In this document: positions 1-64,000 of the stretch, one piece after another
How positions within the stretch are numbered: position 1 is the first letter of the stretch
Layout: the number at the start of each line of letters is the position of its first letter
Assembly (NCBI GenBank): GCA_016929495.1
Contig: JAFGIS010000187.1
Location: 1-64,000 of the forward strand
Reading direction: 5' to 3'
Length of the DNA: 64,000 nt
Origin: Polyangiaceae bacterium
Lineage (GTDB): Bacteria > Myxococcota_A > Polyangia > Polyangiales > Polyangiaceae
Made by a program: the position numbers and the translations under genes
The notes under the pieces: model-generated
Databases searched by the model: none
What the model was told of the DNA's origin: nothing
Seen by the model: only the letters and a program-made list of their open reading frames with translations

Positions 1-444
1 ACCCACGCCGCCCGTGCTCGGAGTGCTGTCGGACCCGCCCGTGCTCGACACGGAACCACCGACGCCGATCCCGGTGCTGCCCCCCGCGGCAGTAGCGCCC
101 CCGGTTGCATTGGGTACGCCGCCAGTCGCGGGAGCGACCGTTCCGGTGTGGCCTCCGGAACCAGACCCCCCGGTGCCTGTCGCCGGCGTCTGCGCGCCAG
201 GCCCGGAGCCGCCGGTCTCAGGCGCGACCGTTCCGGTGTCGCCTCCGGAACCAGACACCACGCCGCCGGTGCCTGTCGCTGGCGTCTGCGCGCCAGGCCC
301 GGAGCCACCGGTACTCACCTTGTCGTCCGCGGCCGAGCCAGGATCTCCTGAACAGGCGGCGACGATGCCCCAAGTGGCGGCAAACACCACGACGGGACCA
401 ATGTACGTACGTCGTTCGTTCGTGTTACGCCGGTGACCTGCCAT
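1..444 (-). CDS. Secreted lipoprotein with Gly/Thr-rich linker, 3' truncated by window edge
   Basis: Reading the minus strand from ATG at 444 gives 148 codons with no stop before the edge, so the ORF track misses it. The N terminus is MAGHRRNTNERR, a hydrophobic stretch (VVVFAATWGIVAAC) and a lipobox-like IVAAC, so export and lipidation are predicted. After that the protein is almost entirely Gly, Thr, Ser, Pro and Ala with a repeated block (TGGSGPGAQTPATGTGG). The same architecture precedes catalytic or propeller domains at 63099, 42236 and 30237 here, so the missing C terminus probably carries the functional domain. Which domain cannot be known from this window. Confidence 0.8.
   Translation of the reverse strand, partial: MAGHRRNTNERRTYIGPVVVFAATWGIVAACSGDPGSAADDKVSTGGSGPGAQTPATGTGGVVSGSGGDTGTVAPETGGSGPGAQTPATGTGGSGSGGHTGTVAPATGGVPNATGGATAAGGSTGIGVGGSVSSTGGSDSTPSTGGVG
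134..312. repeat. Two tandem copies of a 90-base unit in the lipoprotein linker
   Basis: Two near-identical stretches (134-216 and 224-312) each start gcgaccgttccggtgt and run through ccaggcccggagcc with a few substitutions and short insertions. Period is 90 bases, preserving frame, so this is a coding tandem duplication inside the Gly-rich linker, not a CRISPR or mobile element. Confidence 0.8.
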
Positions 445-651
445 GTCGAACCTCCGCAGAACGCGGCGAGCATCCAGGCAGCGGAGGCCTGAAGCTCACG
501 GTGGGGGGCCGGCAGACGCTCAGTGTACCCGTTTCGAGGGGCACTAGGGCAGCAGGCACTTCGCTGCTTGCGCGGATCTCGCGAGTACGGATTTTTCCGT
601 CGGGCCACGACAGAGACCGCATGTGGGACAATGCCGAGCTCCTGTGACCCT

Positions 652-1503
652 TCAGCCAAAAGCGAACATCGACAGCAGGTCCCCGAACTCGGACAGGACC
701 GCGTCAGGGCGTGTTCCCTGGTGGTGGTGACGAGCTGCTTCAGCGCGGCGCACGTCCTCGTCTGTCCAGTGTGTGATCCTCACGAGACATTGCCAATGCA
801 CGGGGTCGTAGACCGTGCCGTAGCGGGCCCACGCCGCGTACGCTCCCATCTCCTTGGCCGCACCGACGTCGCCGACGAGACTGTCCCCGACGTGCAGCAT
901 CCTCTCTGGGGCGACGGCGAAATCACTGGAGATCCACCGAAGCACACTGGGATCGGGCTTGCGCTGGTTGGCCGAGAACGCTCGAACCACGAGGGACGGC
1001 GAACCGCACCGGTCGGGATCGACGCACGCATCACCTGAGCCTGGCAGTGCATACAGCGCCGCAAAGAGGCCGGAGATCCCGAGAGCGTCGAGTCGGAAGC
1101 ACGCGTTGACCATCGTGGCCTCGGTGTAGGCAACGATGGGAACACCCGAGGCGGCGACGCGCGCGAGAGTCTCACGGACGCCGGGGTACAGCCTGAGCGC
1201 GCGCTTGCGGGCGCGGTCGAAGGTGTGGAAGGCCTCGTCGAGGGCGGCCTTCTGCTCCGCAACGGGCAAGTGCCCATGGCACCTGAGAGCAGAGCGTGTC
1301 TCCAGCAGGCCATACGGCGGCTCGGAGTCGTGATGCCGACGGTGCACGTCTCGGAATTCGTCCAGGAGAGACTCCTCGTCCACGTCGAGGAGTCGGCAAG
1401 CGACAGGAACCATCTCGTAGAAGGCCGTCGAGAAGAACGTCACCCAGTCGTACAGAGTATTGTCGAGGTCGGTGACGAGCAGTTCGATGCGAGGCAGGCC
1501 CAT
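652..1503 (-). CDS. HAD-superfamily hydrolase
   Basis: A 283-aa soluble protein. Motif I is DLDNTLYDW near residue 11 with the nucleophile and acid aspartates, and the C-terminal motif IV is HVGDSLVGDVGAAKEMG. The lysine of motif III is probably in ANQRKPDPSVLRW. The layout resembles HAD phosphatases acting on small phosphometabolites such as nucleotidases; the substrate cannot be told. The ORF track extends to 1536, but GGGGAG lies about 9 bases upstream of the ATG at 1503, inside that extension, so I prefer 1503. It is divergent from the EEP lipoprotein gene across 315 bases. Confidence 0.85.
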   Translation of the reverse strand: MGLPRIELLVTDLDNTLYDWVTFFSTAFYEMVPVACRLLDVDEESLLDEFRDVHRRHHDSEPPYGLLETRSALRCHGHLPVAEQKAALDEAFHTFDRARKRALRLYPGVRETLARVAASGVPIVAYTEATMVNACFRLDALGISGLFAALYALPGSGDACVDPDRCGSPSLVVRAFSANQRKPDPSVLRWISSDFAVAPERMLHVGDSLVGDVGAAKEMGAYAAWARYGTVYDPVHWQCLVRITHWTDEDVRRAEAARHHHQGTRPDAVLSEFGDLLSMFAFG

Positions 1504-1818
1504 CGCATGCTTCTCCCCAGATTCGGACAGGCCCATGCCGCGCTTGTACTAAGACGCCGTGCCTTGACTCAAGCCCTGGTTCGAAGCGTCGTTGCGCGCG
1601 CGACGGTCGTGCGGAGCCTGGCCATGAGCAGATGGTCTTCCCGCGCGTCGTTGGGGCTTGCGAGATCACGCAGGAGCGATGGCAGGGCTGAGATTCTGCC
1701 TGTGCCGACCAGCTGTTCGGTCGTCGCCGTGTGTATGGATCGTTGTACGCGCTCCAGCACGGTCCTCCATCCCCTGCGGCTGTGCCTTGACGCGCCTCGA
1801 TGGCATCGGCAAGAGGCA
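1504..1818. other. Intergenic region between divergent genes
   Basis: The gap separates the HAD gene (minus) from the EEP lipoprotein gene (plus). ORFs here are shadows or N-terminal extensions without recognisable protein features. It should hold promoters for both genes, but I see no clear -35/-10 pair. Confidence 0.5.
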
Positions 1819-3015
1819 ATGATGCGCCTTCGAGCTGACATGGCCTTCGCTGTTGTCGGGTCGGCGTCGATGCTGGCCTGTGGCAGCGGCGACGCCCGCT
1901 GGTCCGACACGGCTCCCATGGACGTGACGTTCCTCACGTTCAACACGGCGCTCGGGGTCGGTCTTTCGGAATACCCGGATCAGCGACTGGACGTGATCAC
2001 CGAGGACCTGCCGGAGCTCGAAGCCGATGTGCTGTGTTTGCAGGAAGTATGGCAACCAGAGCAAGTGGAGCAGCTCGCAGCGGCGCTCGAGCAGCAGCTG
2101 CCGTATGCCTACTGGTCCGTCGCACCCTGGCGTGAAGATGCGGCGGGGCCGGCATGCACGGAAGCAGAGATCCATGCGCTCACCGGGTGCTTGATGGACA
2201 ACTGCAGCGACGTCTCGGAAAGCGAACTGCCCCTGTGTGCCGTACGCAGCTGCGCCGGCGAGTTCATGAACGCTTCGCTCGCTTGCCAGCAGTGCATTGT
2301 CGCCAATCAGAGCATCGACGTCGCGAGCGTCATCGCAGCCTGCGCGTTGCCGGAGGGAGTCGCGGCGTACAGAGACCAGAACGGGCTCGTACTGCTGTCC
2401 AGGCTCCCGCTCGAGGACTTGGACTATCGGGTTTTCGACTCGTCGCTGGGGGATCGGGGAGTGCTATTGGCTCGTGTCGATCAGCCGCTGCTGCCGTCTC
2501 TCACGGTACTGTGCACCCACCTTGCTGCCACGCAGCGAGAGGTCCCCTACACGGGCGACTACCAATCGTGGGAGGGTGAGCGAGCTCACCAGATCGATCA
2601 ACTCCTGGCGTACGTCAGGGACAGGCGGGAGGGCGAGCACGCCGTGGCGCTGATGGGCGACATGAACTGCGGCCCCGAGACGGCACGGGCAGCAGCGGCC
2701 GATCCGGCCGCTTTCGACACGCTGACCGCGGCTGGGTTCGCTTCGCCGTACGCACAGGACGACTCCGCGGCCTGCACGTTCTGCCTGGACAACCCGCTGG
2801 TAGGAGCCGCGGAGGGCGCGGACTCCAACCTCGCCTCCACGACGGGTGCGATCCTCGACCATGTGATGCTGTCGGGGCTGCCCGACAAGGTCGACGTTTC
2901 TTCCCGGCGCGTCCTGGATGATCGTATCGAGATCGAAGTAGACGGTGAGACCGTGGAAACGTCGCGTTCGGACCACTATGGCGTCCTGGTGACCGTGGAG
3001 GGACCGAAGCCCTGA
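1819..3015 (+). CDS. Endonuclease/exonuclease/phosphatase-family lipoprotein with Cys-rich insertion
   Basis: About 398 aa. The track ORF starts at 1225, but ATGATG at 1819 has AAGAGG just upstream and opens a lipoprotein signal ending SMLAC. EEP-fold motifs are present in order: FLTFNTALG (Asn), LCLQEVW (catalytic Glu), LMGDMNCG and RSDHYGVLV (Asp-His). The family includes DNase I-like nucleases and neutral sphingomyelinases; secretion and the Glu/Asp/His set fit a phosphodiesterase acting on lipid or nucleic acid outside the cytoplasm. Between residues about 122 and 184 sits an insertion with many cysteines (LTGCLMDNCS, LPLCAVRSCAG, ACQQCIVAN), probably disulphide-linked. Substrate unknown. 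Confidence 0.85.
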   Translation: MMRLRADMAFAVVGSASMLACGSGDARWSDTAPMDVTFLTFNTALGVGLSEYPDQRLDVITEDLPELEADVLCLQEVWQPEQVEQLAAALEQQLPYAYWSVAPWREDAAGPACTEAEIHALTGCLMDNCSDVSESELPLCAVRSCAGEFMNASLACQQCIVANQSIDVASVIAACALPEGVAAYRDQNGLVLLSRLPLEDLDYRVFDSSLGDRGVLLARVDQPLLPSLTVLCTHLAATQREVPYTGDYQSWEGERAHQIDQLLAYVRDRREGEHAVALMGDMNCGPETARAAAADPAAFDTLTAAGFASPYAQDDSAACTFCLDNPLVGAAEGADSNLASTTGAILDHVMLSGLPDKVDVSSRRVLDDRIEIEVDGETVETSRSDHYGVLVTVEGPKP

Positions 3016-3051
3016 ACGACCCCGAGCAGCCGCAGTCGTTTCGAGTGGGGT

Positions 3052-3495
3052 CTACCCGTACGGATACATGCCCCGCTTCACGCCCTCGAGATGGTCGAGC
3101 AGCGTGTTGTGCTTTTCCTCGTCGATCAACAGGTAGTTCAGCAAGTACTCTTGGACGACCATGTGCTTGCCCTTCACTGCCGCCAAGGCTTCCTTGGCGA
3201 GTTCGACCGTTTTGCGCTCGAGCGCAAGGTGCTCCTCGACGAGGCCCCAGACCTCGGCGACTTCTTCGGGGGTCAACGAGACGGCCTCGTTGGGAACGGA
3301 CAGTGAGTCGGCGATCATGCCCTGCACCCGATGATGCACCATGGAGTCGCGCTGGATGATCTCCATGACGAGACGGACGACGGGGTTCTTGGTCTTTTCG
3401 AGGACTCTGCCGGTCGACGCGACGGCGGCATTCTCGACCTTCTGCCAGCGCTGCATGTTCGAGACGATGGATTCCTGAAGCTCCTTGGTAGTCAT
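3052..3495 (-). CDS. Ferritin-like (four-helix) protein
   Basis: A 147-aa all-helical protein with no signal peptide. It has spaced acidic/His motifs typical of diiron four-helix bundles: EIIQRDSMVHH, EEHLALERK and IDEEKHNTLLDHLE. The length fits a rubrerythrin/ferritin-like domain without a rubredoxin tail, since no CxxC pairs occur. It could bind iron or act in oxidative stress, but related families have other roles. AGGAG lies six bases before the start codon. The gene is convergent with the EEP lipoprotein gene (36-base gap). Confidence 0.65.
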   Translation of the reverse strand: MTTKELQESIVSNMQRWQKVENAAVASTGRVLEKTKNPVVRLVMEIIQRDSMVHHRVQGMIADSLSVPNEAVSLTPEEVAEVWGLVEEHLALERKTVELAKEALAAVKGKHMVVQEYLLNYLLIDEEKHNTLLDHLEGVKRGMYPYG

Positions 3496-3825
3496 GGTGT
3501 GCTCCTCGTGACCCCCTGGTCACTTGTGTTGACGGCGGAGTCCGGGTCACCCGGCGCCGGGTTTGAGTATGGCGCCATGAAGCATTCGTGGCGCTCAGAT
3601 TCGGTGCGTCGGCGATTGGGCGCCGCCCAGATCGTGTGCCTTCCGGCTAGCCAGCACTCGACGTTCGTGCGAGGGACACATGGTGGCACGGGCCATTCCG
3701 TGCGCCTTCGGCAGTGGCTGGTGCTCTGCCCAGAACTGGGCGACGGGCGCGTCCCGCGAGCCGAGAACCCTGGGACCGACCGGACTGAACTGCCCGGTCA
3801 GTAGCGATGCCGGCGAGCCCGACCC
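3496..3825. other. Intergenic region, no gene recognised
   Basis: It contains the upstream region of the ferritin-like gene and the downstream end of the M28 operon. Small ORFs here (for example 3492-3689 minus) have no recognisable features. I see no strong hairpin followed by T residues. Confidence 0.5.
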
Positions 3826-6186
3826 CTACAGCACCACGACCCGACTCACCAAGGTCACGTCACTGATCGTCCAGAACCCCGTTGTTCCGACTTCCGGCGG
3901 ACGCGCCGACAGAATGTCGGTCGCAGCTGCCGGAAGCGAGTCGATTTCCTCGAGCAGTCGCATGCGCGCCGGACGCGGCCCCGCAACTCTCAGCGTGAGC
4001 TCCAGAGGCTCTTCGGCCATTGCACAATAGGTAAGGTGGTAGCCTCGCGGTGAGCGATCGCCGGTGAGCAGCTTGAAACCGCGCTCGTCGACGTCGGCGG
4101 AGAAACGCACGAGCCTCGGCACCGGCTTGGCGTTGACCGCGACGTCTTCGACCTCGGGCCCCGCGGTCTGCCAGAGCTCCATGCAGCGTGCCCCTGACCT
4201 CGACCGATACCGCAACTCCATCGTTCGGCTCTGGTTGTCGGCGCGGACGGTTCGCACGCGTAGCTCCGGGGCGGGCAGCGGTATCAATTCGGCTCGGGCC
4301 CAGCGCAGTGGTCGAGGGTCACGGCGGAACGCCAGCTGGGGTTCTGCCTCGGCCTGAGGGGGAATGAGTCTCGCCACCCAGGGATCGCTCGCCGAGTCGT
4401 AGGTGAAGTACCGAGCCGAAAGCGCCGTAGCGTCCTCGGCGTACACGATCGAGTTCGTGCGCGTGGTCGGTCCTCGCAGGGTGTCCCATGCGATGAGGGA
4501 GGCCACCAGGAGGACTCCGCTGACCACCAGCGCGGCTCCGGCTCCTCGGCGCCAAGGCGATGGCTCAGGGCCGAACGATGGCAGCACAGCGGCGGCGTGG
4601 CTGGTGCCGATCGCCACGGGAAAGAGCAGCATGCTCGGACCGGCGAGCTTGAGCGCCGAGACCACCACCGGCGTCAGGAAGTAGGCTGCGGCGGCTATCG
4701 ATGCGGTGATGGCCCAGAATGCGACACTCCGAGAACGCTCCGCGAGTCGCGTCTCGATGCCCCAGGCGAGGAGCGCGGGAGCGAGCGGCCATTGCCACGA
4801 AGCGCTCGCAGCGGGAGCCAACCAGCCGAGCACAGCGGCGATGATCGCCGCGATGAGCATCCCGCCGAGCGCCACCTCCCGCGCCGAGCGTGTGGCGAGG
4901 GCACGCGCGGTCCAGGAGAGATACACGCCGGCGAGTATCAACAGGCTGCCCAGCCCGAACCACGGCGACCGCTCGACCGAGCAGAAGAGGTCGACGAGCG
5001 CCAGGGAACCAATGGCCACGGCTGTGGGGATCAACAGCGCGAACACGACCACCCCGGCCTGGATCCAGAGGCCGCCGAGCAGGCCACGCCCGCTGATCCG
5101 CCGAGCCCGCCGGGCCCCCACTGCGATCGCGATCCAGCCGGCCAGGCACAACGATCCGAACGCTGCCGCCCAGCCCGGCGCGTAGACGACGAGCCAGCGT
5201 CCCCCGATGTCGAAGTAGACGGCATCCGGCCGAGGCTCCGGTAGTCGCGCCTGGTCGGCGAAGTACCGGACCAGGCCGAGCGTGTGCGGCCCGACGTCGG
5301 CCACGGTCGCCAGAGCGAGATGCTGCGGCGTGTCCGTGTAGCGGTGGTAGTGCTCCATTCCCTCGGCAAAGGCAAACCCCAGCACCTGGCGACCCGCCTG
5401 CTGGTATTCGGACGCGTTGCTGCCATTGGGCAGGAGGCGCGACAGAGTCGAGAAGAGCGAGTTCGCATGAGCCGATGTGGCAGCCCTGCCGAACGCGCGC
5501 ACGAGCCCTCCGTTGTGCGGCGATGTTTCGTACATCAGCACGGGGCCGCGTGTGCCGCGAGCCTCGTAGTTGAGCACCAGCCGTACGCGTGCGGCCGCTG
5601 GGTGCTCACGGATGAAGGCTCGCGCGCCGAATAGCCCGAGCTCCTCGGCGTCCGAGAACAAGAGGAACACGTCGCGACGCAGGCGTGGGGCCGAGGCGAG
5701 GACCCGGGCCGTCTCGAGCAGGGCGGCCACCCATACGCCGTCGTCGCTCGCTCCCGGACTCGTCGGCGCGCTGTCGTAGTGCGCATCCAGGAGCACGGCG
5801 CCCAGAGTCGGATCGCGTCCGGCAATACGCGCAACGACGTTGTGAACGGTCACTCCCGCGGTCTGGCCGAATCGGTGAGTGGCCAGCGTCGAGCGCTGCT
5901 CGGTCACCTCGACACCGAGCCGTCCGAGCTCGCGCAGGATGTACTGGCGCACCGCCCGGTGCGCGGGCGAGCCCACCGGATGCGGCTCTTGGGCGATGAC
6001 CTTGAGATGCGCGAGCACGCGCTGGGTAGAGAACCCTTCGACCCGGCCGGTTCCTGCCGGTGCGGTGCGGGGCAGCCACAGGCTCAGAGTCGCCCCCAGC
6101 GCCAGGGCGAGCGGGCCTGCCCAGAATGGGCGAGTGTGGACGCGAGGAGCCATTGGACGGTTCTGTTCGTACCAGCAACGGCTCAC
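3826..6186 (-). CDS. M28-family metallopeptidase with polytopic membrane domain
   Basis: A 786-aa protein: an N-terminal hydrophobic anchor, an M28 (aminopeptidase Y-like) domain to about residue 310, about nine hydrophobic segments from 335 to 580, and a C-terminal soluble domain. Likely zinc ligands are in LDAHYDSAPTSPGASDDG (His, Asp), SDAEELGLFGARAF (Glu-Glu), NYEARGTRG and the late His of RYTDTPQHLA. The plan resembles ERMP1/FXNA-type enzymes, with catalysis on the extracytoplasmic side. The first codon is GTG at 6186, overlapping the upstream kinase stop as GTGA, which suggests coupled translation. An internal ATG at 6153 is an alternative start. Confidence 0.85.
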   Translation of the reverse strand: MSRCWYEQNRPMAPRVHTRPFWAGPLALALGATLSLWLPRTAPAGTGRVEGFSTQRVLAHLKVIAQEPHPVGSPAHRAVRQYILRELGRLGVEVTEQRSTLATHRFGQTAGVTVHNVVARIAGRDPTLGAVLLDAHYDSAPTSPGASDDGVWVAALLETARVLASAPRLRRDVFLLFSDAEELGLFGARAFIREHPAAARVRLVLNYEARGTRGPVLMYETSPHNGGLVRAFGRAATSAHANSLFSTLSRLLPNGSNASEYQQAGRQVLGFAFAEGMEHYHRYTDTPQHLALATVADVGPHTLGLVRYFADQARLPEPRPDAVYFDIGGRWLVVYAPGWAAAFGSLCLAGWIAIAVGARRARRISGRGLLGGLWIQAGVVVFALLIPTAVAIGSLALVDLFCSVERSPWFGLGSLLILAGVYLSWTARALATRSAREVALGGMLIAAIIAAVLGWLAPAASASWQWPLAPALLAWGIETRLAERSRSVAFWAITASIAAAAYFLTPVVVSALKLAGPSMLLFPVAIGTSHAAAVLPSFGPEPSPWRRGAGAALVVSGVLLVASLIAWDTLRGPTTRTNSIVYAEDATALSARYFTYDSASDPWVARLIPPQAEAEPQLAFRRDPRPLRWARAELIPLPAPELRVRTVRADNQSRTMELRYRSRSGARCMELWQTAGPEVEDVAVNAKPVPRLVRFSADVDERGFKLLTGDRSPRGYHLTYCAMAEEPLELTLRVAGPRPARMRLLEEIDSLPAAATDILSARPPEVGTTGFWTISDVTLVSRVVVL

Positions 6187-7724
6187 GACGCGTTGCCGAA
6201 CGCCGCCTGCACCGACGTTGTGGGCAGCATCACGCTCATGGTGGTACCGATCCCCGGCTTGCTCGACGCGCGGATGTCTCCGCCGTGCTTGCGCACGATG
6301 CCTCGCGACACAGAGAGCCCGAGCCCCGTCCCGGCACCCGTGGGCTTGGTCGTGAAGAACGGATCGAACACGGCATCGAGCAAGTGCTCCGGAATCCCGC
6401 AGCCGCTGTCCGTCACGTCGACCACCACGTGCCCGGGCTCCCGAATGCCGCTGCCGCTCACGTGAATGCGACCCCCCTTGTCCATCGCGTCGAGCGCGTT
6501 GAGGAACAAGTTGAGGAACACCTGGCTCAGTAGATCACGGTCCCCGTGCACCGGCGGCAGCGAGGCCGGCAAGTCGACTTGCACGGTGCAGCCGTGGAAC
6601 TTGATCTGGTTCGCCGCGAGGGCCGTGACGTCTCGTATCAACGAGGGCAAGTCCAACGGCTCCATGTGCGTCCCGCTCTGTCGCGTGAAATCGAGCAGAT
6701 TGCGCACGATTCCCTGGGAGCGCTCGGCCTGGCTCACCAGATCCTCCAGCATCTCGGACCGCTCGGCGTCGTCCAGCTTCGGGTAGAACTGACGCAAGGT
6801 CGTCGTTGTGAGCAGGATGTTGTTCAGAGGGTTGTTGAGCTCGTGCGCGATACCCGCGGTCAGCGTACCGACTGCGCGCAGCTTCTGCGATTCCACGATG
6901 ATTTGGTAACGGCGGTCGAGCTCGTGGATCATGTGGTTGATGCCGAGCGAGAGCTCTGTGAATTCGTCCCGGTACCTGCGCGCCGGCATGATGGGCGACA
7001 GGTCGCCCCCGGCGATGCGTTGTGTGGCATGGACCAGCCTTCCAAGCGGGCCGACGGTCTGGCGCACGAGGAAGCTCGCCACAAGAACGCTCAAGCCCAA
7101 CATCGCGGCCAGGAAGATCAACGGTACCTCTTTGGCGAACGCCAACCGGGCTTCGACGAAACTGCGTTCACTCGCCGCGAGCTTCAGGACCGACGAGGTC
7201 GTTCGGGCACCCTGCTTGCGCAGACGGGCCGCCAGCTCGCTCCGGCCCCCAGCGCCTGGGGGTGCCTTCGCGCCGTGCTGGGCGCTCGCGAGTGCGGTCA
7301 ACGTCTCCTCGTAGCTATCGAGCTGGCTCGAGAGAAACACCAGGCTCTTGGTGCTGAGCACCGGATCGGAGCCGCCCTCCTCGAGCCGCGCGGACAGAAG
7401 CTCGTGCGCGTTGCGCGCGTGCTCCACCGCGTCGGCGAGGTTCGTGCCGTACAGGAAGTAGTTCTTCTCGAAGCGCCTCGCCTGCTGCACTTCGATCGCG
7501 ATGCGATCGATCAAGACCAGGAGCTGCATCTTGCTCTGGATCGAGGACAGGAGCAGCCACGAGCCCACGGCCGTTCCGGCGCTGAGCAATAGCAGCAACA
7601 GAAAACCGAGCATGATGCGAGCCCGGATGCTGAAGCTCGGGCGTTGCTGTAGCGCCTTCTCAGCGACGATTTCCAGCGGCTCGTCGCGGGGTGTCTCAGC
7701 AGCAGTCACGGTTGTCGGCTTCAC
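6183..7724 (-). CDS. Membrane sensor histidine kinase (HAMP, HisKA, HATPase)
   Basis: 513 aa. TM1 is near residues 38-62 (IMLGFLLLLLLSAGTAVGSW). A roughly 140-residue periplasmic helical sensor follows, then TM2 (VPLIFLAAMLGLSVLVASFLV), a HAMP linker, the H-box GIAHELNNPLNNILL with the phospho-accepting His, and an HATPase domain with N-box FLNLFLNALDAMD, DSGCGIP and GTGLGLSVSRGIV. All key residues are intact. The four-helix-type sensor has no recognisable ligand-binding motif. It lies 109 bases after a single-domain response regulator on the same strand, its likely partner, and overlaps the M28 peptidase gene. Confidence 0.92.
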   Translation of the reverse strand: MKPTTVTAAETPRDEPLEIVAEKALQQRPSFSIRARIMLGFLLLLLLSAGTAVGSWLLLSSIQSKMQLLVLIDRIAIEVQQARRFEKNYFLYGTNLADAVEHARNAHELLSARLEEGGSDPVLSTKSLVFLSSQLDSYEETLTALASAQHGAKAPPGAGGRSELAARLRKQGARTTSSVLKLAASERSFVEARLAFAKEVPLIFLAAMLGLSVLVASFLVRQTVGPLGRLVHATQRIAGGDLSPIMPARRYRDEFTELSLGINHMIHELDRRYQIIVESQKLRAVGTLTAGIAHELNNPLNNILLTTTTLRQFYPKLDDAERSEMLEDLVSQAERSQGIVRNLLDFTRQSGTHMEPLDLPSLIRDVTALAANQIKFHGCTVQVDLPASLPPVHGDRDLLSQVFLNLFLNALDAMDKGGRIHVSGSGIREPGHVVVDVTDSGCGIPEHLLDAVFDPFFTTKPTGAGTGLGLSVSRGIVRKHGGDIRASSKPGIGTTMSVMLPTTSVQAAFGNAS

Positions 7725-7833
7725 GGCTCGGCCGACCTTCGCGAGGTCCTCGAGCGCGGCCGCCGGACTACCAGGGATCGGGGCGGGCAGAGTATCGAGT
7801 TCGCGGCGTCGGTTCGGTCAGTCCGCATTGGAC

Positions 7834-8226
7834 TCAGCCTGCATCGCTCGATGCTTCGAGAGCACGGGCGGCCCGCGAGATCGTGTCGAGCAGCTCACTG
7901 ACCTTGAACGGCTTGGCCAGGAAATCGAAAACGCCTTTGGCCATGGCTTCGCGTGCGACTTCAATCGTGGCATAGGCCGTGATCAAGACGACCTTGGTGC
8001 GGGGGCAGCGCTGGAGCGTCTCTTCCAAGACCTGCATCCCGTCCACGTCCTTCATTCGGACGTCAGTCACGACGATGTCGAAACACTTCTCCTGGATCCT
8101 TGCCAGTGCGAGCTTCGGATCAACGAACGTTTCGACCTGGTAGCCGCTCAGCTCGAGAGCGACCAACAGCCGTTTTCCGACGATCGCCTCGTCGTCGATC
8201 ACCATGATCTGAATAGGCTGGCTCAT
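7834..8226 (-). CDS. Single-domain response regulator
   Basis: 130 aa, only a receiver domain: acidic pocket VIDDEAIV, phospho-accepting Asp in VTDVRMKDVDG, switch Thr in LITAYAT and conserved Lys in AKPFKV. There is no output domain, so it probably signals by protein contact, as CheY-like or Spo0F-like proteins do. The track ORF (419 aa) is a read-through of a shadow frame. The true ATG at 8226 overlaps the upstream permease stop by four bases (ATGA), indicating coupling, and the kinase gene follows. Confidence 0.92.
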   Translation of the reverse strand: MSQPIQIMVIDDEAIVGKRLLVALELSGYQVETFVDPKLALARIQEKCFDIVVTDVRMKDVDGMQVLEETLQRCPRTKVVLITAYATIEVAREAMAKGVFDFLAKPFKVSELLDTISRAARALEASSDAG

Positions 8227-9392
8227 GTCTTCAACCGGACCTCCGCACGGTTCAGATCGAGCTGGTGAGGCGCGTGACTCCCCTGGGCGGGAACGGGGTG
8301 CAGCATCTGCAGACTGGCCTGCACCTGCAACCGCTGCCGGTGTGCCTTGGAGACGAGGAACAGCACCATCACGAGGCCGAGTATGCCGCTGGCGAATAGG
8401 AGAGCCTTGCTGACGGCGTTCAGCATGGCGTTGTACCGCGCATCGAAGCTCAGCACGCCGAGATCGTTCAAGTACACCGGGATCGCTGCAAGCCGGCTCA
8501 CTACGCAGACGATGATCACCCCGCCCGTCGCCAGTCGGATCATGATTTCCTTGACGACCTTCGTGCCATAGGCGCCGAGAATCACCCCGATCAGCGATCC
8601 GCCATAGAGCAAGAGCGTGAGCCGGATATCCACGTGCCCCTGCCAACCGTAGCTCAAGGCGCCGAAGCCGCCCATGTAGACGGCCAGGTACAGCTCCGTG
8701 CCCGCTGCTACGGCCGTCGGCACCCCGAACAGATAGATCATGGCTGGAACGCCGAGGAAACCGCCCACACCGATGGTGCCTGCCATGAACCCGACGGCCA
8801 AGCCGACCACGAGAATGAGCCACAGCGAGATTCGGGTCTCCGAGACCTTGAAGTAGATCATCGGCGGCACGTTCAGCTTGGACAGGAAGCTCGCCAAGCG
8901 TCCCGGTCCAGCGGGTCCGTTGACCTTGCCATTGCCGCCCTGACGCAATGTGCGCAGCACGTCGCGGAGCATCGACACGGACACGAAGCTGAGAGACGTC
9001 ACGAACACGACGCTGATATACAGGTCGCCCGCTGCGCTCGAAGAGCCTGCCCCTTGGCCGTCGGCCTTGCTGAATAGCAGTCCGTTGATCCACACGGCCA
9101 GGCGGATGCCGATGAAGCTCGTCGCGAGCATGAACAAGGCGAGCCGACGGTCCACGTGCCCTAGCTCCTTGTGGCGACGGGAGCCGACGAGCGCTTTGCC
9201 GAATTTGTGCGTGATGTTGCTCCCCACCGCGATGACGCCGGGAACGCCCAGGTTCATCATGCCCGGTGTCATGAAGAACGCGCCGCCGCTACCGATGAAG
9301 CCCGAGAGGACACCGCCAATGAACCCGAGGGTAATGACCTGCAGGGCGATCGAAAGGTCGAGATGAATGAATCCCGCGAATCCGGGCATCAT
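8223..9392 (-). CDS. TauE/SafE-family membrane permease
   Basis: 389 aa with about nine hydrophobic segments. It carries the characteristic repeated motif GFIGGVLSGFIGSGGAFF near the N terminus and AGTIGVGGFLGVPAMIYL in the second half. The family exports sulfite, sulfoacetate or related organic anions, but the substrate cannot be assigned by sequence. A polar loop of about 50 residues (SKADGQGAGSS..., then LRQGGNGKVNGP) and a cytoplasmic tail are longer than in minimal members. It sits 21 bases after the NMP-kinase-like gene and overlaps the response regulator gene, so transport may be tied to that signalling pair. Confidence 0.88.
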   Translation of the reverse strand: MMPGFAGFIHLDLSIALQVITLGFIGGVLSGFIGSGGAFFMTPGMMNLGVPGVIAVGSNITHKFGKALVGSRRHKELGHVDRRLALFMLATSFIGIRLAVWINGLLFSKADGQGAGSSSAAGDLYISVVFVTSLSFVSVSMLRDVLRTLRQGGNGKVNGPAGPGRLASFLSKLNVPPMIYFKVSETRISLWLILVVGLAVGFMAGTIGVGGFLGVPAMIYLFGVPTAVAAGTELYLAVYMGGFGALSYGWQGHVDIRLTLLLYGGSLIGVILGAYGTKVVKEIMIRLATGGVIIVCVVSRLAAIPVYLNDLGVLSFDARYNAMLNAVSKALLFASGILGLVMVLFLVSKAHRQRLQVQASLQMLHPVPAQGSHAPHQLDLNRAEVRLKT

Positions 9393-9413
9393 GGCCTCAC
9401 TCTTGGGGGGGCG

Positions 9414-10940
9414 CTAGTCGAAGTGAAGGAGCCGGGCGACGGTGTGGATGCACGCACCATAGGTGAAAGCGAACAGCGGGACGGAGACGGCCAGGACGGC
9501 TACCGCAAGCACGCGGTGTCCCGTGGTCGCGCCCCCGGTCAGGAATGCCAAGACAGCGTGCTCGTGCGTGAACACCATGAAGTAGGTCAATGCCACCAGG
9601 GCGATGGCGAAGAACGAGCCCAGGAGCTGGCGTGGTCCCACTGCCAGCCGATGATACAACTCCTCCATCTCGACCACGGGCACGCCGAGATGGTCAGAAA
9701 GCGCAGCCGTGAGTTCGCGACGCTTGCGCGCCCGCGCTCCCTCTGCCGAGCTGCGGAAGACGTCGCCGACCACCACGAGGCTGTACTCGGTGGCAGGATC
9801 GAGCGCCGCTGGCACGCGCGACGCCGGAAGCGTCCGCGCCTGGCCCGCACGGCCGGTGCTGCGCAGTGCGTCGAGAGTCGCGGTCATCTCGGTGTCCTGG
9901 GCAGGCTCGGCCGGCAAGTCCGCGTCGAACAGCACTCCTCCGTTCTCTTCCTTTGGCGCGCTGCCGGCAGCCCGGGAGTCCGCTGACGCGGACGGTTCGT
10001 TCTCGTCCAGGGCAGACACTCCGGACCCGTCGTCGGGCACGAGCTTCACCAGCTCGACGGCGGCATCCCAGCGTTCGGCGATCTCCTGCACGCGTCCGAA
10101 CACCGGCGGAGTCGTCGTGAATGCATCCGCCATCCACAAGATCGAAGTCGTGGCGATCGAACAGTGCAGGTCCTGAACGCCTTCCAGCGGCGCCAGCACC
10201 TCTGGAATGAGCGGGACCAGGCTTGCCTGACGCGGCATCACCTTGACCGTCAGCGTGCCCCGCTGAGCCTTGACCTGAAAGTCCGCCTGCGACGTGCGAG
10301 GATCGGTACCCAGGCGCACCCTTGCTCGGCTCGCGAGCAGGATGTCCTGCAGCATACGCACGGATGCTGGCGTCTTCTTGAACTCCGGAAGCTCGGCCGT
10401 GGCCAGCACTACCATCGCTGCGTTCGAGACCGAGAGGTGCTCGAGATTGACCACGACATCGTAGTTCGTGGGATCGGTCCAGTCCCGGCCGTAGAGGAAG
10501 TCGACCCAGCGCGCCCGGTCGAGGTCCACGCTGCGAACGTACTTCTTCGCCTCGGCCCAGCTCAGCTTCGTTCGCTGCATGGCCGCTTGGATTCGGTACT
10601 GCTCGTCAGCAACCACACGAACGCGGACGACCTCCGACACACCCGGGAGCAGCAGGTGGGCCGCATGTCCGTGGTACACTAGGTCCCCCGCCAGGGAGCG
10701 CTCGCACAGGTCGGCCGTGATGGCGGCCAGATACATGGCCCGCTCGCGTCCGAAACCGCGGACCACGCCCTGGGCCTTGACCATTGCGGCCTTAAGCCGA
10801 GCGACCGGAACATCTAGTCGACGCGCTGCGTCCCCGAGGACCTCGGATTCCGTGCAGGCGCAGCCGAGCTTCCTGCACAGTTCCTCCGCCAGCATGCGGC
10901 CACCGCTGAACGTGCCCCTTGAGATGGTCACGATCGGCAT
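9414..10940 (-). CDS. Cytidylate-kinase-like protein with BON-like middle and C-terminal membrane hairpin
   Basis: 508 aa. Residues 1-200 resemble the cytidylate kinase-like P-loop family: ISRGTFSGGRMLAEEL takes the place of the P-loop, followed by an RARWVDFLYGRDWTDP segment. Around 205-275 is a BON-like alpha/beta segment (DFQVKAQRGTLTVKV, then VQDLHCSIATT). A low-complexity acidic linker follows, and then two hydrophobic segments (SFFAIALVALTYFMVF and VLAVAVLAVSVPLFAF) that would anchor the protein. The P-loop is atypical (SRGTFSGGR rather than GxxGxGK), as in that family. First gene of the five-gene run, so a sensory or regulatory role with TauE is possible. No strong ribosome-binding site is seen. 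Confidence 0.7.
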   Translation of the reverse strand: MPIVTISRGTFSGGRMLAEELCRKLGCACTESEVLGDAARRLDVPVARLKAAMVKAQGVVRGFGRERAMYLAAITADLCERSLAGDLVYHGHAAHLLLPGVSEVVRVRVVADEQYRIQAAMQRTKLSWAEAKKYVRSVDLDRARWVDFLYGRDWTDPTNYDVVVNLEHLSVSNAAMVVLATAELPEFKKTPASVRMLQDILLASRARVRLGTDPRTSQADFQVKAQRGTLTVKVMPRQASLVPLIPEVLAPLEGVQDLHCSIATTSILWMADAFTTTPPVFGRVQEIAERWDAAVELVKLVPDDGSGVSALDENEPSASADSRAAGSAPKEENGGVLFDADLPAEPAQDTEMTATLDALRSTGRAGQARTLPASRVPAALDPATEYSLVVVGDVFRSSAEGARARKRRELTAALSDHLGVPVVEMEELYHRLAVGPRQLLGSFFAIALVALTYFMVFTHEHAVLAFLTGGATTGHRVLAVAVLAVSVPLFAFTYGACIHTVARLLHFD

Positions 10941-11247
10941 CGGGTAGAACCACTACGCGAACATGGCGGATTTTGCCACAGGTATCGGGGAGACCGCGTC
11001 GGCTTCGCCTTGTGCCGACTCCAGCGCATTGTTCCGCCGAAATCAGAACAGGGGCGCACGCCAACGCGCCTGAGAGAGCATCAGCCAGATGGCCAACCCG
11101 CGAACGGTTCGTTCTTAGACCTGCCTGCCGCGGTACGGAGCGCTTTGCCTACGATGCATACATGTTACTACATGTGCCCGGCGGACCCGCGCCAGGCCGT
11201 GGGCCAGGCGTTTCGTGGCATTCTCGCGCGCGAACGAGGAGGCAGGC
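10941..11247. other. Divergent intergenic region
   Basis: It lies between the five-gene minus-strand run and the MscS gene and should carry promoters for both. I find no clear promoter hexamers or operators. The GAGGAGG ribosome-binding site of the MscS gene lies at its right end. Confidence 0.5.
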
Positions 11248-12291
11248 ATGCACGAGGTGATGGAGCTCCTTCGGTCCCGTTCGGACCTGTCTGTTGCGGC
11301 AATCGTCGTCGGCAGCTTGCTGGTCAGTCTGATCCTCGACCAGGTGACCTCGCGAGTACTCCCCCGTCTGACATCGAAGACGCGCACACAGCTCGACGAT
11401 GAGATCGTTGCCGCCGTGAGGAGGCCGTTGTTCGTCAGCGTACTTCTGGTTGGCGCTTGGTGCACGACGTGGAGGCTCGGTGCGCCGCCCGCCTGGGCGG
11501 GCCGCATCCAGGCGGGGCTTGTCACGCTCGGGATCCTCTTGTGGACAGCAGCAGGCATGCGCGTCGGCAAAGCCGTGCTCACGCTCGTGGCGAATCGGGT
11601 CGGAGAGCATCGCTACATACAGCCGCGAACCGTCCCGCTCTTCGATATTTCCGTGCGCACCTTGATCGTGGGTGGAGCCGCGTACGGAATCCTCCTGGCC
11701 TGGGACGTGGACGTCACGGCGTGGCTGGCTTCTGCCGGCATCCTCGGCATCGCCATCGGCTTCGCAGCCAAGGACACGCTCGCCAACCTCTTCTCCGGCA
11801 TCTTCATTCTGGCCGATGCGCCCTACAAGATTGGCGACTACGTCGTGCTCGCGTCGGGAGAGCGCGGCCGCGTTACCGACATCGGTATCCGCTCCACGCG
11901 TATCCTCACGCGGGACGACATCCAGATCATCATTCCGAACGCGGCCATTGCAGGCGCGACCATCGTCAACGAGACGGGAGGGCCTCACGCCAAAGAACGG
12001 ATACGCGTCGACGTCGGTGTCGCCTACGGAAGCGACATCGACCAGGTCCGCGCCACGCTGCTCGCCATCGCCCAGGAAACCTCGCTGCTCTGCGCCGAAC
12101 CGGCTCCGCGCGTCCGCTTTCGCGCGCTGGGGGAATCTTCGCTCGATTTCCAGCTGCTCGGCTGGATCGAAGAACCGGCGCTGCGCGGCCGTGCCATCGA
12201 CGAACTGCTGACCGCCATCTACAAACGCTTCCAGGCCGAGGGGATCGTCATCCCGTTTCCTCAGCGCGACGTTCACCTGAGCCGTTCGTAG
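11248..12291 (+). CDS. MscS-family mechanosensitive ion channel
   Basis: 347 aa. Three to four N-terminal hydrophobic segments lead to the pore-lining helix (WLASAGILGIAIGFAAKDTLANLFSG), then the beta domain (YKIGDYVVLASGERGRVTDIGIRSTRI) and a C-terminal alpha/beta domain ending near FPQRDVHL. The GIAIGFAAKDTLANLFSG signature is diagnostic of small-conductance MscS channels. The track begins at GTG 11215, but ATG 11248 is preceded by GAGGAGG at five bases, so I start there. It is monocistronic and convergent with the porin gene. Confidence 0.93.
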   Translation: MHEVMELLRSRSDLSVAAIVVGSLLVSLILDQVTSRVLPRLTSKTRTQLDDEIVAAVRRPLFVSVLLVGAWCTTWRLGAPPAWAGRIQAGLVTLGILLWTAAGMRVGKAVLTLVANRVGEHRYIQPRTVPLFDISVRTLIVGGAAYGILLAWDVDVTAWLASAGILGIAIGFAAKDTLANLFSGIFILADAPYKIGDYVVLASGERGRVTDIGIRSTRILTRDDIQIIIPNAAIAGATIVNETGGPHAKERIRVDVGVAYGSDIDQVRATLLAIAQETSLLCAEPAPRVRFRALGESSLDFQLLGWIEEPALRGRAIDELLTAIYKRFQAEGIVIPFPQRDVHLSRS

Positions 12292-12351
12292 CGCTGCCGC
12301 TCGCGTATCGGGACCCGAGCGTCGCGCAGCGACGACCCGTCGACCACGCCG

Positions 12352-13836
12352 TCAGAACGTGGCGTCGAGCAGGGCGTAGATCCCGTGGGTCGCCTGCTTG
12401 AGCTTGAAGTCGGTCGACGTTCTGGCAATCCAGCTTGTCTGCAGCTTGAACTTGTGGCCGTTCAGATAGTAGTTGACGCCCGCTCCCACCTCCTGACCTC
12501 GGGTGTCTGCCTCCGAAACGAGCGTCGGATCGGTATCCGCACGCGCCTTCATGCGCGCCACGCGACCGACGACTTCGATCGGCGGGTCGAAGACGTACGA
12601 TGCTTGCGCGACCCAGCCGCTGCCCGAGCGCGTGTACTCGGTGACGGCACTGCCGTTCGCGTCCACGGACGCAAGGGTGTCCGCCGACGCCTTGCGCCAG
12701 AGCAACTCGCCCTCGAGTGCGATGCCCATCCACTTGAAGACCAGGTCGAGGGCTGCGTGGCGGTAGTCGGTCGTCCCCCCGGTGAAGGTGGCCCCCGTGG
12801 TGCTCCGTGCGCGATCGGTATTCCAGTTGCCGGCGACGCCCGCACCCAGGGCCACGCCGGGGTCCTTGCGGCGCTTCAAGTCGCCTTCGAAGTCGTCGTC
12901 GATTTCTCCCAGCGGACGCAGCTCGACTCGAGCCATCAGCAGCGCACCGGGTTTCTTGCCGACCGAAAGGTTCGTTCCGCCGCCGCCGAACGCTCCGAGG
13001 CGCAAGGCCACCGGCGACGAGTCTCCCAGGAAGTGCTCGGAGTAGAACACGACCCCAGCGTCGCGGTCGAGAGTGAGCTCCGCCACGGGCCGCGGCCGCT
13101 CTGCCATCTGAAGAGCGGACTCCCGCACGGTCCGCAGACGGTCGAACGGCACGAAGAACTGACCTGCCCGCATCGCCAGATCGCGGTGGACCTTGTAGTC
13201 GAGGTACGCGTCGTAGACGGGCGAAGTGGCGCCGTCCCGATAGTCGCGTCCGCCGAATGCGAATTGAATTTGGTACCTGAGTCCGGGACGAAACGCGAAT
13301 CCGGACAGCGACAGACGCGCCGTGTTGATGCTGACCAACTGCGAGAGCTTGCGTTCTCCGTCCGGGTTCTTCGGTGGGACGTCGAGTTGGTAGCGCACCT
13401 GGAAGCGCGATTTCACGTTGAGCGAAAAGCGGTCGTCCACTTGGATGGTCGCCCCTTCACCGGCAGCGGCCGAGAGCGTCACCTCGCGCGTTTCGCTTTC
13501 GGTCGGCGGTTGCCGCGTGGCCGCCGGAGCGGGTGCCGGTGCGGCCGAGGGGACGCCCGGGGTCGCAGTCAGCTCGGGCGCTTGGGCCGGTTGGGCTGCA
13601 GGCGGTGGCGTCCCGGGAGGGCCGGTGTGCGCCGGAGGCTGACCCAGACCCGCGTTCTGATCAGGCTGCGAAGGGGCGGATGCGCCGCCGAGCGCTGCGG
13701 CGGGCACGACCTGAGCACGCGCTGGCTCGGGAAGCAGGAACGCCGAGAGCGCAACCACGGATAGGATCGCCGCCGGCAACGAGCCCGCAGCCACCCGGCG
13801 CGGCGGACGGTCGTGAGCGGAGCACAATCGAGTCAT
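12352..13836 (-). CDS. Outer-membrane porin, OprO/OprP-like
   Basis: 494 aa from ATG 13836 (GGAGA six bases upstream). A signal peptide ends near EPARAQ, then a Pro/Ala-rich segment of about 90 residues precedes a beta-strand-rich barrel with alternating aromatic residues (FSLNVKSRFQVRYQL, PGLRYQIQFAFG). The chain ends in LLDATF, an outer-membrane terminal strand signature. The order of strands matches phosphate-selective porin O/P proteins (the AMRAGQFFVPFDR segment). Transport specificity cannot be assigned; phosphate selectivity is only a family name. Confidence 0.82.
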   Translation of the reverse strand: MTRLCSAHDRPPRRVAAGSLPAAILSVVALSAFLLPEPARAQVVPAAALGGASAPSQPDQNAGLGQPPAHTGPPGTPPPAAQPAQAPELTATPGVPSAAPAPAPAATRQPPTESETREVTLSAAAGEGATIQVDDRFSLNVKSRFQVRYQLDVPPKNPDGERKLSQLVSINTARLSLSGFAFRPGLRYQIQFAFGGRDYRDGATSPVYDAYLDYKVHRDLAMRAGQFFVPFDRLRTVRESALQMAERPRPVAELTLDRDAGVVFYSEHFLGDSSPVALRLGAFGGGGTNLSVGKKPGALLMARVELRPLGEIDDDFEGDLKRRKDPGVALGAGVAGNWNTDRARSTTGATFTGGTTDYRHAALDLVFKWMGIALEGELLWRKASADTLASVDANGSAVTEYTRSGSGWVAQASYVFDPPIEVVGRVARMKARADTDPTLVSEADTRGQEVGAGVNYYLNGHKFKLQTSWIARTSTDFKLKQATHGIYALLDATF

Positions 13837-14064
13837 GGACAGTCTCCTGCGTTGAACGGTTCGCCCTGTGGAGGCGGCCGGCGAGTCTGCCACGGCGGCA
13901 GCACTCAAGTCATCCGCCGTGTTGGGTGGGCAACGCGGCTGCACACGGCGGCGGTCCAAGCCCCTGACGCAGCGCCGGCGTGGCAGACGTCCCCGCCCCG
14001 CCAGCGAGCCGACGAGAGAGGTTCATGGAGTGGCACACGGCTCGCTGGTGACCGAGCTCCGCGT

Positions 14065-14766
14065 TCATTCTTCTCTACGTCCAGCATCCGGGCCGTCCGT
14101 CACCTCTTGCAGTCTCCTGTAGTAGGAGCGCGAGGTGTACAGAGCCGCTAGCGGATTGTGGCCGGTCACGCGATCCTTGACCGCGAACACCGTAGTAGGG
14201 CTTTCCACGTGCTTGAGGAAGAGCGCGTCGTGTCCGACGCAAAGGCCGAGCATCAGGTTGAAGTCGGTGGCGGCCTCGTTGAGCACGCTCGCCTGGAGGA
14301 TTGGATTGCACATCGTCTCGTGCTGTCCGATCCTGATCTTCTCGTCGTCCCCGAGCCCGAGACGCTCCTTGGGAACGCCACCGACCTTGCAGGAAACCCC
14401 GACGACCGAGAATCCATGCTTCTCCAGAATGCGGCAGAGCATCCGAGCCTCTTGGCTGAGCCCTGCGCAGAAGGCGAGTCCGAGCCGACGAAATCCCATC
14501 CGTTGGCAGAACTCGACCGTCTCCTGTAGCCGGCACTTGGCAGGCTGGAGCACGAACGGCTGCCGCCCTCGCCCTGCGTAGCCTTCGGCTTCCTGTCGCG
14601 AGGCCTCGAGAGCGAAATGCTTCGTTGGGGGTCGGTCGTACTCGCCGAGCACCCCGTCCAGCAGGTGAGCGTGCGTCACCGTAGGGCATCCCTCCGGCGC
14701 TTGCCCGTTCGTTTCCTGACAGATCTGCGATTTCTCAGTGCATCGGGCGCAACTTGGTGTCGACAT
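14065..14766 (-). CDS. DUF1847 Cys-rich, probably metal-binding protein
   Basis: 233 aa, cytoplasmic. The N terminus has paired cysteines (CARCTEKSQIC), and further ones occur at CQRMGFRRLGLAFCAG, VGVSCKVGG, TMCNPILQA and LGLCVGHDALF. This spacing and the order LAFCAGL - CKVGG - MCNP - GLCVGHD match DUF1847, a family of unknown function with likely metal or Fe-S binding. GGAAG lies upstream of the start at 14766. It is divergent from the cupin gene. Confidence 0.8.
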   Translation of the reverse strand: MSTPSCARCTEKSQICQETNGQAPEGCPTVTHAHLLDGVLGEYDRPPTKHFALEASRQEAEGYAGRGRQPFVLQPAKCRLQETVEFCQRMGFRRLGLAFCAGLSQEARMLCRILEKHGFSVVGVSCKVGGVPKERLGLGDDEKIRIGQHETMCNPILQASVLNEAATDFNLMLGLCVGHDALFLKHVESPTTVFAVKDRVTGHNPLAALYTSRSYYRRLQEVTDGPDAGRREE

Positions 14767-15005
14767 GGCTGCTTCCGTTTCGTGTGGTGTGCGGTTGGAA
14801 GCGTGGCACCACGGCGCGACCGACGCTTCCAGGAGCTAGCCTGCCGCGGGGACTCTCGGCGGTCCAGCCGCCAGAAGCACCGGCGGTCCATGGGCCAGCG
14901 GTCGCCCGCGCGACCCCGAATCGTCGGTCTGCTCAGCCCCCTTGACGTGGATGGACGTTCGCTCTCTAACGTGTATCCTTGCCTTCACGCACGTGGAGTA
15001 CAGTC

Positions 15006-15353
15006 ATGAGAGTCGTTTCGAACTGGCGGCACATTCCTGGCACACCGGTCAGCATGGAAGGCGCCCAGAGTGCCGAGCGGCGCTTGGTGCTGGGGCCCGA
15101 CGACGGTACGCCGCTCATGGCGCTTCGAGTGTTCACGCTGAGTCCAGGAGGCCACACGCCGTACCATCGTCATCCCTTCGAGCACATGAACGTGGTCCTC
15201 GAGGGACAGGGAGTGCTGCACACGTCCGACGGTGAGCACGCACTGACCGCGGGTGCCATGGCCCTGGTGCTACCGGACGAGCTGCACCAATTCAGGAACA
15301 CTGGAGAAACCGACTTCTCCTTCGTGTGTCTGGTGCCGAACCGCTACGCCTGA
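15006..15353 (+). CDS. Small single-domain cupin
   Basis: 115 aa from ATG 15006, preceded by GGAG at seven bases (the track's 14979 start lies upstream of that site). Cupin motif 1 is GGHTPYHRHPFEHMNVVLEG with two His and a Glu that would bind metal. Motif 2 is PDELHQFRNTG with the third His. Single cupins of this size include sugar isomerase-like and thiol dioxygenase-like proteins; no substrate can be named. Convergent with the barrel gene ending at 15392. Confidence 0.88.
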   Translation: MRVVSNWRHIPGTPVSMEGAQSAERRLVLGPDDGTPLMALRVFTLSPGGHTPYHRHPFEHMNVVLEGQGVLHTSDGEHALTAGAMALVLPDELHQFRNTGETDFSFVCLVPNRYA

Positions 15354-15391
15354 GCTTCGCTCTTGCCCCCGGATTCGATTGGATCGCGCTG

Positions 15392-16396
15392 TTAGAATCG
15401 CAACAGTGCCGCGATCCGCAAATACGCCCCAGAAAGCGAGAGCTTGCCCAGATGGGCGTAGTCCGTGGCGATACCGTCGTTGTCGCCGCGGGGCTCGAGT
15501 TTCAGAGCCACGCCTTTGGCCAGTGTGTATCCGCCCTCGAACAGCACGCCAGCGGCGATGTGCGTCCCGAGGCTGTGTTCGCCCGAAACGCCCGCGCCGA
15601 GGCGCAGGAACGGGCTCACTCGGGAATCCTCGAACTGCTCGTCGTTCAGGCTTCCGTCGAAGCTCGCGCTGAGCAGCGACAGTCCCCCGGCGATCCGCGC
15701 ATGAGGCCCAACCCACGGCAGAACACGGTAGTGGGCGCCCACAGCCGCGCTGAACCTATGCAGCTCCAGGTCCGTGGCAGTGAACGCACCGCCAAACAGC
15801 TGACCCTCGTCCTGCGAGGTCATGCCCCAGGCCAGCTCAGCCACGAGCGCCACGTCCGGCAACAGCTCGACGGCGTCGTAGCTCGCACCCAACCCGACCT
15901 CTGTGCCGACGTCGTCGTCGTCGAACAGGTCATAGCCAGCATCCGTGTTCCACTGGGGCTCGATGACGAGGTACACTGCGAAAGGGAACTCAGCTGGGGC
16001 CGGCCAGGGAGCGGGCGGCACGAACTCGCTCCGGGTCGCCGGCTCGCTCGCGTTCGCCGCTGCGGGCGCCGCGGTGGCCGTGTTGTCCGGGGCTGGGCTT
16101 CCGGTGGGCGCTGCAGCAGCAGGCGCGGCCTCCGGTGAAGCCGGTGCACTAGCTCCCCCCGCCCCGTCAGTTGCTGCGCCCTCTGCCTGCGCCGCGGGCG
16201 CGCTGGTCGCTGCAGCGTCCTGCGTTGCCTCCGTGGCTGGGGCCGGGGATGCAGGCTGAGCGCCGGACGTGTTCGGCGTCGTGGTCTGCGCCGGCGCGGC
16301 CGGTGCAGTCGGCGCAGCCGCCGGCTGTGCCCGTACCGCCGCACACACGACGAACAGGGCCGTGGATACCATCCAGGCCGTCAGGTAGTTTTGCAT
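15392..16396 (-). CDS. Predicted outer-membrane beta-barrel protein
   Basis: 334 aa with a signal peptide (VSTALFVVCAAVRAQ) and about 100 residues rich in Ala, Pro and Thr. The last two thirds are amphipathic strands (FPFAVYLVIEPQWN, VGLGASYDAVELLPDVALVAEL). The chain ends AYLRIAALLRF with a C-terminal Phe, as expected for an outer-membrane barrel. It is the last gene of a three-gene operon: the start ATG at 16396 overlaps the previous stop by one base (TGATG). No family-specific motif is visible. Confidence 0.75.
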   Translation of the reverse strand: MQNYLTAWMVSTALFVVCAAVRAQPAAAPTAPAAPAQTTTPNTSGAQPASPAPATEATQDAAATSAPAAQAEGAATDGAGGASAPASPEAAPAAAAPTGSPAPDNTATAAPAAANASEPATRSEFVPPAPWPAPAEFPFAVYLVIEPQWNTDAGYDLFDDDDVGTEVGLGASYDAVELLPDVALVAELAWGMTSQDEGQLFGGAFTATDLELHRFSAAVGAHYRVLPWVGPHARIAGGLSLLSASFDGSLNDEQFEDSRVSPFLRLGAGVSGEHSLGTHIAAGVLFEGGYTLAKGVALKLEPRGDNDGIATDYAHLGKLSLSGAYLRIAALLRF

Positions 16397-17958
16397 CAGT
16401 CTTCACCTCTGTCCAAGATCCCGTCGAACATGAAGCCCCGCAGGGACTGCGCCGTCTTGCGTGACGGCGTCTGCGCGTCCAGGAGCGTCACGTGCCCGAG
16501 CAGTCCGGGATGCAGGACGGCGAGCTTGGTTGCTTTGGAGCCTCCAACCAGACCGGCACTCGCGATGGTCGCGTCCAGGCGCACCTCGCGCGGCTGCATT
16601 CCGTCCAAATCGAAAAAGCCGACGCGCGACTCGCCACGTACGACCAGCCAGACGCGGTCGCGCTTGCTGTCCACGAGCGTAGCGCCCGATGGCAGCGGCG
16701 AGTTGCTGGTGATAGAAGAGATCGTTCGGCTCTCCAGATCGACGACACTGAGCCCGGTCCCTTGGTAGGTGACGAGCAATCGGTTGCCGTTGAGCCGAGT
16801 CACGCTCGCGACGCTACCCGGCAGTGTGAGTGCCTCGACATTGCGGTCCTTTCGCGTCTCGAGATTCGCCAGGTCGACGAAAGCGGCGACGGGCTCGCCT
16901 TCCCCGAGCAGCAGGGTGTGCTGGGCCTCATCGCCGGTCGCGAACGGAACGATCATCGTGGCCGGCCTGCCCAGCGACACGCGGGTGACCGTGCTCGAGT
17001 CTGCGTTGACGACCAGCAATCCCGGGCCGACCGTCGTCGCCAGGAGCCGCTCACCTTCCTGGGTCCGTAGCAGCTCCATGTCGGTGGTGTACTCGCCGAC
17101 GCCGAGCTGGTTCAGCGAGAAATCGAAGTCGTTGCCGTGGGCCTCCGGAGCCGTTCTGGCTCTGAGCTGCAACAGGTACACGTCCGACGACGCGGCGCCC
17201 CGTAGGTAGATGCGCAGCGTGTCCGGGGAGAACACCGCCTGTCTCAGACCCACCGAGTTGGACTCTCCTCCACCCGAAGCGAGTTTGGCCGTCCATTCAC
17301 GACGGTCCGGATGCTTCAGGTCGAGGATGCTGAGGCTCGATTGGAACAGCACGGTCGCAAGACGGCGGCCCTCGTCGCCGATTCGCATCTCGGGTGACAC
17401 GAAGACCGCGCTGAGCGCTTCGGCCCCGTTCGAGAGGTTGCGTTGCATCGGATTGGACGAGCCCTGAGCCGCTTCGAGGTCGACGATCGAGACATCGCTC
17501 GCATTGGTGTAGCCGGTATCACTGCCGCTGTCCGCGATGGACGACAGGAACACGTAACGCCCGTCCTCCGACTGCATCAGTCTGTTGTACCCCGTACCGA
17601 GCTTGTAGCTGCGGTCGATCCCGTGGGCTCCGAGAACGACGAGCACACCTTCCGGCCCGTCCTCGACGTTCGCCGGACGTCGGCACAGAAGCAGCAACTC
17701 CTGTGAGTTCCGGCGTTGCTCCGTCAGGAGGGGTTCTCTCGGCAAGTCACGCTCCGTCACTCGCGCCTTCGGGCTGTTGCCGCCGAGCGCGAGCCAGTAC
17801 CCTCGGCTGTCGTCGCGGCGGACGAACACCATTTCGTCGCCGACGACGGCAGAAGCCATCACTTCCGCGGAGTCGTGGACGTCCGCGCTCCGCTCGCCGC
17901 AGGCAACGCCCCAGCACAAGAGTGCCACCCACCACTTGGTTCTTCCCAACGAATGCAT
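16396..17958 (-). CDS. Lipoprotein, propeller-like
   Basis: 520 aa from ATG 17958, with AGGAGA seven bases upstream inside the end of the preceding gene. The signal ends LCWGVACGE, a lipobox. The rest consists of repeated beta-rich blocks (LLVVNADSSTVTRVSLGRPAT, LLVTYQGTGLSVVDLESRTIS, VWLVVRGESRVGFFDLDG) typical of a seven-bladed propeller. It probably binds protein or polysaccharide at the outer membrane with its operon partners. No catalytic motif seen. Confidence 0.78.
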   Translation of the reverse strand: MHSLGRTKWWVALLCWGVACGERSADVHDSAEVMASAVVGDEMVFVRRDDSRGYWLALGGNSPKARVTERDLPREPLLTEQRRNSQELLLLCRRPANVEDGPEGVLVVLGAHGIDRSYKLGTGYNRLMQSEDGRYVFLSSIADSGSDTGYTNASDVSIVDLEAAQGSSNPMQRNLSNGAEALSAVFVSPEMRIGDEGRRLATVLFQSSLSILDLKHPDRREWTAKLASGGGESNSVGLRQAVFSPDTLRIYLRGAASSDVYLLQLRARTAPEAHGNDFDFSLNQLGVGEYTTDMELLRTQEGERLLATTVGPGLLVVNADSSTVTRVSLGRPATMIVPFATGDEAQHTLLLGEGEPVAAFVDLANLETRKDRNVEALTLPGSVASVTRLNGNRLLVTYQGTGLSVVDLESRTISSITSNSPLPSGATLVDSKRDRVWLVVRGESRVGFFDLDGMQPREVRLDATIASAGLVGGSKATKLAVLHPGLLGHVTLLDAQTPSRKTAQSLRGFMFDGILDRGED

Positions 17959-17960
17959 AC

Positions 17961-19748
17961 TCAATTCTCCTGAATCTCGCTGTTCAGCTCGAACCCCGTC
18001 ACGCTCGTCATTTCCATCGTGTCCCAGTCGATGAACGTGATGCGACCATCCGCATGCTTCTGACCCACGAAGATACGCTTGGAGGCGGGAACGGCGCCGA
18101 TGGACAGCGGTTCACTCGCGAGCGACAGATTCTCGGGTACGAAGCTGTCGAACGGCATGTGCTGCACCTGCCATGGCTTGCCCAAGAGCACGAACAACGA
18201 ATCGGACCCCTCGGGCAGAGTGAACGCCATCACCTCGCTCTGTGTCAGCACCAACCGCGCGAATCCGGTTTCGAGGTTGACCACGCTGTAGCCGTACGAA
18301 CGCTCACGCCGCGTCTGTTCGTCCGCGGCGTCTGCCGGGTTACCTTCGAGTTTCTGGTGCACGACCAGTGCGGTCTTGCCATCGGACGCGACCGCGACGG
18401 ACTGAACCGACTTGTGCAGATCGATGGTGCGGAGTGCGCTCGTCTCGAAGTCGAGCAGACTGATGTGCGACTCTTCGGAGTCCGCCGTCGTGTAGAGCAA
18501 CGCGGTCTTGGCGTCGGGAGGCAGCGTGGCGGACCCGATGATGCCCGCGTCGACCCGGTACGCAATGACCTCGGTTTGCGGATCCTGGAACCCTGCGGGA
18601 ATCGGGATTTTCAGAATCAGCCCATCCGAGCGCACGGCTGCGACCGCGAACGTGTTGTCGGGCGACAGGTCGACGTCCGTGACCAGGACCGGGTCTGGCT
18701 CTGGCTGTGCGGTCCCGCCGCCGGCAGGCGAGCCATCGGACCCTGCGCTGCCCGCGGAGGGGGCCCCGGCCGCTGCGGGCGCGCCGGCGCTGCCATCGTC
18801 TGCATTCGGTTCGTCCGGACGAGCGGCAGCGACGATGGGCGTGACATCCAGCTGGAACGAATCGCCGCTGTCGAGGTCGACCAGCCGCAGGATATCCCCA
18901 CCCTGCTCTCGAGCCAGCGCGTACTGACCGTCACGCGTGACCGAAACGTCCAGCGCGCGTACGTCGAAGCTACCGCTCACCGACACGGTGTGCGCGATCG
19001 CCGATTGGCCTGCATCGATCTCGTCGAGGTTCAAGATGGACACGCCGTCTTCGGTGATCACGAAAGCGCGACTGCCGTCGTCCGAGAAGTACACGGCGCT
19101 CGGTCGAAAGCCGACGCTCGTCGTTGTGGCTCGATCCTCGCCGGGAGCCAGTGTGAGCACGCTGACACTCTGCGACTCGAGCTGCGTGGAGTTGCTGGTA
19201 GCGTGCTCGGCATCGAAGTAGACCAGAGCGTGACGGCCATCGGCCGCGACGGCGATCGCATTGGAGTCCGCTGCCACGTCGACGGACGCGGTCGTGGACT
19301 TGCCTTTCGACGTGCGAATGACGGTCGCGTCTTCGGACTTCACGTTCAGGACGATGGCGGCGTCCTCGCCCGCGAGGGTCTGGAGGAACTTAGGCTCGTC
19401 GCCGGCGTCGACGCTGTGGATGGCGAGTGTGGTCGCGTCGATAACGGCGACCGAGTCGCGATCGGGATTGACGGCGTACACGTAGTGTTGCCCGGCATGG
19501 GGCAGCTCGAACTCCGGGACGTCCTCGACCTCCTCGGGCAAACCCCCCGTGCTGCTCCCGCCCGAGGACGCCCCCGGGTCGAACGTCGCAGCGCTGCCGC
19601 CGGTGCCGACAGCGGCGCTGCCGTTGTAGTCGTCGTCGTCGAAGAGCCCCCCCGCCTCCGGGGCCTTCGTGCTGTCGGCGCACGCGACGGCGACCCAAGT
19701 AGCCAGCACGACGCCGAGCGCAACCCAGTGAACCCTCCGAGTACCCAT
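17961..19748 (-). CDS. Lipoprotein with Gly/Ser linker and propeller-like domain
   Basis: About 595 aa from ATG 19748; the track's extension to 19973 is Arg/Pro-rich and not signal-like. The signal ends ATWVAVACADS, giving a lipobox. An acidic patch (FDDDDYNG) and Gly/Ser-rich linker precede repeated blocks such as YVYAVNPDRDSVAVIDATTLAIHSV and GSRAFVITEDGVSILNLDE, which look like YVTN/WD40-type propeller blades. A second low-complexity Ala/Gly/Ser insert sits near the middle. It shares layout with the next gene, perhaps by duplication. First of the three-gene operon. Start uncertain because no strong ribosome-binding site is visible. Confidence 0.78.
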   Translation of the reverse strand: MGTRRVHWVALGVVLATWVAVACADSTKAPEAGGLFDDDDYNGSAAVGTGGSAATFDPGASSGGSSTGGLPEEVEDVPEFELPHAGQHYVYAVNPDRDSVAVIDATTLAIHSVDAGDEPKFLQTLAGEDAAIVLNVKSEDATVIRTSKGKSTTASVDVAADSNAIAVAADGRHALVYFDAEHATSNSTQLESQSVSVLTLAPGEDRATTTSVGFRPSAVYFSDDGSRAFVITEDGVSILNLDEIDAGQSAIAHTVSVSGSFDVRALDVSVTRDGQYALAREQGGDILRLVDLDSGDSFQLDVTPIVAAARPDEPNADDGSAGAPAAAGAPSAGSAGSDGSPAGGGTAQPEPDPVLVTDVDLSPDNTFAVAAVRSDGLILKIPIPAGFQDPQTEVIAYRVDAGIIGSATLPPDAKTALLYTTADSEESHISLLDFETSALRTIDLHKSVQSVAVASDGKTALVVHQKLEGNPADAADEQTRRERSYGYSVVNLETGFARLVLTQSEVMAFTLPEGSDSLFVLLGKPWQVQHMPFDSFVPENLSLASEPLSIGAVPASKRIFVGQKHADGRITFIDWDTMEMTSVTGFELNSEIQEN

Positions 19749-19986
19749 ACCGCTGCATTGCCGCATGCGCGCGGCGAACGCAACATCTATGCCGCTCCAG
19801 CGGCTTTGGGCCTCAGCGCCGGGGTCTGCCTCAGACTCCAACCTCTTGCGGCGGTGCCGGGGCGCGAGCGCCGTCCCCGGTGTGACATTTGGGTCGTGCG
19901 TCGAGCGCGGCGCGCCAGAAGTGAGACAGTTGCCGAGACCCATCGCAGCGGCCAACCCAGGGACTGCCCGCACGGCGGCCCGGGCC

Positions 19987-20637
19987 TCACGAGTCCGGGA
20001 TTTTCACCACGCAGCCGTTTGGTGCGTCTTTTTCCGTCTTGGCGTACGGCACCGACGAATCGACGGGCCGCAGGTAGACGTGACCTCCTGGCCCGGGTCT
20101 CGGAATGATGGCGCCGGTCGTGACGGGGCGGCCCGAGCGAGCGCTTTCCACGACCACGACCACGTCCTCACCGCTGGTTTGGTAGCCCCAGTACGAAGCT
20201 CCCAGGCTCTCTTTCGGCTCCTCGGTGCATCCCGTGTCGGCTGAGCTGAATGCGATCACGAGCTCGGTCGTCGGGTCGATCGTGGGTATGTCGGCCTCCC
20301 ACAAGAAGGCCGAGTCGTTCGGCGCGCCCAGGGCCACAGCGAGGCAGCGGCACAGGGTGGACTGCTTGCCTGGCACGACCCGGAGGTCATGGCGCGCGCC
20401 GAGCAGAGCCGGGGGCTCGGTGTCCAGCCTGCCTGCTCGGGTTGGGCCGTTCCCGGGGGTCGCAGCCGACGGTTCGTCGAAGTCCGCCGGGGTCTCCTCC
20501 ACGTCGAGACTCGTTTTGGCCTCGGCCTTGACCGAGGCTTTGCAGCCGTTCGCCACGACGAGGATCATCAGGACGATGGCCTGGCCCGCCCCTCGGGTCA
20601 GGCCACGCGACTCGTTTCGCCGCGGAATCACGCGCAC
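19987..20637 (-). CDS. Small lipoprotein of unknown function
   Basis: About 216 aa. In this frame the coding-like region begins around GTG 20637 or 20631 and shows a signal ending LVVANGCKAS, a lipobox. The following part is Ala/Glu/Pro-rich and then a compact domain with two close cysteines (STLCRCLAVALG), another in ADTGCTEEPKES and one near the end (NGCVVKIPDS). The track's 308-aa ORF includes an Arg-rich shadow N terminus overlapping the end of ugd. No family recognised. Confidence 0.6.
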   Translation of the reverse strand: MRVIPRRNESRGLTRGAGQAIVLMILVVANGCKASVKAEAKTSLDVEETPADFDEPSAATPGNGPTRAGRLDTEPPALLGARHDLRVVPGKQSTLCRCLAVALGAPNDSAFLWEADIPTIDPTTELVIAFSSADTGCTEEPKESLGASYWGYQTSGEDVVVVVESARSGRPVTTGAIIPRPGPGGHVYLRPVDSSVPYAKTEKDAPNGCVVKIPDS

Positions 20638-20731
20638 AAGCGTTGCACCGACCCGTCCCCGCGGCCAAGTCTTGCGTTGCCGAGCTGCACGCGGGCCACG
20701 CGGGCGTGGGGCCGCGGGGTCGGCCTGTGGG

Positions 20732-22057
20732 TCAGGACCGCGCGCCCACCGGCGGGCGCCCCATGCCGCGGTAGCGCAGCCCCGCGTCGGCAACCGCTTC
20801 CGGCACCAGGATGTTGCGGCCGTCGAACACGAGGCGTCCGCGCATGAGCTCGCGCAGCCGGGCCATGTCCGGATTGCGGTACTGGTTCCACTCCGTCGCG
20901 ACCAGCAGCGCATCTGCGTCGCGGCACGCCTCGTATTCGTCGCTCGTCAGCGCGACCCCGGTCATGCCCAGAGCCTCGAGTCGAACCTTCGCCGTCTCGA
21001 GCGCCTGGGGATCGGTGCCACGCACGCTCGCGCCGCGACGCACGAGCCCCTCGATCAAGCGCAGCGCCGGTGACTCGCGCACGTCGTCGGTACGCGGCTT
21101 GAAAGCCAGACCCCAGACGGCAACCGTCTTGCCCTCGAGCCCGGACAGGTCCTGCTCCATGTGCCGGAGCACGGTCGCCACCGGCAGCTCGTTCGCCAGG
21201 ATCGCTGCCTCCGCCACACGCAGCGGCGTACCGAGGTCCATCCCGGTGCGCGTCAGCGCTCGCAGATCCTTCGGGAAGCAACTGCCGCCGAAACCCAAGC
21301 CCGGATAGAGGAATTGGAATCCGATGCGGCGGTCGGATCCGAGCGCAACGCGAACCTGCTCCACGTCGCCTCCCGCCGCGTCGCACAGCTGAGCGATCTC
21401 GTTCATGAACGAGATCTTGGTCGCGAGCAGGGCGTTGGCCGCGTACTTGACGATTTCGGCGCTCTTCGGGCTCATCCTCTGCAGGCGGTTCTTCTGTCGG
21501 TTGAAGGGTGCGTACAGACGGCGCAAGAGCTCGAACGCGCGGTCGTCGTTCGTCCCGACCACGATGCGGTCCGGCTTGAGGAAGTCGTTGACCGCGTCAC
21601 CCTCTTTCAAGAATTCGGGGTTGCTCACCACCGAGATACGGTGCTTCGCGTGGCGCCCCACCACTTCCGACACCTGCTCGTTCGTTCCCACGGGGACCGT
21701 GCTTTTGAGTACGAGAACCAGCTCGTGTTCGGCCGCGCACGCCACATCTTCGGCGACCTTGAGCACGTGGCTGAGGTCGGCGGAACCGTCCTCGTTGGGC
21801 GGCGTACCGACGGCCACGAACACGGCCGAGCGCCCGGCGATCGACGCGCGAAGGTCGGAGCTGAAGCTCAAACGGTCCGGCCAGTTGCGTGTGACCAACT
21901 CCGCGAGCCGGGGCTCGAAAAACGGCACGTCGCCTCGGCTCAGCCTCTGAAGCTTGGCCTCGTCCACGTCGACGCACACGACGTTCGTTCCGGCATCCGC
22001 GAAACACGCTCCAGCGACCAGGCCAACGTATCCCGTCCCGACAACCGCGATTTTCAC
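20732..22057 (-). CDS. ugd: UDP-glucose 6-dehydrogenase
   Basis: 441 aa, full length for the family. The N-terminal NAD fold shows VGTGYVGLVAGACFADAG; the catalytic Cys is in LGFGGSCFPKDLRALT; the C-terminal UDP-binding domain contains VAVWGLAFKPRTDDVRESPA. It oxidises UDP-glucose to UDP-glucuronate, a precursor of acidic polysaccharides. It stands alone here rather than in a polysaccharide locus. ATG at 22057 opens directly into the family's MKIAVVGTGYVG start. Confidence 0.95.
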   Translation of the reverse strand: MKIAVVGTGYVGLVAGACFADAGTNVVCVDVDEAKLQRLSRGDVPFFEPRLAELVTRNWPDRLSFSSDLRASIAGRSAVFVAVGTPPNEDGSADLSHVLKVAEDVACAAEHELVLVLKSTVPVGTNEQVSEVVGRHAKHRISVVSNPEFLKEGDAVNDFLKPDRIVVGTNDDRAFELLRRLYAPFNRQKNRLQRMSPKSAEIVKYAANALLATKISFMNEIAQLCDAAGGDVEQVRVALGSDRRIGFQFLYPGLGFGGSCFPKDLRALTRTGMDLGTPLRVAEAAILANELPVATVLRHMEQDLSGLEGKTVAVWGLAFKPRTDDVRESPALRLIEGLVRRGASVRGTDPQALETAKVRLEALGMTGVALTSDEYEACRDADALLVATEWNQYRNPDMARLRELMRGRLVFDGRNILVPEAVADAGLRYRGMGRPPVGARS

Positions 22058-22268
22058 GACCCCGGCTCTAGTCGCGCCCAGGCCACGTGTCCACCGAACA
22101 AGCGCTCAACCCCGGACACTTGTGTTCGGGGGCGGATTCGGTCGCCGGACCAACAGTTCATGGCGTCCATCCGGGGGGCGGAACGAGCCAGGAGCTACCC
22201 TCCATATCTCTCCCGGCCCCGGGCCGATCTGGCCGAGTGCAGCACTCCTGGCGGCGCCCACGCGTCCG

Positions 22269-22666
22269 ATGATCGCGGACCGCAATCAGCTGGTCGACAC
22301 GCTCAGGGCCAAGGCGATCCTGCTGCTTCGGCGCGAGCGAGAGCTGCTCGAGCTGCGAGCGCAACTCAAGCGCTCCAATTCACAGCTCGACGCGAGCCTG
22401 CGAGAGCTGCGCGACACCCAGGATGGACTGATCCAGTCGGCTCGCGTCATGGCCGAGGTGGCCCGCCGCGCAGGCATGGCGGACATCGCATGGGGAAATT
22501 TCACGACCCGACCTCACGGGCACGGATTCGGTTTGCACACCGGTGCTCTGGCCGCCCAGGAACTCGGCGGCTGTCTGAGCTGCACGAGTCCGGGGGTTGG
22601 GGGCAGGGCGCGACCTTCGTGCTCAAGCTGCCGCAGACCGACGGGCCCAGGGGTCTACCGGGCTGA
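22269..22666 (+). pseudogene. Decayed sensor histidine kinase (internal deletion plus frameshift)
   Basis: From ATG 22269 a coiled-coil of the kind preceding the histidine box is read (KRSNSQLDASLRELRDTQDG, then MAEVARRAGMADIA). In myxobacterial kinases this runs into the phospho-accepting His segment. Here it jumps straight to the last HATPase motif HGHGFGLHTGALAAQELGG, so the His region and most of the ATPase domain are missing. After ELGG the match continues only in another frame (LSELHESGGWGQGATFVLKLP, stop at 22666). The pair of lesions indicates a pseudogene; a sequencing error could explain the frameshift but not the deletion. Confidence 0.75.
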
Positions 22667-22761
22667 ACCCCCGGACTCGCCCCGGACAGGCGCCTTGCGG
22701 GCGGCCCTGGCGGCCCTAGCCCCGTACAGACGTAGCCCCCGAGGCCTGGTATCCTCCGCCC

Positions 22762-23235
22762 ATGCGCGGTGGCTATTTGGCAGTCGTCTTGGTCATGTTC
22801 ACCTCCGCTTGCGGAGGGGCCCAGAAGGGGGCGGACAGCGCCTCCAACCAACCGAGAACCGAGGGTCAGAGATGCTTGGAGGACGCGGAGACGCCGCGTG
22901 AACCCAAGCCGGACGCCCCGAGGAGCATTGCGGTCTCGCAGATCCTGGTGAGGCATGCCGGGCTCAAACGTCCGGAAGGCGCCACTCGGACGGCGGAGCA
23001 GGCTTGCCTCCGAGCGCTGAAGGCGCTCAATGCGCTCAAGTCGGGCGCGTCTTGGGAAGACGTCGTCAAGGAGTACAGCGACGCGCCGGGGACCGGCGAC
23101 GGCTCGCTCGGCCGCATCAAAGCCGACGACGTGGACCCGGCGTTTTCCGACGCCGCTTTTGCTCTGGACGTGGATGAGCTCAGCTACGTCGTGAAGACCG
23201 ACCGAGGCTTCCACATTATTCTGCGTCGGGATTGA
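22762..23235 (+). CDS. PpiC/parvulin-type peptidyl-prolyl isomerase lipoprotein
   Basis: 157 aa. The signal ends VMFTSACGG, a lipobox. From residue about 53 it reads SIAVSQILVRHAG, then FSDAAFALDVDELSYVVKTDRGFHIILRRD, the classic parvulin pattern (ILVRHA, G-DGSLG, FS-AAF-L, T-GFHII). It would assist folding of exported proteins at the outer face of the periplasm. It is a single-domain version, without the SurA/PrsA chaperone arms. Confidence 0.92.
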   Translation: MRGGYLAVVLVMFTSACGGAQKGADSASNQPRTEGQRCLEDAETPREPKPDAPRSIAVSQILVRHAGLKRPEGATRTAEQACLRALKALNALKSGASWEDVVKEYSDAPGTGDGSLGRIKADDVDPAFSDAAFALDVDELSYVVKTDRGFHIILRRD

Positions 23236-23732
23236 CGCCGCGAACCGCAGCGCCCGGTGCCCTGGAAGTTCGGTGATTGGGCTCTGGGCGTCTGTTTCTC
23301 GTATTCTGCACCGCCGGCGGTCGTCGGGTAGCCGCAGTCCGGCCCCATGACGAGCAACACCCCTCGGGCGAACGTTGCGACCCAGGCGCGGCGATACAGA
23401 CGAATTTCAACCTCCTTCGAAGCGCTGCGGCATCGTCGACCCACGGAGCACGAAGTGGACCAGCCCGCCCACCGCTCCAAGTTCGGAGTTTCCTTGCTAC
23501 AGTGGTGTGTTCAGCGCCCGCGCTGAACACTCGGTGAACACACGCTGAACAGGCTCGTTGCGGCCGCCGGCCGCCCCATGGCAGGCTCAGAGTTGGCCCC
23601 GACGAACGAAGGCCCCTGCGGTGGCGGCGTGCGTCTTTCCGCGACGACCGGCCCACGGTCCCGGGCTGATCTCGAAGCCCTCTCAGCAGGTAAGTGGGCA
23701 AGAGCCGCGGACTGTGGCAGCCCGGGCCATCC
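23236..23732. other. Intergenic region with an operator-like repeat cluster
   Basis: Only small ORFs without features are found between the parvulin gene and the membrane protein gene. The notable content is the TGTTCA/TGAACA cluster at 23507-23551, listed separately. The next gene may start at GTG 23694 or ATG 23733. Confidence 0.6.
23507..23551. promoter_or_regulatory. Phased TGAACA repeat cluster, candidate operator
   Basis: Perfect 11-base inverted arms (GTGTTCAGCGC at 23507 and GCGCTGAACAC at 23520) are separated by two bases. TGAACA recurs at 23524, 23535 and 23546, exactly 11 bases apart, so three copies face the same side of the helix. It lies about 150-200 bases before the next start codon. 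A dimeric or oligomeric repressor or activator site is inferred; no regulator is known. Confidence 0.55.
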
Positions 23733-25565
23733 ATGACCCCAGAGCGAGCAGCACCCTCCCCTGGCGCGGCAGCCGGCGGCTCGGCGGAAGCCGCGTGCCG
23801 ATGGCTCGCGTTCGGGGTGCCGCTGCTCGTCACGGCGACTCGGGTCCCACTGAGCCCGCAGTGGCGTGACGATGTACCTGTCTTGCGTGGGCTCGGGGGC
23901 GTGCCTCTGGGCCCGCAGGGCACCCTGTCGAGCGTGCTGATTCAGGCGGTCAGCCTGGTCCCCCTGGCCGGCAGGCTCATGCGTGCAGCGTGGGTGAGCG
24001 GGCTGGGCGTCGCGCTCTCGGCCCTGGCTCTGTACTTCATCATCCGACGACTGCTCGATGCGAATGCGTGGACGCCCACACTCAGTCCAGCATTGGCCCT
24101 GGCTGGGGCGTTGCTTGCAGCGTTGAGCCCCTGCTGGCAGCTCGAAGGCGTGGCCATTGGAGGCGCGTCCGTGGCCTGTGCGGTCGTTCTGCTGGCGCTT
24201 CTTCCCGGCCAGGCTGCGCCGGCGAACGACGCTCGACTGTGGCTCGTGCGTGGCGCGCTCGTGGGACTCGCGTGCGGCGAGAGCGTCGTGGCTGGTCTCG
24301 CGCTGGTGGCTTCGCTCGGCGCTCGCGTCGCTTTGCTCAGAGAGGCCCTGCCGCGGCGGTTCGTGTTGTTGTTTTTCGGTAGTGCGGCGGTCGTCCTGGG
24401 CCTGTGCGCTTTGCCCTGGCTCTTGGGTCCGTCGGACCAAACGGCTTGGTTCGGGTTGTTGGGCGTGACGCGAAGGGGTCTGGCTTCGCTCGACAGCCTG
24501 CAGACGGGTCGCCCGTCGGCGGCGGCTGCATGGCTCGCGGAGGTCGGCCTGTTCGCTGCCGTGCTCGCAGGTGGGGGCGCTCTGTGGGGCACGCTCCGCA
24601 CGGCGACTCGGCGACTTTTCGTACCGCTCTTGGTGTTCGTCGCGGCCGATGTTGCCTTTCCCGTCCGAGGGCCGAACGAGCTGTTCGTCGACGTGCTGAC
24701 GCCGCTGCGTCTGCTTGGCGTCACGTCGCTGGCGGTCGCGGCGAGTTTGGGAGTACATACGCTTTCACTCGCGCTGCGCCGGGCGCAGTTGCCATTGGCC
24801 GAGTCGGCGAGCGTCCTGTTCGTGGTTCTGTTCGCGACGATGGTGCTCGTGACCTCGGAAGATGCCGGCGTGCTGACTCGGCGCCATGACCGTATGGCGG
24901 CAGAGGCGTGGACCGACGAAGCGCTGGCCGCGCTTCCTCCGCGCAGTCTCCTGCTTGCCCGCAGTCCAGCGCTCATTTGGCGATTGTGGGCTGCGCGCGT
25001 CGTCCGAGGCGAGCGACCGGACTTGGTGCTCGTCCCGGCACCGGTGCTCGGCCGTAGCGGCCTGGCACAGCCCCTTCTGCAACGCGAGCCGGAGCTGGTC
25101 GCGCTCGTTCGCGAGACGGCCATGAACGGAAGTCCCGGAGAGTACGCGCTCAGCACGCTCGCGGATGCGCGCCCGCTGTACGTCGAGCTCGACCCGAGTT
25201 GGGATCGGCGTCTCTATGATCAGTTGGTGCCGGGTACCCTCTGGCTCGGCGTCGCGCCTCACGCACTGGGACGGTCCGACCGCAGAGCGGCACTCGAGGG
25301 TGGACGGGACTCGTTTCGACGAATCGTGAGAGTGGCCGGGGACCCTCAGCATCTCGATCCGGCGACCCTCGGAGTGCTGGCCGCGCGCGCTCGGGAGCAG
25401 GCTCTCGTTCTGGCGGCGCTCGGCGACCGCAAGCTGCTGAGCGGTCTGCTCGACGAACTCGACAGCATCGACCCAGGCAACTCCTTCTCGAAGGAGCTCC
25501 GCAGGCGCCTCGGCAAGCGCACCCGCGGGGCCGTCGACGTCACTGGGCTTCTCGAGCAGCTGTGA
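23733..25565 (+). CDS. Polytopic membrane protein, DUF2723/TMEM260-like
   Basis: About 610 aa from ATG 23733 (GTG at 23694 is an alternative). About ten hydrophobic segments occupy residues 30-390. The first reads CRWLAFGVPLLVTATRVP and the loop after it RWRDD-like (SPQWRDDVPVLRGLGG). A soluble C-terminal domain follows with PRSLLLARSPALIWRLWAARVVRGERPD. The pattern resembles DUF2723 (TMEM260-type glycosyltransferase C-like) membrane proteins, in which the first loop carries an acidic catalytic motif. A glycosyltransferase role is possible, not shown. Confidence 0.6.
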   Translation: MTPERAAPSPGAAAGGSAEAACRWLAFGVPLLVTATRVPLSPQWRDDVPVLRGLGGVPLGPQGTLSSVLIQAVSLVPLAGRLMRAAWVSGLGVALSALALYFIIRRLLDANAWTPTLSPALALAGALLAALSPCWQLEGVAIGGASVACAVVLLALLPGQAAPANDARLWLVRGALVGLACGESVVAGLALVASLGARVALLREALPRRFVLLFFGSAAVVLGLCALPWLLGPSDQTAWFGLLGVTRRGLASLDSLQTGRPSAAAAWLAEVGLFAAVLAGGGALWGTLRTATRRLFVPLLVFVAADVAFPVRGPNELFVDVLTPLRLLGVTSLAVAASLGVHTLSLALRRAQLPLAESASVLFVVLFATMVLVTSEDAGVLTRRHDRMAAEAWTDEALAALPPRSLLLARSPALIWRLWAARVVRGERPDLVLVPAPVLGRSGLAQPLLQREPELVALVRETAMNGSPGEYALSTLADARPLYVELDPSWDRRLYDQLVPGTLWLGVAPHALGRSDRRAALEGGRDSFRRIVRVAGDPQHLDPATLGVLAARAREQALVLAALGDRKLLSGLLDELDSIDPGNSFSKELRRRLGKRTRGAVDVTGLLEQL

Positions 25566-25585
25566 CCCGGGGCCGGATCCCCGGG
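25566..25585 (+). terminator. Hairpin directly after the DUF2723-like gene
   Basis: Arms CCCGGGG (25566-25572) and CCCCGGG (25579-25585) with a six-base loop start at the base after the stop codon. There is no T run, so intrinsic termination is only suggested. Confidence 0.35.
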
Positions 25586-25773
25586 GTGACGAGTACTCGC
25601 CGGCTCTTGTTCCGTTCGGACTGGCAGACGGCTCGGCAGTTCGTCTGTTCCTTGCCAGTTCGTTCTCTGGCCCCGCGGACTTCCGCAGCCCGAAGGCGCC
25701 AGCCCGCCTTCGGTTTGCGTCACGCCGTTGCGCCTAAGGTGTTAACCTCCGCGTCGTTCGTACCCGAGGCCGT

Positions 25774-26691
25774 ATGTCGGCGCACCAACCTGTCATCGCC
25801 GTTCTCCTGCGTTGCGAGCATCAGGAGTTCCAGCAGGAGCAAGCCACTGCCGCGCGTGCTGCGGGCAAGCGGGAAGGCGTGTCGGTCGATGTGGACTATG
25901 CCGACAACAGCCCGTTTGCGCAGATCCAGCAGATTCTCTCGCTGGCGAAGCGCCCACCCGAGCTGCGCCCAGGGGCGATCGTGGTGGAACTGGTTGGCGA
26001 CACGGAGGGCTACAAGACTGCGGCGCGAGCCGCGGTGTCGGGGGGCATGGCGTGGGTCGAGGTCTCGGGACTCGCTACATCCATCCCGTTGCTGCGCTAC
26101 GAGTTCCCCGAGCGGTTTGTCATGTCGGTGACCACCAAAGAGGAAGACATCGGCCGGATCCACGCCGCGCAGTGCCGAGCACTCCTGCCTCCCGACGCGA
26201 GCATCCTCTACATCGAGGGGCCGAGCCTGCAGCCGGAGGTGAAGGCCCGCCGACATGGGCTGGAGGAGGGACTGCGACGAACGCAGATCACGATCGGGAG
26301 AACGCTAGCCGGTGACTGGACGGAGGAGAGCGCGGAGCGGGCCATGACGACGTTTCTGAATCGCGCCTCCGGACAACGCTTCATGCCGGCGCTCGTCTGT
26401 GCGCAGAACGACGAGATGGCAGTGGGGGCCCGGCGGGTCGCGGTCGCGCGCGACCGGGCCTGGGCTCGGCTTCCGTATCTCGGTTGCGATGGAATCCCCA
26501 GTGGGGGTCAGAAATACGTGAAGGAAAGACTCCTCGCGGCAACCGTGATGAAGCCGATCACGGCGGGGGTCGCGGTGGTGCAGGCGGCGCACGGGATGCT
26601 TCGCGGGACGCGGCCACGGGATATCGCCCTGGCTCCGGAGTCCGTACCGGCGCTCGACGCGGTCGCCGCTGGCCAGCGCTGGGAACGATAA
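25774..26691 (+). CDS. Periplasmic-binding-fold protein without signal peptide
   Basis: 305 aa. The sequence follows the sugar-binding type I fold: VIAVLLRCEHQEFQQEQATAA at the first strand, IVVELVGDTEGYKTAARAAV, then VMSVTTKEEDIGRIHA, PALVCAQNDEMAVGARRVA and YLGCDGIPSGGQKYVKE. It resembles Peripla_BP_4 ABC-transport receptors, but it starts MSAHQPV with no signal, lipobox or DNA-binding domain, so it probably works in the cytoplasm. No ABC permease is adjacent. It could be a ligand-sensing partner in signalling. Confidence 0.78.
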   Translation: MSAHQPVIAVLLRCEHQEFQQEQATAARAAGKREGVSVDVDYADNSPFAQIQQILSLAKRPPELRPGAIVVELVGDTEGYKTAARAAVSGGMAWVEVSGLATSIPLLRYEFPERFVMSVTTKEEDIGRIHAAQCRALLPPDASILYIEGPSLQPEVKARRHGLEEGLRRTQITIGRTLAGDWTEESAERAMTTFLNRASGQRFMPALVCAQNDEMAVGARRVAVARDRAWARLPYLGCDGIPSGGQKYVKERLLAATVMKPITAGVAVVQAAHGMLRGTRPRDIALAPESVPALDAVAAGQRWER

Positions 26692-26710
26692 CCGACGACG
26701 ATCTACCACG

Positions 26711-27406
26711 CTACTCGAACGTCGGCGCGTTGCCCGGCCCCGGCACCTTCCGTGCCGGCACGAACGTCGCCAGAATGGCAATCATGTAGTAGTTGTACTG
26801 GTGAGTGATGGCTTCCCACTCCGGTTTCGGGATCGACCGCTCCGCGCAGTCGACAGCGCGGCGGGCAAGCGGGCCTTTCCAGCTGCCGCTCGCGCCAGGG
26901 AACACGTTGAACCAGCGCCGCTTGAAGTCGATCTGCAAGGCGTAGCTGATGGTGCCCTCTCGGTCGGGATGCGGTGCACAGTCGACGTTCTTGATGATGG
27001 CCTCTGCGAGGGCTTTCTCGAAGAAGGGCAAAGCGTCGCAGAGCGTCCCTTGCTGGCCGCGGACGCGGCTCGAGACGCTGCAACGAACGCGCTGAAGCGG
27101 GCCCAGACGCACGCGTTCGGGTTTGGCGGGTGCTGCCGTCGCGGCATCGACGCCGCTATCGCCTGCAGAGGGCGTACCGGCCTCCGTCGGAGCCGTCGTC
27201 GGCTCGGGGCTGGTCGGTGCTGGTCCCCCCGGTCGCCTCCAGAGAAACAGCGGAACTGCGAGCAGAATGAATCCGACCACCAGCGCCACGACGAGCTGGG
27301 CTCGCAGGGGACGCTCGCCGCCACCCCGCGAGCTACCCACACCCAGTCTTCGCAGGCTGGGTTCGCTCGGTGCGGAGGGGAATGGCGGACGATGAGAGGG
27401 GGGCAT
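26711..27406 (-). CDS. Single-pass membrane protein of unknown function
   Basis: 231 aa. A Pro/Ser/Arg-rich N terminus of about 35 residues, one transmembrane segment (QLVVALVVGFILLAVPLFLW), a Pro/Thr/Ala-rich spacer and a C-terminal domain of about 130 residues with cysteines (RVRCSVSSRVRGQQGTLCDA; NVDCAPHPDREG; VDCAERSIPK) that would be periplasmic. It lies 39 bases downstream of the Ser/Thr kinase gene on the same strand, so it may be a kinase partner or target. No family recognised. Confidence 0.7.
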   Translation of the reverse strand: MPPSHRPPFPSAPSEPSLRRLGVGSSRGGGERPLRAQLVVALVVGFILLAVPLFLWRRPGGPAPTSPEPTTAPTEAGTPSAGDSGVDAATAAPAKPERVRLGPLQRVRCSVSSRVRGQQGTLCDALPFFEKALAEAIIKNVDCAPHPDREGTISYALQIDFKRRWFNVFPGASGSWKGPLARRAVDCAERSIPKPEWEAITHQYNYYMIAILATFVPARKVPGPGNAPTFE

Positions 27407-27445
27407 CGATGACCAGAGTGCGAGCGATGAGCGCCCCTGTTCCAG

Positions 27446-29140
27446 CTACGGGTTGAGTAGGGCGTCGACGGGCTGTCCCGGTTCTGCAGCCTGGAGGGAG
27501 GCCGACAGTTCCAGCGAGCCGGGTATCAGCCCCTGAACCTGGGAGACCACCTGTTCCACGACCTGGCGCGCCTCCTGGGTGCGCGGTCCGGTCATGGCAA
27601 CCGCGAAGCTGAGCGCCCCGGTGCAACCTGCGGTCACCGGTATGATGCTGACTAGAAGCATCTCCGTGAGTTCGACCACCCGCTGCGCGGCACGTCGTAG
27701 CGCAAGCATCTCGAGAATGGTGGGCCGCTGCGAAGCCTCGCGTTGGGGACCGCGTATTCGGTAGTGGGCCACGGCGAGGGGCGCGTTGGCCCACTGCGAG
27801 AAGTCGAGCTCTTCCTGCAAGGCCTCGCGCAGATGCGCGGGACGAAGCAACCCGGTAAGGCCGCTACGACGCGACAGGTATTCGAGCGCGCGGCGGTGGT
27901 GCGGTGAATCCTCCGTGAAGCTGACGAGCTTGACGCGGCACTCACCGAGCTGCGCCTCGGCGCCGTGAAGCAGCGTTACGGTCTTCATCCGGTCGTAGCT
28001 ATGGTCTGCGAAAGTCCCGTTCGTGCTATCCAGGTCGTCCACGACCCACGACCCCGCCTGCCAGCGAATGACGGCGTGAGCACCGGAAACCGTTGGCTCT
28101 TCGAGGATGATGTCCTGGTCGCTGCGACGACCGATCGTCATGACCGGCTTGTTGAGCGGGTAGAGCTGTCCGGCCGCGTTGGTCGAGTTCGTCGCGAACG
28201 ACACGAGCAGCGCCTGGGCTCCCGGTGTGAAGGCCTCCGTCACCGAACGGCCCAGCGGCGCTCCAGGCGACAGCCGCTCACGCGGGATCTGCGCCTGGTT
28301 CGTGGTCAGTGCGATGGGATTGAAGAACCTGAGGTGCCGCGCGGCGGGGCGCTTCGCAGGGTTCTCGCCGAGACAGCGATACACCTGTTTGACTTCGTCC
28401 ACCGACAGCCCCGCCGGGACGTCGAACATGATCTGTGAGTGCATGTCCTTGGCACGAGGGCGATACCCCGGCTCAGGCACACGGCATGTCCACATCTCCC
28501 AGAGCGTCAGCCCGAGGGCGTAGATATCGTCTTCCGGACTCGCACCGCCGGAGCGGAGCCGTTCGGGTGCCATGTAGTTGGGCGTGCCACCGTCTGGAGG
28601 CGCGCCGGTGCGACGGGCGCTCAAGCGTGCGCGCTCCTGGGCAAAACCGAAGTCCAGAATGATGGCGCGCTCCTCGGTCACCATCACGTTGCCCGGTTTG
28701 AGGTCTCCGTGCACGAGCCCTTGGGCATGGATGGCGGCGAGCCCGGCGGAAGCCTCGCCGGCGACCTTGCGAAACTCGTCGGGTCGATAGCCTCCGCGCG
28801 CCTTTCTGCGTCGGATATGCGTATGCAGCGTCTGTCCGGCGATGTGCTCCATGACCAGAATGGGGCCAAACGGGCTCGGGGTCAGGTCATGAACGCGGCA
28901 CACATTCGGGTGGCTGACCGATCGCGACAAGACGAGTTCCTGCCGTAGCGCGTCGTCATCCCCGGGCATACGGGTCTCCTCGCGCACGACCTTCAGCGCA
29001 ACCGTCTGCTGCGAAGCGCGGTCATACGCAAGGAATACCTCTCCCATACCCCCCTTACCGAGACTCTGTCTTATTTCAAATCGATCGTTGATGACGGATC
29101 CGGGGCCTATGGACAACGGGCTGTGGGGCGCGTGGGTCAT
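27446..29140 (-). CDS. Ser/Thr protein kinase fused to FHA and a degenerate GGDEF-like domain
   Basis: 564 aa from ATG 29140, just ahead of the kinase domain; the track extends to 29335 and no ribosome-binding site decides. Kinase motifs are the Gly loop SLGKGGMGEVFLAYD, Lys in QTVALKVVREE, catalytic loop GLVHGDLKPGN, ILDFGFAQ and MAPERL. The catalytic loop is HGD rather than HRD (a non-RD kinase), usually meaning no activation-loop control. An FHA domain follows (TIGRRSDQDIILEEPTVSG, DDLDSTNGTF), then RSGLTGLLRPAHLREALQEEL with later segments resembling a GGDEF domain that lost the GGDEF loop. A signalling protein whose C-terminal part may only sense or dimerise. Confidence 0.85.
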   Translation of the reverse strand: MTHAPHSPLSIGPGSVINDRFEIRQSLGKGGMGEVFLAYDRASQQTVALKVVREETRMPGDDDALRQELVLSRSVSHPNVCRVHDLTPSPFGPILVMEHIAGQTLHTHIRRRKARGGYRPDEFRKVAGEASAGLAAIHAQGLVHGDLKPGNVMVTEERAIILDFGFAQERARLSARRTGAPPDGGTPNYMAPERLRSGGASPEDDIYALGLTLWEMWTCRVPEPGYRPRAKDMHSQIMFDVPAGLSVDEVKQVYRCLGENPAKRPAARHLRFFNPIALTTNQAQIPRERLSPGAPLGRSVTEAFTPGAQALLVSFATNSTNAAGQLYPLNKPVMTIGRRSDQDIILEEPTVSGAHAVIRWQAGSWVVDDLDSTNGTFADHSYDRMKTVTLLHGAEAQLGECRVKLVSFTEDSPHHRRALEYLSRRSGLTGLLRPAHLREALQEELDFSQWANAPLAVAHYRIRGPQREASQRPTILEMLALRRAAQRVVELTEMLLVSIIPVTAGCTGALSFAVAMTGPRTQEARQVVEQVVSQVQGLIPGSLELSASLQAAEPGQPVDALLNP

Positions 29141-29771
29141 TCGGCTGCAGGCTTTCTCGACGCTCGCGCAAGCGTCCTCGATTTGCGCTGGATGCGCAAC
29201 GCGTATGGACCGCGGCCGGCTAGTACCCGGAAGCCGACCGCCAGCCCCTGTGGCCACAAACTGCTCATTTGTCCGGGGGGAGGGCATTTCTGGCCCGGGA
29301 ATCAGTCCCTGGGGGCCGGCACCGAATGCGGGCACCGGGCCGACGTCGGTCCGCTCAACCCCAAGGGGCAGCTGGGCGCGGAGGATTCCGATGGCCGAGG
29401 CCGCTCAGCGACCCGTCTCTCAGGACTGACCGCGGGGACAGTCGAGCAGGGATTTCTGGTGACGCCGCATCGGATCGATCTGGGGGCTGTCGTCACGCTG
29501 CTGATCCTCGTTGCGAGCTACCGGGCCACGCTGGCCCGCGACGGCAGGGGACACGACGTCCAAGCCGGCGTTTCTTGCGACGTTGCGATTGCCATTGCCC
29601 CACGCGCCGAAGCGGACGCGAGCGCGCTGCAATCGGACCGGAAAGCACGGAAGACCCCAGCGTCGAGCCAGAGAGCCGCGAAGATGAGCCACGCGAGCGA
29701 ACCGAGACAAGCCCGGCAAAAACCAGTCCCTGGTGCTTGTCGACGAGCCTGAATCTGCTATCTTTTGTATT
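29141..29771. other. Gap without a recognised gene
   Basis: All ORFs here overlap each other and lack recognisable features. A GTG-initiated stretch near 29457 contains one hydrophobic segment (LGAVVTLLILVASY) but otherwise biased composition, so I do not call it. It may include the upstream part of the kinase gene if the longer start (29335) is right. Confidence 0.4.
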
Positions 29772-30008
29772 GTGCGTGTACTCTGCCTTCGATGCTGTGC
29801 GACTGTGCTGACCGTGGCGCTCGTCGCGTGCAGCGCCGAGCCCCTCGAGCCGCCCAAGGCGCCTCCGCGCCCGGGCGAGCCACGCACCGATGTCCAACAT
29901 GAACATGAACGGCAGCGCGGGGAGCCACCCGAGCTGATTGCTCCGCCGCCCGCCTACGGAAACAGAGTCGTCCTGGCTTCTCGGAACCGCAGCGAAGCTG
30001 GACGCTGA
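29772..30008 (+). CDS. Small predicted lipoprotein
   Basis: 78 aa from GTG 29772. A short basic/Cys-containing N terminus leads to ATVLTVALVACSAEP, a lipobox, followed by a Pro/Glu-rich tail (PPKAPPRPGEP; EHERQRGEPPELIAPPP). Size and composition match the small proline-rich outer-membrane lipoproteins common in this group. The start codon is GTG and no clear ribosome-binding site is seen, so the call is moderate. Confidence 0.5.
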   Translation: MRVLCLRCCATVLTVALVACSAEPLEPPKAPPRPGEPRTDVQHEHERQRGEPPELIAPPPAYGNRVVLASRNRSEAGR

Positions 30009-30102
30009 GCTGGACCATCCAGCCCTGGGCGAAGCCGTCGGATTTCGCGGCGGATGCCCTCGGCTTGAGCCAACAACGGATGGCTCGTCTGTTCCCGATA
30101 TT

Positions 30103-30126
30103 GCATCGTTTTGATTGAAACGATGC
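30103..30126. terminator. Hairpin downstream of the small lipoprotein gene
   Basis: Perfect 9-base arms GCATCGTTT and AAACGATGC with a six-base TGATTG loop. The site is unusually AT-rich for this DNA. It lies 95 bases after the plus-strand stop and could end transcription from either side. Confidence 0.4.
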
Positions 30127-30162
30127 CCAAGAACAAGGGGTGCCGCGGGTCAGATCACTGGG

Positions 30163-30220
30163 AAGCGGCGGGTTTTCCGCCGCCATCGCCCGGTCGGGGG
30201 CGGCGAAAGACCCGCCGCTT
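30163..30220. terminator. Long 22-base stem between convergent genes
   Basis: Left arm 30163-30184 begins AAGCGGCGGG, right arm 30199-30220 ends CCCGCCGCTT; 20 of 22 positions pair and the loop is 14 bases. It lies 17 bases after the stop of the minus-strand propeller lipoprotein gene and between convergent genes, so a bidirectional terminator is likely although no T run follows. Confidence 0.55.
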
Positions 30221-30236
30221 CGATCGAAACGCGGCA

Positions 30237-31706
30237 CTACGGGCAGGTCGCAGTGCCCTGGTAGATAACCGCGGCTCGTTCGCCGGCAGAATACCAGGCC
30301 TTGCCGTCCGCGGCGAACGTAAGCCCCTCACTCTGGGGTTCCTCGGCCTGGGGTAGCTCGATGGCTGCCTCGGCGAAAGTGGCGGTCCAGGTGTTTTTGC
30401 GCGCCCACAGCAGGAGAGTCGTGTACGCGCGCACGATGATGCGGTCCCCATTCGGCGAGATGTCGCCTGCGCCGGCCTGGGCGTTCTGCGCGCCGGACGG
30501 GCCTATCCGAACCGTCGTTGCACTCTCGAGCTCGGTCGTACTGTCCGCGGTTGTATCGCCCGGCGCGGTGAATACGGTCGACAAGCCGTCATTCTCCTTG
30601 GTGATGATCACGATGTCCCCGCTCACGGGGTCGACGACCAGCGTTTCGGCATCGTGTGCTGCGTCCGGGTAGGTGAAGCGGAGCACTTCCCAATCCGTGA
30701 TCGACACGGCGCCCGCAGCGCTCGACGCACTGAGATCCGGCTCGGGAAATCGGTAGACCTGGATTTCGGTCCGGGCCGAGCCGCCCATGCCTCGTGCCGC
30801 GTTGTCCCCAATGTCGCCCACGTAGAGGTAGCTGCCGTCGCCAGGCCCTGGGCCGACGGCGATGTCCTCCCAGTCGGTGGTTGTCGCGCCCTCGAGCTTG
30901 AGCAGCCCGAGATCCGTGCCGGTCGGCGTGGTTACGAACACGGTGGCTGTGCCGCCGGCGTCGAGGTGTGCATACAGCACGCCCACGTTCTTTCGGCTGG
31001 CCACCATGCCCGAAGGCCCCGCACCAATCGTCGAGTTCTTGAGACTGCCGACTTGGGTCGGTTCTCCGAACTGTAGGCATGGTTGCTCGACAGAGCCGCC
31101 GGAGCCGCCGCTAGGAGCGCCGCCGTCGGTGGAGCCGCCGGCAGGAACGCCACCATTGCCGGAGCCGCCGGTGTGGGTTCCGGCGGCGCTGGAGCCACCG
31201 CCAGGAGCGCCAGCATCGGCGGAGCCGTCGACGGACTCGCCACCCGTCGCATCGTTGCCGCCCGAGCTGGGTCTGTCGCCCGAACCTGCTACTTCGCCTG
31301 AGCCCGCCGTGCCGCTCGTGGTAGTCCCGCCGTCGGAGTCGCTCGTCTGCGTACCTCCCCCCGTGGGAGTCCTGCCCCCACTTTCGTTCGAGCCAGACGT
31401 TCCGCCGAAGCCGCCCGTGTCGCTCTGAGCAGCGTCCGTGCCTGCGGACCGGGCGCCGCCGGATGCGCTACCACCCGACGACTCGCCGCCCGAACTGTGC
31501 GCGCCCGCCCCAGCCGAGTTCATTGCGCCCGCGCCGCCGCTGCTCGAGCCAGAGTCGTTCGAGTCCTCGCCGCACTCTACGACCAGACAACTCAGAGACA
31601 CCACCAGTATGCCACCCAGCCCGCCGAACCCCTCTGCCCTGGTTCGCCGGTCCCGGTCCCTACCGCGCCCAGAGTCGACGCGATCGATGAGAACACCACG
31701 GGTCAT
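30237..31706 (-). CDS. Lipoprotein with very long Gly/Ser linker and propeller-like C terminus
   Basis: 489 aa from ATG 31706, which has GGGAAAG six bases upstream (the track begins at 31730). The signal ends LSCLVVECGED, a lipobox. Some 180 residues of Gly, Ser, Thr and Ala follow (GGTQTSDSDGGTTTSG and similar), then a beta-rich domain with TDWEDIAVGPGPGDG, YLYVGDIGDNAARG and GLTFAADGKAWYSAGERAA. The WEDIA and VGDIGDN motifs occur in phytase-like/esterase-like propeller domains that bind Ca2+. It probably displays the propeller outside the cell; activity not established. Confidence 0.75.
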   Translation of the reverse strand: MTRGVLIDRVDSGRGRDRDRRTRAEGFGGLGGILVVSLSCLVVECGEDSNDSGSSSGGAGAMNSAGAGAHSSGGESSGGSASGGARSAGTDAAQSDTGGFGGTSGSNESGGRTPTGGGTQTSDSDGGTTTSGTAGSGEVAGSGDRPSSGGNDATGGESVDGSADAGAPGGGSSAAGTHTGGSGNGGVPAGGSTDGGAPSGGSGGSVEQPCLQFGEPTQVGSLKNSTIGAGPSGMVASRKNVGVLYAHLDAGGTATVFVTTPTGTDLGLLKLEGATTTDWEDIAVGPGPGDGSYLYVGDIGDNAARGMGGSARTEIQVYRFPEPDLSASSAAGAVSITDWEVLRFTYPDAAHDAETLVVDPVSGDIVIITKENDGLSTVFTAPGDTTADSTTELESATTVRIGPSGAQNAQAGAGDISPNGDRIIVRAYTTLLLWARKNTWTATFAEAAIELPQAEEPQSEGLTFAADGKAWYSAGERAAVIYQGTATCP

Positions 31707-31787
31707 GAACGTCTTTCCCGGGTGGCCCATGCACTCTAGTACCTCGCGCCTGCTGAGGCGACGGGCATTTCGGGTCTGTGGCTGCCT

Positions 31788-31982
31788 CTAGCGTTGCCGG
31801 GAGTCCTTCCTTTGCTCCGGCTGGTCTGGCGGCCCTTTGTAGCCAGGGGCATTGGACACGTCCACGTTGCTGTAGCACTTGGTGCCGTACTTCGGCCCGG
31901 TTTGGCAGTACGTGCCGCCACCAGGCCCGCACGCACCGGTTCCGAGCACCAGGCACAGCGCCAGAGTCTTGCGAGCAGACAT
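31788..31982 (-). CDS. Small Cys-containing lipoprotein
   Basis: 64 aa from ATG 31982, hidden in longer track ORFs. It reads MSARKTLALCLVLGTGACGPGGG, an ideal lipoprotein signal. The short mature part contains two cysteines (YCQTGPKYGTKCYSN), likely a disulphide, and a polar Pro/Asp/Lys tail. Its role is unknown. It is on the same strand as the linker lipoprotein gene and hyp genes. Confidence 0.65.
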   Translation of the reverse strand: MSARKTLALCLVLGTGACGPGGGTYCQTGPKYGTKCYSNVDVSNAPGYKGPPDQPEQRKDSRQR

Positions 31983-32113
31983 GCCAGTCTCTGCAGCAAT
32001 CGGCGTGCCACTTCGCCCAAGCGCGCTGCCTTCGGTTCTGAGTGGCCTGGCCTCACGTGGTGGCGTGCCGTACGGGCACACCTGTCCCCCCAAGGTATCT
32101 ACCGGCTGGCTGT

Positions 32114-33181
32114 TCAGCAGATCCTCGGCAGCTGCTCGCCGCTCAGCATGTCCACGACGCGCTCGGCGCCGATCCGACTGCGCATGGTCACGACGCCGGG
32201 CGTGGTCTGTGTGACCTCGCCGATCGATGCCGCACGGGTGCCGAGCGGGTGCGCCCGGAGCACCTCGAGCGCCAGGTCCGCGGCCTGTGGGGCCACGACG
32301 ACCACGCACTTGCCCTCGTTGGCGACGTAGAGCGGATCCAAGCCGAGCAGTTCACAGGCGCCCCGGACGGGTTCGGCCACGGGAATGCTTCTCTCATCGA
32401 GCACCATGCCCACCGATGCGGAGCGCGCGATCTCGTTCAGCGTGCTCGCCACCCCGCCGCGCGTCGGGTCGCGCAGCACGTGGACAGCGTCCGGTACGCG
32501 CTCGAGTAGCTGCGCCACCAGTCCACCGAGCGCGGCGGTGTCGCTCGTGAGAGGCGCTTCGAAACCGAGCCCTTCACGTACGCTCAGAATGGCTATTCCG
32601 TGGGCGGCGATCTCTCCGCTCACGAGGATTTTGTCGCCCGGGCAGGCGCGATCGGGACGGATCTCGACGCCGGGGCGAACCAGGCCGAGCCCGGCGGTGT
32701 TGATGAAGACGCCATCGCCCTTGCCGCGGTCGACGACTTTGGTGTCGCCGGTCACGATGCACACGCCCGCCGCCTGGGCGGCACGCTGCATCGATTCCGT
32801 GATCCTGTCCAAAGTCTCGACGGGCAGCCCTTCCTCGAGTATGAATCCAGCCGAAAGCGCCAGTGGGACAGCTCCGCACATCGCCAGGTCGTTGACGGTC
32901 CCGTTCACGGCCAGGTCGCCGATATTGCCGCCCGGAAAGAAAAGCGGGCGCACGACGTACGAGTCGGTGGTGAAGGCGACGCGGCTTGCGCCCACCTCGA
33001 GCAACGCGCCGTCGTGCAGCCGCCTGAGCTCCGGATTGTCGAACCGCGGGAGGAAAACCTGCTCCATCAGACGCTGGCTCTGATGGCCACCGCCCCCGTG
33101 GGCCAGCTGTATCGTGGGCGTCTGGGTGAGCGGGACTGGGCAGCTGAAACCACCGCCGAGATGGGGTTTGTCGCTCGTCAT
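32114..33181 (-). CDS. hypE: Hydrogenase maturation protein HypE
   Basis: 355 aa from ATG 33181, which overlaps the hypD stop by four bases (ATGA); the track's longer ORF includes a shadow extension. It has the PurM-like ATP-binding N terminus with the [19 protein letters not shown] segment, the ISGEIAAHG-type loop ([14 protein letters not shown]), RDPTRGGVA, and the diagnostic C-terminal PRIC whose Cys accepts the carbamoyl group from HypF and dehydrates it to thiocyanate. It makes the CN ligands of [NiFe]-hydrogenase with HypC, HypD and HypF. Confidence 0.95.
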
Positions 33182-34338
33182 GGATCGCTCGTTCGTGGGG
33201 TCGTGCGCGGTCGAGCCCTCGGCGTGCGGGGCTCCGTCGAGGCGATGGCCCTGCCGGTTCGACCGTAGCGGTAGTAGGCGGCGCAGGCTCCCTCGGACGA
33301 TACCATGGGCGCCCCCAAGGGACGTTCCGGGGTACAGCGGGTGCCGAACGCGGGGCAGGCGACCGGTTTGACGATTCCTCGCAGGATACTTCCGGCGATG
33401 CACTCCGGCGACTCCTCGGCGGTCACGCTGCGTACGTCGAAACGACGCTCGGCGTCGAAGGCCGCCAGAGCCGGCACCAGGCGCAACCCGCTCGACGCAA
33501 TGGTGCCGATGCCGCGCCATTGTCGATCACAGGGCTCGAAGACCCGGTCGAGCAGACGTTGGGCCGGCACGTTGCCCTCTCGACGAACCGACCGTCGGTA
33601 CTGGTTCTCGACGCCAGCGCGGTGCTGCTGCAAGGCCGTGAGCACCATGTGCAAGCCCTGCAGCAGATCGAGCGGCTCGAAGCCCGTGACCACGATAGGC
33701 ACACCGAAGCGCTCGGCGATCGGCTCGTACTGCCAGGTGCCCATGACGGTACAGACGTGCCCCGCGGCCAAGAAGCCCTGCACGACGTTGTCCGGCGCGC
33801 TCAGAATGGCCTCCATGGCCGGAGGCACCAGCACATGGGCGGAAAGAACAGTAAAGTTCCTCAATCCTTGCTCGGCCGCTTGCCACACGGCCATCGCACT
33901 GGCAGGGGCCGTCGTCTCGAATCCAATGGCGAAGAAGACGACTTGGCGCCCAGGGTTCTGCTGCGCGAGACCGAGGGCGTCGAGCGGCGAGTAGACCATG
34001 CGCACGTCCGCGCCTTCGGACTTCGCTCTCAGAAGATCCGTCGTCGACCCTGGCACGCGGAGCATGTCGCCGAACGACGTGAAGATGACCTCGGGCACGC
34101 GAGCCAAGGCGATCGCTCGATCGATGAGCTCGACCGGCGTGACACACACCGGACATCCCGGCCCGTGCACGAGCGATACTTCCGGGGGCAGAAGCTGGTC
34201 GATGCCGTAGCGAATGATGGAGTGCGTCTGGCCGCCGCAGATCTCCATGAGCGTCCATGGGCGCGTCACGCACTGTCGGATCGCATTGGCGAAGCGCTGG
34301 GCCTCCGCTTCGCCACGGTATTCGTCGACGTAGCGCAT
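33178..34338 (-). CDS. hypD: Hydrogenase maturation protein HypD
   Basis: 386 aa. The signatures [29 protein letters not shown] and [16 protein letters not shown] are intact, and C-terminal cysteines ([32 protein letters not shown]) match the Fe-S/thiol sites. HypD forms the scaffold with HypC on which Fe(CN)2CO is assembled. The start overlaps the hypC stop (TGATG), and the end overlaps the hypE start. The last 25 or so residues, rich in Arg/Thr/Pro, exceed the usual length. Confidence 0.95.
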
Positions 34339-34673
34339 CAGCCGATATCCCTGCCGCTCTGCGCGCCCAAGCGCGACGCGGCTCCGGACCGGATCTCGTC
34401 AGGACCCGGCGCGGGGGCACCCCCTTCGGCGCGGGCGGCTTCCTCCAGAGCGTCGATCTGCTCGAGGTAGGAGAACAGCTCCTGCGCTTCCTGTTCATCG
34501 AGCTGGCTCAGAGCAAAGCCCACGTGAACCAGAACGTACTGGCCGACTTCGACCTCGGGGGTGTAAGCCAGGCACACCTCACGTACAATTCCGCCGAAAC
34601 TCACCTTGCCCATGAGCAGGCCGGCGCGCTCTTCGCCGATTTCGACGACTTCTCCCGGGACTCCCAGGCACAT
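34338..34673 (-). CDS. hypC: Hydrogenase maturation chaperone HypC
   Basis: 111 aa from ATG 34673, chosen because it gives the invariant [16 protein letters not shown] terminus in which Cys2 binds the Fe centre, and AAGGAG-like AAGGAG lies ten bases upstream. The track ORF adds a shadow extension. Further conserved parts are [32 protein letters not shown]. The C terminus adds an Ala/Pro/Gly tail beyond the typical 80-95 residues. Overlaps hypD by one base. Confidence 0.93.
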
Positions 34674-34942
34674 GCTCGATGGGCTCCTTGGTGAATGCGA
34701 ACAGGTTCGGGTGCGGGCAGCTCTGCGAAGTGGCTCGCAGCACGGGAGTAGCACTTTTCCGGGGACCGAGAATTCGACTCGTCGGGCGGGGCATGGATGA
34801 CCAGGCGGCTCTGCTCCGGCGTGGGCCATCCAGCCCCCGAGCGCGCGGCCGGCGCGTGAGCTCCAGCCTGGGCCGAGTAGTACCGGCCGCCGGGTTCACA
34901 ACCTGCCGCCTTGCTGATAGAGGTGAGCCCGACGAACCTACA

Positions 34943-36427
34943 ATGACGGTCCCATGCCTGGCCTCGAAGGTCCCCAACTGGCTCGTAGCCCTGTGGGTGC
35001 TCGCTTGCGTGCTCAGCTCTCGCGCTGGGTCGGGCCAGACCAATCCGGGCGCGATGCCACTCGGTGGGCGTTCGACATTGATGGGCGGCACCGGGGTGGC
35101 CTTGGGTCGGGACGGCGCCAGCCCCTTTCTCAACCCAGCCACGATGGGGCGCATTGGCGACACCCGGCTCGCGTTCTCCGTGCGCTTCTACCGGTACACC
35201 CAGAGCACGGTCGACAACCTCGTTCGCATTCCGACCGGGGGTGGTGAGCTCCACGTCGAAGACTACGAGCAGGAGGGCATCTCGGGCGCGCCTTCCAGTT
35301 TCTGCGCCTTCGTCACGCTCAGCGGGCTCATCCCCGAGGAGGCCAGCGGTCTGTTGCGCGTGGTTCGGGGCACTTCGGGGCGTACCAAGCTGGGACTCTG
35401 CGGAGCGACCCTCGAACGAGACGAACTGGGCATCTCCGCCGAACACCGGCGCCTGGTGACGAGCCAGGCTACCACGGCAGCGAACCTCGACTTCGACCGC
35501 GCGTGGGCTCGGAGCGTCTTCGGGCCTTCCGTCAGCTATCAGATCAGCGACACCCTCACGGTAGGCGCCTCGATGCACGTCGTGTCGACCGATGCTCACG
35601 ACCGCTACGGCCTGGCAGTCCTGTCGGAGTCGTTGGATGGCGAAGACCGACCCGCCGTTTTTCTCGACGAGACCCGCGCCTCCTCCCGCGATGGGGTCAC
35701 GACCCTCGGAGTGACCTACGCCTGGCGCGCGCTTACCGCCGGCTTCTCTATGCGCCTCCCGAGCATCCATTTCTCCGACTCGGCTCGGATGACCCGTTTC
35801 GAGCAAGCCGGGACGAACGCGCCGTCTCTTCGCGCAGGCTCGGGCAGCTACGAGGCACCCCTCCCTGTCGTCATGTCCCTCGGGACGGGCGTGGACTGGC
35901 CCGGTAGCTCTGTGGAGTTCGACGTATCGACGATACTCGGCGGACTCGTCGCGTTCGAGACCGACCTCGATGAACTCACCTATTCGGGCGACGCTTCGAC
36001 CGTCCGAAGCCGCAATGTGCGCTCGACGGTTGGAGGTCGTTCTGCCGTCGCGTTCCGCGCCGGCGGCGAATGGGCTGTCTCGCCGTCGCTCAGCGTTCTC
36101 GCCGGGGCGCGCTACGAGCCAAGCCGTGTCACCCCGTCGAGGGATTCGTACGGCGTCGCACCCGCGGATGCATCGGTCTTGGGCACGTCCCTTGGCATTG
36201 GCTCGTACGGACGAGGCAGCGAGCTTCTGGTCGGAACGGAGCTGTCCTATGGCTGGTCTCGGTTGGGTATGACCGTGCCGACTCTGGAAGGTTTCGGGCG
36301 CTACGTTGCCCGGCAGCATTCCTGGTCGGCGTTGCTCGTGCTCTCGGGTAGCGTCGGTCTTTCCTCGGTCAAGCAGACTTGGCGCAACTTCAAGGAACTC
36401 CGCAGGCCGGCGCCATCCCCACGCTAG
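34943..36427 (+). CDS. FadL/OMPP1-like outer-membrane transport protein
   Basis: 494 aa from ATG 34943, with a signal peptide (VALWVLACVLSSRAGSGQ). The start of the mature part, PLGGRSTLMGGTGVALGRDGASPFLNPATMGRIG, is the N-terminal hatch signature of FadL-type porins for hydrophobic compounds. Beta strands follow throughout, including TAGFSMRLPSIHF and GTDVSTILGG-like barrel segments. The chain ends in a short soluble tail (FKELRRPAPSPR) rather than Phe. It is divergent from hypC across about 270 bases and probably monocistronic; substrate unknown. Confidence 0.75.
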   Translation: MTVPCLASKVPNWLVALWVLACVLSSRAGSGQTNPGAMPLGGRSTLMGGTGVALGRDGASPFLNPATMGRIGDTRLAFSVRFYRYTQSTVDNLVRIPTGGGELHVEDYEQEGISGAPSSFCAFVTLSGLIPEEASGLLRVVRGTSGRTKLGLCGATLERDELGISAEHRRLVTSQATTAANLDFDRAWARSVFGPSVSYQISDTLTVGASMHVVSTDAHDRYGLAVLSESLDGEDRPAVFLDETRASSRDGVTTLGVTYAWRALTAGFSMRLPSIHFSDSARMTRFEQAGTNAPSLRAGSGSYEAPLPVVMSLGTGVDWPGSSVEFDVSTILGGLVAFETDLDELTYSGDASTVRSRNVRSTVGGRSAVAFRAGGEWAVSPSLSVLAGARYEPSRVTPSRDSYGVAPADASVLGTSLGIGSYGRGSELLVGTELSYGWSRLGMTVPTLEGFGRYVARQHSWSALLVLSGSVGLSSVKQTWRNFKELRRPAPSPR

Positions 36428-36683
36428 CGATGGCCCGACCTCAAACAGTGGCCTCTTGTCGGTGCGACGGGGCCGGAAAGGCAGGGTAGCGAAGCTGGTA
36501 GCCTCACGCTTCGGCTGAACGTCCAGTCCCGAATGATAGGCTGTCACTCTGGCCTGAACGCACACGAGCGTTCTTGGAGTCGCTTGCGTACCAGCTCCGA
36601 GCAACAGCTGAGAAGCCCGTGCACCCAGCTTGGCCCGCGGCTTCGTGCTTGCCGAACGCCTGTTTCGTGCTCCAATCGCGACC

Positions 36684-37748
36684 ATGAGCGTTCTCAGTCG
36701 TCATGGCCTGTTCTCTTCTCTTCTGGCTGTCGGTCTGTTGGTGTCTGGCTGCGGCGGCAGCCAACGCCCAGCCAACGAAGCCTACCAGCCGCCAGCAAAT
36801 GGCGCGCTGACGCTACGCAAGCCCGGCGAGTTCAAGAAGCCGGGCGAGAACCCCTTTGCCGGCGTCAAGTGGTACGTGGGCGAATACAACAACGCCGTCA
36901 CTCGTCTGAAGATGGCCCAGCGCGCCGGCGACGCGCAGACCGCGGCGCTGCTCCAGAAGATCGCGATGTATGGCGGCGCGGATTGGGTGGGTGACTGGAC
37001 CCCGTACGTGGGCGATTGGGCTCGGCGGCAGACGGACAACATCGCGAAGCAGGGCGCATTGCCGCTGTACATCGCGTACAACATGCCCAATCGCGACTGC
37101 GGCCAGTACTCGGCCGGTGGCGCCCAGAGCGGTGACGAATACAAGAAGTGGATCACCGAGTTTGCGCGCGGGATCGGCGATCGCAAGGCGGTAGTCATCC
37201 TCGAGCCCGACGCGCTCGGTGCGATCGCGGACTGCCTGTCCGAGGCGGATCAGAAGACGCGACTCGACCTGTTCCATTTCGCCATCAAGACCTTCAACAC
37301 ACTGCCCCAGACCTACGTCTACATCGACGCGGGTCACTCGTTCTGGATGACGGCGGAGCTTGCAGCCGAACGCCTCAAGCTGGCCGGCATCGCCGAGGCC
37401 CAGGGCTTCGCCCTCAATACTTCGAACTACCGAGCGACCGATGAGCTCATCGCCTACGGCAAGCAGGTGTCCGCGCTGGTCGGCGGCAAGCACTTCGTGA
37501 TCGACACGAGCCGCAACGGCAATGGGCCGCCCGTGGTCGCCGACCGTTTGAGCAAGGACAACTGGTGCAATCCCCCTGGGCGCGCTCTGGGCTCGCCGCC
37601 CACCACGCAGACGGCCGATCCGCTTTGCGATGCCTATCTATGGCTGAAGAAGCCGGGTGAATCGGATGGCGAGTGCAACGGCGGCCCCAAAGCGGGCGAG
37701 TGGTGGCAAGAGCAGGCGCTGGAACTGGCGCGGAACGCGAAGTTCTGA
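36684..37748 (+). CDS. Lipid-anchored GH6 family cellulase
   Basis: 354 aa from ATG 36684; signal VGLLVSGCGGS is a lipobox. The GH6 landmarks occur in order: WYVGEYN, YNMPNRDCGQYSAGG (catalytic Asp region), VVILEPDALGAIADC, TYVYIDAGHS, FALNTSNY, FVIDTSRNGNGP, NWCNPPGRALG and YLWLKKPGESDG. Members are endoglucanases or cellobiohydrolases. There is no linker and no cellulose-binding module, so this is a compact, membrane-tethered enzyme. No strong ribosome-binding site. An 8-base hairpin overlaps the stop codon. Confidence 0.92.
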   Translation: MSVLSRHGLFSSLLAVGLLVSGCGGSQRPANEAYQPPANGALTLRKPGEFKKPGENPFAGVKWYVGEYNNAVTRLKMAQRAGDAQTAALLQKIAMYGGADWVGDWTPYVGDWARRQTDNIAKQGALPLYIAYNMPNRDCGQYSAGGAQSGDEYKKWITEFARGIGDRKAVVILEPDALGAIADCLSEADQKTRLDLFHFAIKTFNTLPQTYVYIDAGHSFWMTAELAAERLKLAGIAEAQGFALNTSNYRATDELIAYGKQVSALVGGKHFVIDTSRNGNGPPVVADRLSKDNWCNPPGRALGSPPTTQTADPLCDAYLWLKKPGESDGECNGGPKAGEWWQEQALELARNAKF

Positions 37749-37770
37749 GCGGGTTGACGGGCACCCGCTC
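37747..37770 (+). terminator. Hairpin at the stop of the GH6 gene
   Basis: Perfect arms GAGCGGGT and ACCCGCTC with an eight-base loop begin within the stop codon. No T run follows. It lies between convergent genes. Confidence 0.4.
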
Positions 37771-37809
37771 GTGCTCCGGCAGCCTTCCTCGTTTCGCTCT
37801 GGAGCTGAC

Positions 37810-38460
37810 CTAGCCTTCGGGCAGCGCACCTGCGCGGTCGAGCAGCGCCTCTGCGATACCGTCCCGATACCGACGAAGTGCCTGGAGATCCAGCGGGGCG
37901 ATCAGTCCGAGGAGGGGACGGACTTCGATCTGGCGCATTGCCCAGGCAAGCCAGGCGAGGTCGACCCCGGCGTCCTTCTGCATGGCATCGTCTATCCCCT
38001 CGAGCAAAGGCCAGCCTTCCCGTTCGAGACAGAAGAGATCAACCAGATCGCGCAGCTCCGATCGACCGAGCAACGTCACGATCTTGTTGGCCCGTTGGTC
38101 CCGCAGTGACAGCACCCGGATGCCCTCAACCGTCGGACACTCCGCGTCGAGCAAAGGGGCGGCATCCGCAGCTACGTCGAGCCGTACCAAGTCGGCGGCC
38201 GAAGCCACCTCGATGCGCCGAAACGTCGGAGCGATCCTGACCGTAGCGAGCGCCGCACCTTCTGCCCTCGCGGCCGCCTCGAGTCGTGAGACGACAATCG
38301 GAATATCGCTGCCCGACTCGCAGAACAGGTCTATGTCCTCGGAGATGCGATGCCCCAGCAGCGTGCCCAATCCTGCCCCGCCGACCAAACGCACAGTTGG
38401 CAGGTCCTCTTGCGCGGCGAGCACGAGAAGCCGGGCGAGCCTAGGAAGCTGCCCTGACAT
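37810..38460 (-). CDS. AbiEii/AbiGii-type nucleotidyltransferase (toxin-like)
   Basis: 216 aa from ATG 38460. The nucleotidyltransferase signature VRLVGGAGLGTLLGHRISEDIDLF contains the Gly-Gly and SEDIDLF metal-binding aspartates. Later segments ECPTVEGIRVLSLRDQRANKIVTLLGRSELRDLVDLFCL follow the DUF1814/AbiEii order. Such proteins act as toxins of phage-abortive TA systems. Its start lies inside the upstream gene (overlap of 20 bases), so the pair is co-translated, but the upstream gene is not a recognised AbiEi antitoxin. Confidence 0.8.
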   Translation of the reverse strand: MSGQLPRLARLLVLAAQEDLPTVRLVGGAGLGTLLGHRISEDIDLFCESGSDIPIVVSRLEAAARAEGAALATVRIAPTFRRIEVASAADLVRLDVAADAAPLLDAECPTVEGIRVLSLRDQRANKIVTLLGRSELRDLVDLFCLEREGWPLLEGIDDAMQKDAGVDLAWLAWAMRQIEVRPLLGLIAPLDLQALRRYRDGIAEALLDRAGALPEG

Positions 38461-38758
38461 GGTACTCGTGGCGATTCTTGAGCAATTCCCACACAGGACG
38501 GGCACGCCCCAGCCGATGCTCGATCCGGGCCCATGCTTCGTCGATCTGGTCCCACGAGGCAAACAGCCAGACGTCTCGACTGTTCGCCTCGCGCAACAGC
38601 CGAACCAAGATCTCGTCGCGTTCGGGGCCGGCAGGACCAGCCAGGATGCGCCTTGCTTCGGCCACCGTTTGCCTCGTGTCCCAGAGAAAATAGGGAACCG
38701 CTCCAGGGTCGAGCAGACGCGGGCTGGTTGGAGGCAGCATAGGTGTACAGACTACCAC
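38441..38758 (-). CDS. Partner gene of the AbiEii-like protein
   Basis: 105 aa. It is acidic/basic mixed with a segment WDTRQTVAEARRILAGPAGP and another REANSRDVWLFASWDQIDEAW, predicted helical. No DNA-binding winged-helix motif typical of AbiEi is seen. Position and 20-base overlap with the toxin-like gene suggest a cognate antitoxin or accessory protein. The start may be the Met seven residues in (MLPPTSPRLLDP). Confidence 0.65.
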   Translation of the reverse strand: MVVCTPMLPPTSPRLLDPGAVPYFLWDTRQTVAEARRILAGPAGPERDEILVRLLREANSRDVWLFASWDQIDEAWARIEHRLGRARPVWELLKNRHEYHVRAAS

Positions 38759-39020
38759 GTCGGGCGCGACAAGGCACCTGCGCGGTGTCTACGCGGCGCA
38801 CGAGGTCAATGCGGCCGTTCACGGTGACCCCGTCGCCCAGATTGATCTCTATGGTCTTCCCTCTTTCAGCCGATATCGCCCACGACCCAGCACGTTCAAA
38901 CGCCGACGTCCCCGAGCTTGCGGAACCCAAGATTGCGCTCTGCGAGGGCAGAAGCCCGACGCTGACCGCGAGCCATTGGCACCTTGACGGCCCATCTCCG
39001 GCTCGGGACAAGCAGCCCGG

Positions 39021-41435
<2,415 letters not shown>

Positions 41436-42235
41436 TTCGAAGGTCCCGACGCCGGCGAAGCGGCATGCCAAGAGGCACGCCGGGTTCAACGCTACCACGC
41501 CTGCCGTGCGCGCCCGGCCCGGGGCCCCCCGGGCGGCGTCCTGACGGCCGTTTCCGCGGCTGTCGGCGTGATCCTGGGCGCACCCTGACGCCAGCGAACC
41601 GGTCGTGTTCCCTTCGCGCCCGCGCTGCGCGGGCTGCCTTCCCTGCCCGAAATCGGCGAGGGCTGCGCCGCAGGCCCGCAGACCTCGTTCCGTCGTGGAG
41701 TTCCTCCCGGTGTTCGCCTTTCCTGACACCTTGGATCGGACGAGACTTGCACGTCCTGTCGGGGTCGAGCCGCTCACGATCGCCGACATCGTGGCGATGG
41801 AGCGCAACGCAAACGCTCGCACCATCAGCGCCACGCTGTCGGTCCTGACACTGCTCGCGCTCGGCCTGGTGGCGTCGCTGTCCGTCACGGCGGAAGTGCT
41901 GGTGGCGATGGGCGGTCTGTGTCTGGGGGTGGGACCTTTCTGCCCAAGCCGTTCGACCGCGGATCCCTCCTCCATGCGCTCGGTGTGGCTGCTGGCCCAT
42001 CCCGGCCATCGATCGCTCTGTGAGGCCGGCGAGCGCAATGGTCGCGCACCCGTAGCGAAGGGTTGTTGTGCGGCCTGCCGGCCAACGGCCGTGGCAGCGA
42101 GCAATCCGTCGACATGGCGACGCGACAATGTCCGGCCAATCTCGTCCCTCTCTATGCTTTGTATGCGGTGGTCCGTTTGGTCTTCCGGAGCCGGGCGGAC
42201 CGGGAGTACCAGAAAGAAGTCGAGGAATGCGCGCC
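41436..42235. other. 800-base divergent gap with no recognised gene
   Basis: It separates hypF from the GH5 gene. Overlapping ORFs on both strands lack family features; one plus-strand frame (near 41797) has a hydrophobic run (SVLTLLALGLVASL) but no clear start site or signature. The ribosome-binding site GAGGA for the GH5 gene is at the right end. The real HypF start may lie up to 41498. Confidence 0.5.
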
Positions 42236-44371
42236 ATGAGATGCTGCTTGCCATTGTCGCTGACCGTCACCTGCTTCGTCTTTGCTTGTGGCAAGAGCCC
42301 TCCACCGACGCTCGCCGGTTCCGCAGGAACAGCCGAGGCAGAGGCGGGCAGGCAAAGCCGTCACGCCGACGAAGGCGCGGCGGGTACCGAAGAAGCAGCG
42401 GGCGGCAGTGCGGGTGAGCAGGGAGGCAGCGGTCGGCGTCGCACGGCGGGCAGTGGCCAGGGAGGCGGCGCTGGCAGAAGCGACGTCGAGATCCAAGCGG
42501 GTGCCGGCAACGTCAGCGAGGGCGGCGCTGGCGGGCAGGCAACCTCCAGCCATATCGACGAGGTCGGAGGGGCGGCCGGCAGCGGCGGTCCTGACGCGGA
42601 AGACGGCGGCCAAGTTGGCACAGGTGGTACCCATGCAGACGCGGGCGCGGGCCCGGACGCAACCGGCGGTCGGGTCGGTGCCGGCGGCACGAGTGGCGGC
42701 ACTGGCGGCACGAGCGGCGGCGACGGCTGTTTGCCCGGCGAGGTGAAGGCGGCCGAAGGGGCCTGCATCCTACGCGGCCTCGTGGATGACTTTGGCAGCT
42801 GCGACGCCGAGATCTACGAGGCCGAAGGTCGTAGCGGCGGCTGGTACGCGTATCGCGGCCTTGACGTGGGCTGTGAGGAGCCTAGCTGCGATGGTGTCGG
42901 CTTGCCGCCGTGGGCCAGCGACTGCGGCGCCTGGACCAAGGGCGGCTACGATCCCTACTACCTGCCGAGCTACCCCGACCTGTACGCGGGCATCGGTGTC
43001 TCGCTGAACGACGCCAGCATGTTCTACGATGTCTGCGACTACACCGAGGTCGAGGTTCAGTATGCCTCGGACCAGTCAGTCGAGTTGTACGCCAAGTGGA
43101 ACGACATCGGCGAGTACGGCGACCGAGACTACGTCCTTCTGTCGGCCACTTCCGGCGTCGCAACCGCGACCGTTCCGCTGTCGAGCTTCAGCGGTCTCGA
43201 TTGCTCGACGATGACCGAGCTGCAGTGGGAGCCGACTGATCTCACAGGCTTCGGGATAGCCGTCTACTCCGTGCGCTTCAGGGGTGCGTCGACTCCGGAC
43301 TGCGCCGAGGGTGACTCGCGCTGCACGAGCGACGGCGACGTAGAGGTGTGCACCGACGGCGCGTGGGTCACCTCGTCCTGTGACGCGGGTCAGATGTGCG
43401 CCGGCAACCGGTGTGTTGAAGGCGACGCGACTCCCGTGGAAATCCACGGGCACCTGAGCGTGTCAGGGACGAAGCTCGTCGACGAGAGCGGCGCGCCGGT
43501 CCAGCTCAAGGGCATCAGCAGCATGTGGCTGAACTACGAGGACGACGGCTACGCCACCAACGCCAAGGCCATGGTCTGGATGCGCGATCACTGGGGCATC
43601 AGCGTGCTGCGCGCTGCGATGGGCGCTGACGAGGATCATCCCGGCTCCTACGTGATCGACGCCGCCAGCAAAGCGGACATGACCGCCCAGGTCGAGACCA
43701 TCATCGAGAACGCCATTGATGCGGGCATCTATGTCATCGTCGACTGGCACGCGCACCACACGTACACGCAGGAGGCCGGCGACTTCTTCGCGCATATCGC
43801 GGAGAACTACGGATCCTATCCGAACGTTCTCATCGAGACCTACAACGAGCCGCTCGATTTGAGCTGGACGGGCACACTGAAACCCTACCACCAGGCGGTC
43901 GTTGAGGCGTTCCGCGCCGCGGATCCGGACAACGACACGCACCCGAACGTCGCCATTCTCGGCACGCCCAATTGGGATCAAGACGTCGACGTCGCGGCCG
44001 CGAGCCCGCTCACGGGCGCGAATCTGATGTACACGGCGCATTTCTATGCGTGCAGCCACGGCAGCACCTTCCTCAACAAAGCACGTGCCGCGCTCGACGC
44101 GGGTTTGCCCATCTTCGTGACCGAGTGGGGCGCCACCGACGCGTACGGCGGCGAGTACCCGGACGACGACGTCTGCACGACGGAAGCCGATCTCTGGCAT
44201 GACTGGATGGACGCCAACGGAATTGGCTGGGCCGCGTGGAAGCTCGACGACTGCGACGGGCAGACGCATCCCGATGCCAGCTGCCTGCTGACCCTGGATG
44301 CACCGGTGACGGGCGGGTGGACCTCAGAGTACCTGAACGGTCACGCGAGCTACGTCATCAGCAAGCTGTGA
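42236..44371 (+). CDS. GH5 endoglucanase lipoprotein with linker and accessory domains
   Basis: 711 aa from ATG 42236, with GAGGA about nine bases upstream; the signal ends TCFVFACGKS. A Gly/Ser/Ala linker of about 130 residues follows. Next is a beta-sandwich-like domain (LVDDFGSCDAEIYEAEGRSG to AVYSVRFRG), possibly carbohydrate-binding. Then comes a small Cys-knot (CAEGDSRCTSDGD... MCAGNRC) and finally the GH5 barrel: LKGISSMWLNY, IETYNEPLDLS (acid/base Glu) and FVTEWGATDA (nucleophile Glu). Family members hydrolyse cellulose or related glucans. A CBM identity would need structure or database search. Confidence 0.9.
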   Translation: MRCCLPLSLTVTCFVFACGKSPPPTLAGSAGTAEAEAGRQSRHADEGAAGTEEAAGGSAGEQGGSGRRRTAGSGQGGGAGRSDVEIQAGAGNVSEGGAGGQATSSHIDEVGGAAGSGGPDAEDGGQVGTGGTHADAGAGPDATGGRVGAGGTSGGTGGTSGGDGCLPGEVKAAEGACILRGLVDDFGSCDAEIYEAEGRSGGWYAYRGLDVGCEEPSCDGVGLPPWASDCGAWTKGGYDPYYLPSYPDLYAGIGVSLNDASMFYDVCDYTEVEVQYASDQSVELYAKWNDIGEYGDRDYVLLSATSGVATATVPLSSFSGLDCSTMTELQWEPTDLTGFGIAVYSVRFRGASTPDCAEGDSRCTSDGDVEVCTDGAWVTSSCDAGQMCAGNRCVEGDATPVEIHGHLSVSGTKLVDESGAPVQLKGISSMWLNYEDDGYATNAKAMVWMRDHWGISVLRAAMGADEDHPGSYVIDAASKADMTAQVETIIENAIDAGIYVIVDWHAHHTYTQEAGDFFAHIAENYGSYPNVLIETYNEPLDLSWTGTLKPYHQAVVEAFRAADPDNDTHPNVAILGTPNWDQDVDVAAASPLTGANLMYTAHFYACSHGSTFLNKARAALDAGLPIFVTEWGATDAYGGEYPDDDVCTTEADLWHDWMDANGIGWAAWKLDDCDGQTHPDASCLLTLDAPVTGGWTSEYLNGHASYVISKL

Positions 44372-44389
44372 GGCAGGAACGACGTGGCG

Positions 44390-45757
44390 TCACCTCCTGA
44401 GCAGCACCCCGTCCACCTCGCCCTCCATCCTCCTGCCGCTGCCGCCGCGCGGATTCGTGTCTTCGGGGGCCATGACGACGGGGAGCTCGACTTCGAACGC
44501 AGGGGATCCGTTCAGGCTGGGCCGCGCCAGCTCCGCTCCGCTGGGCGGGCAGCGCTCGTCGGGCATCCGTTGCCCCTCCTCGATGCAGAGCCTCTCCGGT
44601 AGCTTCAAGCTTCTCGATTGACCGTTGGCGAGGTCGATGAACCAGAGCGTGCGCTCCTGGTCCAATGACCAGAACATGGCCATGTCGTCCTGCGGGCGCA
44701 CCGCGAGGTAGAGGGGCATCTCGGGCAGAACACCAAGACTCCGAACGCGTCCGTCGTCGCTGAGTATGACGAGCTCGCACGCGTCGCCATTCCCACGTAC
44801 CTGTACTCCGACGGCCGCCCTTCGAGCTCGAAGTCGATAGACGTGGATCAGCCGAGCGTCCGCGTCGAGCCGGTAGCGTGCGCGTCGCCGGCCGCTGCGC
44901 GCGTCCCACCAGCCCGTCGCGGCTGCGACTCTTGCCTGGCGCAGATGCAGCGGACCCACCATATCGCCCTGGGCGCGAATGCGACGCGCGCTGGAGCCAC
45001 CCAGATGGAAGCTGACCACCGCAGCGTCACTGCCCCCGTAGTCGTCGCATCGGCAGGGGCTCGTGGTGGGCTCCACGAAGTACAGGGTATCCGCGCTGAA
45101 GCCCATCAGCCACGCGCCGGAAGAGAAGCCAGGATAGACGTGCAGCAGGGGACGGCGCCCATTGAAATCGTACAGCGTGACATCGCTGTCTCCGGCCAGT
45201 GCGAGATACCGTCCCGTCCTATCGAAGGCGGGTGGGACGAGCCCCAGATCTCGGGTCACCGGCAGATCGGCCTCGCGACGCAGCCGCACGCGGCCTTGCT
45301 GCGTCTCGATGGCCAGCACGAGAACGGTGAAATCCGCGACGGCCACGAGGTAGCTGCTCGATGGATGGAAGGCGAGCGCGTTGGACTTCTCGAATACGAA
45401 CGGCGCAACTGCAAGCGGCTGCCCGCTCTGGGAGTCTCCGAGCAGGACACCGCTGTCGACGAACGTGGCGAACCAGAGTCCGTTCGCAGAGAAGGCCAAG
45501 ACGCCCGCGGGGTTCCTATCGATCGGCACCCAACCTGGCCCGGTCGTGACCCTGCTGGGTTTGGCGCGCTCTATCGGTGCGGAAGTGTTGGCCGCGAGCG
45601 CTGGGCGGAACACCGTCGGGTTGGGCTTGGCCGCCGCCGACCGGGCTGGCTGCGTACGGGCGGGCCCCGCCCCCGGTGGGCGGACCGACGGCGGACTGCA
45701 GGCACGCAATGTCAGGGCCAGACAGCCCAGAACGAACAGCGCCACGAGCGTGCGCAT
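44390..45757 (-). CDS. Propeller-like exported protein, probable lipoprotein
   Basis: 455 aa from ATG 45757 (GTG 45778 possible). The signal VALFVLGCLALTLRACSPP contains a lipobox-like LRAC. A Pro/Ala-rich stretch is followed by repeated blade-like blocks: VLAFSANGLWFATFVDSG, ALAFHPSSSYLVAVADFTV, TGRYLALAGDSDVTLYDFNG, FSADTLYFVEPTT. It ends with an acidic, Gly/Arg-rich tail. It sits six bases after the next gene's stop, on the same strand. Function unknown; the propeller suggests binding. Confidence 0.7.
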   Translation of the reverse strand: MRTLVALFVLGCLALTLRACSPPSVRPPGAGPARTQPARSAAAKPNPTVFRPALAANTSAPIERAKPSRVTTGPGWVPIDRNPAGVLAFSANGLWFATFVDSGVLLGDSQSGQPLAVAPFVFEKSNALAFHPSSSYLVAVADFTVLVLAIETQQGRVRLRREADLPVTRDLGLVPPAFDRTGRYLALAGDSDVTLYDFNGRRPLLHVYPGFSSGAWLMGFSADTLYFVEPTTSPCRCDDYGGSDAAVVSFHLGGSSARRIRAQGDMVGPLHLRQARVAAATGWWDARSGRRRARYRLDADARLIHVYRLRARRAAVGVQVRGNGDACELVILSDDGRVRSLGVLPEMPLYLAVRPQDDMAMFWSLDQERTLWFIDLANGQSRSLKLPERLCIEEGQRMPDERCPPSGAELARPSLNGSPAFEVELPVVMAPEDTNPRGGSGRRMEGEVDGVLLRR

Positions 45758-45784
45758 GGGGCACCGAGTCCGAGCCACGCAGGA

Positions 45785-46213
45785 TCAACGGCTGTCGCGC
45801 AGCTTGTTGAGCGCGGCGATGGCCTCCTCGCGTGTGCGAAACACGTTGGAGCGGTGTGCGCGCTTCATGCTCTGCAAGCGCGCCGATGCAGCTGACAGCG
45901 GGTCCGTTACCCCGTATCGAAAGACATCCTTCGCGTACCGCTGCCGCAGCTCCTCGGCGACTTTGCCGTACGCATCAGCGACCACCGGATTGACCCAGAA
46001 GCCCGCGTAGTCCACCAGGAGGTAGACCCGGTTGAGGCCGACGTTGGCCTGCATTTCCGCCATCAGCTGTGCTCGCCACTCCGCGACATCTTCCTCCGTT
46101 TCGAGCCGCACCGCCTCATGACTGATGGTGCATGCGTCGAGAGAGAGGCTCCATTCTACGTGCACTTTCATCGCTGAACCGAATCGGATTGGCTGGATCG
46201 GGTACGTCGGCAT
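45785..46213 (-). CDS. Small soluble protein of unknown function, STAS-like outline
   Basis: 142 aa (or 128 from the Met at 46171, which starts MKVHVEWSLSLDACTISHEA). Alternating strands and helices (VYLLVDYAGFWVNPVVADAYGKVAEELRQRY, DVFRYGVTDPLSAASARLQS) resemble the STAS/MinC-type or anti-sigma-antagonist outline seen in myxobacterial unknowns. The C-terminal FRTREEAIAALNKLR is a helix. Likely cotranscribed with the propeller gene. No catalytic motif. Confidence 0.55.
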   Translation of the reverse strand: MPTYPIQPIRFGSAMKVHVEWSLSLDACTISHEAVRLETEEDVAEWRAQLMAEMQANVGLNRVYLLVDYAGFWVNPVVADAYGKVAEELRQRYAKDVFRYGVTDPLSAASARLQSMKRAHRSNVFRTREEAIAALNKLRDSR

Positions 46214-46332
46214 CGAGGTGACCGCGTGAGCATGCTAGGATAGCCAACCGGAACCGGAGAGTCAGCAGCTATCGACGTTCCGGCCCGGATTCCAGGACAA
46301 TCCGGCTCAATCCGGCGTGTCGGCACACCACG

Positions 46333-47388
46333 CTAGACGCTCACCCGCGGCCCCCACATCTCGTCGAGGCGCACGGTCAGCGGGGGATCGCCCCGGACCT
46401 CTCCCCAGACGCTGTCGACCCAGATCCTTCCGTCGGGATCCCACGAAGCATCGAGCAGCGCTGCGGTGCGTCGCTTCGGGCCGATCGATAGCATGCACGA
46501 AACGCCGCGCAGTCCCACCAGGATCAGGCGCATGACCAGACGGCGCGGTCGCTGCGCATGGGACGCTGCGCTGACGGCTCGGCGTACGGCCTCGGCGACC
46601 GCATCGAGCGTCTCGGTGCGGTCAACGGCGACACGCAGGACGCCAAAACGAACCGCATCGAGCGGCCGGTGCTCGATGGAAACCACCGCGGCGCCCTCGG
46701 TCGTGATCAACATCGCCCCGCGGGGACCAGACTCGAGGAAACTGCGCCCCTGCAGGCATCCGGAGTAGACCACGGCCGCCCGCTCGGAGATCTGCTCTGG
46801 GGTGTGCGAGTGACCGAGGGCGAAGTACTGGTAGCCCCGACGAACCAGTTCTCGACGACCGCAGGGAGCGTAGCCGTCGCCGAGCACAGCGCCGTCGGCG
46901 CTGGTGTGCAGGATCCCGACGTTGAGCAGGTTTGGCATCGGATTGGGGTACTGGGCCAGAAGGTTGTCGAACGTGGAGCGACGAGGATAGCTGCGACCGT
47001 GGACGACGACGCCCGCATCCTCGACCACGACGCTTTCGATCCGATCGAGGCCGAGCTCGTGAACGTGAGACGGAAGTAACAGAGTGCTGATGATTCGGCT
47101 TTCGGCGTCGTGGTTGCCGCGGACCCAGAACACCTGCGTTCGGCTGTGTTCGAGCCGGAGCAGCTCGCCCACGAGCCGCAACCCCACCTGGTGGTTCTGG
47201 TCCCAGGCGTCGACCAGGTCTCCGGCGATGAGCAGCAGGCTGGCCTGTTCGGCCAGGCACAGATCGACCAGGTTCCTCAGGGCGAGGAAGCTCGCGCGAC
47301 GGAAAGTCTCGAGGCAGCGACGGTCGACCAGGGGCAGGGGCGACAGGCGTCTGCCGAGGTGCAGATCGGAACAGTGGACGATGCGCAT
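46333..47388 (-). CDS. Metallophosphoesterase, SbcD/YhaO-like
   Basis: 351 aa. All calcineurin-like metal motifs are present: VHCSDLHLGRRLS, LLIAGDLVDAWD, WVRGNHDAES, VGILHTSADGAVL and FALGHSHTPEQ, then YSGCLQGRSFLESGPRG. This is the order of Mre11/SbcD-type nucleases and YhaO-like proteins. An SbcC-type ATPase is not adjacent, so partner is unknown. It would be a DNA-processing phosphodiesterase. Confidence 0.85.
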   Translation of the reverse strand: MRIVHCSDLHLGRRLSPLPLVDRRCLETFRRASFLALRNLVDLCLAEQASLLLIAGDLVDAWDQNHQVGLRLVGELLRLEHSRTQVFWVRGNHDAESRIISTLLLPSHVHELGLDRIESVVVEDAGVVVHGRSYPRRSTFDNLLAQYPNPMPNLLNVGILHTSADGAVLGDGYAPCGRRELVRRGYQYFALGHSHTPEQISERAAVVYSGCLQGRSFLESGPRGAMLITTEGAAVVSIEHRPLDAVRFGVLRVAVDRTETLDAVAEAVRRAVSAASHAQRPRRLVMRLILVGLRGVSCMLSIGPKRRTAALLDASWDPDGRIWVDSVWGEVRGDPPLTVRLDEMWGPRVSV

Positions 47389-47644
47389 GGCTCCGAAAGC
47401 GAGGAACGGCCCGGCCGTTCGTCACGGAGCACCGGCCACCTCACCCGCTGTTGTCGCTCTAGCCGGCCGCTCGAGCGGACGGAGGCTCACCGCGCTGTCC
47501 GAGCGGATGCCATCCGAAGGGACCCGGCAAGTTGGTCGGTGCTCTGGCCGTATCGGTCGCGCGACGGCACAGTTGCGTGTCGACGCGGAGAAACGACGCG
47601 CCCTGGCGCGCGCGGGCACCGGTCCGCCTGACGTCCGCAGCCTG

Positions 47645-48178
47645 CTACCGCGGATCCGTATCGAAGCAACACCGGAACCCGGTGTCGTACAGCCGGAAGC
47701 CGTAGCCCACCTTGAAAAAGCTGTAGTCGCAGGTGGCCCCGTCCTCGGAGTCGGTTTGGTACGAGCCGCCGAGCAACGGGTAGGTTGCGTGGGGCAACGA
47801 CGTTGCGCCGCCGCAGAGCCCGCCCGAGAGGGGTGCGTCGGCGCAGCAGGGCACCCCGCTGGAGCCGTAGTCGCAGTCGCCGTCCTCGTCGTCGTCGGTG
47901 CAGGCAACGCCGCGGGCCACGCACGGTTCCCGAACGGCATTCCGACCATCAGGAACAAGAATTGGCGCGCGCCCGGCCTGCAATTTTCCAACGGAGCCAC
48001 CAGGACCACTGACACCCGCACACGCGCACCTTCGCGCGCACTGTGGAGGGTCATCCTCCAGCAGCCAGACGCCATCGCGCCCAGACTCGTGACCCGCTTC
48101 GGGCGTGCAGCATCCAAGAACGAGGTTGCCATCCGAGTCATGCGCTCCCGTGGTCCGCGCCAGGAAGGATTGTCTCCG
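47645..48178 (-). pseudogene. C-terminal remnant of a formylglycine-generating-enzyme-like protein
   Basis: An open frame of 178 codons runs from just after a stop at 48179 to a stop at 47645 but has no ATG or GTG in a sensible place. The end matches the family's closing motif: LLGGSYQTDSEDGATCDYSF then YDTGFRCCFDTDPR (compare GGS...GFRC). Upstream is Cys-rich and acidic (GVACTDDDEDGDCDYGSSG, VPCCADAPLSGG). The N-terminal three quarters of an FGE/SUMF1 domain are absent, so a truncated remnant is likelier than a gene; alternatively it is an unusual Cys-rich protein starting at a rare codon. Confidence 0.5.
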
Positions 48179-48357
48179 TCATTCGCCGCACGACTCGACG
48201 GCCTCGAACCGGGCAGAGCCGTCGAGTTCTGCGGCGCATGCCCCCCGGTCTGAGCCAGGGAAAGCTCTGCTTGCTACGTGCCCTGTCGACAGGGCACCAG
48301 GGGCATCCTTCGTTGGGGAATTCGGTTCGGCGCACAGGCCCGTGCTAAGAGGGGCTC

Positions 48358-49164
48358 GTGGCAGCCGAGACATCGCGAACAGGTCATGGTGGACGCGGCG
48401 TGTTCGATAGGCTGCTCGGCTCGGTGCTCGAGGTCTTTGACGGGCTCGGGTCGCTCTTGCTCGTGGTGTTCCGGACCCTGGTCTGGACCGTGCGGCCGCC
48501 GTATCGATTCGGACAGCTGGTTCAGGCCATGGACTTCATCGGCGTGCAATCGCTGTTCATCGTGACGCTCACCGGCACCTTCACCGGCATGGTGCTGGCG
48601 CTCCAGATGGTCTACAGCATGAAGAACTTCGGCGGGCAGGGGCTGGTCGGGTCCATCGTGGCCATTGCGCTGACTCGTGAGATGAGCCCGGTCTTCGCGT
48701 CCCTCATGGTCACGGCGCGCGCAGGCAGTGCCATGGCCGCCGAACTCGGCAACATGCGCGTGACCGAACAGATCGACGCCCTGGTGACCATGGGTGTGAG
48801 CCCCGTTCAGTACCTCATTTCGCCGCGAGTCGTCGCTTCGGTCGTCATGGTGCCGCTGCTTTGCATCCTGTTCACGTGCGTCGGCATGGCGGGCGCGTGG
48901 CTCGTCGCGGTCAAGATGCTGGGGGGCGACCCGGGCATCTTCCTGGCCAATATCGAGAAGTACACCGTGGTCGCGGACTTCGCGATGGGGGAGATCAAGT
49001 CGGCGTGTTTCGGCTTCTTGATCGCCGTCATCTCGTGCAACCAGGGCTTCAATGCGAGCGGTGGTGCGCGCGGTGTGGGCATCGCGACCACCAGGGCCGT
49101 CGTCCAGAGCGCCGTGGCCATTCTCGTGGCCAACTACGTGATCACGAGCTTGCTCACCACGTGA
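48358..49164 (+). CDS. MlaE-family ABC transporter permease
   Basis: 268 aa from GTG 48358 (AAGAGGGG three bases upstream). Diagnostic segments are VQSLFIVTLTGTFTGMVLALQMVYSM, TREMSPVFASLMVTARAGSAMAAELG-NMRVTEQIDAL and the C-terminal GVGIATTRAVVQSAVAILVANYVITSL. MlaE permeases work with an MlaF ATPase and an MCE protein in lipid transport between membranes. Neither partner is near; the next gene is an unrelated metabolic enzyme whose GTG immediately follows the stop codon. Confidence 0.93.
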   Translation: MAAETSRTGHGGRGVFDRLLGSVLEVFDGLGSLLLVVFRTLVWTVRPPYRFGQLVQAMDFIGVQSLFIVTLTGTFTGMVLALQMVYSMKNFGGQGLVGSIVAIALTREMSPVFASLMVTARAGSAMAAELGNMRVTEQIDALVTMGVSPVQYLISPRVVASVVMVPLLCILFTCVGMAGAWLVAVKMLGGDPGIFLANIEKYTVVADFAMGEIKSACFGFLIAVISCNQGFNASGGARGVGIATTRAVVQSAVAILVANYVITSLLTT

Positions 49165-50505
49165 GTGGTGGAGCAGCGTTTCGTGGAATGGAACGTCGAC
49201 GAACAACACTCGAGACCGCCGGTCAACCCTCGACGGCGGCCCGCCTTGACAGACGATCGCGCCTCAGTGACGCTAGAGCCCGTGGCCCAGCGACCCGCTC
49301 CCGCCTCCGTTCCTCCCGCAGCCGAGACCGTGCTCACCTTCCTGCAGAGCGTCGGCCGGCGCTCCGAAGCGGAGCTATACCTGAGGCTCTTTCGCCAGCA
49401 ACCCAAGGAGAGCTTCGCGATCGTGGCGGCAGAGGTCTCCGGCGCGCGACACTCTCTCGGATCGCTCGCCGAGCAGCTCAAGTACCTTTCCGAACTGGGT
49501 CTGTTCGCTCCGGTCGTGACGGGGCTGCTCGATCCGCTGGGCGCCGAGCTGTCGGCGGGCAGACTGGCCGAGCGCCTCACCTCCTTGGGACTCTCCTGCA
49601 GTACCCACGAAGCGGCCGACCCGCGGCTCGCGGAGCAGCTGCGCCAGGAGCTTTCGTGCGAAGTCGTGCCCGTCGTCGTTTTTGGCGTGCCCATCGGCGA
49701 CACGGCCGGGCGCTTCGCCCTGCTCGGCAGTCTGCGCAAGGCGTTGGGCTCGCGCAAGATCGTCTTCGTGCGCGAGCGCGGTGGCCTGCGTCCGCGCGAG
49801 CCGCATGGGGTCGAACTCTCGCCGGGCCACCGCCTGCTCTGTCACCACGGCGGGATCTCGATTATCAACCTGAGTTCGGACGCCGACGCACTACAGAAGC
49901 GCTCTGTGCTCGACGAGGAGGACCTCGAGCTCTTCGTTCGCGTGCGCGAGCTGCTCTGCCACGAGGACGCTAGCCACGTTCTGGTCAACGTGACCTCTCC
50001 GCTGACCCTGCTGACCGAGCTCTTCACGGTGCGCGGCGCGGGCACGCTCGTCAAGCGAGGGACCACGATCGAACGCCATGGCTCGTACGGCGAGGTGGAC
50101 CGCGTGCGCCTGACAACGCTGCTCGAGTCGAGCTTCCGGCGCAGCTTGCGCCCGGAGTTCTTCGATCGACCGCCGCTCGCCGTCTACGTCGAGCCGCACT
50201 ATCGGGGCGCGGCTATCGTCGAGCCCTGCGATGTGGGGCCGCTGCTCAGCAAGTTTGCGGTCGACCCAGTGGCCCAAGGTGAAGGCATGGGCCGCGACCT
50301 GTGGCAAGCCATTGTCCGTGAGTTCGATACGCTCGTCTGGCGTGCCCGCCCGGGCAACCCGATCAACGCCTTCTACCTCACACAGTGCGACGGGATGGTT
50401 CGCACCGCCACGTGGCAGGTGTTCTGGCGCAGGCTCGGTCCCGAGCACATCGCGCGGGTGGTCGAGGAGCTCTTGGGCCGCCCCCACGACTTCGCGAGCG
50501 TCTGA
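49165..50505 (+). CDS. N-acetylglutamate synthase-like (AAK-fold plus vertebrate-type NAT domain)
   Basis: 446 aa starting at the GTG directly after the mlaE-like stop. The N-terminal 45 residues are poor in structure (start could be later, for example GTG 49267). A kinase-fold domain (ETVLTFLQSVGRRSEAELYL, SLGSLAEQLKYLSELGLFAP, GRLAERLTSLGLSC) lacks the usual KxGG nucleotide motif. The C terminus is the NAT domain (PF04768 type): LSKFAVDPVAQGEGMGRDLWQ and NPINAFYLTQCDGMVRTATWQVFW. This is the family of NAGS in animals and bifunctional bacterial enzymes; here only synthase activity seems likely. It would start arginine biosynthesis. Confidence 0.75.
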   Translation: MVEQRFVEWNVDEQHSRPPVNPRRRPALTDDRASVTLEPVAQRPAPASVPPAAETVLTFLQSVGRRSEAELYLRLFRQQPKESFAIVAAEVSGARHSLGSLAEQLKYLSELGLFAPVVTGLLDPLGAELSAGRLAERLTSLGLSCSTHEAADPRLAEQLRQELSCEVVPVVVFGVPIGDTAGRFALLGSLRKALGSRKIVFVRERGGLRPREPHGVELSPGHRLLCHHGGISIINLSSDADALQKRSVLDEEDLELFVRVRELLCHEDASHVLVNVTSPLTLLTELFTVRGAGTLVKRGTTIERHGSYGEVDRVRLTTLLESSFRRSLRPEFFDRPPLAVYVEPHYRGAAIVEPCDVGPLLSKFAVDPVAQGEGMGRDLWQAIVREFDTLVWRARPGNPINAFYLTQCDGMVRTATWQVFWRRLGPEHIARVVEELLGRPHDFASV

Positions 50506-50930
50506 GGGGAACCGACGGAACGGCTGGCCATCATTGCAGCAGGCGCCAGGCCGTTCCGCGCCCGATGATCCAAATCGAAGCCGGCGGGCGAGTTTCCGGG
50601 AATAGGCCAAGAGCCCGGATGTTCAGACGGTGTTCGCGTGACGCAGCAGCACCGTCTTCCAGCCGTCCAGTCCCGAGCTCGCCGTGAGATTGGGGTTTGG
50701 ACGTCGGGCCGAGCAGAGAACCTCGCAAGATCCACGCTCAGCCGCGGCCGCAGACCCGTCTCGCGCGTCGTCGCAGGGCTCGAACGATGCGGCATTCGAT
50801 TCGGCCACTCGCGAGTTGACAGCGATCACGCGGAAAGTACCATGCCGCCGCCCCACACTCACCCGCGGGTCGCGGGTTTGGCCAAACCTCAGCCGGGGTC
50901 TACTCCCCGGGGATCTGCACGGGAGATCGG
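50506..50930. other. 425-base gap upstream of the ABC operon
   Basis: No ORF has family features. Towards the right end are a perfect 14-base palindrome (50875-50888), a short hairpin CCGGGG/CCCCGG at 50893-50910 and the ribosome-binding site GGGAG just before ATG 50931. The operon's promoter probably lies here. Confidence 0.5.
50875..50888. promoter_or_regulatory. Perfect 14-base palindrome, candidate operator
   Basis: GGTTTGGCCAAACC ends 42 bases before the ATPase start codon and is the only such palindrome I see in this gap. It could be a regulator site for the ABC operon or part of its leader. Inference only. Confidence 0.4.
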
Positions 50931-52061
50931 ATGAGTACCGACGTAATGATCAGCGCCGAAGGGTTGAGCAAGCAGTTCGGCCCGGTACGCGCCCTAGACA
51001 AAGTCACGTTCGAGGTCAACCGCGGCGAGGTCGTTGGGTTCTTGGGCCCGAACGGCGCCGGCAAGTCAACGACTATGCGGATCTTGACTTGCTACATATC
51101 GCCGACGGCCGGCACCGCCAAGGTGCATGGCTACGACATCTTCGACGACACGCTCGAGGTGCGTCGGCGCCTGGGATACCTCCCGCAGCGCGCCCCGCTG
51201 TATCCGGACATGAGCGTGCACGAGTACCTGCGGTTCACTGCCGAAATCCGGGGTGTCGACGAGAGCCGCTTCCGAAAGCGGCTCGATGACGTCGTGGACA
51301 TCTGCGGGCTGGCGCAGACGCTTGGCCTGGGCATCGGGACGCTCTCCCACGGCTATCGCCAGCGCGTCGGGCTCGGCCAGGCTCTGATCCACGACCCGGA
51401 GATCCTGATACTGGACGAGCCGACCAGTGATCTGGACCCGAACGAGAAGGCGGAGGTGCTCCGGTACATCAAGGAAATCGGCAAGGATCGCACGGTCCTT
51501 CTGTCGACCCACAACCTGGCCGAGGTGGAAGAGGCCTGTGCCCGGGCCATCATCGTCAGCAAAGGTCGTGTGGTTGCCGACGGGCCGATCGACCAGATCC
51601 GTTCGAAGACCGGCCGTGTGCGCTACGTCGTGACCATCGACGAGCGCGACGCCGAAGCCGGGAAGAAGCCTCCGAGCGCGACCGAGATCCAGGACGCGCT
51701 GTCCGCCGTGGAGCGAGCCTCTGCCGTCCGAGAGCTTCCGACCGACGAGAGCGTCCACAAGTTCGAGCTGGCGGGGCCCGAGGATGCGGATCTGCGAGCC
51801 AGCCTGTTCCGCCTCGCGGTGGCCAAGGGCTGGACCCTGCTCGAGCTCCGGCGAGAGTCCCAGAGCCTCGACGCCGTGTTCCGTGATCTGACGCGAGACG
51901 ACCAGATGGCGTCGCGCGGCCTGACTTCCCAGGAAGAGGAAGAAGACGAGCAGGAGGACGAAGACGAGGAAGATGAGGATCAGGACGACGAAGAAGAAGA
52001 GGACGCCGTTGCCAAGAAATCAGACGAACCTGGCTCCACCCCGAGCGGGCGGGAGGATTGA
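50931..52061 (+). CDS. GldA-like ABC transporter ATPase with acidic tail
   Basis: 376 aa. Walker A is GPNGAGKSTT, the signature LSHGYRQRVGLGQAL and Walker B ILILDEPTSDLDP, with the switch His in LSTHNLAEVEEACAR. It is closest to the ABC-2 gliding/export class (GldA/NosF/NatA-like). A 50-residue C-terminal tail is extremely acidic (EEEEDEQEDEDEEDEDQDDEEEEDAVAKK), unusual and possibly regulatory. First of four same-strand genes; the permease starts four bases after its stop. Confidence 0.9.
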   Translation: MSTDVMISAEGLSKQFGPVRALDKVTFEVNRGEVVGFLGPNGAGKSTTMRILTCYISPTAGTAKVHGYDIFDDTLEVRRRLGYLPQRAPLYPDMSVHEYLRFTAEIRGVDESRFRKRLDDVVDICGLAQTLGLGIGTLSHGYRQRVGLGQALIHDPEILILDEPTSDLDPNEKAEVLRYIKEIGKDRTVLLSTHNLAEVEEACARAIIVSKGRVVADGPIDQIRSKTGRVRYVVTIDERDAEAGKKPPSATEIQDALSAVERASAVRELPTDESVHKFELAGPEDADLRASLFRLAVAKGWTLLELRRESQSLDAVFRDLTRDDQMASRGLTSQEEEEDEQEDEDEEDEDQDDEEEEDAVAKKSDEPGSTPSGRED

Positions 52062-52064
52062 ACC

Positions 52065-52796
52065 ATGTCTCCCATGCTGACCATCGCGAAGCGCGAGTTC
52101 CGCTCGTATTTCGATGCTCCGTTGGCCTACGTGGTCATCTGTCTGAGCTTCCTGGCGCTCGGGCTCACTCTGTTCATGTATGCGCAGTACTGGGAGCTCG
52201 ACCAGGCTACCATGCGGCAGCTGTTCGAATACGTTCCGGTGGGACTGGGGCTGCTGGTCGTCCCGGTGGTGACCATGCGTCTGCTCGCCGAGGAGAAGCG
52301 CAGCGGCACCCTCGAGATGCTCATCACGCTGCCGGTTCGGGACAGCGACGTCGTCATGGGCAAGTACATCGGCGCCCTCGGCCTGGTGCTCTGCCTCGCC
52401 ATCGCGACGCTGATCTACCCGTTTGCGATGTTCGTGTGGCCCTGGCAGCTCGGACCGCTCGACTGGGGTCCGGTCTTGAGCGGCTATCTCGGGGTCGCGC
52501 TCTTCAGCGCAGCCGCGGTGGCCGTGGGACTGCTCGTCAGTGCCCTCACGAGCAGCCAGGCCGTGGCCTTCTTCGTCACCTTCTTCACCCTGCTGGTTCT
52601 GTGGTTCATGGGTAGGGTGACGGGGCAGTTCCCAACTCTGCTCGGAGAACCGTTGACCTACATCGCATTCCAGACGCACGTCGAGGACTTCACGCGCGGG
52701 CTGGTCCCCCTTCGCGACGTCATCTACTTCATCACCGTCACGGCGCTGGCATTGATGGTGGCCTTCAGGGCGCTTGAGCGCCGCAAGTGGGCGTGA
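52065..52796 (+). CDS. ABC-2 permease, GldF-like
   Basis: 243 aa with six hydrophobic segments. It begins MSPMLTIAKREFRSYFDAPLAYVVICLSF, as GldF-type permeases do, and includes RLLAEEKRSGTLEMLITLPVRDSDVVMGKYIG, the coupling-helix motif, and SSQAVAFFVTFFTLLVLWF. The GGGAGGATTGAACC ribosome-binding site lies within the ATPase stop region. Works with the ATPase and GldG-like protein. Confidence 0.9.
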   Translation: MSPMLTIAKREFRSYFDAPLAYVVICLSFLALGLTLFMYAQYWELDQATMRQLFEYVPVGLGLLVVPVVTMRLLAEEKRSGTLEMLITLPVRDSDVVMGKYIGALGLVLCLAIATLIYPFAMFVWPWQLGPLDWGPVLSGYLGVALFSAAAVAVGLLVSALTSSQAVAFFVTFFTLLVLWFMGRVTGQFPTLLGEPLTYIAFQTHVEDFTRGLVPLRDVIYFITVTALALMVAFRALERRKWA

Positions 52797-52801
52797 GCAA
52801 C

Positions 52802-54679
52802 ATGGCAACGCAAGCAACGCAACAGAAGAAGCGCAGGATCGCCACCCAGACCGGCCTGTACCTGACTGTCCTGGTGGCCATAACGGTGCTCGTCAACTGG
52901 CTCGTGGCAGGCTCCACCACCCGCTGGGACACGACCAAGACCGAACGCTACACGCTGAGCCAGGGCAGCGCGCGCTTGGTTCGCAGTCTCCGAGAACCGA
53001 TCAAGGTGGACGCGTACGTGACGACCGGCGGCATCGCCCGCCTCGACTCGTTCGTTCGAGACTTGACCGACCTGCTCAAGGAGTACGCGCGCAAGTCGAA
53101 CGGCAAGTTCGAGTTCACGCTGATCGAGGCCAACACGGAAGAGCTCCGAGAGCAGGCCAAGGACGGCGGGCTCGAGCCGATGACCTTCGCCAGCCAGAAG
53201 ACGGACCAGGCGTCGATCGCGCAAGGCTACATGGGCCTGGTCTTCAAGTACGGCAGCGAGAAGGACCAGATTCCACAACTCAACCCGTCGCGTACCGACG
53301 GGCTCGAGTTTTGGATCACCAACAAGATCCGTGAGCTCAAGGACAAGGCGGAAGACGTCAAGCTGCGCATCGGCATCGTGAGCGGGAAGGACGAGCTCAA
53401 GCTCAGCGACAACAACCTGATCGCCCGTCAAGGCCGCCAGGGCTCACCGAGCATCGAGCAGATCATCCAGCAGGCGTTCCCGTTCTACAAGACCGAAAGC
53501 GTCGAGCTCAAAGAGGGCGAGCCCATCGACGAGAAGCTCAGCGGGCTCATCATCACCCAGCCCGGCAAGGACTACACCGACCAGGAGCTCAGGCGCGTCG
53601 ACGAATTCGTCATGCGTGGCGGCAAGTCGCTGGTCGTGATCGCGTCGGCGGTGAGCATGAAGGCGCAGGACGCCACGATGCAGGCCAGCCTGAACCTGCA
53701 CAACCTCGACAAGCTGATCGCCGGCTATGGCATCAACATGAAGAAGAATGCCGTGCTCGACTTCGGCGCGAATTTCGGCATCCCCGTGCTCACGGCTACC
53801 GGAAACGTGTCGCAGATCCGCAACCCCGGCATCCTGAGGCTGTACAACGATCCGCGCCTCGACAAGGACAAGGCGCTGCTCGACACCGGCTTCGCCGCGT
53901 TCTTCCGAATGGAAGAGATCTCCTTCCCGTTCGCCTCCGAGCTTGAGCTGATGCCGAACAAGCAGCCAAAGGGCGTGGAGATCTCTGCGGTGGCGCGCAG
54001 CACGCCGCAGGCGAGCGTCACGACGGAGTCGACCGTCGACATGTCGCTCAAGCCGCAGTGGGAGCCCAAGCCGCCGATGAAGCAGCGTATCGTGGCTGCC
54101 GTGGCCAAGGGCAAGCTCAAGAGCGCCTTCCCCAAGAGCGACACCGTCAAGGCCAACGAGCAGGCGCCGAGCTCGTCGCGCGTGCTGGTCATCTCGTCCA
54201 GTCTGTTCTTGACCAACCCCTTTGCCTACGCCGGCAACGGTCAGGAAATGAGCGGCCAATTCCAGATGATGGGTTCGATCGGGGGCGACCGGCAGCTTCA
54301 GGCAATCGCCAATCCCTACGCTCAGCGCTACCTCACCCCCACCATCCTCGCCGTGAAGAACATGTTCGACTGGATGACGGGCGACAGCGATCTCATCGCG
54401 ACCAGCGCCAAGATCCTGAGCGAGCCGAACCTCACCTATGCCAGCATCGCCGAGCCCGACATCAAGCCGGGCGACAACGAAGCAGAGATCCGACGCAAGG
54501 ACGAGGAGTATCGCAAGGCCCGCGAGGGACTGCAGCAGAAAGTCCAGTGGTCGCTCACGGCCGGCGTACCCGTGGCGTTCGCCGCTCTGGGGCTGGCGCG
54601 CTGGAGGCGGCGTGAGTCCGGCAGAACGAAGCGCCGTGCGTCGGAGCAGCGCAAGTCACCCGAGAAACAAGGCCGCTAG
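52802..54679 (+). CDS. GldG-like membrane protein of the ABC cluster
   Basis: 625 aa from ATG 52802 (GTG 52787 overlapping the permease is possible). One N-terminal transmembrane segment (TGLYLTVLVAITVLVNWLVAG) then DTTKTERYTLSQGSARLVRSLREPIKVDAYVTTG, the hallmark of the GldG/PF09822 uncharacterised ABC component, a large periplasmic domain (RIGIVSGKDELKLSDN, LSGLIITQPGKDYTDQELRRVDEF), and a second hydrophobic segment near the C terminus (SLTAGVPVAFAALGLARW), with an Arg/Lys tail. In gliding bacteria GldAFG make a transporter; in myxobacteria the equivalent function is not established. Confidence 0.9.
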   Translation: MATQATQQKKRRIATQTGLYLTVLVAITVLVNWLVAGSTTRWDTTKTERYTLSQGSARLVRSLREPIKVDAYVTTGGIARLDSFVRDLTDLLKEYARKSNGKFEFTLIEANTEELREQAKDGGLEPMTFASQKTDQASIAQGYMGLVFKYGSEKDQIPQLNPSRTDGLEFWITNKIRELKDKAEDVKLRIGIVSGKDELKLSDNNLIARQGRQGSPSIEQIIQQAFPFYKTESVELKEGEPIDEKLSGLIITQPGKDYTDQELRRVDEFVMRGGKSLVVIASAVSMKAQDATMQASLNLHNLDKLIAGYGINMKKNAVLDFGANFGIPVLTATGNVSQIRNPGILRLYNDPRLDKDKALLDTGFAAFFRMEEISFPFASELELMPNKQPKGVEISAVARSTPQASVTTESTVDMSLKPQWEPKPPMKQRIVAAVAKGKLKSAFPKSDTVKANEQAPSSSRVLVISSSLFLTNPFAYAGNGQEMSGQFQMMGSIGGDRQLQAIANPYAQRYLTPTILAVKNMFDWMTGDSDLIATSAKILSEPNLTYASIAEPDIKPGDNEAEIRRKDEEYRKAREGLQQKVQWSLTAGVPVAFAALGLARWRRRESGRTKRRASEQRKSPEKQGR

Positions 54680-54699
54680 CGAAAGAAGGAATTGCTACT

Positions 54700-55761
54700 A
54701 TGGCGATGGCGACCGACAAGAAGCTGTACGTTGCAGTGGGCGTGCTGGTCCTTCTGGGCGGGGCGGTTTTTCTCAAGCAGAGGGCCGAGAAACGCGAGGC
54801 GGCGACCTACACCCTCGAGGGGCAGCAGTTGAAGCTGCCCGCGCTCAAGGTGAGCGAAGACGACGTCAAGAAGATCGACAAGCTGGAAATCGCTCAGCCT
54901 CCTGGCGACGCCGGCAAGGGCGAGAACGTCGTGCTCACCAAGAAGGGCGAGGACGATTGGCGCGTGACGGAGCCCGGCGACCACAAGGCGAACTCGTCCA
55001 ATGTGAAGAGTGCCCTGGACAACCTCAAGACGCTCGAGGTCAAGGAGCGGATCAGCCCGTCCAAGGACAGCTACGGACGCTACGATCTGACGGACGACAA
55101 GGCGCTGCACGTCGTCGTCTACAAGGGCAAGGACAAGGCCGTCGACCTGTACTTGGGTCAGAGCGGTTCGCGCGGGCAGCTGGCGCGCATTGCCGGTCGA
55201 GACGGCGTGTACGCCCTGGGCGGGTTCTCTCGCTACCTGTTCGCTCGCGAGCTCAAGAACTGGCGGGACAAGGAGATCTTCAAGTTCGCGGACGACAAGG
55301 TCGCCAAGATCGAGGTGCGCAACGAGAACGGCACCATGGAGTTCACGAGGGAGAAGTCGGGCGGCGATGCGGATGGCGGCACGCCGCAGGCCAAGTGGAG
55401 CGGCAAGTCGAAGAAGAAGAATGCCGGCGCCTTGGCGGCAATCAAGGATCTGGACTCCGAGAAGGTGAACGACCTGGTCCGTGCCTACAAGGACCTGAAT
55501 GCTCTCGACTTCGGCGACGACAAGCCGCTCGCCGACGCGGGCCTGGACGAGCCGTCCGCGACCATCACCTTCACTCTCGAGGATGGCGGCAAGCGGGCGC
55601 TCGATGTCGGCGCGACCGCTGAGGGCAGCAACCGCTGGGCGCGCCAACCCGACGCTCAGCAGGTCTATTCGGTCTCGAGCTACGTCGCCGACTGGGCGCT
55701 TGCCGAGCTGAAGAAGTTCCAGTCCGAGAAGAAGGACGACGGGGACAAAGACAAGAAGTAA
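54700..55761 (+). CDS. DUF4340 protein of the ABC cluster
   Basis: 353 aa. One N-terminal transmembrane segment (LYVAVGVLVLLGGAVFLKQ) precedes a soluble domain of repeated beta-rich units: DWRVTEPGDHKANSSNVKSALDNLKTLEV, DLYLGQSGSRGQ, VYALGGFSRYLF and WRDKEIFKFADDKVAKIEV. This order (SSNVKSALDNLKTLEV, LG-S-RG, WRDK-I) matches DUF4340, regularly found beside GldG-like genes in this group. Lys and Asp are very abundant. AAGGA lies nine bases upstream of the start. Confidence 0.88.
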   Translation: MAMATDKKLYVAVGVLVLLGGAVFLKQRAEKREAATYTLEGQQLKLPALKVSEDDVKKIDKLEIAQPPGDAGKGENVVLTKKGEDDWRVTEPGDHKANSSNVKSALDNLKTLEVKERISPSKDSYGRYDLTDDKALHVVVYKGKDKAVDLYLGQSGSRGQLARIAGRDGVYALGGFSRYLFARELKNWRDKEIFKFADDKVAKIEVRNENGTMEFTREKSGGDADGGTPQAKWSGKSKKKNAGALAAIKDLDSEKVNDLVRAYKDLNALDFGDDKPLADAGLDEPSATITFTLEDGGKRALDVGATAEGSNRWARQPDAQQVYSVSSYVADWALAELKKFQSEKKDDGDKDKK

Positions 55762-55787
55762 CTGGACGGCGCAACTGGTACCGAATC

Positions 55788-55817
55788 GAAGGCGCGAGGC
55801 GGCAGCTTCGCGCCTTC
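55788..55817 (+). terminator. Hairpin after the ABC operon
   Basis: Perfect 10-base arms GAAGGCGCGA (55788-55797) and TCGCGCCTTC (55808-55817) with a ten-base loop, 26 bases after the stop codon of the last operon gene. No T run follows, so the call rests on the stem and position. Confidence 0.55.
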
Positions 55818-55875
55818 GGTCATTTGGGGGTGTCGGGGAAGCTCTTCGCTGTCGGGGCTGTTCCGACCGGCGCGG

Positions 55876-56295
55876 TCACGTGCGGGCCCCTCGCGTGGCC
55901 TTGCGTGCACGAGGCCTCTTGGGTCCAGTCGTATTGCGAGGCACCCGCTCGTCCGACTTCCGACTGGCCATAGCGTGCCCGGCGTCGGCTGTGGTTCGGG
56001 GCGTCACCCCTTTGGTGCTGGGCCAATACTCACAGTCCCACGCCAGATGGAGGGCCGCGCCGTCGAGATCAGGAAACAGCGTACGCCGGTTGACTCCGAA
56101 ATCGTTCAGCTGGCGCCGGATCCTCTCGCGGCTCCGGCGGGAGACCACGAGCTGCCGATCCGAGGCCATGGGCTTCCAGGGCGTGGACTGGAGGGTGAAA
56201 ACCGACGATTGGGCGGCCACTCGTGGGCTGATGTTCGGCGTCCGGAGAATGTTCTCTTGGCAATCATGGGTGTAGCACGGCGGGTCCACCGACAT
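55876..56295 (-). pseudogene. C-terminal remnant of an FRG-domain protein
   Basis: 139 aa. The best-conserved end of FRG domains is readable: DPPCYTHDCQENILRTPN, PRVAAQSSVFTLQSTPW and QLNDFGVNRRTLFPDLDGAALHLAW (compare GxxxxTLFPDLDGLAxHL). The N-terminal FRG motif (W-FRG) is absent: no frame upstream (56296-56745) carries it, and that interval is instead the hairpin-dense DNA described separately. So I read this as a 5'-truncated gene. The basic tail after the domain (KRPRARKATRGART) looks intact. Confidence 0.6.
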
Positions 56296-56745
56296 CCTCG
56301 ACCGTTGACGGGTTCGCGTTCGTCATGAAGCACTCTCACTTCGACCTGCGCCCGTGTTGATTCTCGCTTGCTCCAGGATGACACGACTCCCGTTCCAGCA
56401 GAAGGGCATCTGCTCCTCGGACGCCACTCGTCCTGTCGGGTGCGCCGCGCCCTCGCTGTTCATGTCGGACTCCACGCCAAGCGTGATCCGATCTCCCCTC
56501 CCATGCCCGCCGCGTGGCGGCTCGCGTCCGCGCGAGACGACACGCGCCGGGCATAAGGGAGACGGCCACTCCCCAACGTGGCTGTCGACCTTCGGTCGCC
56601 AGACGTTGGGGCCCGCGCGCGCCGGCATAGCCGGCGCGCCCGGATGGGGGGTGGGCATCATCCCCAACAAGGCGCCGAACTCGAGACGAGCATCGGCGCC
56701 TCCCACAGAAGTCGCAGCGGTCATCGCCCGCCACAACGTAGGCCC
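56296..56745. other. Gap between FRG remnant and VapC gene
   Basis: Long overlapping ORFs exist on both strands but have no family features and conflict with one another. Most of the interval is taken by the hairpin-dense element at 56397-56700. Confidence 0.6.
56397..56700. ncRNA. Candidate structured RNA: ten perfect hairpins in 304 bases
   Basis: Stems (arms, plus strand): AGCAGA/TCTGCT 56397-56414; GGACG/CGTCC 56419-56433; CGGA/TCCG enclosing CACGC/GCGTG 56466-56490; ATGCCCG/CGGGCAT 56503-56554 enclosing CTCGCG/CGCGAG 56521-56536; GGGAG/CTCCC 56557-56573; CCCCAACGT/ACGTTGGGG 56571-56611 enclosing CGACC/GGTCG 56586-56598; GCGCGCCGGC/GCCGGCGCGC 56617-56639; GGATG/CATCC 56642-56663; GGCGCCGA/TCGGCGCC 56671-56700. 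They abut with almost no spacing and include nested pairs, the pattern of a folded RNA rather than chance. Strand is undecided. No matching family can be named without a covariance search; the surrounding 450 bases have no credible CDS. High GC content makes short stems easier to find. Confidence 0.5.
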
Positions 56746-57174
56746 TCAGCCCAGCGGATTGACCCACCGGAGCCCCGGGAACCGCGCGAAGTCGGAATCA
56801 TTGGAATGGAGCTCTGCCTGATGCTCGATGGCGATGGCCGCCAAGTGCGTGTCCGTCGTCAGGCTCCCGCCGACTCCGGTGGCTCGAAAGAGCTCCTCCA
56901 GGATCGCCAGATGTCGAGGCCCAGGCTCGACAATGCGGACTTCCGGCTGGTCGAGCCAGCGCCCTACGCGCGCCAACGCGTCGAGCGGTGCCAGGGGGTT
57001 CTGCAGGACCGAGGGGTGCGTCACGAGTCTGACGAACCCAAGAGCGACCGCCCAGGCAAGCCCCACCGGCTGCTGACGCGTGATCAGGTCCTCCCACCAC
57101 CGTCGTGCGTGCAGATGCAGCGGAGCGGCCTTGTTGTGCGCGTAGACGAGCAGGTTCACGTCGACGATGATCAT
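56746..57174 (-). CDS. PIN-domain toxin, VapC-like
   Basis: 142 aa. PIN-domain acidic residues are in MIIVDVNLLVYAHN (Asp), LAWAVALGFVRLVTHP (Glu-position neighbourhood is AVAL-GF, so the second acid is unclear), TTDTHLAAIAIEH (Asp) and LHSNDSDFARFPGLRW (Asp). It is the size of VapC ribonuclease toxins that cut RNA. The start overlaps the antitoxin stop by four bases (ATGA), the usual VapBC arrangement. Confidence 0.85.
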   Translation of the reverse strand: MIIVDVNLLVYAHNKAAPLHLHARRWWEDLITRQQPVGLAWAVALGFVRLVTHPSVLQNPLAPLDALARVGRWLDQPEVRIVEPGPRHLAILEELFRATGVGGSLTTDTHLAAIAIEHQAELHSNDSDFARFPGLRWVNPLG

Positions 57175-57434
57175 CGGCCAGTCCCGATGCGGCTCCGGTC
57201 GACTTCCAGATCATCGACCAGCTGATTGAGCCGAAGCGGATCGACGCCAGGCCGAAACGGACTCTCGAACGTGTCCGCCCGGAAGGGCTCCCTGCGCGGC
57301 TGGCGGTGCGTCTGAGCGGAAAGGCCGCGCCGCAGCGTGTCGTTCAGCACCTTGCGGAACGACGTGCGCTGCTTGTGCGCCATCTGCTGCAGTTTCTCGG
57401 CGAGGTCGTCATCGAGCGCCACGGTGGTACGCAC
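57171..57434 (-). CDS. VapB-like ribbon-helix-helix antitoxin
   Basis: 87 aa. The N terminus MRTTVALDDDLAEKLQQMAHKQRTSFRKVLNDTLRRGL is a classic ribbon-helix-helix: a short strand and two helices that would bind the operon's operator as a dimer. The tail (RREPFRADTFESPFRPGVDPLRL) should wrap the toxin. Immediately followed by the PIN toxin gene. Autoregulation is expected from the family. Confidence 0.88.
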   Translation of the reverse strand: MRTTVALDDDLAEKLQQMAHKQRTSFRKVLNDTLRRGLSAQTHRQPRREPFRADTFESPFRPGVDPLRLNQLVDDLEVDRSRIGTGR

Positions 57435-57617
57435 GATGACATCATGATGCGAAACAGGAGTGATGTCAATGTGCGCTACCCATCCCGGGCCTCCCCGGGT
57501 CCGTCGGGGAAAACCCCAATGATCACGTGCTAGAATGTAGAGCCACCCGCGCGCGCGCGCCTACGTCAGCGCCGGGCGCTTGACCGCGTCCGGCCAAGCG
57601 GGTACCGCAGAGGAGTC

Positions 57618-57863
57618 GTGTCGGAATGCGGACATCGTGCGGTCGTAGTCGTCACTCGCAGTGTCGAGGGGACGAGCACCAACGTGGTGCGCGAACGGAT
57701 CGAGCTTCGCTGTCAACTGCCGAGCGGCCACGCCGGCGAGCACCGGGATCCGGTCGCAGACGAGATATGGCAAGGCGAGCGCGGCCGGCTGACGACGCTG
57801 CTGCGTGACGAGACGGAGGCCCGGGTGAGTCAGGCGCCCAGCGAAGGCTCTGCGCGGACATAG
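57618..57863 (+). CDS. Small Cys/His protein
   Basis: 81 aa from GTG 57618 with GAGGAG two bases upstream (short spacing). Two Cys/His clusters are visible: MSECGHRAVVVV and ELRCQLPSGHAGEHRD. The second (C-x4-GH-xx-H) is a recurrent zinc-binding-like signature in small bacterial proteins. Otherwise it is a charged helix. It may be a metal-binding adaptor, or a short ORF by chance. Confidence 0.45.
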   Translation: MSECGHRAVVVVTRSVEGTSTNVVRERIELRCQLPSGHAGEHRDPVADEIWQGERGRLTTLLRDETEARVSQAPSEGSART

Positions 57864-58252
57864 GACCTCCTCGCTCCGTACCCCGGCGGCCCCCAAATCA
57901 GGATACCGACCGTCAGGTCCGTCGGAGCGGCCGAGCTCCACGGGTGTCACGGATGTGACGGTGGCCGAAATCCCTTAACGATGCGGGCCACGTGCCGTTC
58001 GTAGCGTTGTAGTTCAAGCGCACTGGACGGATGACCTTGTTGCACCATGCCATGACGATGGCAGCACCGGAAGTCGTGCGAACGAGGCGCGGTTTTGCCG
58101 CGTGTCGACACGCTGCGGGTCCCCGACCGCATCGGCCCGTGCCCAACGTGAGCTGGGAGGGCAGCGTCGGGTGGCAGGCGTGCGCGACGCACATCCCCTG
58201 CGCCATGTCACGTTCGCGAACGCCGGGAGGGGCACCGGAGTGAGGAGGGCCG
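57864..58252. other. Gap without a recognised gene
   Basis: No ORF with family features. The right end carries GAGGAGG as ribosome-binding site for the gene at 58253. No strong hairpin or palindrome noticed. Confidence 0.5.
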
Positions 58253-58786
58253 ATGGCAATCCGCATCGTCAGCTGTGAGGGCGCCGTGTTTGCGGTCTGG
58301 GGCAAACCCACCATGGACGACGTGGAGATGATCGTCAGCCGTGTGCAGCTGGTCGCGAAAACGTCGGGGCGCCGCATCGTGTACATCACCCGCGTTCCGG
58401 GCGACGCGCCGGCACCCGAGCCAAACGTGCGCCAGCGGCTGAACGAAATCATGCCCATCGCGCGCGAGCTTTGTACGAGCTACCACGTCATCCTCGAGGG
58501 AACCGGGTTCGTTTCAGCGCTCAAGCGGGCCATCCTGGCCGGGCTCATGCAGCTCGGTTGGCCTCGAGGCACGTTCTTCGTGCACGCGTCCTACAAGACG
58601 GCGCCGATCAAGGTGCCGCTCGAGATCCGGCCCGACGCCGAAGCCATTCTCGCCATGGCCGAGGCCAAGGGCATGCTCACCGGACCTGCGCCCGTGACCT
58701 CCGAGATCTCCCACGAGGAGCGGCCCGCACGGGCGCGGAGGAAGGCAATGGCCCGTGCTCGCAGCGTCGTGCTGGAACGTACATGA
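58253..58786 (+). CDS. STAS-like protein of unknown function
   Basis: 177 aa from ATG 58253, with GAGGAGG five bases upstream. It begins IRIVSCEGAVFAVWGKPTMDDVEMIVSRVQLVAK, then a strand (GRRIVYITRVPGD), and HVILEGTGFVSALKRAILAGLMQ followed by a strand-helix unit (TFFVHASYKTAPIKVPL). This alternation resembles STAS-like unknowns of myxobacteria. A basic C-terminal tail (ERPARARRKAMARARS) follows. Soluble. Convergent with the citrate-synthase-like operon 43 bases away. Confidence 0.6.
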   Translation: MAIRIVSCEGAVFAVWGKPTMDDVEMIVSRVQLVAKTSGRRIVYITRVPGDAPAPEPNVRQRLNEIMPIARELCTSYHVILEGTGFVSALKRAILAGLMQLGWPRGTFFVHASYKTAPIKVPLEIRPDAEAILAMAEAKGMLTGPAPVTSEISHEERPARARRKAMARARSVVLERT

Positions 58787-58829
58787 GAAGGTCGCGTGGA
58801 CACGTGATCCCCAGAGGAGGTCGCGGTAC

Positions 58830-59639
58830 CTAACGCGATGGTTTCAGTCCCGCACGAGGGCTCGGTCGGGGCCCCCGGCCCACGTACCTCACGCACGGAT
58901 CGGGAAGCTGGCGCAGCGGGCCGGGGCGAGCCGCTCCTTCGAGGGCGTTGGCGACGAACATGTGGTGCATGATGGACGAAGCGAGAGCGCCGACCTGGTA
59001 CGGGTCGAGCCCCATGTCGAGGAACGTGGCGGCGAAGGCTGCGCTGATGTTGGGCTCGACCTGCCGGGCCTCCCGCACCACCGGCGTGACCACCTCCATC
59101 GTCGTCCAGTAGGGCAACGTATCGCGCCCGCGGCGGCGCATGCAGGCTCGAAATGACACGAGCCGCTCGTCGCGGTCGCGAAACGGTGTGCCAAAGCCCC
59201 AGACGAAGTGGTGCTCCGCGAGGTAGCGGTGCACGACCTCGCGCACGAAGGGCGGATCCGCAGCGCGCGTCCCGAGCTGCTCGCGCAACGCCACGAGTAG
59301 CTCTGCGGCCTGCACGCCCGCCCACGGACCGATACGGGCCCCCTCTTCGACGAGCAGCCCCGCGGCCGCAGCCGGCAGCGCCGCGCCGTAGGACGCGATC
59401 ACGCGGGTGAGCTTCAGGGGCCAAATGCGCGGGTCAGCGAGCGTCACGGCACACGCGACTTCGTCGATCACCGCACAGCACTCGGGCGACAGTCGGCGGC
59501 CGACGACGGAGAGTAGCGTGAGACCCGTGAGCGTCTCGCGACCGGTGAGCTCTTCGAACACGCGGTGTCCGAAGTAGCGGTGTTCGTCGTAGCCCCAATG
59601 GGCGACACGCGTGGGTTCCACCAGTTGTATCGGGTCCAT
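58830..59639 (-). CDS. Citrate-synthase-like protein lacking canonical catalytic histidines
   Basis: 269 aa. The fold is recognisable from VTLADPRIWPLKLTRVIASYGAALPAAAAG, VWGFGTPFRDRDERL and a late YVGRGPRP, which align with ADH, xSTxxAR-xASTGA, GFGHPVY-xxDPR and YxGP of citrate synthases. But the two catalytic His positions are replaced: GPLHGGA becomes GPWAGVQA and GFGH becomes GFGT. A non-catalytic or altered-chemistry member is likely. Starts three bases after the stop of the next gene; last of a three-gene operon. Confidence 0.72.
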   Translation of the reverse strand: MDPIQLVEPTRVAHWGYDEHRYFGHRVFEELTGRETLTGLTLLSVVGRRLSPECCAVIDEVACAVTLADPRIWPLKLTRVIASYGAALPAAAAGLLVEEGARIGPWAGVQAAELLVALREQLGTRAADPPFVREVVHRYLAEHHFVWGFGTPFRDRDERLVSFRACMRRRGRDTLPYWTTMEVVTPVVREARQVEPNISAAFAATFLDMGLDPYQVGALASSIMHHMFVANALEGAARPGPLRQLPDPCVRYVGRGPRPSPRAGLKPSR

Positions 59640-59642
59640 GGC

Positions 59643-60356
59643 CTACTCGTGATAGATGAAGCGCGGCAGATGGATGGGGTAGTTCGCCAGGTTCGCAGGG
59701 CGCTCGGCGAGCGCTTCAGCCAGCGCGGTCGGCAAGCGCGCGAGCAGCAACGCCGCTTCGAGACGCTCGCGCCGTTTGAGCCCGCAGGCGAAGAGCACCA
59801 TCACGAGCGCCGCGTCACGCGTGGGCCGATGTTGCAGTCCGTGGAGGTCGAGGGAGGTCGGCTCGAGCGCCGCGCGCAGCCGGCTCACGGCCGCGTCGTC
59901 GCCTTCCCCTTCCGAACGGAAACGCGCCGGCAGAGAACCGATCCGCGACCTGAGCCATTCGAGCAGCGGCGCGTGCTCCTCGACCCATACGCGCGCGTGC
60001 TCGGCGATGCCGATGGCTGCCACCCCGAAACTGGCCGCGGCGGCTGCGCCGCACAAGCGGGCGAGGACTGCGGCGTGCACCGACGCGTGCGCCACCGAAA
60101 CCGGCGCCAGAAACACGAGCGCGATCGCGAAGGCGCGGCTGACCTCGGGGGTGGGCAGCTCCCCGGTGAGCGAGAGAAACACGAGGTCGCTCGGTGGATA
60201 GTAGAGGGCCAGGTCGCCTTCCACGTCGTAGCCGTGCACGCGAGGGCGGTCCCCGGGCGTCACGACGCGCGCGCTGAGATGCGCCGGGAAGGTCCCGCGC
60301 TCCAGAGGACCGCAGAGCTCCGCCTCCGCGCTCGTCTCGGCGGCATTGGGTTTCAT
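59643..60356 (-). CDS. Second, shorter citrate-synthase-like protein
   Basis: 237 aa from ATG 60356, one base after the upstream stop codon. It reads GYDVEGDLALYYPPSDLVFLSLTGELPTPEV, then VFLAPVSVAHASVHAAVLARLCGAAAAASFGVAAIGIAEHARVWVEE, which parallels the citrate-synthase core (LLTGELP, xHGxxxAAxxAR, GALxGPLHGGA) with AEHARV in place of the usual HGGA. A His remains. The region after about residue 165 diverges. With the neighbour, it may form a heteromeric enzyme. Confidence 0.65.
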   Translation of the reverse strand: MKPNAAETSAEAELCGPLERGTFPAHLSARVVTPGDRPRVHGYDVEGDLALYYPPSDLVFLSLTGELPTPEVSRAFAIALVFLAPVSVAHASVHAAVLARLCGAAAAASFGVAAIGIAEHARVWVEEHAPLLEWLRSRIGSLPARFRSEGEGDDAAVSRLRAALEPTSLDLHGLQHRPTRDAALVMVLFACGLKRRERLEAALLLARLPTALAEALAERPANLANYPIHLPRFIYHE

Positions 60357-60357
60357 G

Positions 60358-62157
60358 CTAGGCCTTCCCCACGCCTTGTTGGCGCAGACTCTGATTGCGG
60401 CGGCCGCCAGGGGCCAACTCGTTCGGATCGACGACGACATCGACCACGAAGGGGCCCGGGGCCTGCATCCCCAGACGTAGGGCAGCAGCGAGATCGGCCT
60501 CCCGCTCGGCACGAATGCCGTCGGCGCCCATTCCCCGGGCGATCGCCACGAAGTCCGCGCGCGCGAACTCGGTCTCGAACGGTTGCCAACCGAGCGACCT
60601 CATGCCCTGATCGATCATGCCGTAGCGAGCGTCGTTGAGCACGATCCACAACGCCGCGATCCCGTAGCTCGCCGCCGTGTTCAACTCGTTTTGCATCAGC
60701 ATGGCCCCGTCGCCGACAATGGCGACCGCCTTGTGTCGCGATCCCAGGGCGGCCCCAATCACACCGGAGCTCACGTGCCCCATGGAGCCAAACCCGGTGC
60801 TGGTGCGATAGCGCTGCGGCTCTGCAAAGCGAAGGTAGTGCGTGCCGAAGGAGAACGAGTTGCCAGCCTCGGTCAAGACGAGCGCAGGGCTCCCCTCGAC
60901 GATCTCGCGCTGAATCATCTGCATGAGGTAGCTCGGACGCACCGGCCCGAACGTCCGAGGAGCGCTGGTCGACCGACTCGGCGGGCGCACCGTCGGGCGG
61001 CACTCCACCCGCGAGACGTCCGGCCAGACATTGAGCAGTTGCCGCAAGAACGCCCCTACTTCTGCCTGGATGCCGAGGGTCGGCACACCCGGGAAGGCCG
61101 TACCGAACACGTCCGCTTCGAGGTCCACGTGGATGAAGCCGTTCGAAGGGACCAATCGCTCGTCCCAGAAGGACGTCATCTCGCCGAGGCGAGTGCCGAG
61201 CACCAGCAGATGCTTCGGGCGGACCTCGCCCAGATGCCGCTCGATGGACCCATAGCCACCCAGACCCGTCACTCCCAGAAACAGCGGATCCTCCTCGGAG
61301 ACAATGCCCTTGGCTCGAGGACTACACATCACCATGGCCCGAGCGCGCTCCGCCAGTTCCCGCACCTCGTCCGCGGCATGCCTGGCACCGAAACCCGCCC
61401 AGATCACGAACGGAGCCTGGCTCAGGCGCGCCACGCAATCGGCGAGGGTCGACGGATCGCACTGCCGCGACGGGATGCAGCTCGTCGTGGGCGTCGGCGC
61501 GCGCTCGGCTCTGGCGACCTGGAGCGAGACCGGCAAGCCGAGATGCATCACGAACCCGTTGGGCCGCGCCATCCCATTCCTGAGTCGCGCCAGGACGGAC
61601 GGGAGCTCTCGGTAGTCCTCCACGATCTGTGCGTGGTGAAACAGCGTGCCCGGACGATAGAGGTCGACGTGCGGGGTCCCCGCCGCCGTGCCGTCCTGGA
61701 ACGCCCACTTGCCGCGTTGGGCTGCCGCGGTCGAGCCCGAAATGAACACGACCCTGGCTCCCTCCCAACGCGCAGCCATCATGCCGGTGACCAGATTGGT
61801 GGCGCCGGGTCCCGCCGTGGACACGACCACCACGGGCCGCCCGCTCGACAAGGACGCTTCGATGGCGGCGAACGCAGCACCGCTCTCGTGCCGGCAATGT
61901 ACGAGCGTGATGGAGCTGCGCGACAGAGCCTCGCAGAACGGGGCGATGGCTCCGCCGAACACGGCAAATGCGTGCTCGACGCCCAGGTCCGCGAGCGCCG
62001 CAACGAGGGCCTCGGACACACTCGCGCTCACCGTTGCGGCCCTCTCCGGGGCCGCGTTCCGCGCTGGAACCACCATGCTGGTCAGAGGGAACCGTTCCGT
62101 GTCCGTCGCTGCCCCCTGAGCAGGCACCGTGGTCGTGGCGAGTCGATACTGTTCCAT
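60358..62157 (-). CDS. Thiamine-diphosphate enzyme, acetolactate-synthase-like
   Basis: 599 aa from ATG 62157 with CGAGG about five bases upstream; the track extends to 62259. The ThDP activating Glu is in VHCRHESGAAFAAIEA. The binding motif is IVGDGAMLMQNELNTAAS to IVLNDARYG, and the central FAD/pyrimidine region is present (GFGARHAADEVRELAERAR). Motifs indicate a working acyl-carbanion enzyme of the ALS/pyruvate oxidase class. No regulatory subunit or branched-chain gene is nearby. Its operon partners are two citrate-synthase-like proteins. Reaction unknown. Confidence 0.82.
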   Translation of the reverse strand: MEQYRLATTTVPAQGAATDTERFPLTSMVVPARNAAPERAATVSASVSEALVAALADLGVEHAFAVFGGAIAPFCEALSRSSITLVHCRHESGAAFAAIEASLSSGRPVVVVSTAGPGATNLVTGMMAARWEGARVVFISGSTAAAQRGKWAFQDGTAAGTPHVDLYRPGTLFHHAQIVEDYRELPSVLARLRNGMARPNGFVMHLGLPVSLQVARAERAPTPTTSCIPSRQCDPSTLADCVARLSQAPFVIWAGFGARHAADEVRELAERARAMVMCSPRAKGIVSEEDPLFLGVTGLGGYGSIERHLGEVRPKHLLVLGTRLGEMTSFWDERLVPSNGFIHVDLEADVFGTAFPGVPTLGIQAEVGAFLRQLLNVWPDVSRVECRPTVRPPSRSTSAPRTFGPVRPSYLMQMIQREIVEGSPALVLTEAGNSFSFGTHYLRFAEPQRYRTSTGFGSMGHVSSGVIGAALGSRHKAVAIVGDGAMLMQNELNTAASYGIAALWIVLNDARYGMIDQGMRSLGWQPFETEFARADFVAIARGMGADGIRAEREADLAAALRLGMQAPGPFVVDVVVDPNELAPGGRRNQSLRQQGVGKA

Positions 62158-63098
62158 TGCTACCTCGAGGTGAATGTGCGCAAAGGCGCGACGTGGCGCC
62201 CAGCGACGTGTGCGGCGGGAGGCAGAAGCGTCCCCACGACGGTTTCGAGAAATCCGCACGAAATGCGGGGCGCGAAGCCGCGCCGGGCGTGAGCATGGGA
62301 TGGGCCTGCCGACACCGAAGTCGACCCGGCACGAGGGTCATCCGTGGAAGCATCTTGGTTGCGCTACGCCTGGGCGGGGCCGAGCTGCGATGCCGCTCAC
62401 CTGACGGTCGCGTCCATGGGCGCGTCAGGGGAACGGCGCGATCGCAACTTGGCGAAGAATGCCCAGATTCGTCAACTCCACCACAAGCATAGCAGAACAC
62501 CGACGACTGATCACACGCGAAGTCAGTGTCAAGCGGTTGACGATCGTGACCGCGCCTCTCTGCGCTCATGGACGATGACCATTTCGTCAGCGCCGCGGCC
62601 TCCTCACTCTGTCACGACGCGGACGGGTTCTGGTGCAGCCACCCGATGGGCGCGTCGAGTCGCGTGTCTTCGTCGTTCACCGAGGCGCTCGACGGCCCCG
62701 ATACGGGCGCATCATCGCGCGGAGGACTCGCGCAGACACGACGCTGGGTCGTGCGCGCAGCATCGCCATCCGCTTCACCCGTCTCGCGCGCGTCGGCGGC
62801 GCACATGCTCGCACCTATGTTTGGGTTGGACGCGTTTTGACTGCGCTACTCGCCCACCCGCTCGCCACACGAGCGCCTTGCACGGCCTGCTCGCGTCGTC
62901 GTCAGCGTCACCGCGGCGCGGCGTGCACTTGTCCGACCATGCACATTCTGGGAGTCGCACCTGGCGCGCGTCGGCGGCCCCCGGGGCGACGAACTGTCGG
63001 ATCTGCCGGATCCGCGGCAGGCGCTTGTCGGTCCTCCCCGCCGATGTCAGGCTTCTCGCGTTTCCACGGCTTCGTTGGCGACCGAGGTTTTTCGCAGA
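62158..63098. other. 941-base gap without a recognised gene
   Basis: It separates the minus-strand thiamine-diphosphate operon from the edge lipoprotein gene. ORFs here are conflicting and lack domains. The gap is unusually long for this dense DNA and may hold a decayed gene or regulatory sequence. Confidence 0.5.
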
Positions 63099-64000
63099 AT
63101 GGCTGAACATCCCTCTGGCGGGACGCATCTTCGTGGCTGGATCTATGTGGCGGGCCTGGTCCTCGGGTGCACCTCGGCGTGTGGCGGCGGCAGCGGCGAC
63201 GACGATCCGGACGGGGCATCGAGCACGGGGGCACAGAAGGGCGTCGGTGGTCAGACCGGGACCGGCGGAGCGTTTGATGGCGGCGTTCCGACAGGCGGTG
63301 CCCCCCCAGCCGCCGGAACCGGGGGTGCGGTTTCTCCGAGCGGCGGGGCCGGGTCCGGCGGTGCGCTGACGGGCGGGTCCGCGTCCGGGGGCAGGACCAT
63401 CGGCGGCGGCAGGACCGGCACCGGCGGCAGGATGGAAACGGGCGGCAGTGCCAATACGGGCGGCGTGGCCGATACCGGTGGCCATGCCCAGACGGGCGGC
63501 AACGCGGCCACGGGCGGCAACGCGGCCACGGGCGGCAGCGACGCCAGCGGGGGCAGCGCGCACACCGGTGGCAGCGCCAACACTGGCGGCACGTCGGAAC
63601 AGACCGACGGCCTCCCCTGGCTGCACGTCGAAGGCAACGCGATCAAGAACCCGGCGGGGCAGACCGTGATCCTGCGCGGCGTCTCGCTCATCGACCTCGG
63701 CACCACCGAGGAGCGCTACGGCGGCGCGCGTCAGATGATCGACAGGCTCACGGACAAGACCAACAGCGACGGGGGCGTGAACGGTTGGTACACCACGGTC
63801 ATCCGGATCGCCATCTACCCCGCTGACTCGCCTGAGGTGCGCAGTCCGAGCACCTTCCAGGCGGGCAGCGACGATTTCTACAACGAGCTCCTGCGACCGG
63901 TCGTCGACCGCTGCAAGGAGAAGGGCGCCTACGCCATCATCGATTGGCATTACATCGCCGACACCACCCAGCACCGGCAGACGACCGAGGAGTTCTGGCG
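63099..64000 (+). CDS. GH5-type cellulase lipoprotein, truncated at the window's right edge
   Basis: Reading ATG 63099 in frame gives 300 codons to the edge with no stop, so the ORF track omits it. Signal: HLRGWIYVAGLVLGCTSACGG, a lipobox. A linker of about 125 residues follows with ATGGNAATGG-type repeats. Then the mature start of a GH5-like barrel: WLHVEGNAIKNPAGQTVILRGVSLIDLG, then VIRIAIYPADSP and YAIIDWHYIADTT. The same N-terminal barrel order is seen in the GH5 protein at 42236. The catalytic glutamates lie beyond the window, so the family call is provisional. Confidence 0.78.
   Translation, partial: MAEHPSGGTHLRGWIYVAGLVLGCTSACGGGSGDDDPDGASSTGAQKGVGGQTGTGGAFDGGVPTGGAPPAAGTGGAVSPSGGAGSGGALTGGSASGGRTIGGGRTGTGGRMETGGSANTGGVADTGGHAQTGGNAATGGNAATGGSDASGGSAHTGGSANTGGTSEQTDGLPWLHVEGNAIKNPAGQTVILRGVSLIDLGTTEERYGGARQMIDRLTDKTNSDGGVNGWYTTVIRIAIYPADSPEVRSPSTFQAGSDDFYNELLRPVVDRCKEKGAYAIIDWHYIADTTQHRQTTEEFW

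Follow-up and report, generated by a model that had tools for sequence, protein, structure and literature searches.

A phased TGAACA cluster in a Polyangiaceae genome as a candidate operator private to its lineage

Do the phased TGAACA hexamers that lie between two genes of a Polyangiaceae bacterium form an operator, or are they a tandem repeat that no protein reads? The hexamers occupy positions 23507-23551 of the 64,000-nucleotide stretch of DNA analysed here (the window), in a 458-base gap between the gene for a PpiC-type peptidylprolyl isomerase and the gene for a membrane protein, with the following features.

Anatomy and setting of the cluster

22762..23235, + strand: upstream gene, PpiC-type peptidylprolyl isomerase, 157 aa
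23507..23517, + strand: left arm of the inverted repeat, GTGTTCAGCGC, containing TGTTCA at 23508-23513 (read directly and by inverted-repeat search)
23519..23529, + strand: direct repeat 1, CGCGCTGAACA (hexamer 23524-23529)
23520..23530, + strand: right arm of the inverted repeat, GCGCTGAACAC (read directly and by inverted-repeat search)
23530..23540, + strand: direct repeat 2, CTCGGTGAACA (hexamer 23535-23540)
23541..23551, + strand: direct repeat 3, CACGCTGAACA (hexamer 23546-23551)
23694..25565, + strand: downstream gene, for a 623-aa membrane protein that belongs to no known family, a possible target (start uncertain, GTG at 23694 or ATG at 23734)

Direct reading bore out two structural claims of the first-pass annotation, namely that TGAACA occurs three times on the + strand with starts at 23524, 23535 and 23546, exactly 11 bases apart, and that positions 23507-23530 make up a perfect inverted repeat whose 11-base arms flank a CC centre (GTGTTCAGCGC CC GCGCTGAACAC). 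After 23530, the letters run TCGG TGAACA CACGC TGAACA. The repeat unit is longer than the hexamer: CNCGSTGAACA is present in three tandem copies at 23519-23551, and a fourth copy, CGCTGAACA inverted at 23508-23516, reads GGCGCTGAACA. Consistent with this, CGSTGAACA occurs four times in the window, each time within the cluster. The same annotation had called the cluster operator-like on account of same-face phasing. The 11-bp phasing does agree with a known head-to-tail design, that of CarH and of the PhoB class, but it does not account for the inverted arm, which is a feature apart.

We also examined what else the gap might encode. Its codon-position composition showed no clear codon bias across the cluster, and a hidden coding gene was rejected on that ground. 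An intrinsic terminator was rejected because none was recognised in the gap, and a structured RNA was rejected on a fold z-score of -0.84 and the lack of a credible Rfam match. No sigma-70-type promoter was recognised in the gap, and no regulator gene was recognised adjoining the cluster. By eye, a weak extended -10-like element, TGCTACAGT, can be seen at 23495-23503 without a -35 element. Upstream of the isomerase gene, at 22270-22660 on the + strand, there are histidine-kinase-like coding remnants in shifted frames (a coiled-coil part and a GHGFGLHTG-like box), likewise seen by eye, in which Pfam found nothing. Farther away, the minus strand carries an AbiEii-like nucleotidyltransferase gene (37810-38562) and a PIN-domain gene with a small overlapping upstream gene (56746-57434), which looks like a VapBC-type pair.

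Rarity, repetition and conservation

The cluster is the window's only case of a hexamer repeated three times with a constant spacing (7-25) outside the multiples of 3. Sixty order-3 simulations of the window produced no phased hexamer triplet at a spacing of 10 or 11, and over all spacings of 7-25 the simulated expectation was 0.43 triplets per window. The hexamer itself is mildly over-represented, with 23 copies in the whole window versus 15.4 +/- 3.8 expected. In the 9.56-Mb genome the exact TGAACA triplet is found at this single site, and when up to 3 mismatches were allowed genome-wide the only further matches were an overlapping pair within a single promoter of contig C244.

The inverted repeat, taken alone, is unremarkable for the window's composition, since perfect inverted repeats with arms of at least 11 and a centre of at most 10 bases are expected at 0.6 per window, and three are present. 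This bears on a reading in which a dimeric repressor (TetR-like or similar) has the 24-bp inverted repeat as its operator, with the two remaining TGAACA copies serving as additional half-sites or being present incidentally. Its perfect 11-base arms, 2-base centre and uniqueness in the genome at up to 2 mismatches would suit such an operator, but the rate expected by chance does not favour it, the genome offers no second site within 2 mismatches and one at 3 mismatches, no dimeric regulator gene was recognised nearby, and the dyad leaves the 11-bp phasing unexplained. We consider a dyad operator decidedly unlikely.

A stronger contender is a neutral, imperfect 11-bp tandem repeat, read by no protein and lying beside a chance inverted repeat. 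The three full units agree in 9 of 11 columns (C-CG-S-TGAACA), as they would after local duplication, inverted repeats this good are expected by chance, and among the 56 small tandem-repeat rows that TRF reports for the window is one at 23521-23551 (period 11, 2.8 copies). Pure slippage is disfavoured, however, because the hexamer is perfect in all four copies, one of them inverted, while the adjoining bases and spacers vary; the period of one helical turn and the intergenic position also argue against neutrality.

To place the cluster among its counterparts, we scanned one genome per species, 84,980 species in all, for exact triplets, and found at least 80 loci, which were classed from the matches listed. 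Among the 80 listed triplets, 34 are near-identical tandem repeats, 20 have an inverted arm, nearly all of them belonging to one Bacteroidales-type interspersed repeat, and 26 have diverged spacers; the first two classes, 54 of the 80, lend support to the neutral reading. The Bacteroidales repeat (L172, L177, L189, L222 and others, in MAG RGIG3262 and its kin) has the form TGTTCA-N9-TGAACA-N5-TGAACA-N5-TGAACA and is interspersed over many contigs, in several cases no more than 50 bases from a contig end. The cluster resembles it in having an inverted copy ahead of three direct ones spaced by 11 bp, but differs in its gap (10 bases rather than 9), its spacers and its phylum, and is single copy in its genome whereas the Bacteroidales copies lie on many contigs.

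Some of the listed triplets lie near gene starts, among them sites beside phoD in Rhodococcus (L239), resA in Paenibacillus (L197, L198), qoxA in Anoxybacillus (L232) and a Na/Pi cotransporter gene (L248). OmpR-class regulators would be expected to target such genes, with PhoP and ResD as the readers, which speaks for the operator reading; the triplets beside phoD, resA and qoxA look like response-regulator boxes. Near the listed triplets there was no detectable homologue of the two carH-like proteins discussed below. A related arrangement, TGTACA-N5-TGTACA-N5-TGTACA, is common to two related species with one base changed (L027, G028 C13:92759; L028, G037 C30:16466) and is a candidate operator conserved between species.

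Conservation of the motif upstream of orthologues had been proposed in the first-pass annotation as the test that could refute its reading, and such conservation proved absent at the checked orthologues of both neighbours. The other 107 genomes of the family lack the triplet, whether exact or with one mismatch. In 32 of 39 genomes the membrane protein has homologues, and at the loci examined no TGAACA cluster was found upstream of these or near orthologues of the upstream isomerase. In a scan of named genomes, no close relative of the membrane protein turned up. The nearest orthologues are proteins of only about 50-58% identity from other genera, and because of this distance a true operator may have been lost through turnover. 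The lack of conservation, of a recognised promoter and of sibling sites nonetheless favours a neutral repeat, which we regard as a substantial possibility.

Candidate readers of the cluster

CarH is a MerR-type B12 photoreceptor repressor, which binds its operators in darkness together with adenosylcobalamin and lets go of them in the light. CarH operators consist of tandem 11-bp repeats nnnnTnnACAn (PMC9304148), and the cluster comprises three tandem repeats of exactly this form. Three successive TnnACA repeats occur at two sites in the genome, the cluster and the promoter of a carH-like gene on contig C244, and in none of the shuffles of the window. The TnnACA form is automatic once TGAACA is repeated three times. 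The C244 site is a divergent promoter between a fasciclin gene and the gene for a MerR and B12-binding regulator, whose best NCBIfam model is CarH at a score below that model's cut-off. Directly before the fasciclin start lie four tandem 11-bp repeats (TGATCA, TGAACA, TGTACA and TGAACA; L002:1490-1528, G000 contig C244), likely a true CarH operator of this genome, and two of these repeats are exactly the hexamer of the cluster. Among relatives, TnnACA arrays were found at 12 of 29 carH-like loci versus 0.02 in simulated sequence, and the nnnnTnnACAn rule therefore holds in this family. The second of the genome's two carH-like genes, on contig C638 (L054, G000), is 73% identical to the first and adjoins an amine-oxidase/desaturase-like gene; its promoter is without TnnACA arrays and has repeated TTTCATTTGAAA-like inverted repeats, and the locus has a weak CarH-profile match near position 68.

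In a CarH profile of the family, the cluster scored 16.0 bits, the 13 real sites all scoring higher (21-39), and its spacers were at random level. Scores of at least 14 arise in unrelated loci about 50 times per genome, an estimate based on two matches, and the full score of the cluster is not significant genome-wide. Given the low score, the random-level spacers and the frequency of chance scores, the match to CarH is one of the hexamers alone. Unlike CarH/CarA operators, the cluster has GC-rich spacers without the family CarH signature, an inverted fourth copy and no recognised overlapping promoter; nor was it found to overlap a promoter belonging to a carH, carotenoid or light-related gene, its neighbours being the isomerase and the membrane protein. 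It is quite unlikely that the cluster would be a second CarH-type operator, distant from both carH-like genes and from known light genes, that puts the membrane protein under B12/light control.

The Streptomyces PHO box is made up of 11-nt direct repeat units GTTCACC-N4 (PMC4415409). On its minus strand the cluster reads GTTCAGC-N4-GTTCACC-N4-GTTCAGC, near that box and with the middle unit identical to it, and like PHO and other OmpR/PhoB-class boxes it consists of 11-nt direct repeats arranged head to tail, with identical triplets standing beside phoD, resA and qoxA elsewhere. Even so, we hold it very improbable that the organism's own PhoB/PhoP reads the cluster as a PHO box. In this genome the pstS promoter has TGTCG-N6-TGTCA, a few relatives have TGTCA at 11 bp, and the core looks like TGTCA, not TGTTCA. 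The cluster core differs from this TGTCA type, in what is a thin comparison, since the pstS-promoter repeats are weak in their own right, with 4 of 26 loci falling within 2 mismatches.

Finally, a LexA (SOS) box array was considered. GAAC-N7-GAAC in the cluster is similar to the LexA box of alphaproteobacteria, the family's LexA boxes, which read roughly ACRCCYGTTCAGTA, have GTTCAG as their core, and one site lies within 2 mismatches of the myxobacterial LexA motif CTRHAMRYBYGTTCAGS. In a profile built from 21 lexA promoters of the family, however, the cluster reached at most 0.0 bits compared to 17.9-28.2 for true boxes, which refutes such an array at the sequence level and leaves it a vanishingly small chance. 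At the lexA genes of the family (L059, L090-L118), the box ACRCCYGTTCAGTA is conserved some 21 bases ahead of the start codon and makes a tight site of LexA self-regulation.

Preferred reading and its meaning

From the observed sequence, its phasing, its genome-wide rarity and its intergenic position, we tentatively favour a short operator, intergenic and peculiar to this lineage, a candidate regulator site for which we infer protein binding, cooperativity, a target gene and a class of regulator. The three 11-bp direct repeats would present three TGAACA recognition hexamers along the same helical face, where cooperative, head-to-tail binding by a winged-helix regulator could take place. The fourth hexamer, which is mirrored, might provide a dyad contact or take up one more subunit, and the downstream membrane-protein gene would be the one whose transcription the cluster controls. 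As for the reader, an OmpR/PhoB-class response regulator is conceivable if unlikely, and the MerR-type B12 photoreceptor CarH is a less likely candidate again. An unconserved operator of a known kind is thus our leading reading of the cluster, and a neutral tandem repeat is almost as likely.

If the cluster is neutral, 11-bp phasing alone is weak evidence of an operator, about two-thirds of the listed triplets elsewhere being tandem or interspersed repeats. If CarH binds it, the B12-light regulon of the group would be extended to an uncharacterised membrane protein, and if a response regulator reads it, the cluster would provide a first target for an orphan system.

Follow-up and report, generated by a model that had tools for sequence, protein, structure and literature searches.

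The window, a stretch of 64,000 nucleotides from a Polyangiaceae bacterium, contains a non-coding, hairpin-rich interval at positions 56397–56700. The interval is bordered on the left by a DUF4340 gene on the plus strand, and on the right by a gene pair of the VapBC toxin–antitoxin type, identified by PIN (E 4.6e-12) and RHH_1 (E 5.4e-5) matches. A preliminary description of the locus recognized this pair and proposed a setting of the mobile-DNA type with non-random structure, and both views are borne out. The truncated FRG gene that it placed next to the interval (open reading frame 55876–56295, minus strand) matches no Pfam family, even with the threshold relaxed to E ≤ 10.

The nested hairpin array is real. 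The stems on which it was based are present in the sequence (Table 1), and the interval passes comparison with shuffled controls on both strands. The RNA fold of 56397–56700 has an energy of −174.5 kcal/mol on the plus strand (z −6.0) and −187.3 kcal/mol on the minus strand (z −6.8), with none of 100 shuffles as good in either case. The core 56490–56670, folded as single-stranded DNA, reaches z −8.4 on the plus strand and z −9.3 on the minus strand (0 of 200 shuffles as good). No Rfam family scores above the gathering cut-off for the window or for six further loci, in agreement with the earlier label "undescribed", and at a relaxed threshold (E ≤ 5) the window gives only weak matches that are eukaryotic miRNA and lncRNA noise. 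The 304-base array is one unit only in part: homology extends over approximately 56494–56663, and no homologues of the outer stems at 56397–56490 and 56672–56700 were detected.

The core of the interval, 56494–56657, is, judged by its sequence, a decayed and solitary copy of a repeat that is dispersed through intergenic DNA and that we call repeat A, rather than a lone non-coding RNA. In the sense of the minus strand, the copy begins with TGCCCACC at position 56657, which is the conserved sharp end of the family; the conserved GGGCA end occupies 56653–56657. The match of the covariance model to the window copy covers 56574–56657 (E 0.0093 in 306 kb), and its inner end is misplaced because a second repeat, repeat B, is taken for hairpin 2. 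In the DNA fold, positions 56498–56502 are paired to 56557–56561. The purine arm has the family consensus GGGAGGGG, from which the GGGAGACGGCC of the window departs.

Table 1. Features of the repeat A copy in the window and of its right-hand neighbor.
Feature	Position	Strand	Basis or remark
Window copy of repeat A, split by repeat B	56494–56657	−	BLASTN and covariance model
Pyrimidine (Y) arm of stem P3, TCCCCTCCC	56494–56502	+	Read from sequence
Hairpin 2, ATGCCCG...CGGGCAT and enclosed stems	56503–56554	+	RNA and DNA folds
Stem ATGCCCG/CGGGCAT	56503–56509 and 56548–56554		In sequence
Purine arm of P3, decayed, GGGAGACGGCC	56557–56567	+	Compared with consensus of intact copies
Repeat B, separate 41-nt hairpin between purine arm and hairpin 1	56571–56611	+	
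Nine-base stem CCCCAACGT/ACGTTGGGG	56571–56579 and 56603–56611		In sequence
Hairpin 1, CCG.CGCGCGCCGG[CAT]CCGGCGCGCC.CGG	56613–56643	+	Folds; covarying hairpin across family
Third-strand arm GGGGTGGG	56648–56655	+	Matches family arm; triad covariation across copies
VapBC-type toxin–antitoxin pair (PIN and RHH; VapC/VapB)	56746–57434	−	Right of repeat

The hairpin of repeat B is found at the same place inside L002, another repeat A copy of this genome, and it stands alone at L003, L004, and L021; it is therefore a separate repeat. Weaker copies are present at L005 and L016. Uninterrupted copies of repeat A, such as L033, lack repeat B at that place. At L003 and L004, repeat B seems to be inserted in a gene that resembles, by eye, an IS91-type transposase.

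Repeat A is dispersed within one myxobacterial family, and the genomes that carry it include those of Sorangium cellulosum and Minicystis rosea. BLASTN aligns the interval to L002 with 71% identity over 156 nt (E 6.9e-8), and further matches comprise several short hairpin copies in the same genome and copies of the repeat in other genomes. A query taken from a related-genome copy (L007/L033) has matches in 67 of 108 genomes from the family, frequently with several matches apiece, of which the weakest may be due to chance. Model searches performed genome by genome identify eight to nine copies in the genome of the window (nine at E ≤ 0.01) and up to 24 elsewhere. A wider, strictly filtered search across the phylum scores in 5 of 237 sampled genomes, all from the window's own family. 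A scan of GTDB contigs for the exact pattern of hairpin 1 yields mostly chance matches in unrelated taxa, and its informative matches come only from Sorangium, Minicystis, and related myxobacteria.

Nearly all copies are intergenic, and most are located between convergent genes (37 versus 11 between divergent ones), according to a heuristic gene caller used without annotation. In three species (L248, L262, L270), an orthologous solitary copy follows one and the same gene, 3–4 bp past its stop, and the flanking DNA has diverged between them. Thus, some solitary copies have been retained. In Sorangium genomes G019 and G141, repeat A occurs every 2.5–7 kb amid clusters of similar gene sets (L063, L064, L065). 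Two repeat A clusters, at L067 and L069, adjoin genes resembling VgrG of type VI secretion. One subfamily (L235, L236, L239–L241, L266) adjoins an apparent IS transposase C-terminus (LVATAHDLRKLYRRR), and both its flanks are conserved, as though it lay within a larger repeat.

Intact copies of repeat A have the order 5'-CCCCTCCC-[hairpin]-GGGAGGGG-[hairpin]-GGGGTGGGCA-3' on the plus strand of the window. Aligned in the minus sense, they share the sharp start TGCCCACC and two hairpins, and the final GGGAGGGG pairs with CCCCTCCC. The covariance model of 21 copies contains 13 pairs with two-sided changes, and its covariation score is 0.197 compared to 0.079 after shuffling (0 of 500 as high). The homologues of the repeat thus carry covarying pairs, as the preliminary description expected of a genuine structure. 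The pairs of stem P3 switch between C-G and T-A with hardly any G.U intermediates, which suits DNA. One feature argues the other way: on the minus strand, hairpin 1 keeps a T.G pair that is near-invariant (A.C on the plus strand), which suggests recognition of the minus strand and not of the plus.

The third arm of repeat A is complementary to nothing else in the repeat and mirrors the purine arm. The compatibility of the two arms under purine-motif triad rules is 0.819, compared to 0.667 (sd 0.024) for permuted arms, with 0 of 20,000 permutations as high, in a set of 105 copies with perfect P3 and 27 distinct arm pairs from which shared ancestry is not fully removed. Register 0 gives the best triads, with 0.82 versus at most 0.69 for shifted registers. 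For variant purine arms, compatibility with the third arm of the same copy is 0.838, versus 0.675 with the consensus arm. Ten distinct purine arms have a perfect (8/8) third strand, and most intact copies form 8/8 triads; the window copy, with its decayed purine arm, retains about 6/8 by hand count. Opposite A, the third arm carries A or T alike, an interchange that is allowed by purine-motif DNA triplexes (G.G-C/A.A-T/T.A-T) and not by pyrimidine-motif ones. Antiparallel Watson-Crick pairing of the third arm, which is the 5' arm in the minus sense, with the purine arm was rejected, as the two show no such covariation (z −0.24). By these sequence characteristics, repeat A belongs to the class II intrastrand DNA triplex motifs of the PIT/BoxC/TM kind, with hairpins replacing the short loops. 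We infer that the triplex may form in cells.

Genes encoding DUF559 proteins recur downstream of repeat A. A Pfam search of 13 genomes detected DUF559 in nine of them. The Sorangium genomes and G003 are rich in repeats and gave no DUF559 matches in this search, and DUF559 therefore cannot account for every copy today. In the nine genomes, 60 DUF559 genes have sufficient sequence on their upstream side; of these, 27 have a repeat 0–700 bp upstream on the same strand, usually at a distance of 300–420 bp, and none has one on the opposite strand; the other 33 lack a model-detected repeat. An independent scan, whose sole criteria were the triad rule, perfect pairing of P3, and the TG start, places the repeat upstream of 23 of 64 DUF559 genes, compared to none in the opposite orientation, 1 of 67 downstream, and 0 of 640 in shuffled controls. 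A literature search for DUF559 together with repeats retrieved nothing relevant.

Three units of repeat and gene in genome G054 (L273, L274, L342) are approximately 99% identical over about 800 bp and differ in their flanks. The unit extends from about 5 bp ahead of the repeat to beyond the DUF559 stop. Several units are accompanied by direct duplications of the flank, 80–243 bp in length, the left copy of which stops 0–9 nt before the repeat. The duplicated flanks are the 3' ends of host genes, which resemble by eye uppS at L351, a MoxR-type ATPase at L267, and an HU-type protein at L293. The uppS-like gene is uninterrupted in two related species, the sole related empty site that was seen. 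The window copy has no DUF559 gene beside it.

The unit at L274 encodes a 121-residue protein that matches PF04480 (E 1.6e-26). A profile of 33 relatives identifies PDB entry 3hrl (E 3.6e-21) and the homing endonuclease I-Bth0305I (3r3p, E 2.6e-4). The structure predicted by AlphaFold has a mean pLDDT of 89, and a Foldseek search with this model returns 3hrl, 3r3p (9.8e-5), and Vsr (1vsr, 3.9e-3). Both the predicted fold of the catalytic domain and the sequence profile agree with an EDxHD/Vsr-like homing endonuclease. Vsr acts at T.G mismatches.

We propose, with a probability of roughly 0.6, that the window contains a solitary, decayed repeat A, and that intact repeat A is the triplex-capable left end of a DUF559 mobile unit of about 0.8 kb. 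One strand of the repeat would fold in the order Y arm, hairpin 2, purine arm, hairpin 1, and third arm. The Y and purine arms would form the duplex P3, and the third arm would fold back along the purine arm into a purine-motif (reverse-Hoogsteen) triple helix. Better-preserved copies would constitute the left end of the unit, which encodes the putative DUF559 endonuclease of about 120 residues and Vsr/EDxHD homing type. Solitary copies, including that of the window, would be non-autonomous or remnants, and the window copy would have been interrupted later by repeat B. The decayed insertion considered in the preliminary description was the closest of its guesses: the decay is evident, and the element is rather a copy of a dispersed DNA repeat that carries a second repeat.

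We further suggest that the DUF559 nuclease drives the movement by cutting near the 3' ends of genes. The unit may enter by recombination on the gene side and by end-joining beside repeat A, and solitary copies may have arisen by the same nuclease route. More tentatively, and at somewhat less than even odds, the DUF559 (EDxHD/Vsr-like) unit with a triplex-capable repeat at one end could be a small mobile element of a new kind. Such an element would enter the 3' ends of housekeeping genes, with the gene staying whole, and leave many solitary repeats in myxobacterial genomes; its nuclease would recognize the T.G mismatch of hairpin 1.

Repeat A could instead be an ordinary dispersed palindromic repeat of the REP/MITE type, mobilized by another transposase and carried as a passenger by the DUF559 units. 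The many copies in Sorangium, where DUF559 matches are absent, fit this explanation, as does the subfamily abutting the apparent transposase C-terminus. However, the orientation and spacing of the repeat relative to DUF559 are fixed, and the boundary of the unit is at the repeat. The consensus of 21 copies also contains no conserved GTAG tag, and the two ends of repeat A do not form inverted repeats. We consider a passenger role rather improbable. A G-quadruplex is far less probable still. The G tracts of the plus strand (GGGAGGGG and GGGGTGGG) would build a quadruplex of two blocks, for which hairpin 1 would serve as the long loop, and the mirror symmetry of the arms would be a by-product. 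The commonest copies do have four tracts of three or more guanines with 1-nt loops, but subfamilies without four such tracts (GGGGAAGA with third arm AGTTGGGG; GGAGGAGG) retain 8/8 triads, and a quadruplex fails for copies of the GGGGAAGA type. Nor would a quadruplex require the third arm to mirror where A falls within the purine arm, as it does.

It is also conceivable, albeit unlikely, that the repeat functions as a structured RNA. The minus-strand transcript of repeat A would then be a leader or 3'-UTR element, and its link to DUF559 would be that of a cis-regulatory leader. The minus strand folds slightly better, and hairpin 1 would combine a near-invariant U.G pair with a conserved UC/UGC internal loop. 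The codirectional position upstream of DUF559 and the orthologous copies just past the stop of one gene in three species are also consistent with an RNA. Against this, the arms of P3 exchange almost only Watson-Crick pairs, and the third arm, with A or T alike opposite A, obeys the triad rules of purine-motif DNA. Most copies are located at unrelated intergenic sites, often between convergent genes, and Rfam offers no match. The same DNA-like changes argue against the undescribed non-coding RNA and the orphan guide-RNA scaffold of the preliminary description, and no guide-dependent nuclease gene of the IscB/TnpB type was noticed among the neighbors of the copies looked at.

The evidence for natural three-stranded DNA has so far come mostly from single conserved motifs. 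The third strand of repeat A changes together with the purine strand, which is the type of evidence by which RNA helices were established. Natural variants of repeat A provide ready compensatory mutants for asking whether triplexes matter in cells. If the link to DUF559 is causal, a widespread domain of unknown function gains a function, and dispersed bacterial repeats gain a homing-type route.

Repeat A resembles the E. coli motif TM-ECO (formerly PIT/BoxC) in the succession of pyrimidine arm, loop, purine arm, loop, and third purine arm, and the two share triads, dispersal, intergenic sites, and many copies (PMC4666352). Repeat A contains the triads characteristic of PIT/BoxC/TM motifs (G.G-C, A.A-T, T.A-T) over at least 6 nt of one strand. 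In contrast to their short loops, limited to 1–6 nt in ITxF and to 0–10 nt in an earlier survey (Hoyne) (PMC4666352), those of repeat A are hairpins of roughly 25–90 nt, and the repeat would therefore be missed by those scans. The arms of repeat A vary and covary between copies, unlike those of TM-ECO. The linked nuclease gene is a further difference, as no gene for mobility was found in the surroundings of the E. coli motif. Bacterial intrastrand triplex motifs have been linked to genome instability, and no stable triplex of the E. coli motif was found in cells (PMC4666352).

The REPtrons of REP/RAYT systems, including CGTC-tagged ones (PMC3733652), likewise combine gene-bearing autonomous units with many short, solitary intergenic palindromes. 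Repeat A differs from them in that no GTAG tag was seen, the linked gene encodes a DUF559 endonuclease, and a third covarying arm is present. The CGTC-tagged REP family was rejected as a candidate, since CGTC-like letters are not conserved in repeat A, and the paper describing that family mentions no myxobacteria (PMC3733652). Unlike the terminal inverted repeats of a MITE, the TGCCCACC start and GGGAGGGG end of repeat A are mirror-related, and the duplications at its units measure 80–243 bp, in contrast to short target duplications.

Homing endonucleases of the EDxHD type have been described as a family (PMC3943268). The DUF559 units may be compared with these EDxHD/Vsr-type enzymes (I-Bth0305I) and with intronless homing, and the DUF559 protein shares its predicted fold and sequence profile with the former. 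The similarity extends to the position of the units at the 3' ends of conserved genes and to the uninterrupted homologous site in related species. The DUF559 units differ in being free-standing and without an intron, in having the 3' end of the host gene duplicated beside them, and in bearing a structured repeat at one end. Intrastrand triplex motifs as such are already known; to these, the sequences of repeat A add hairpin loops, covariation of the arms, and a linked gene for a putative nuclease.
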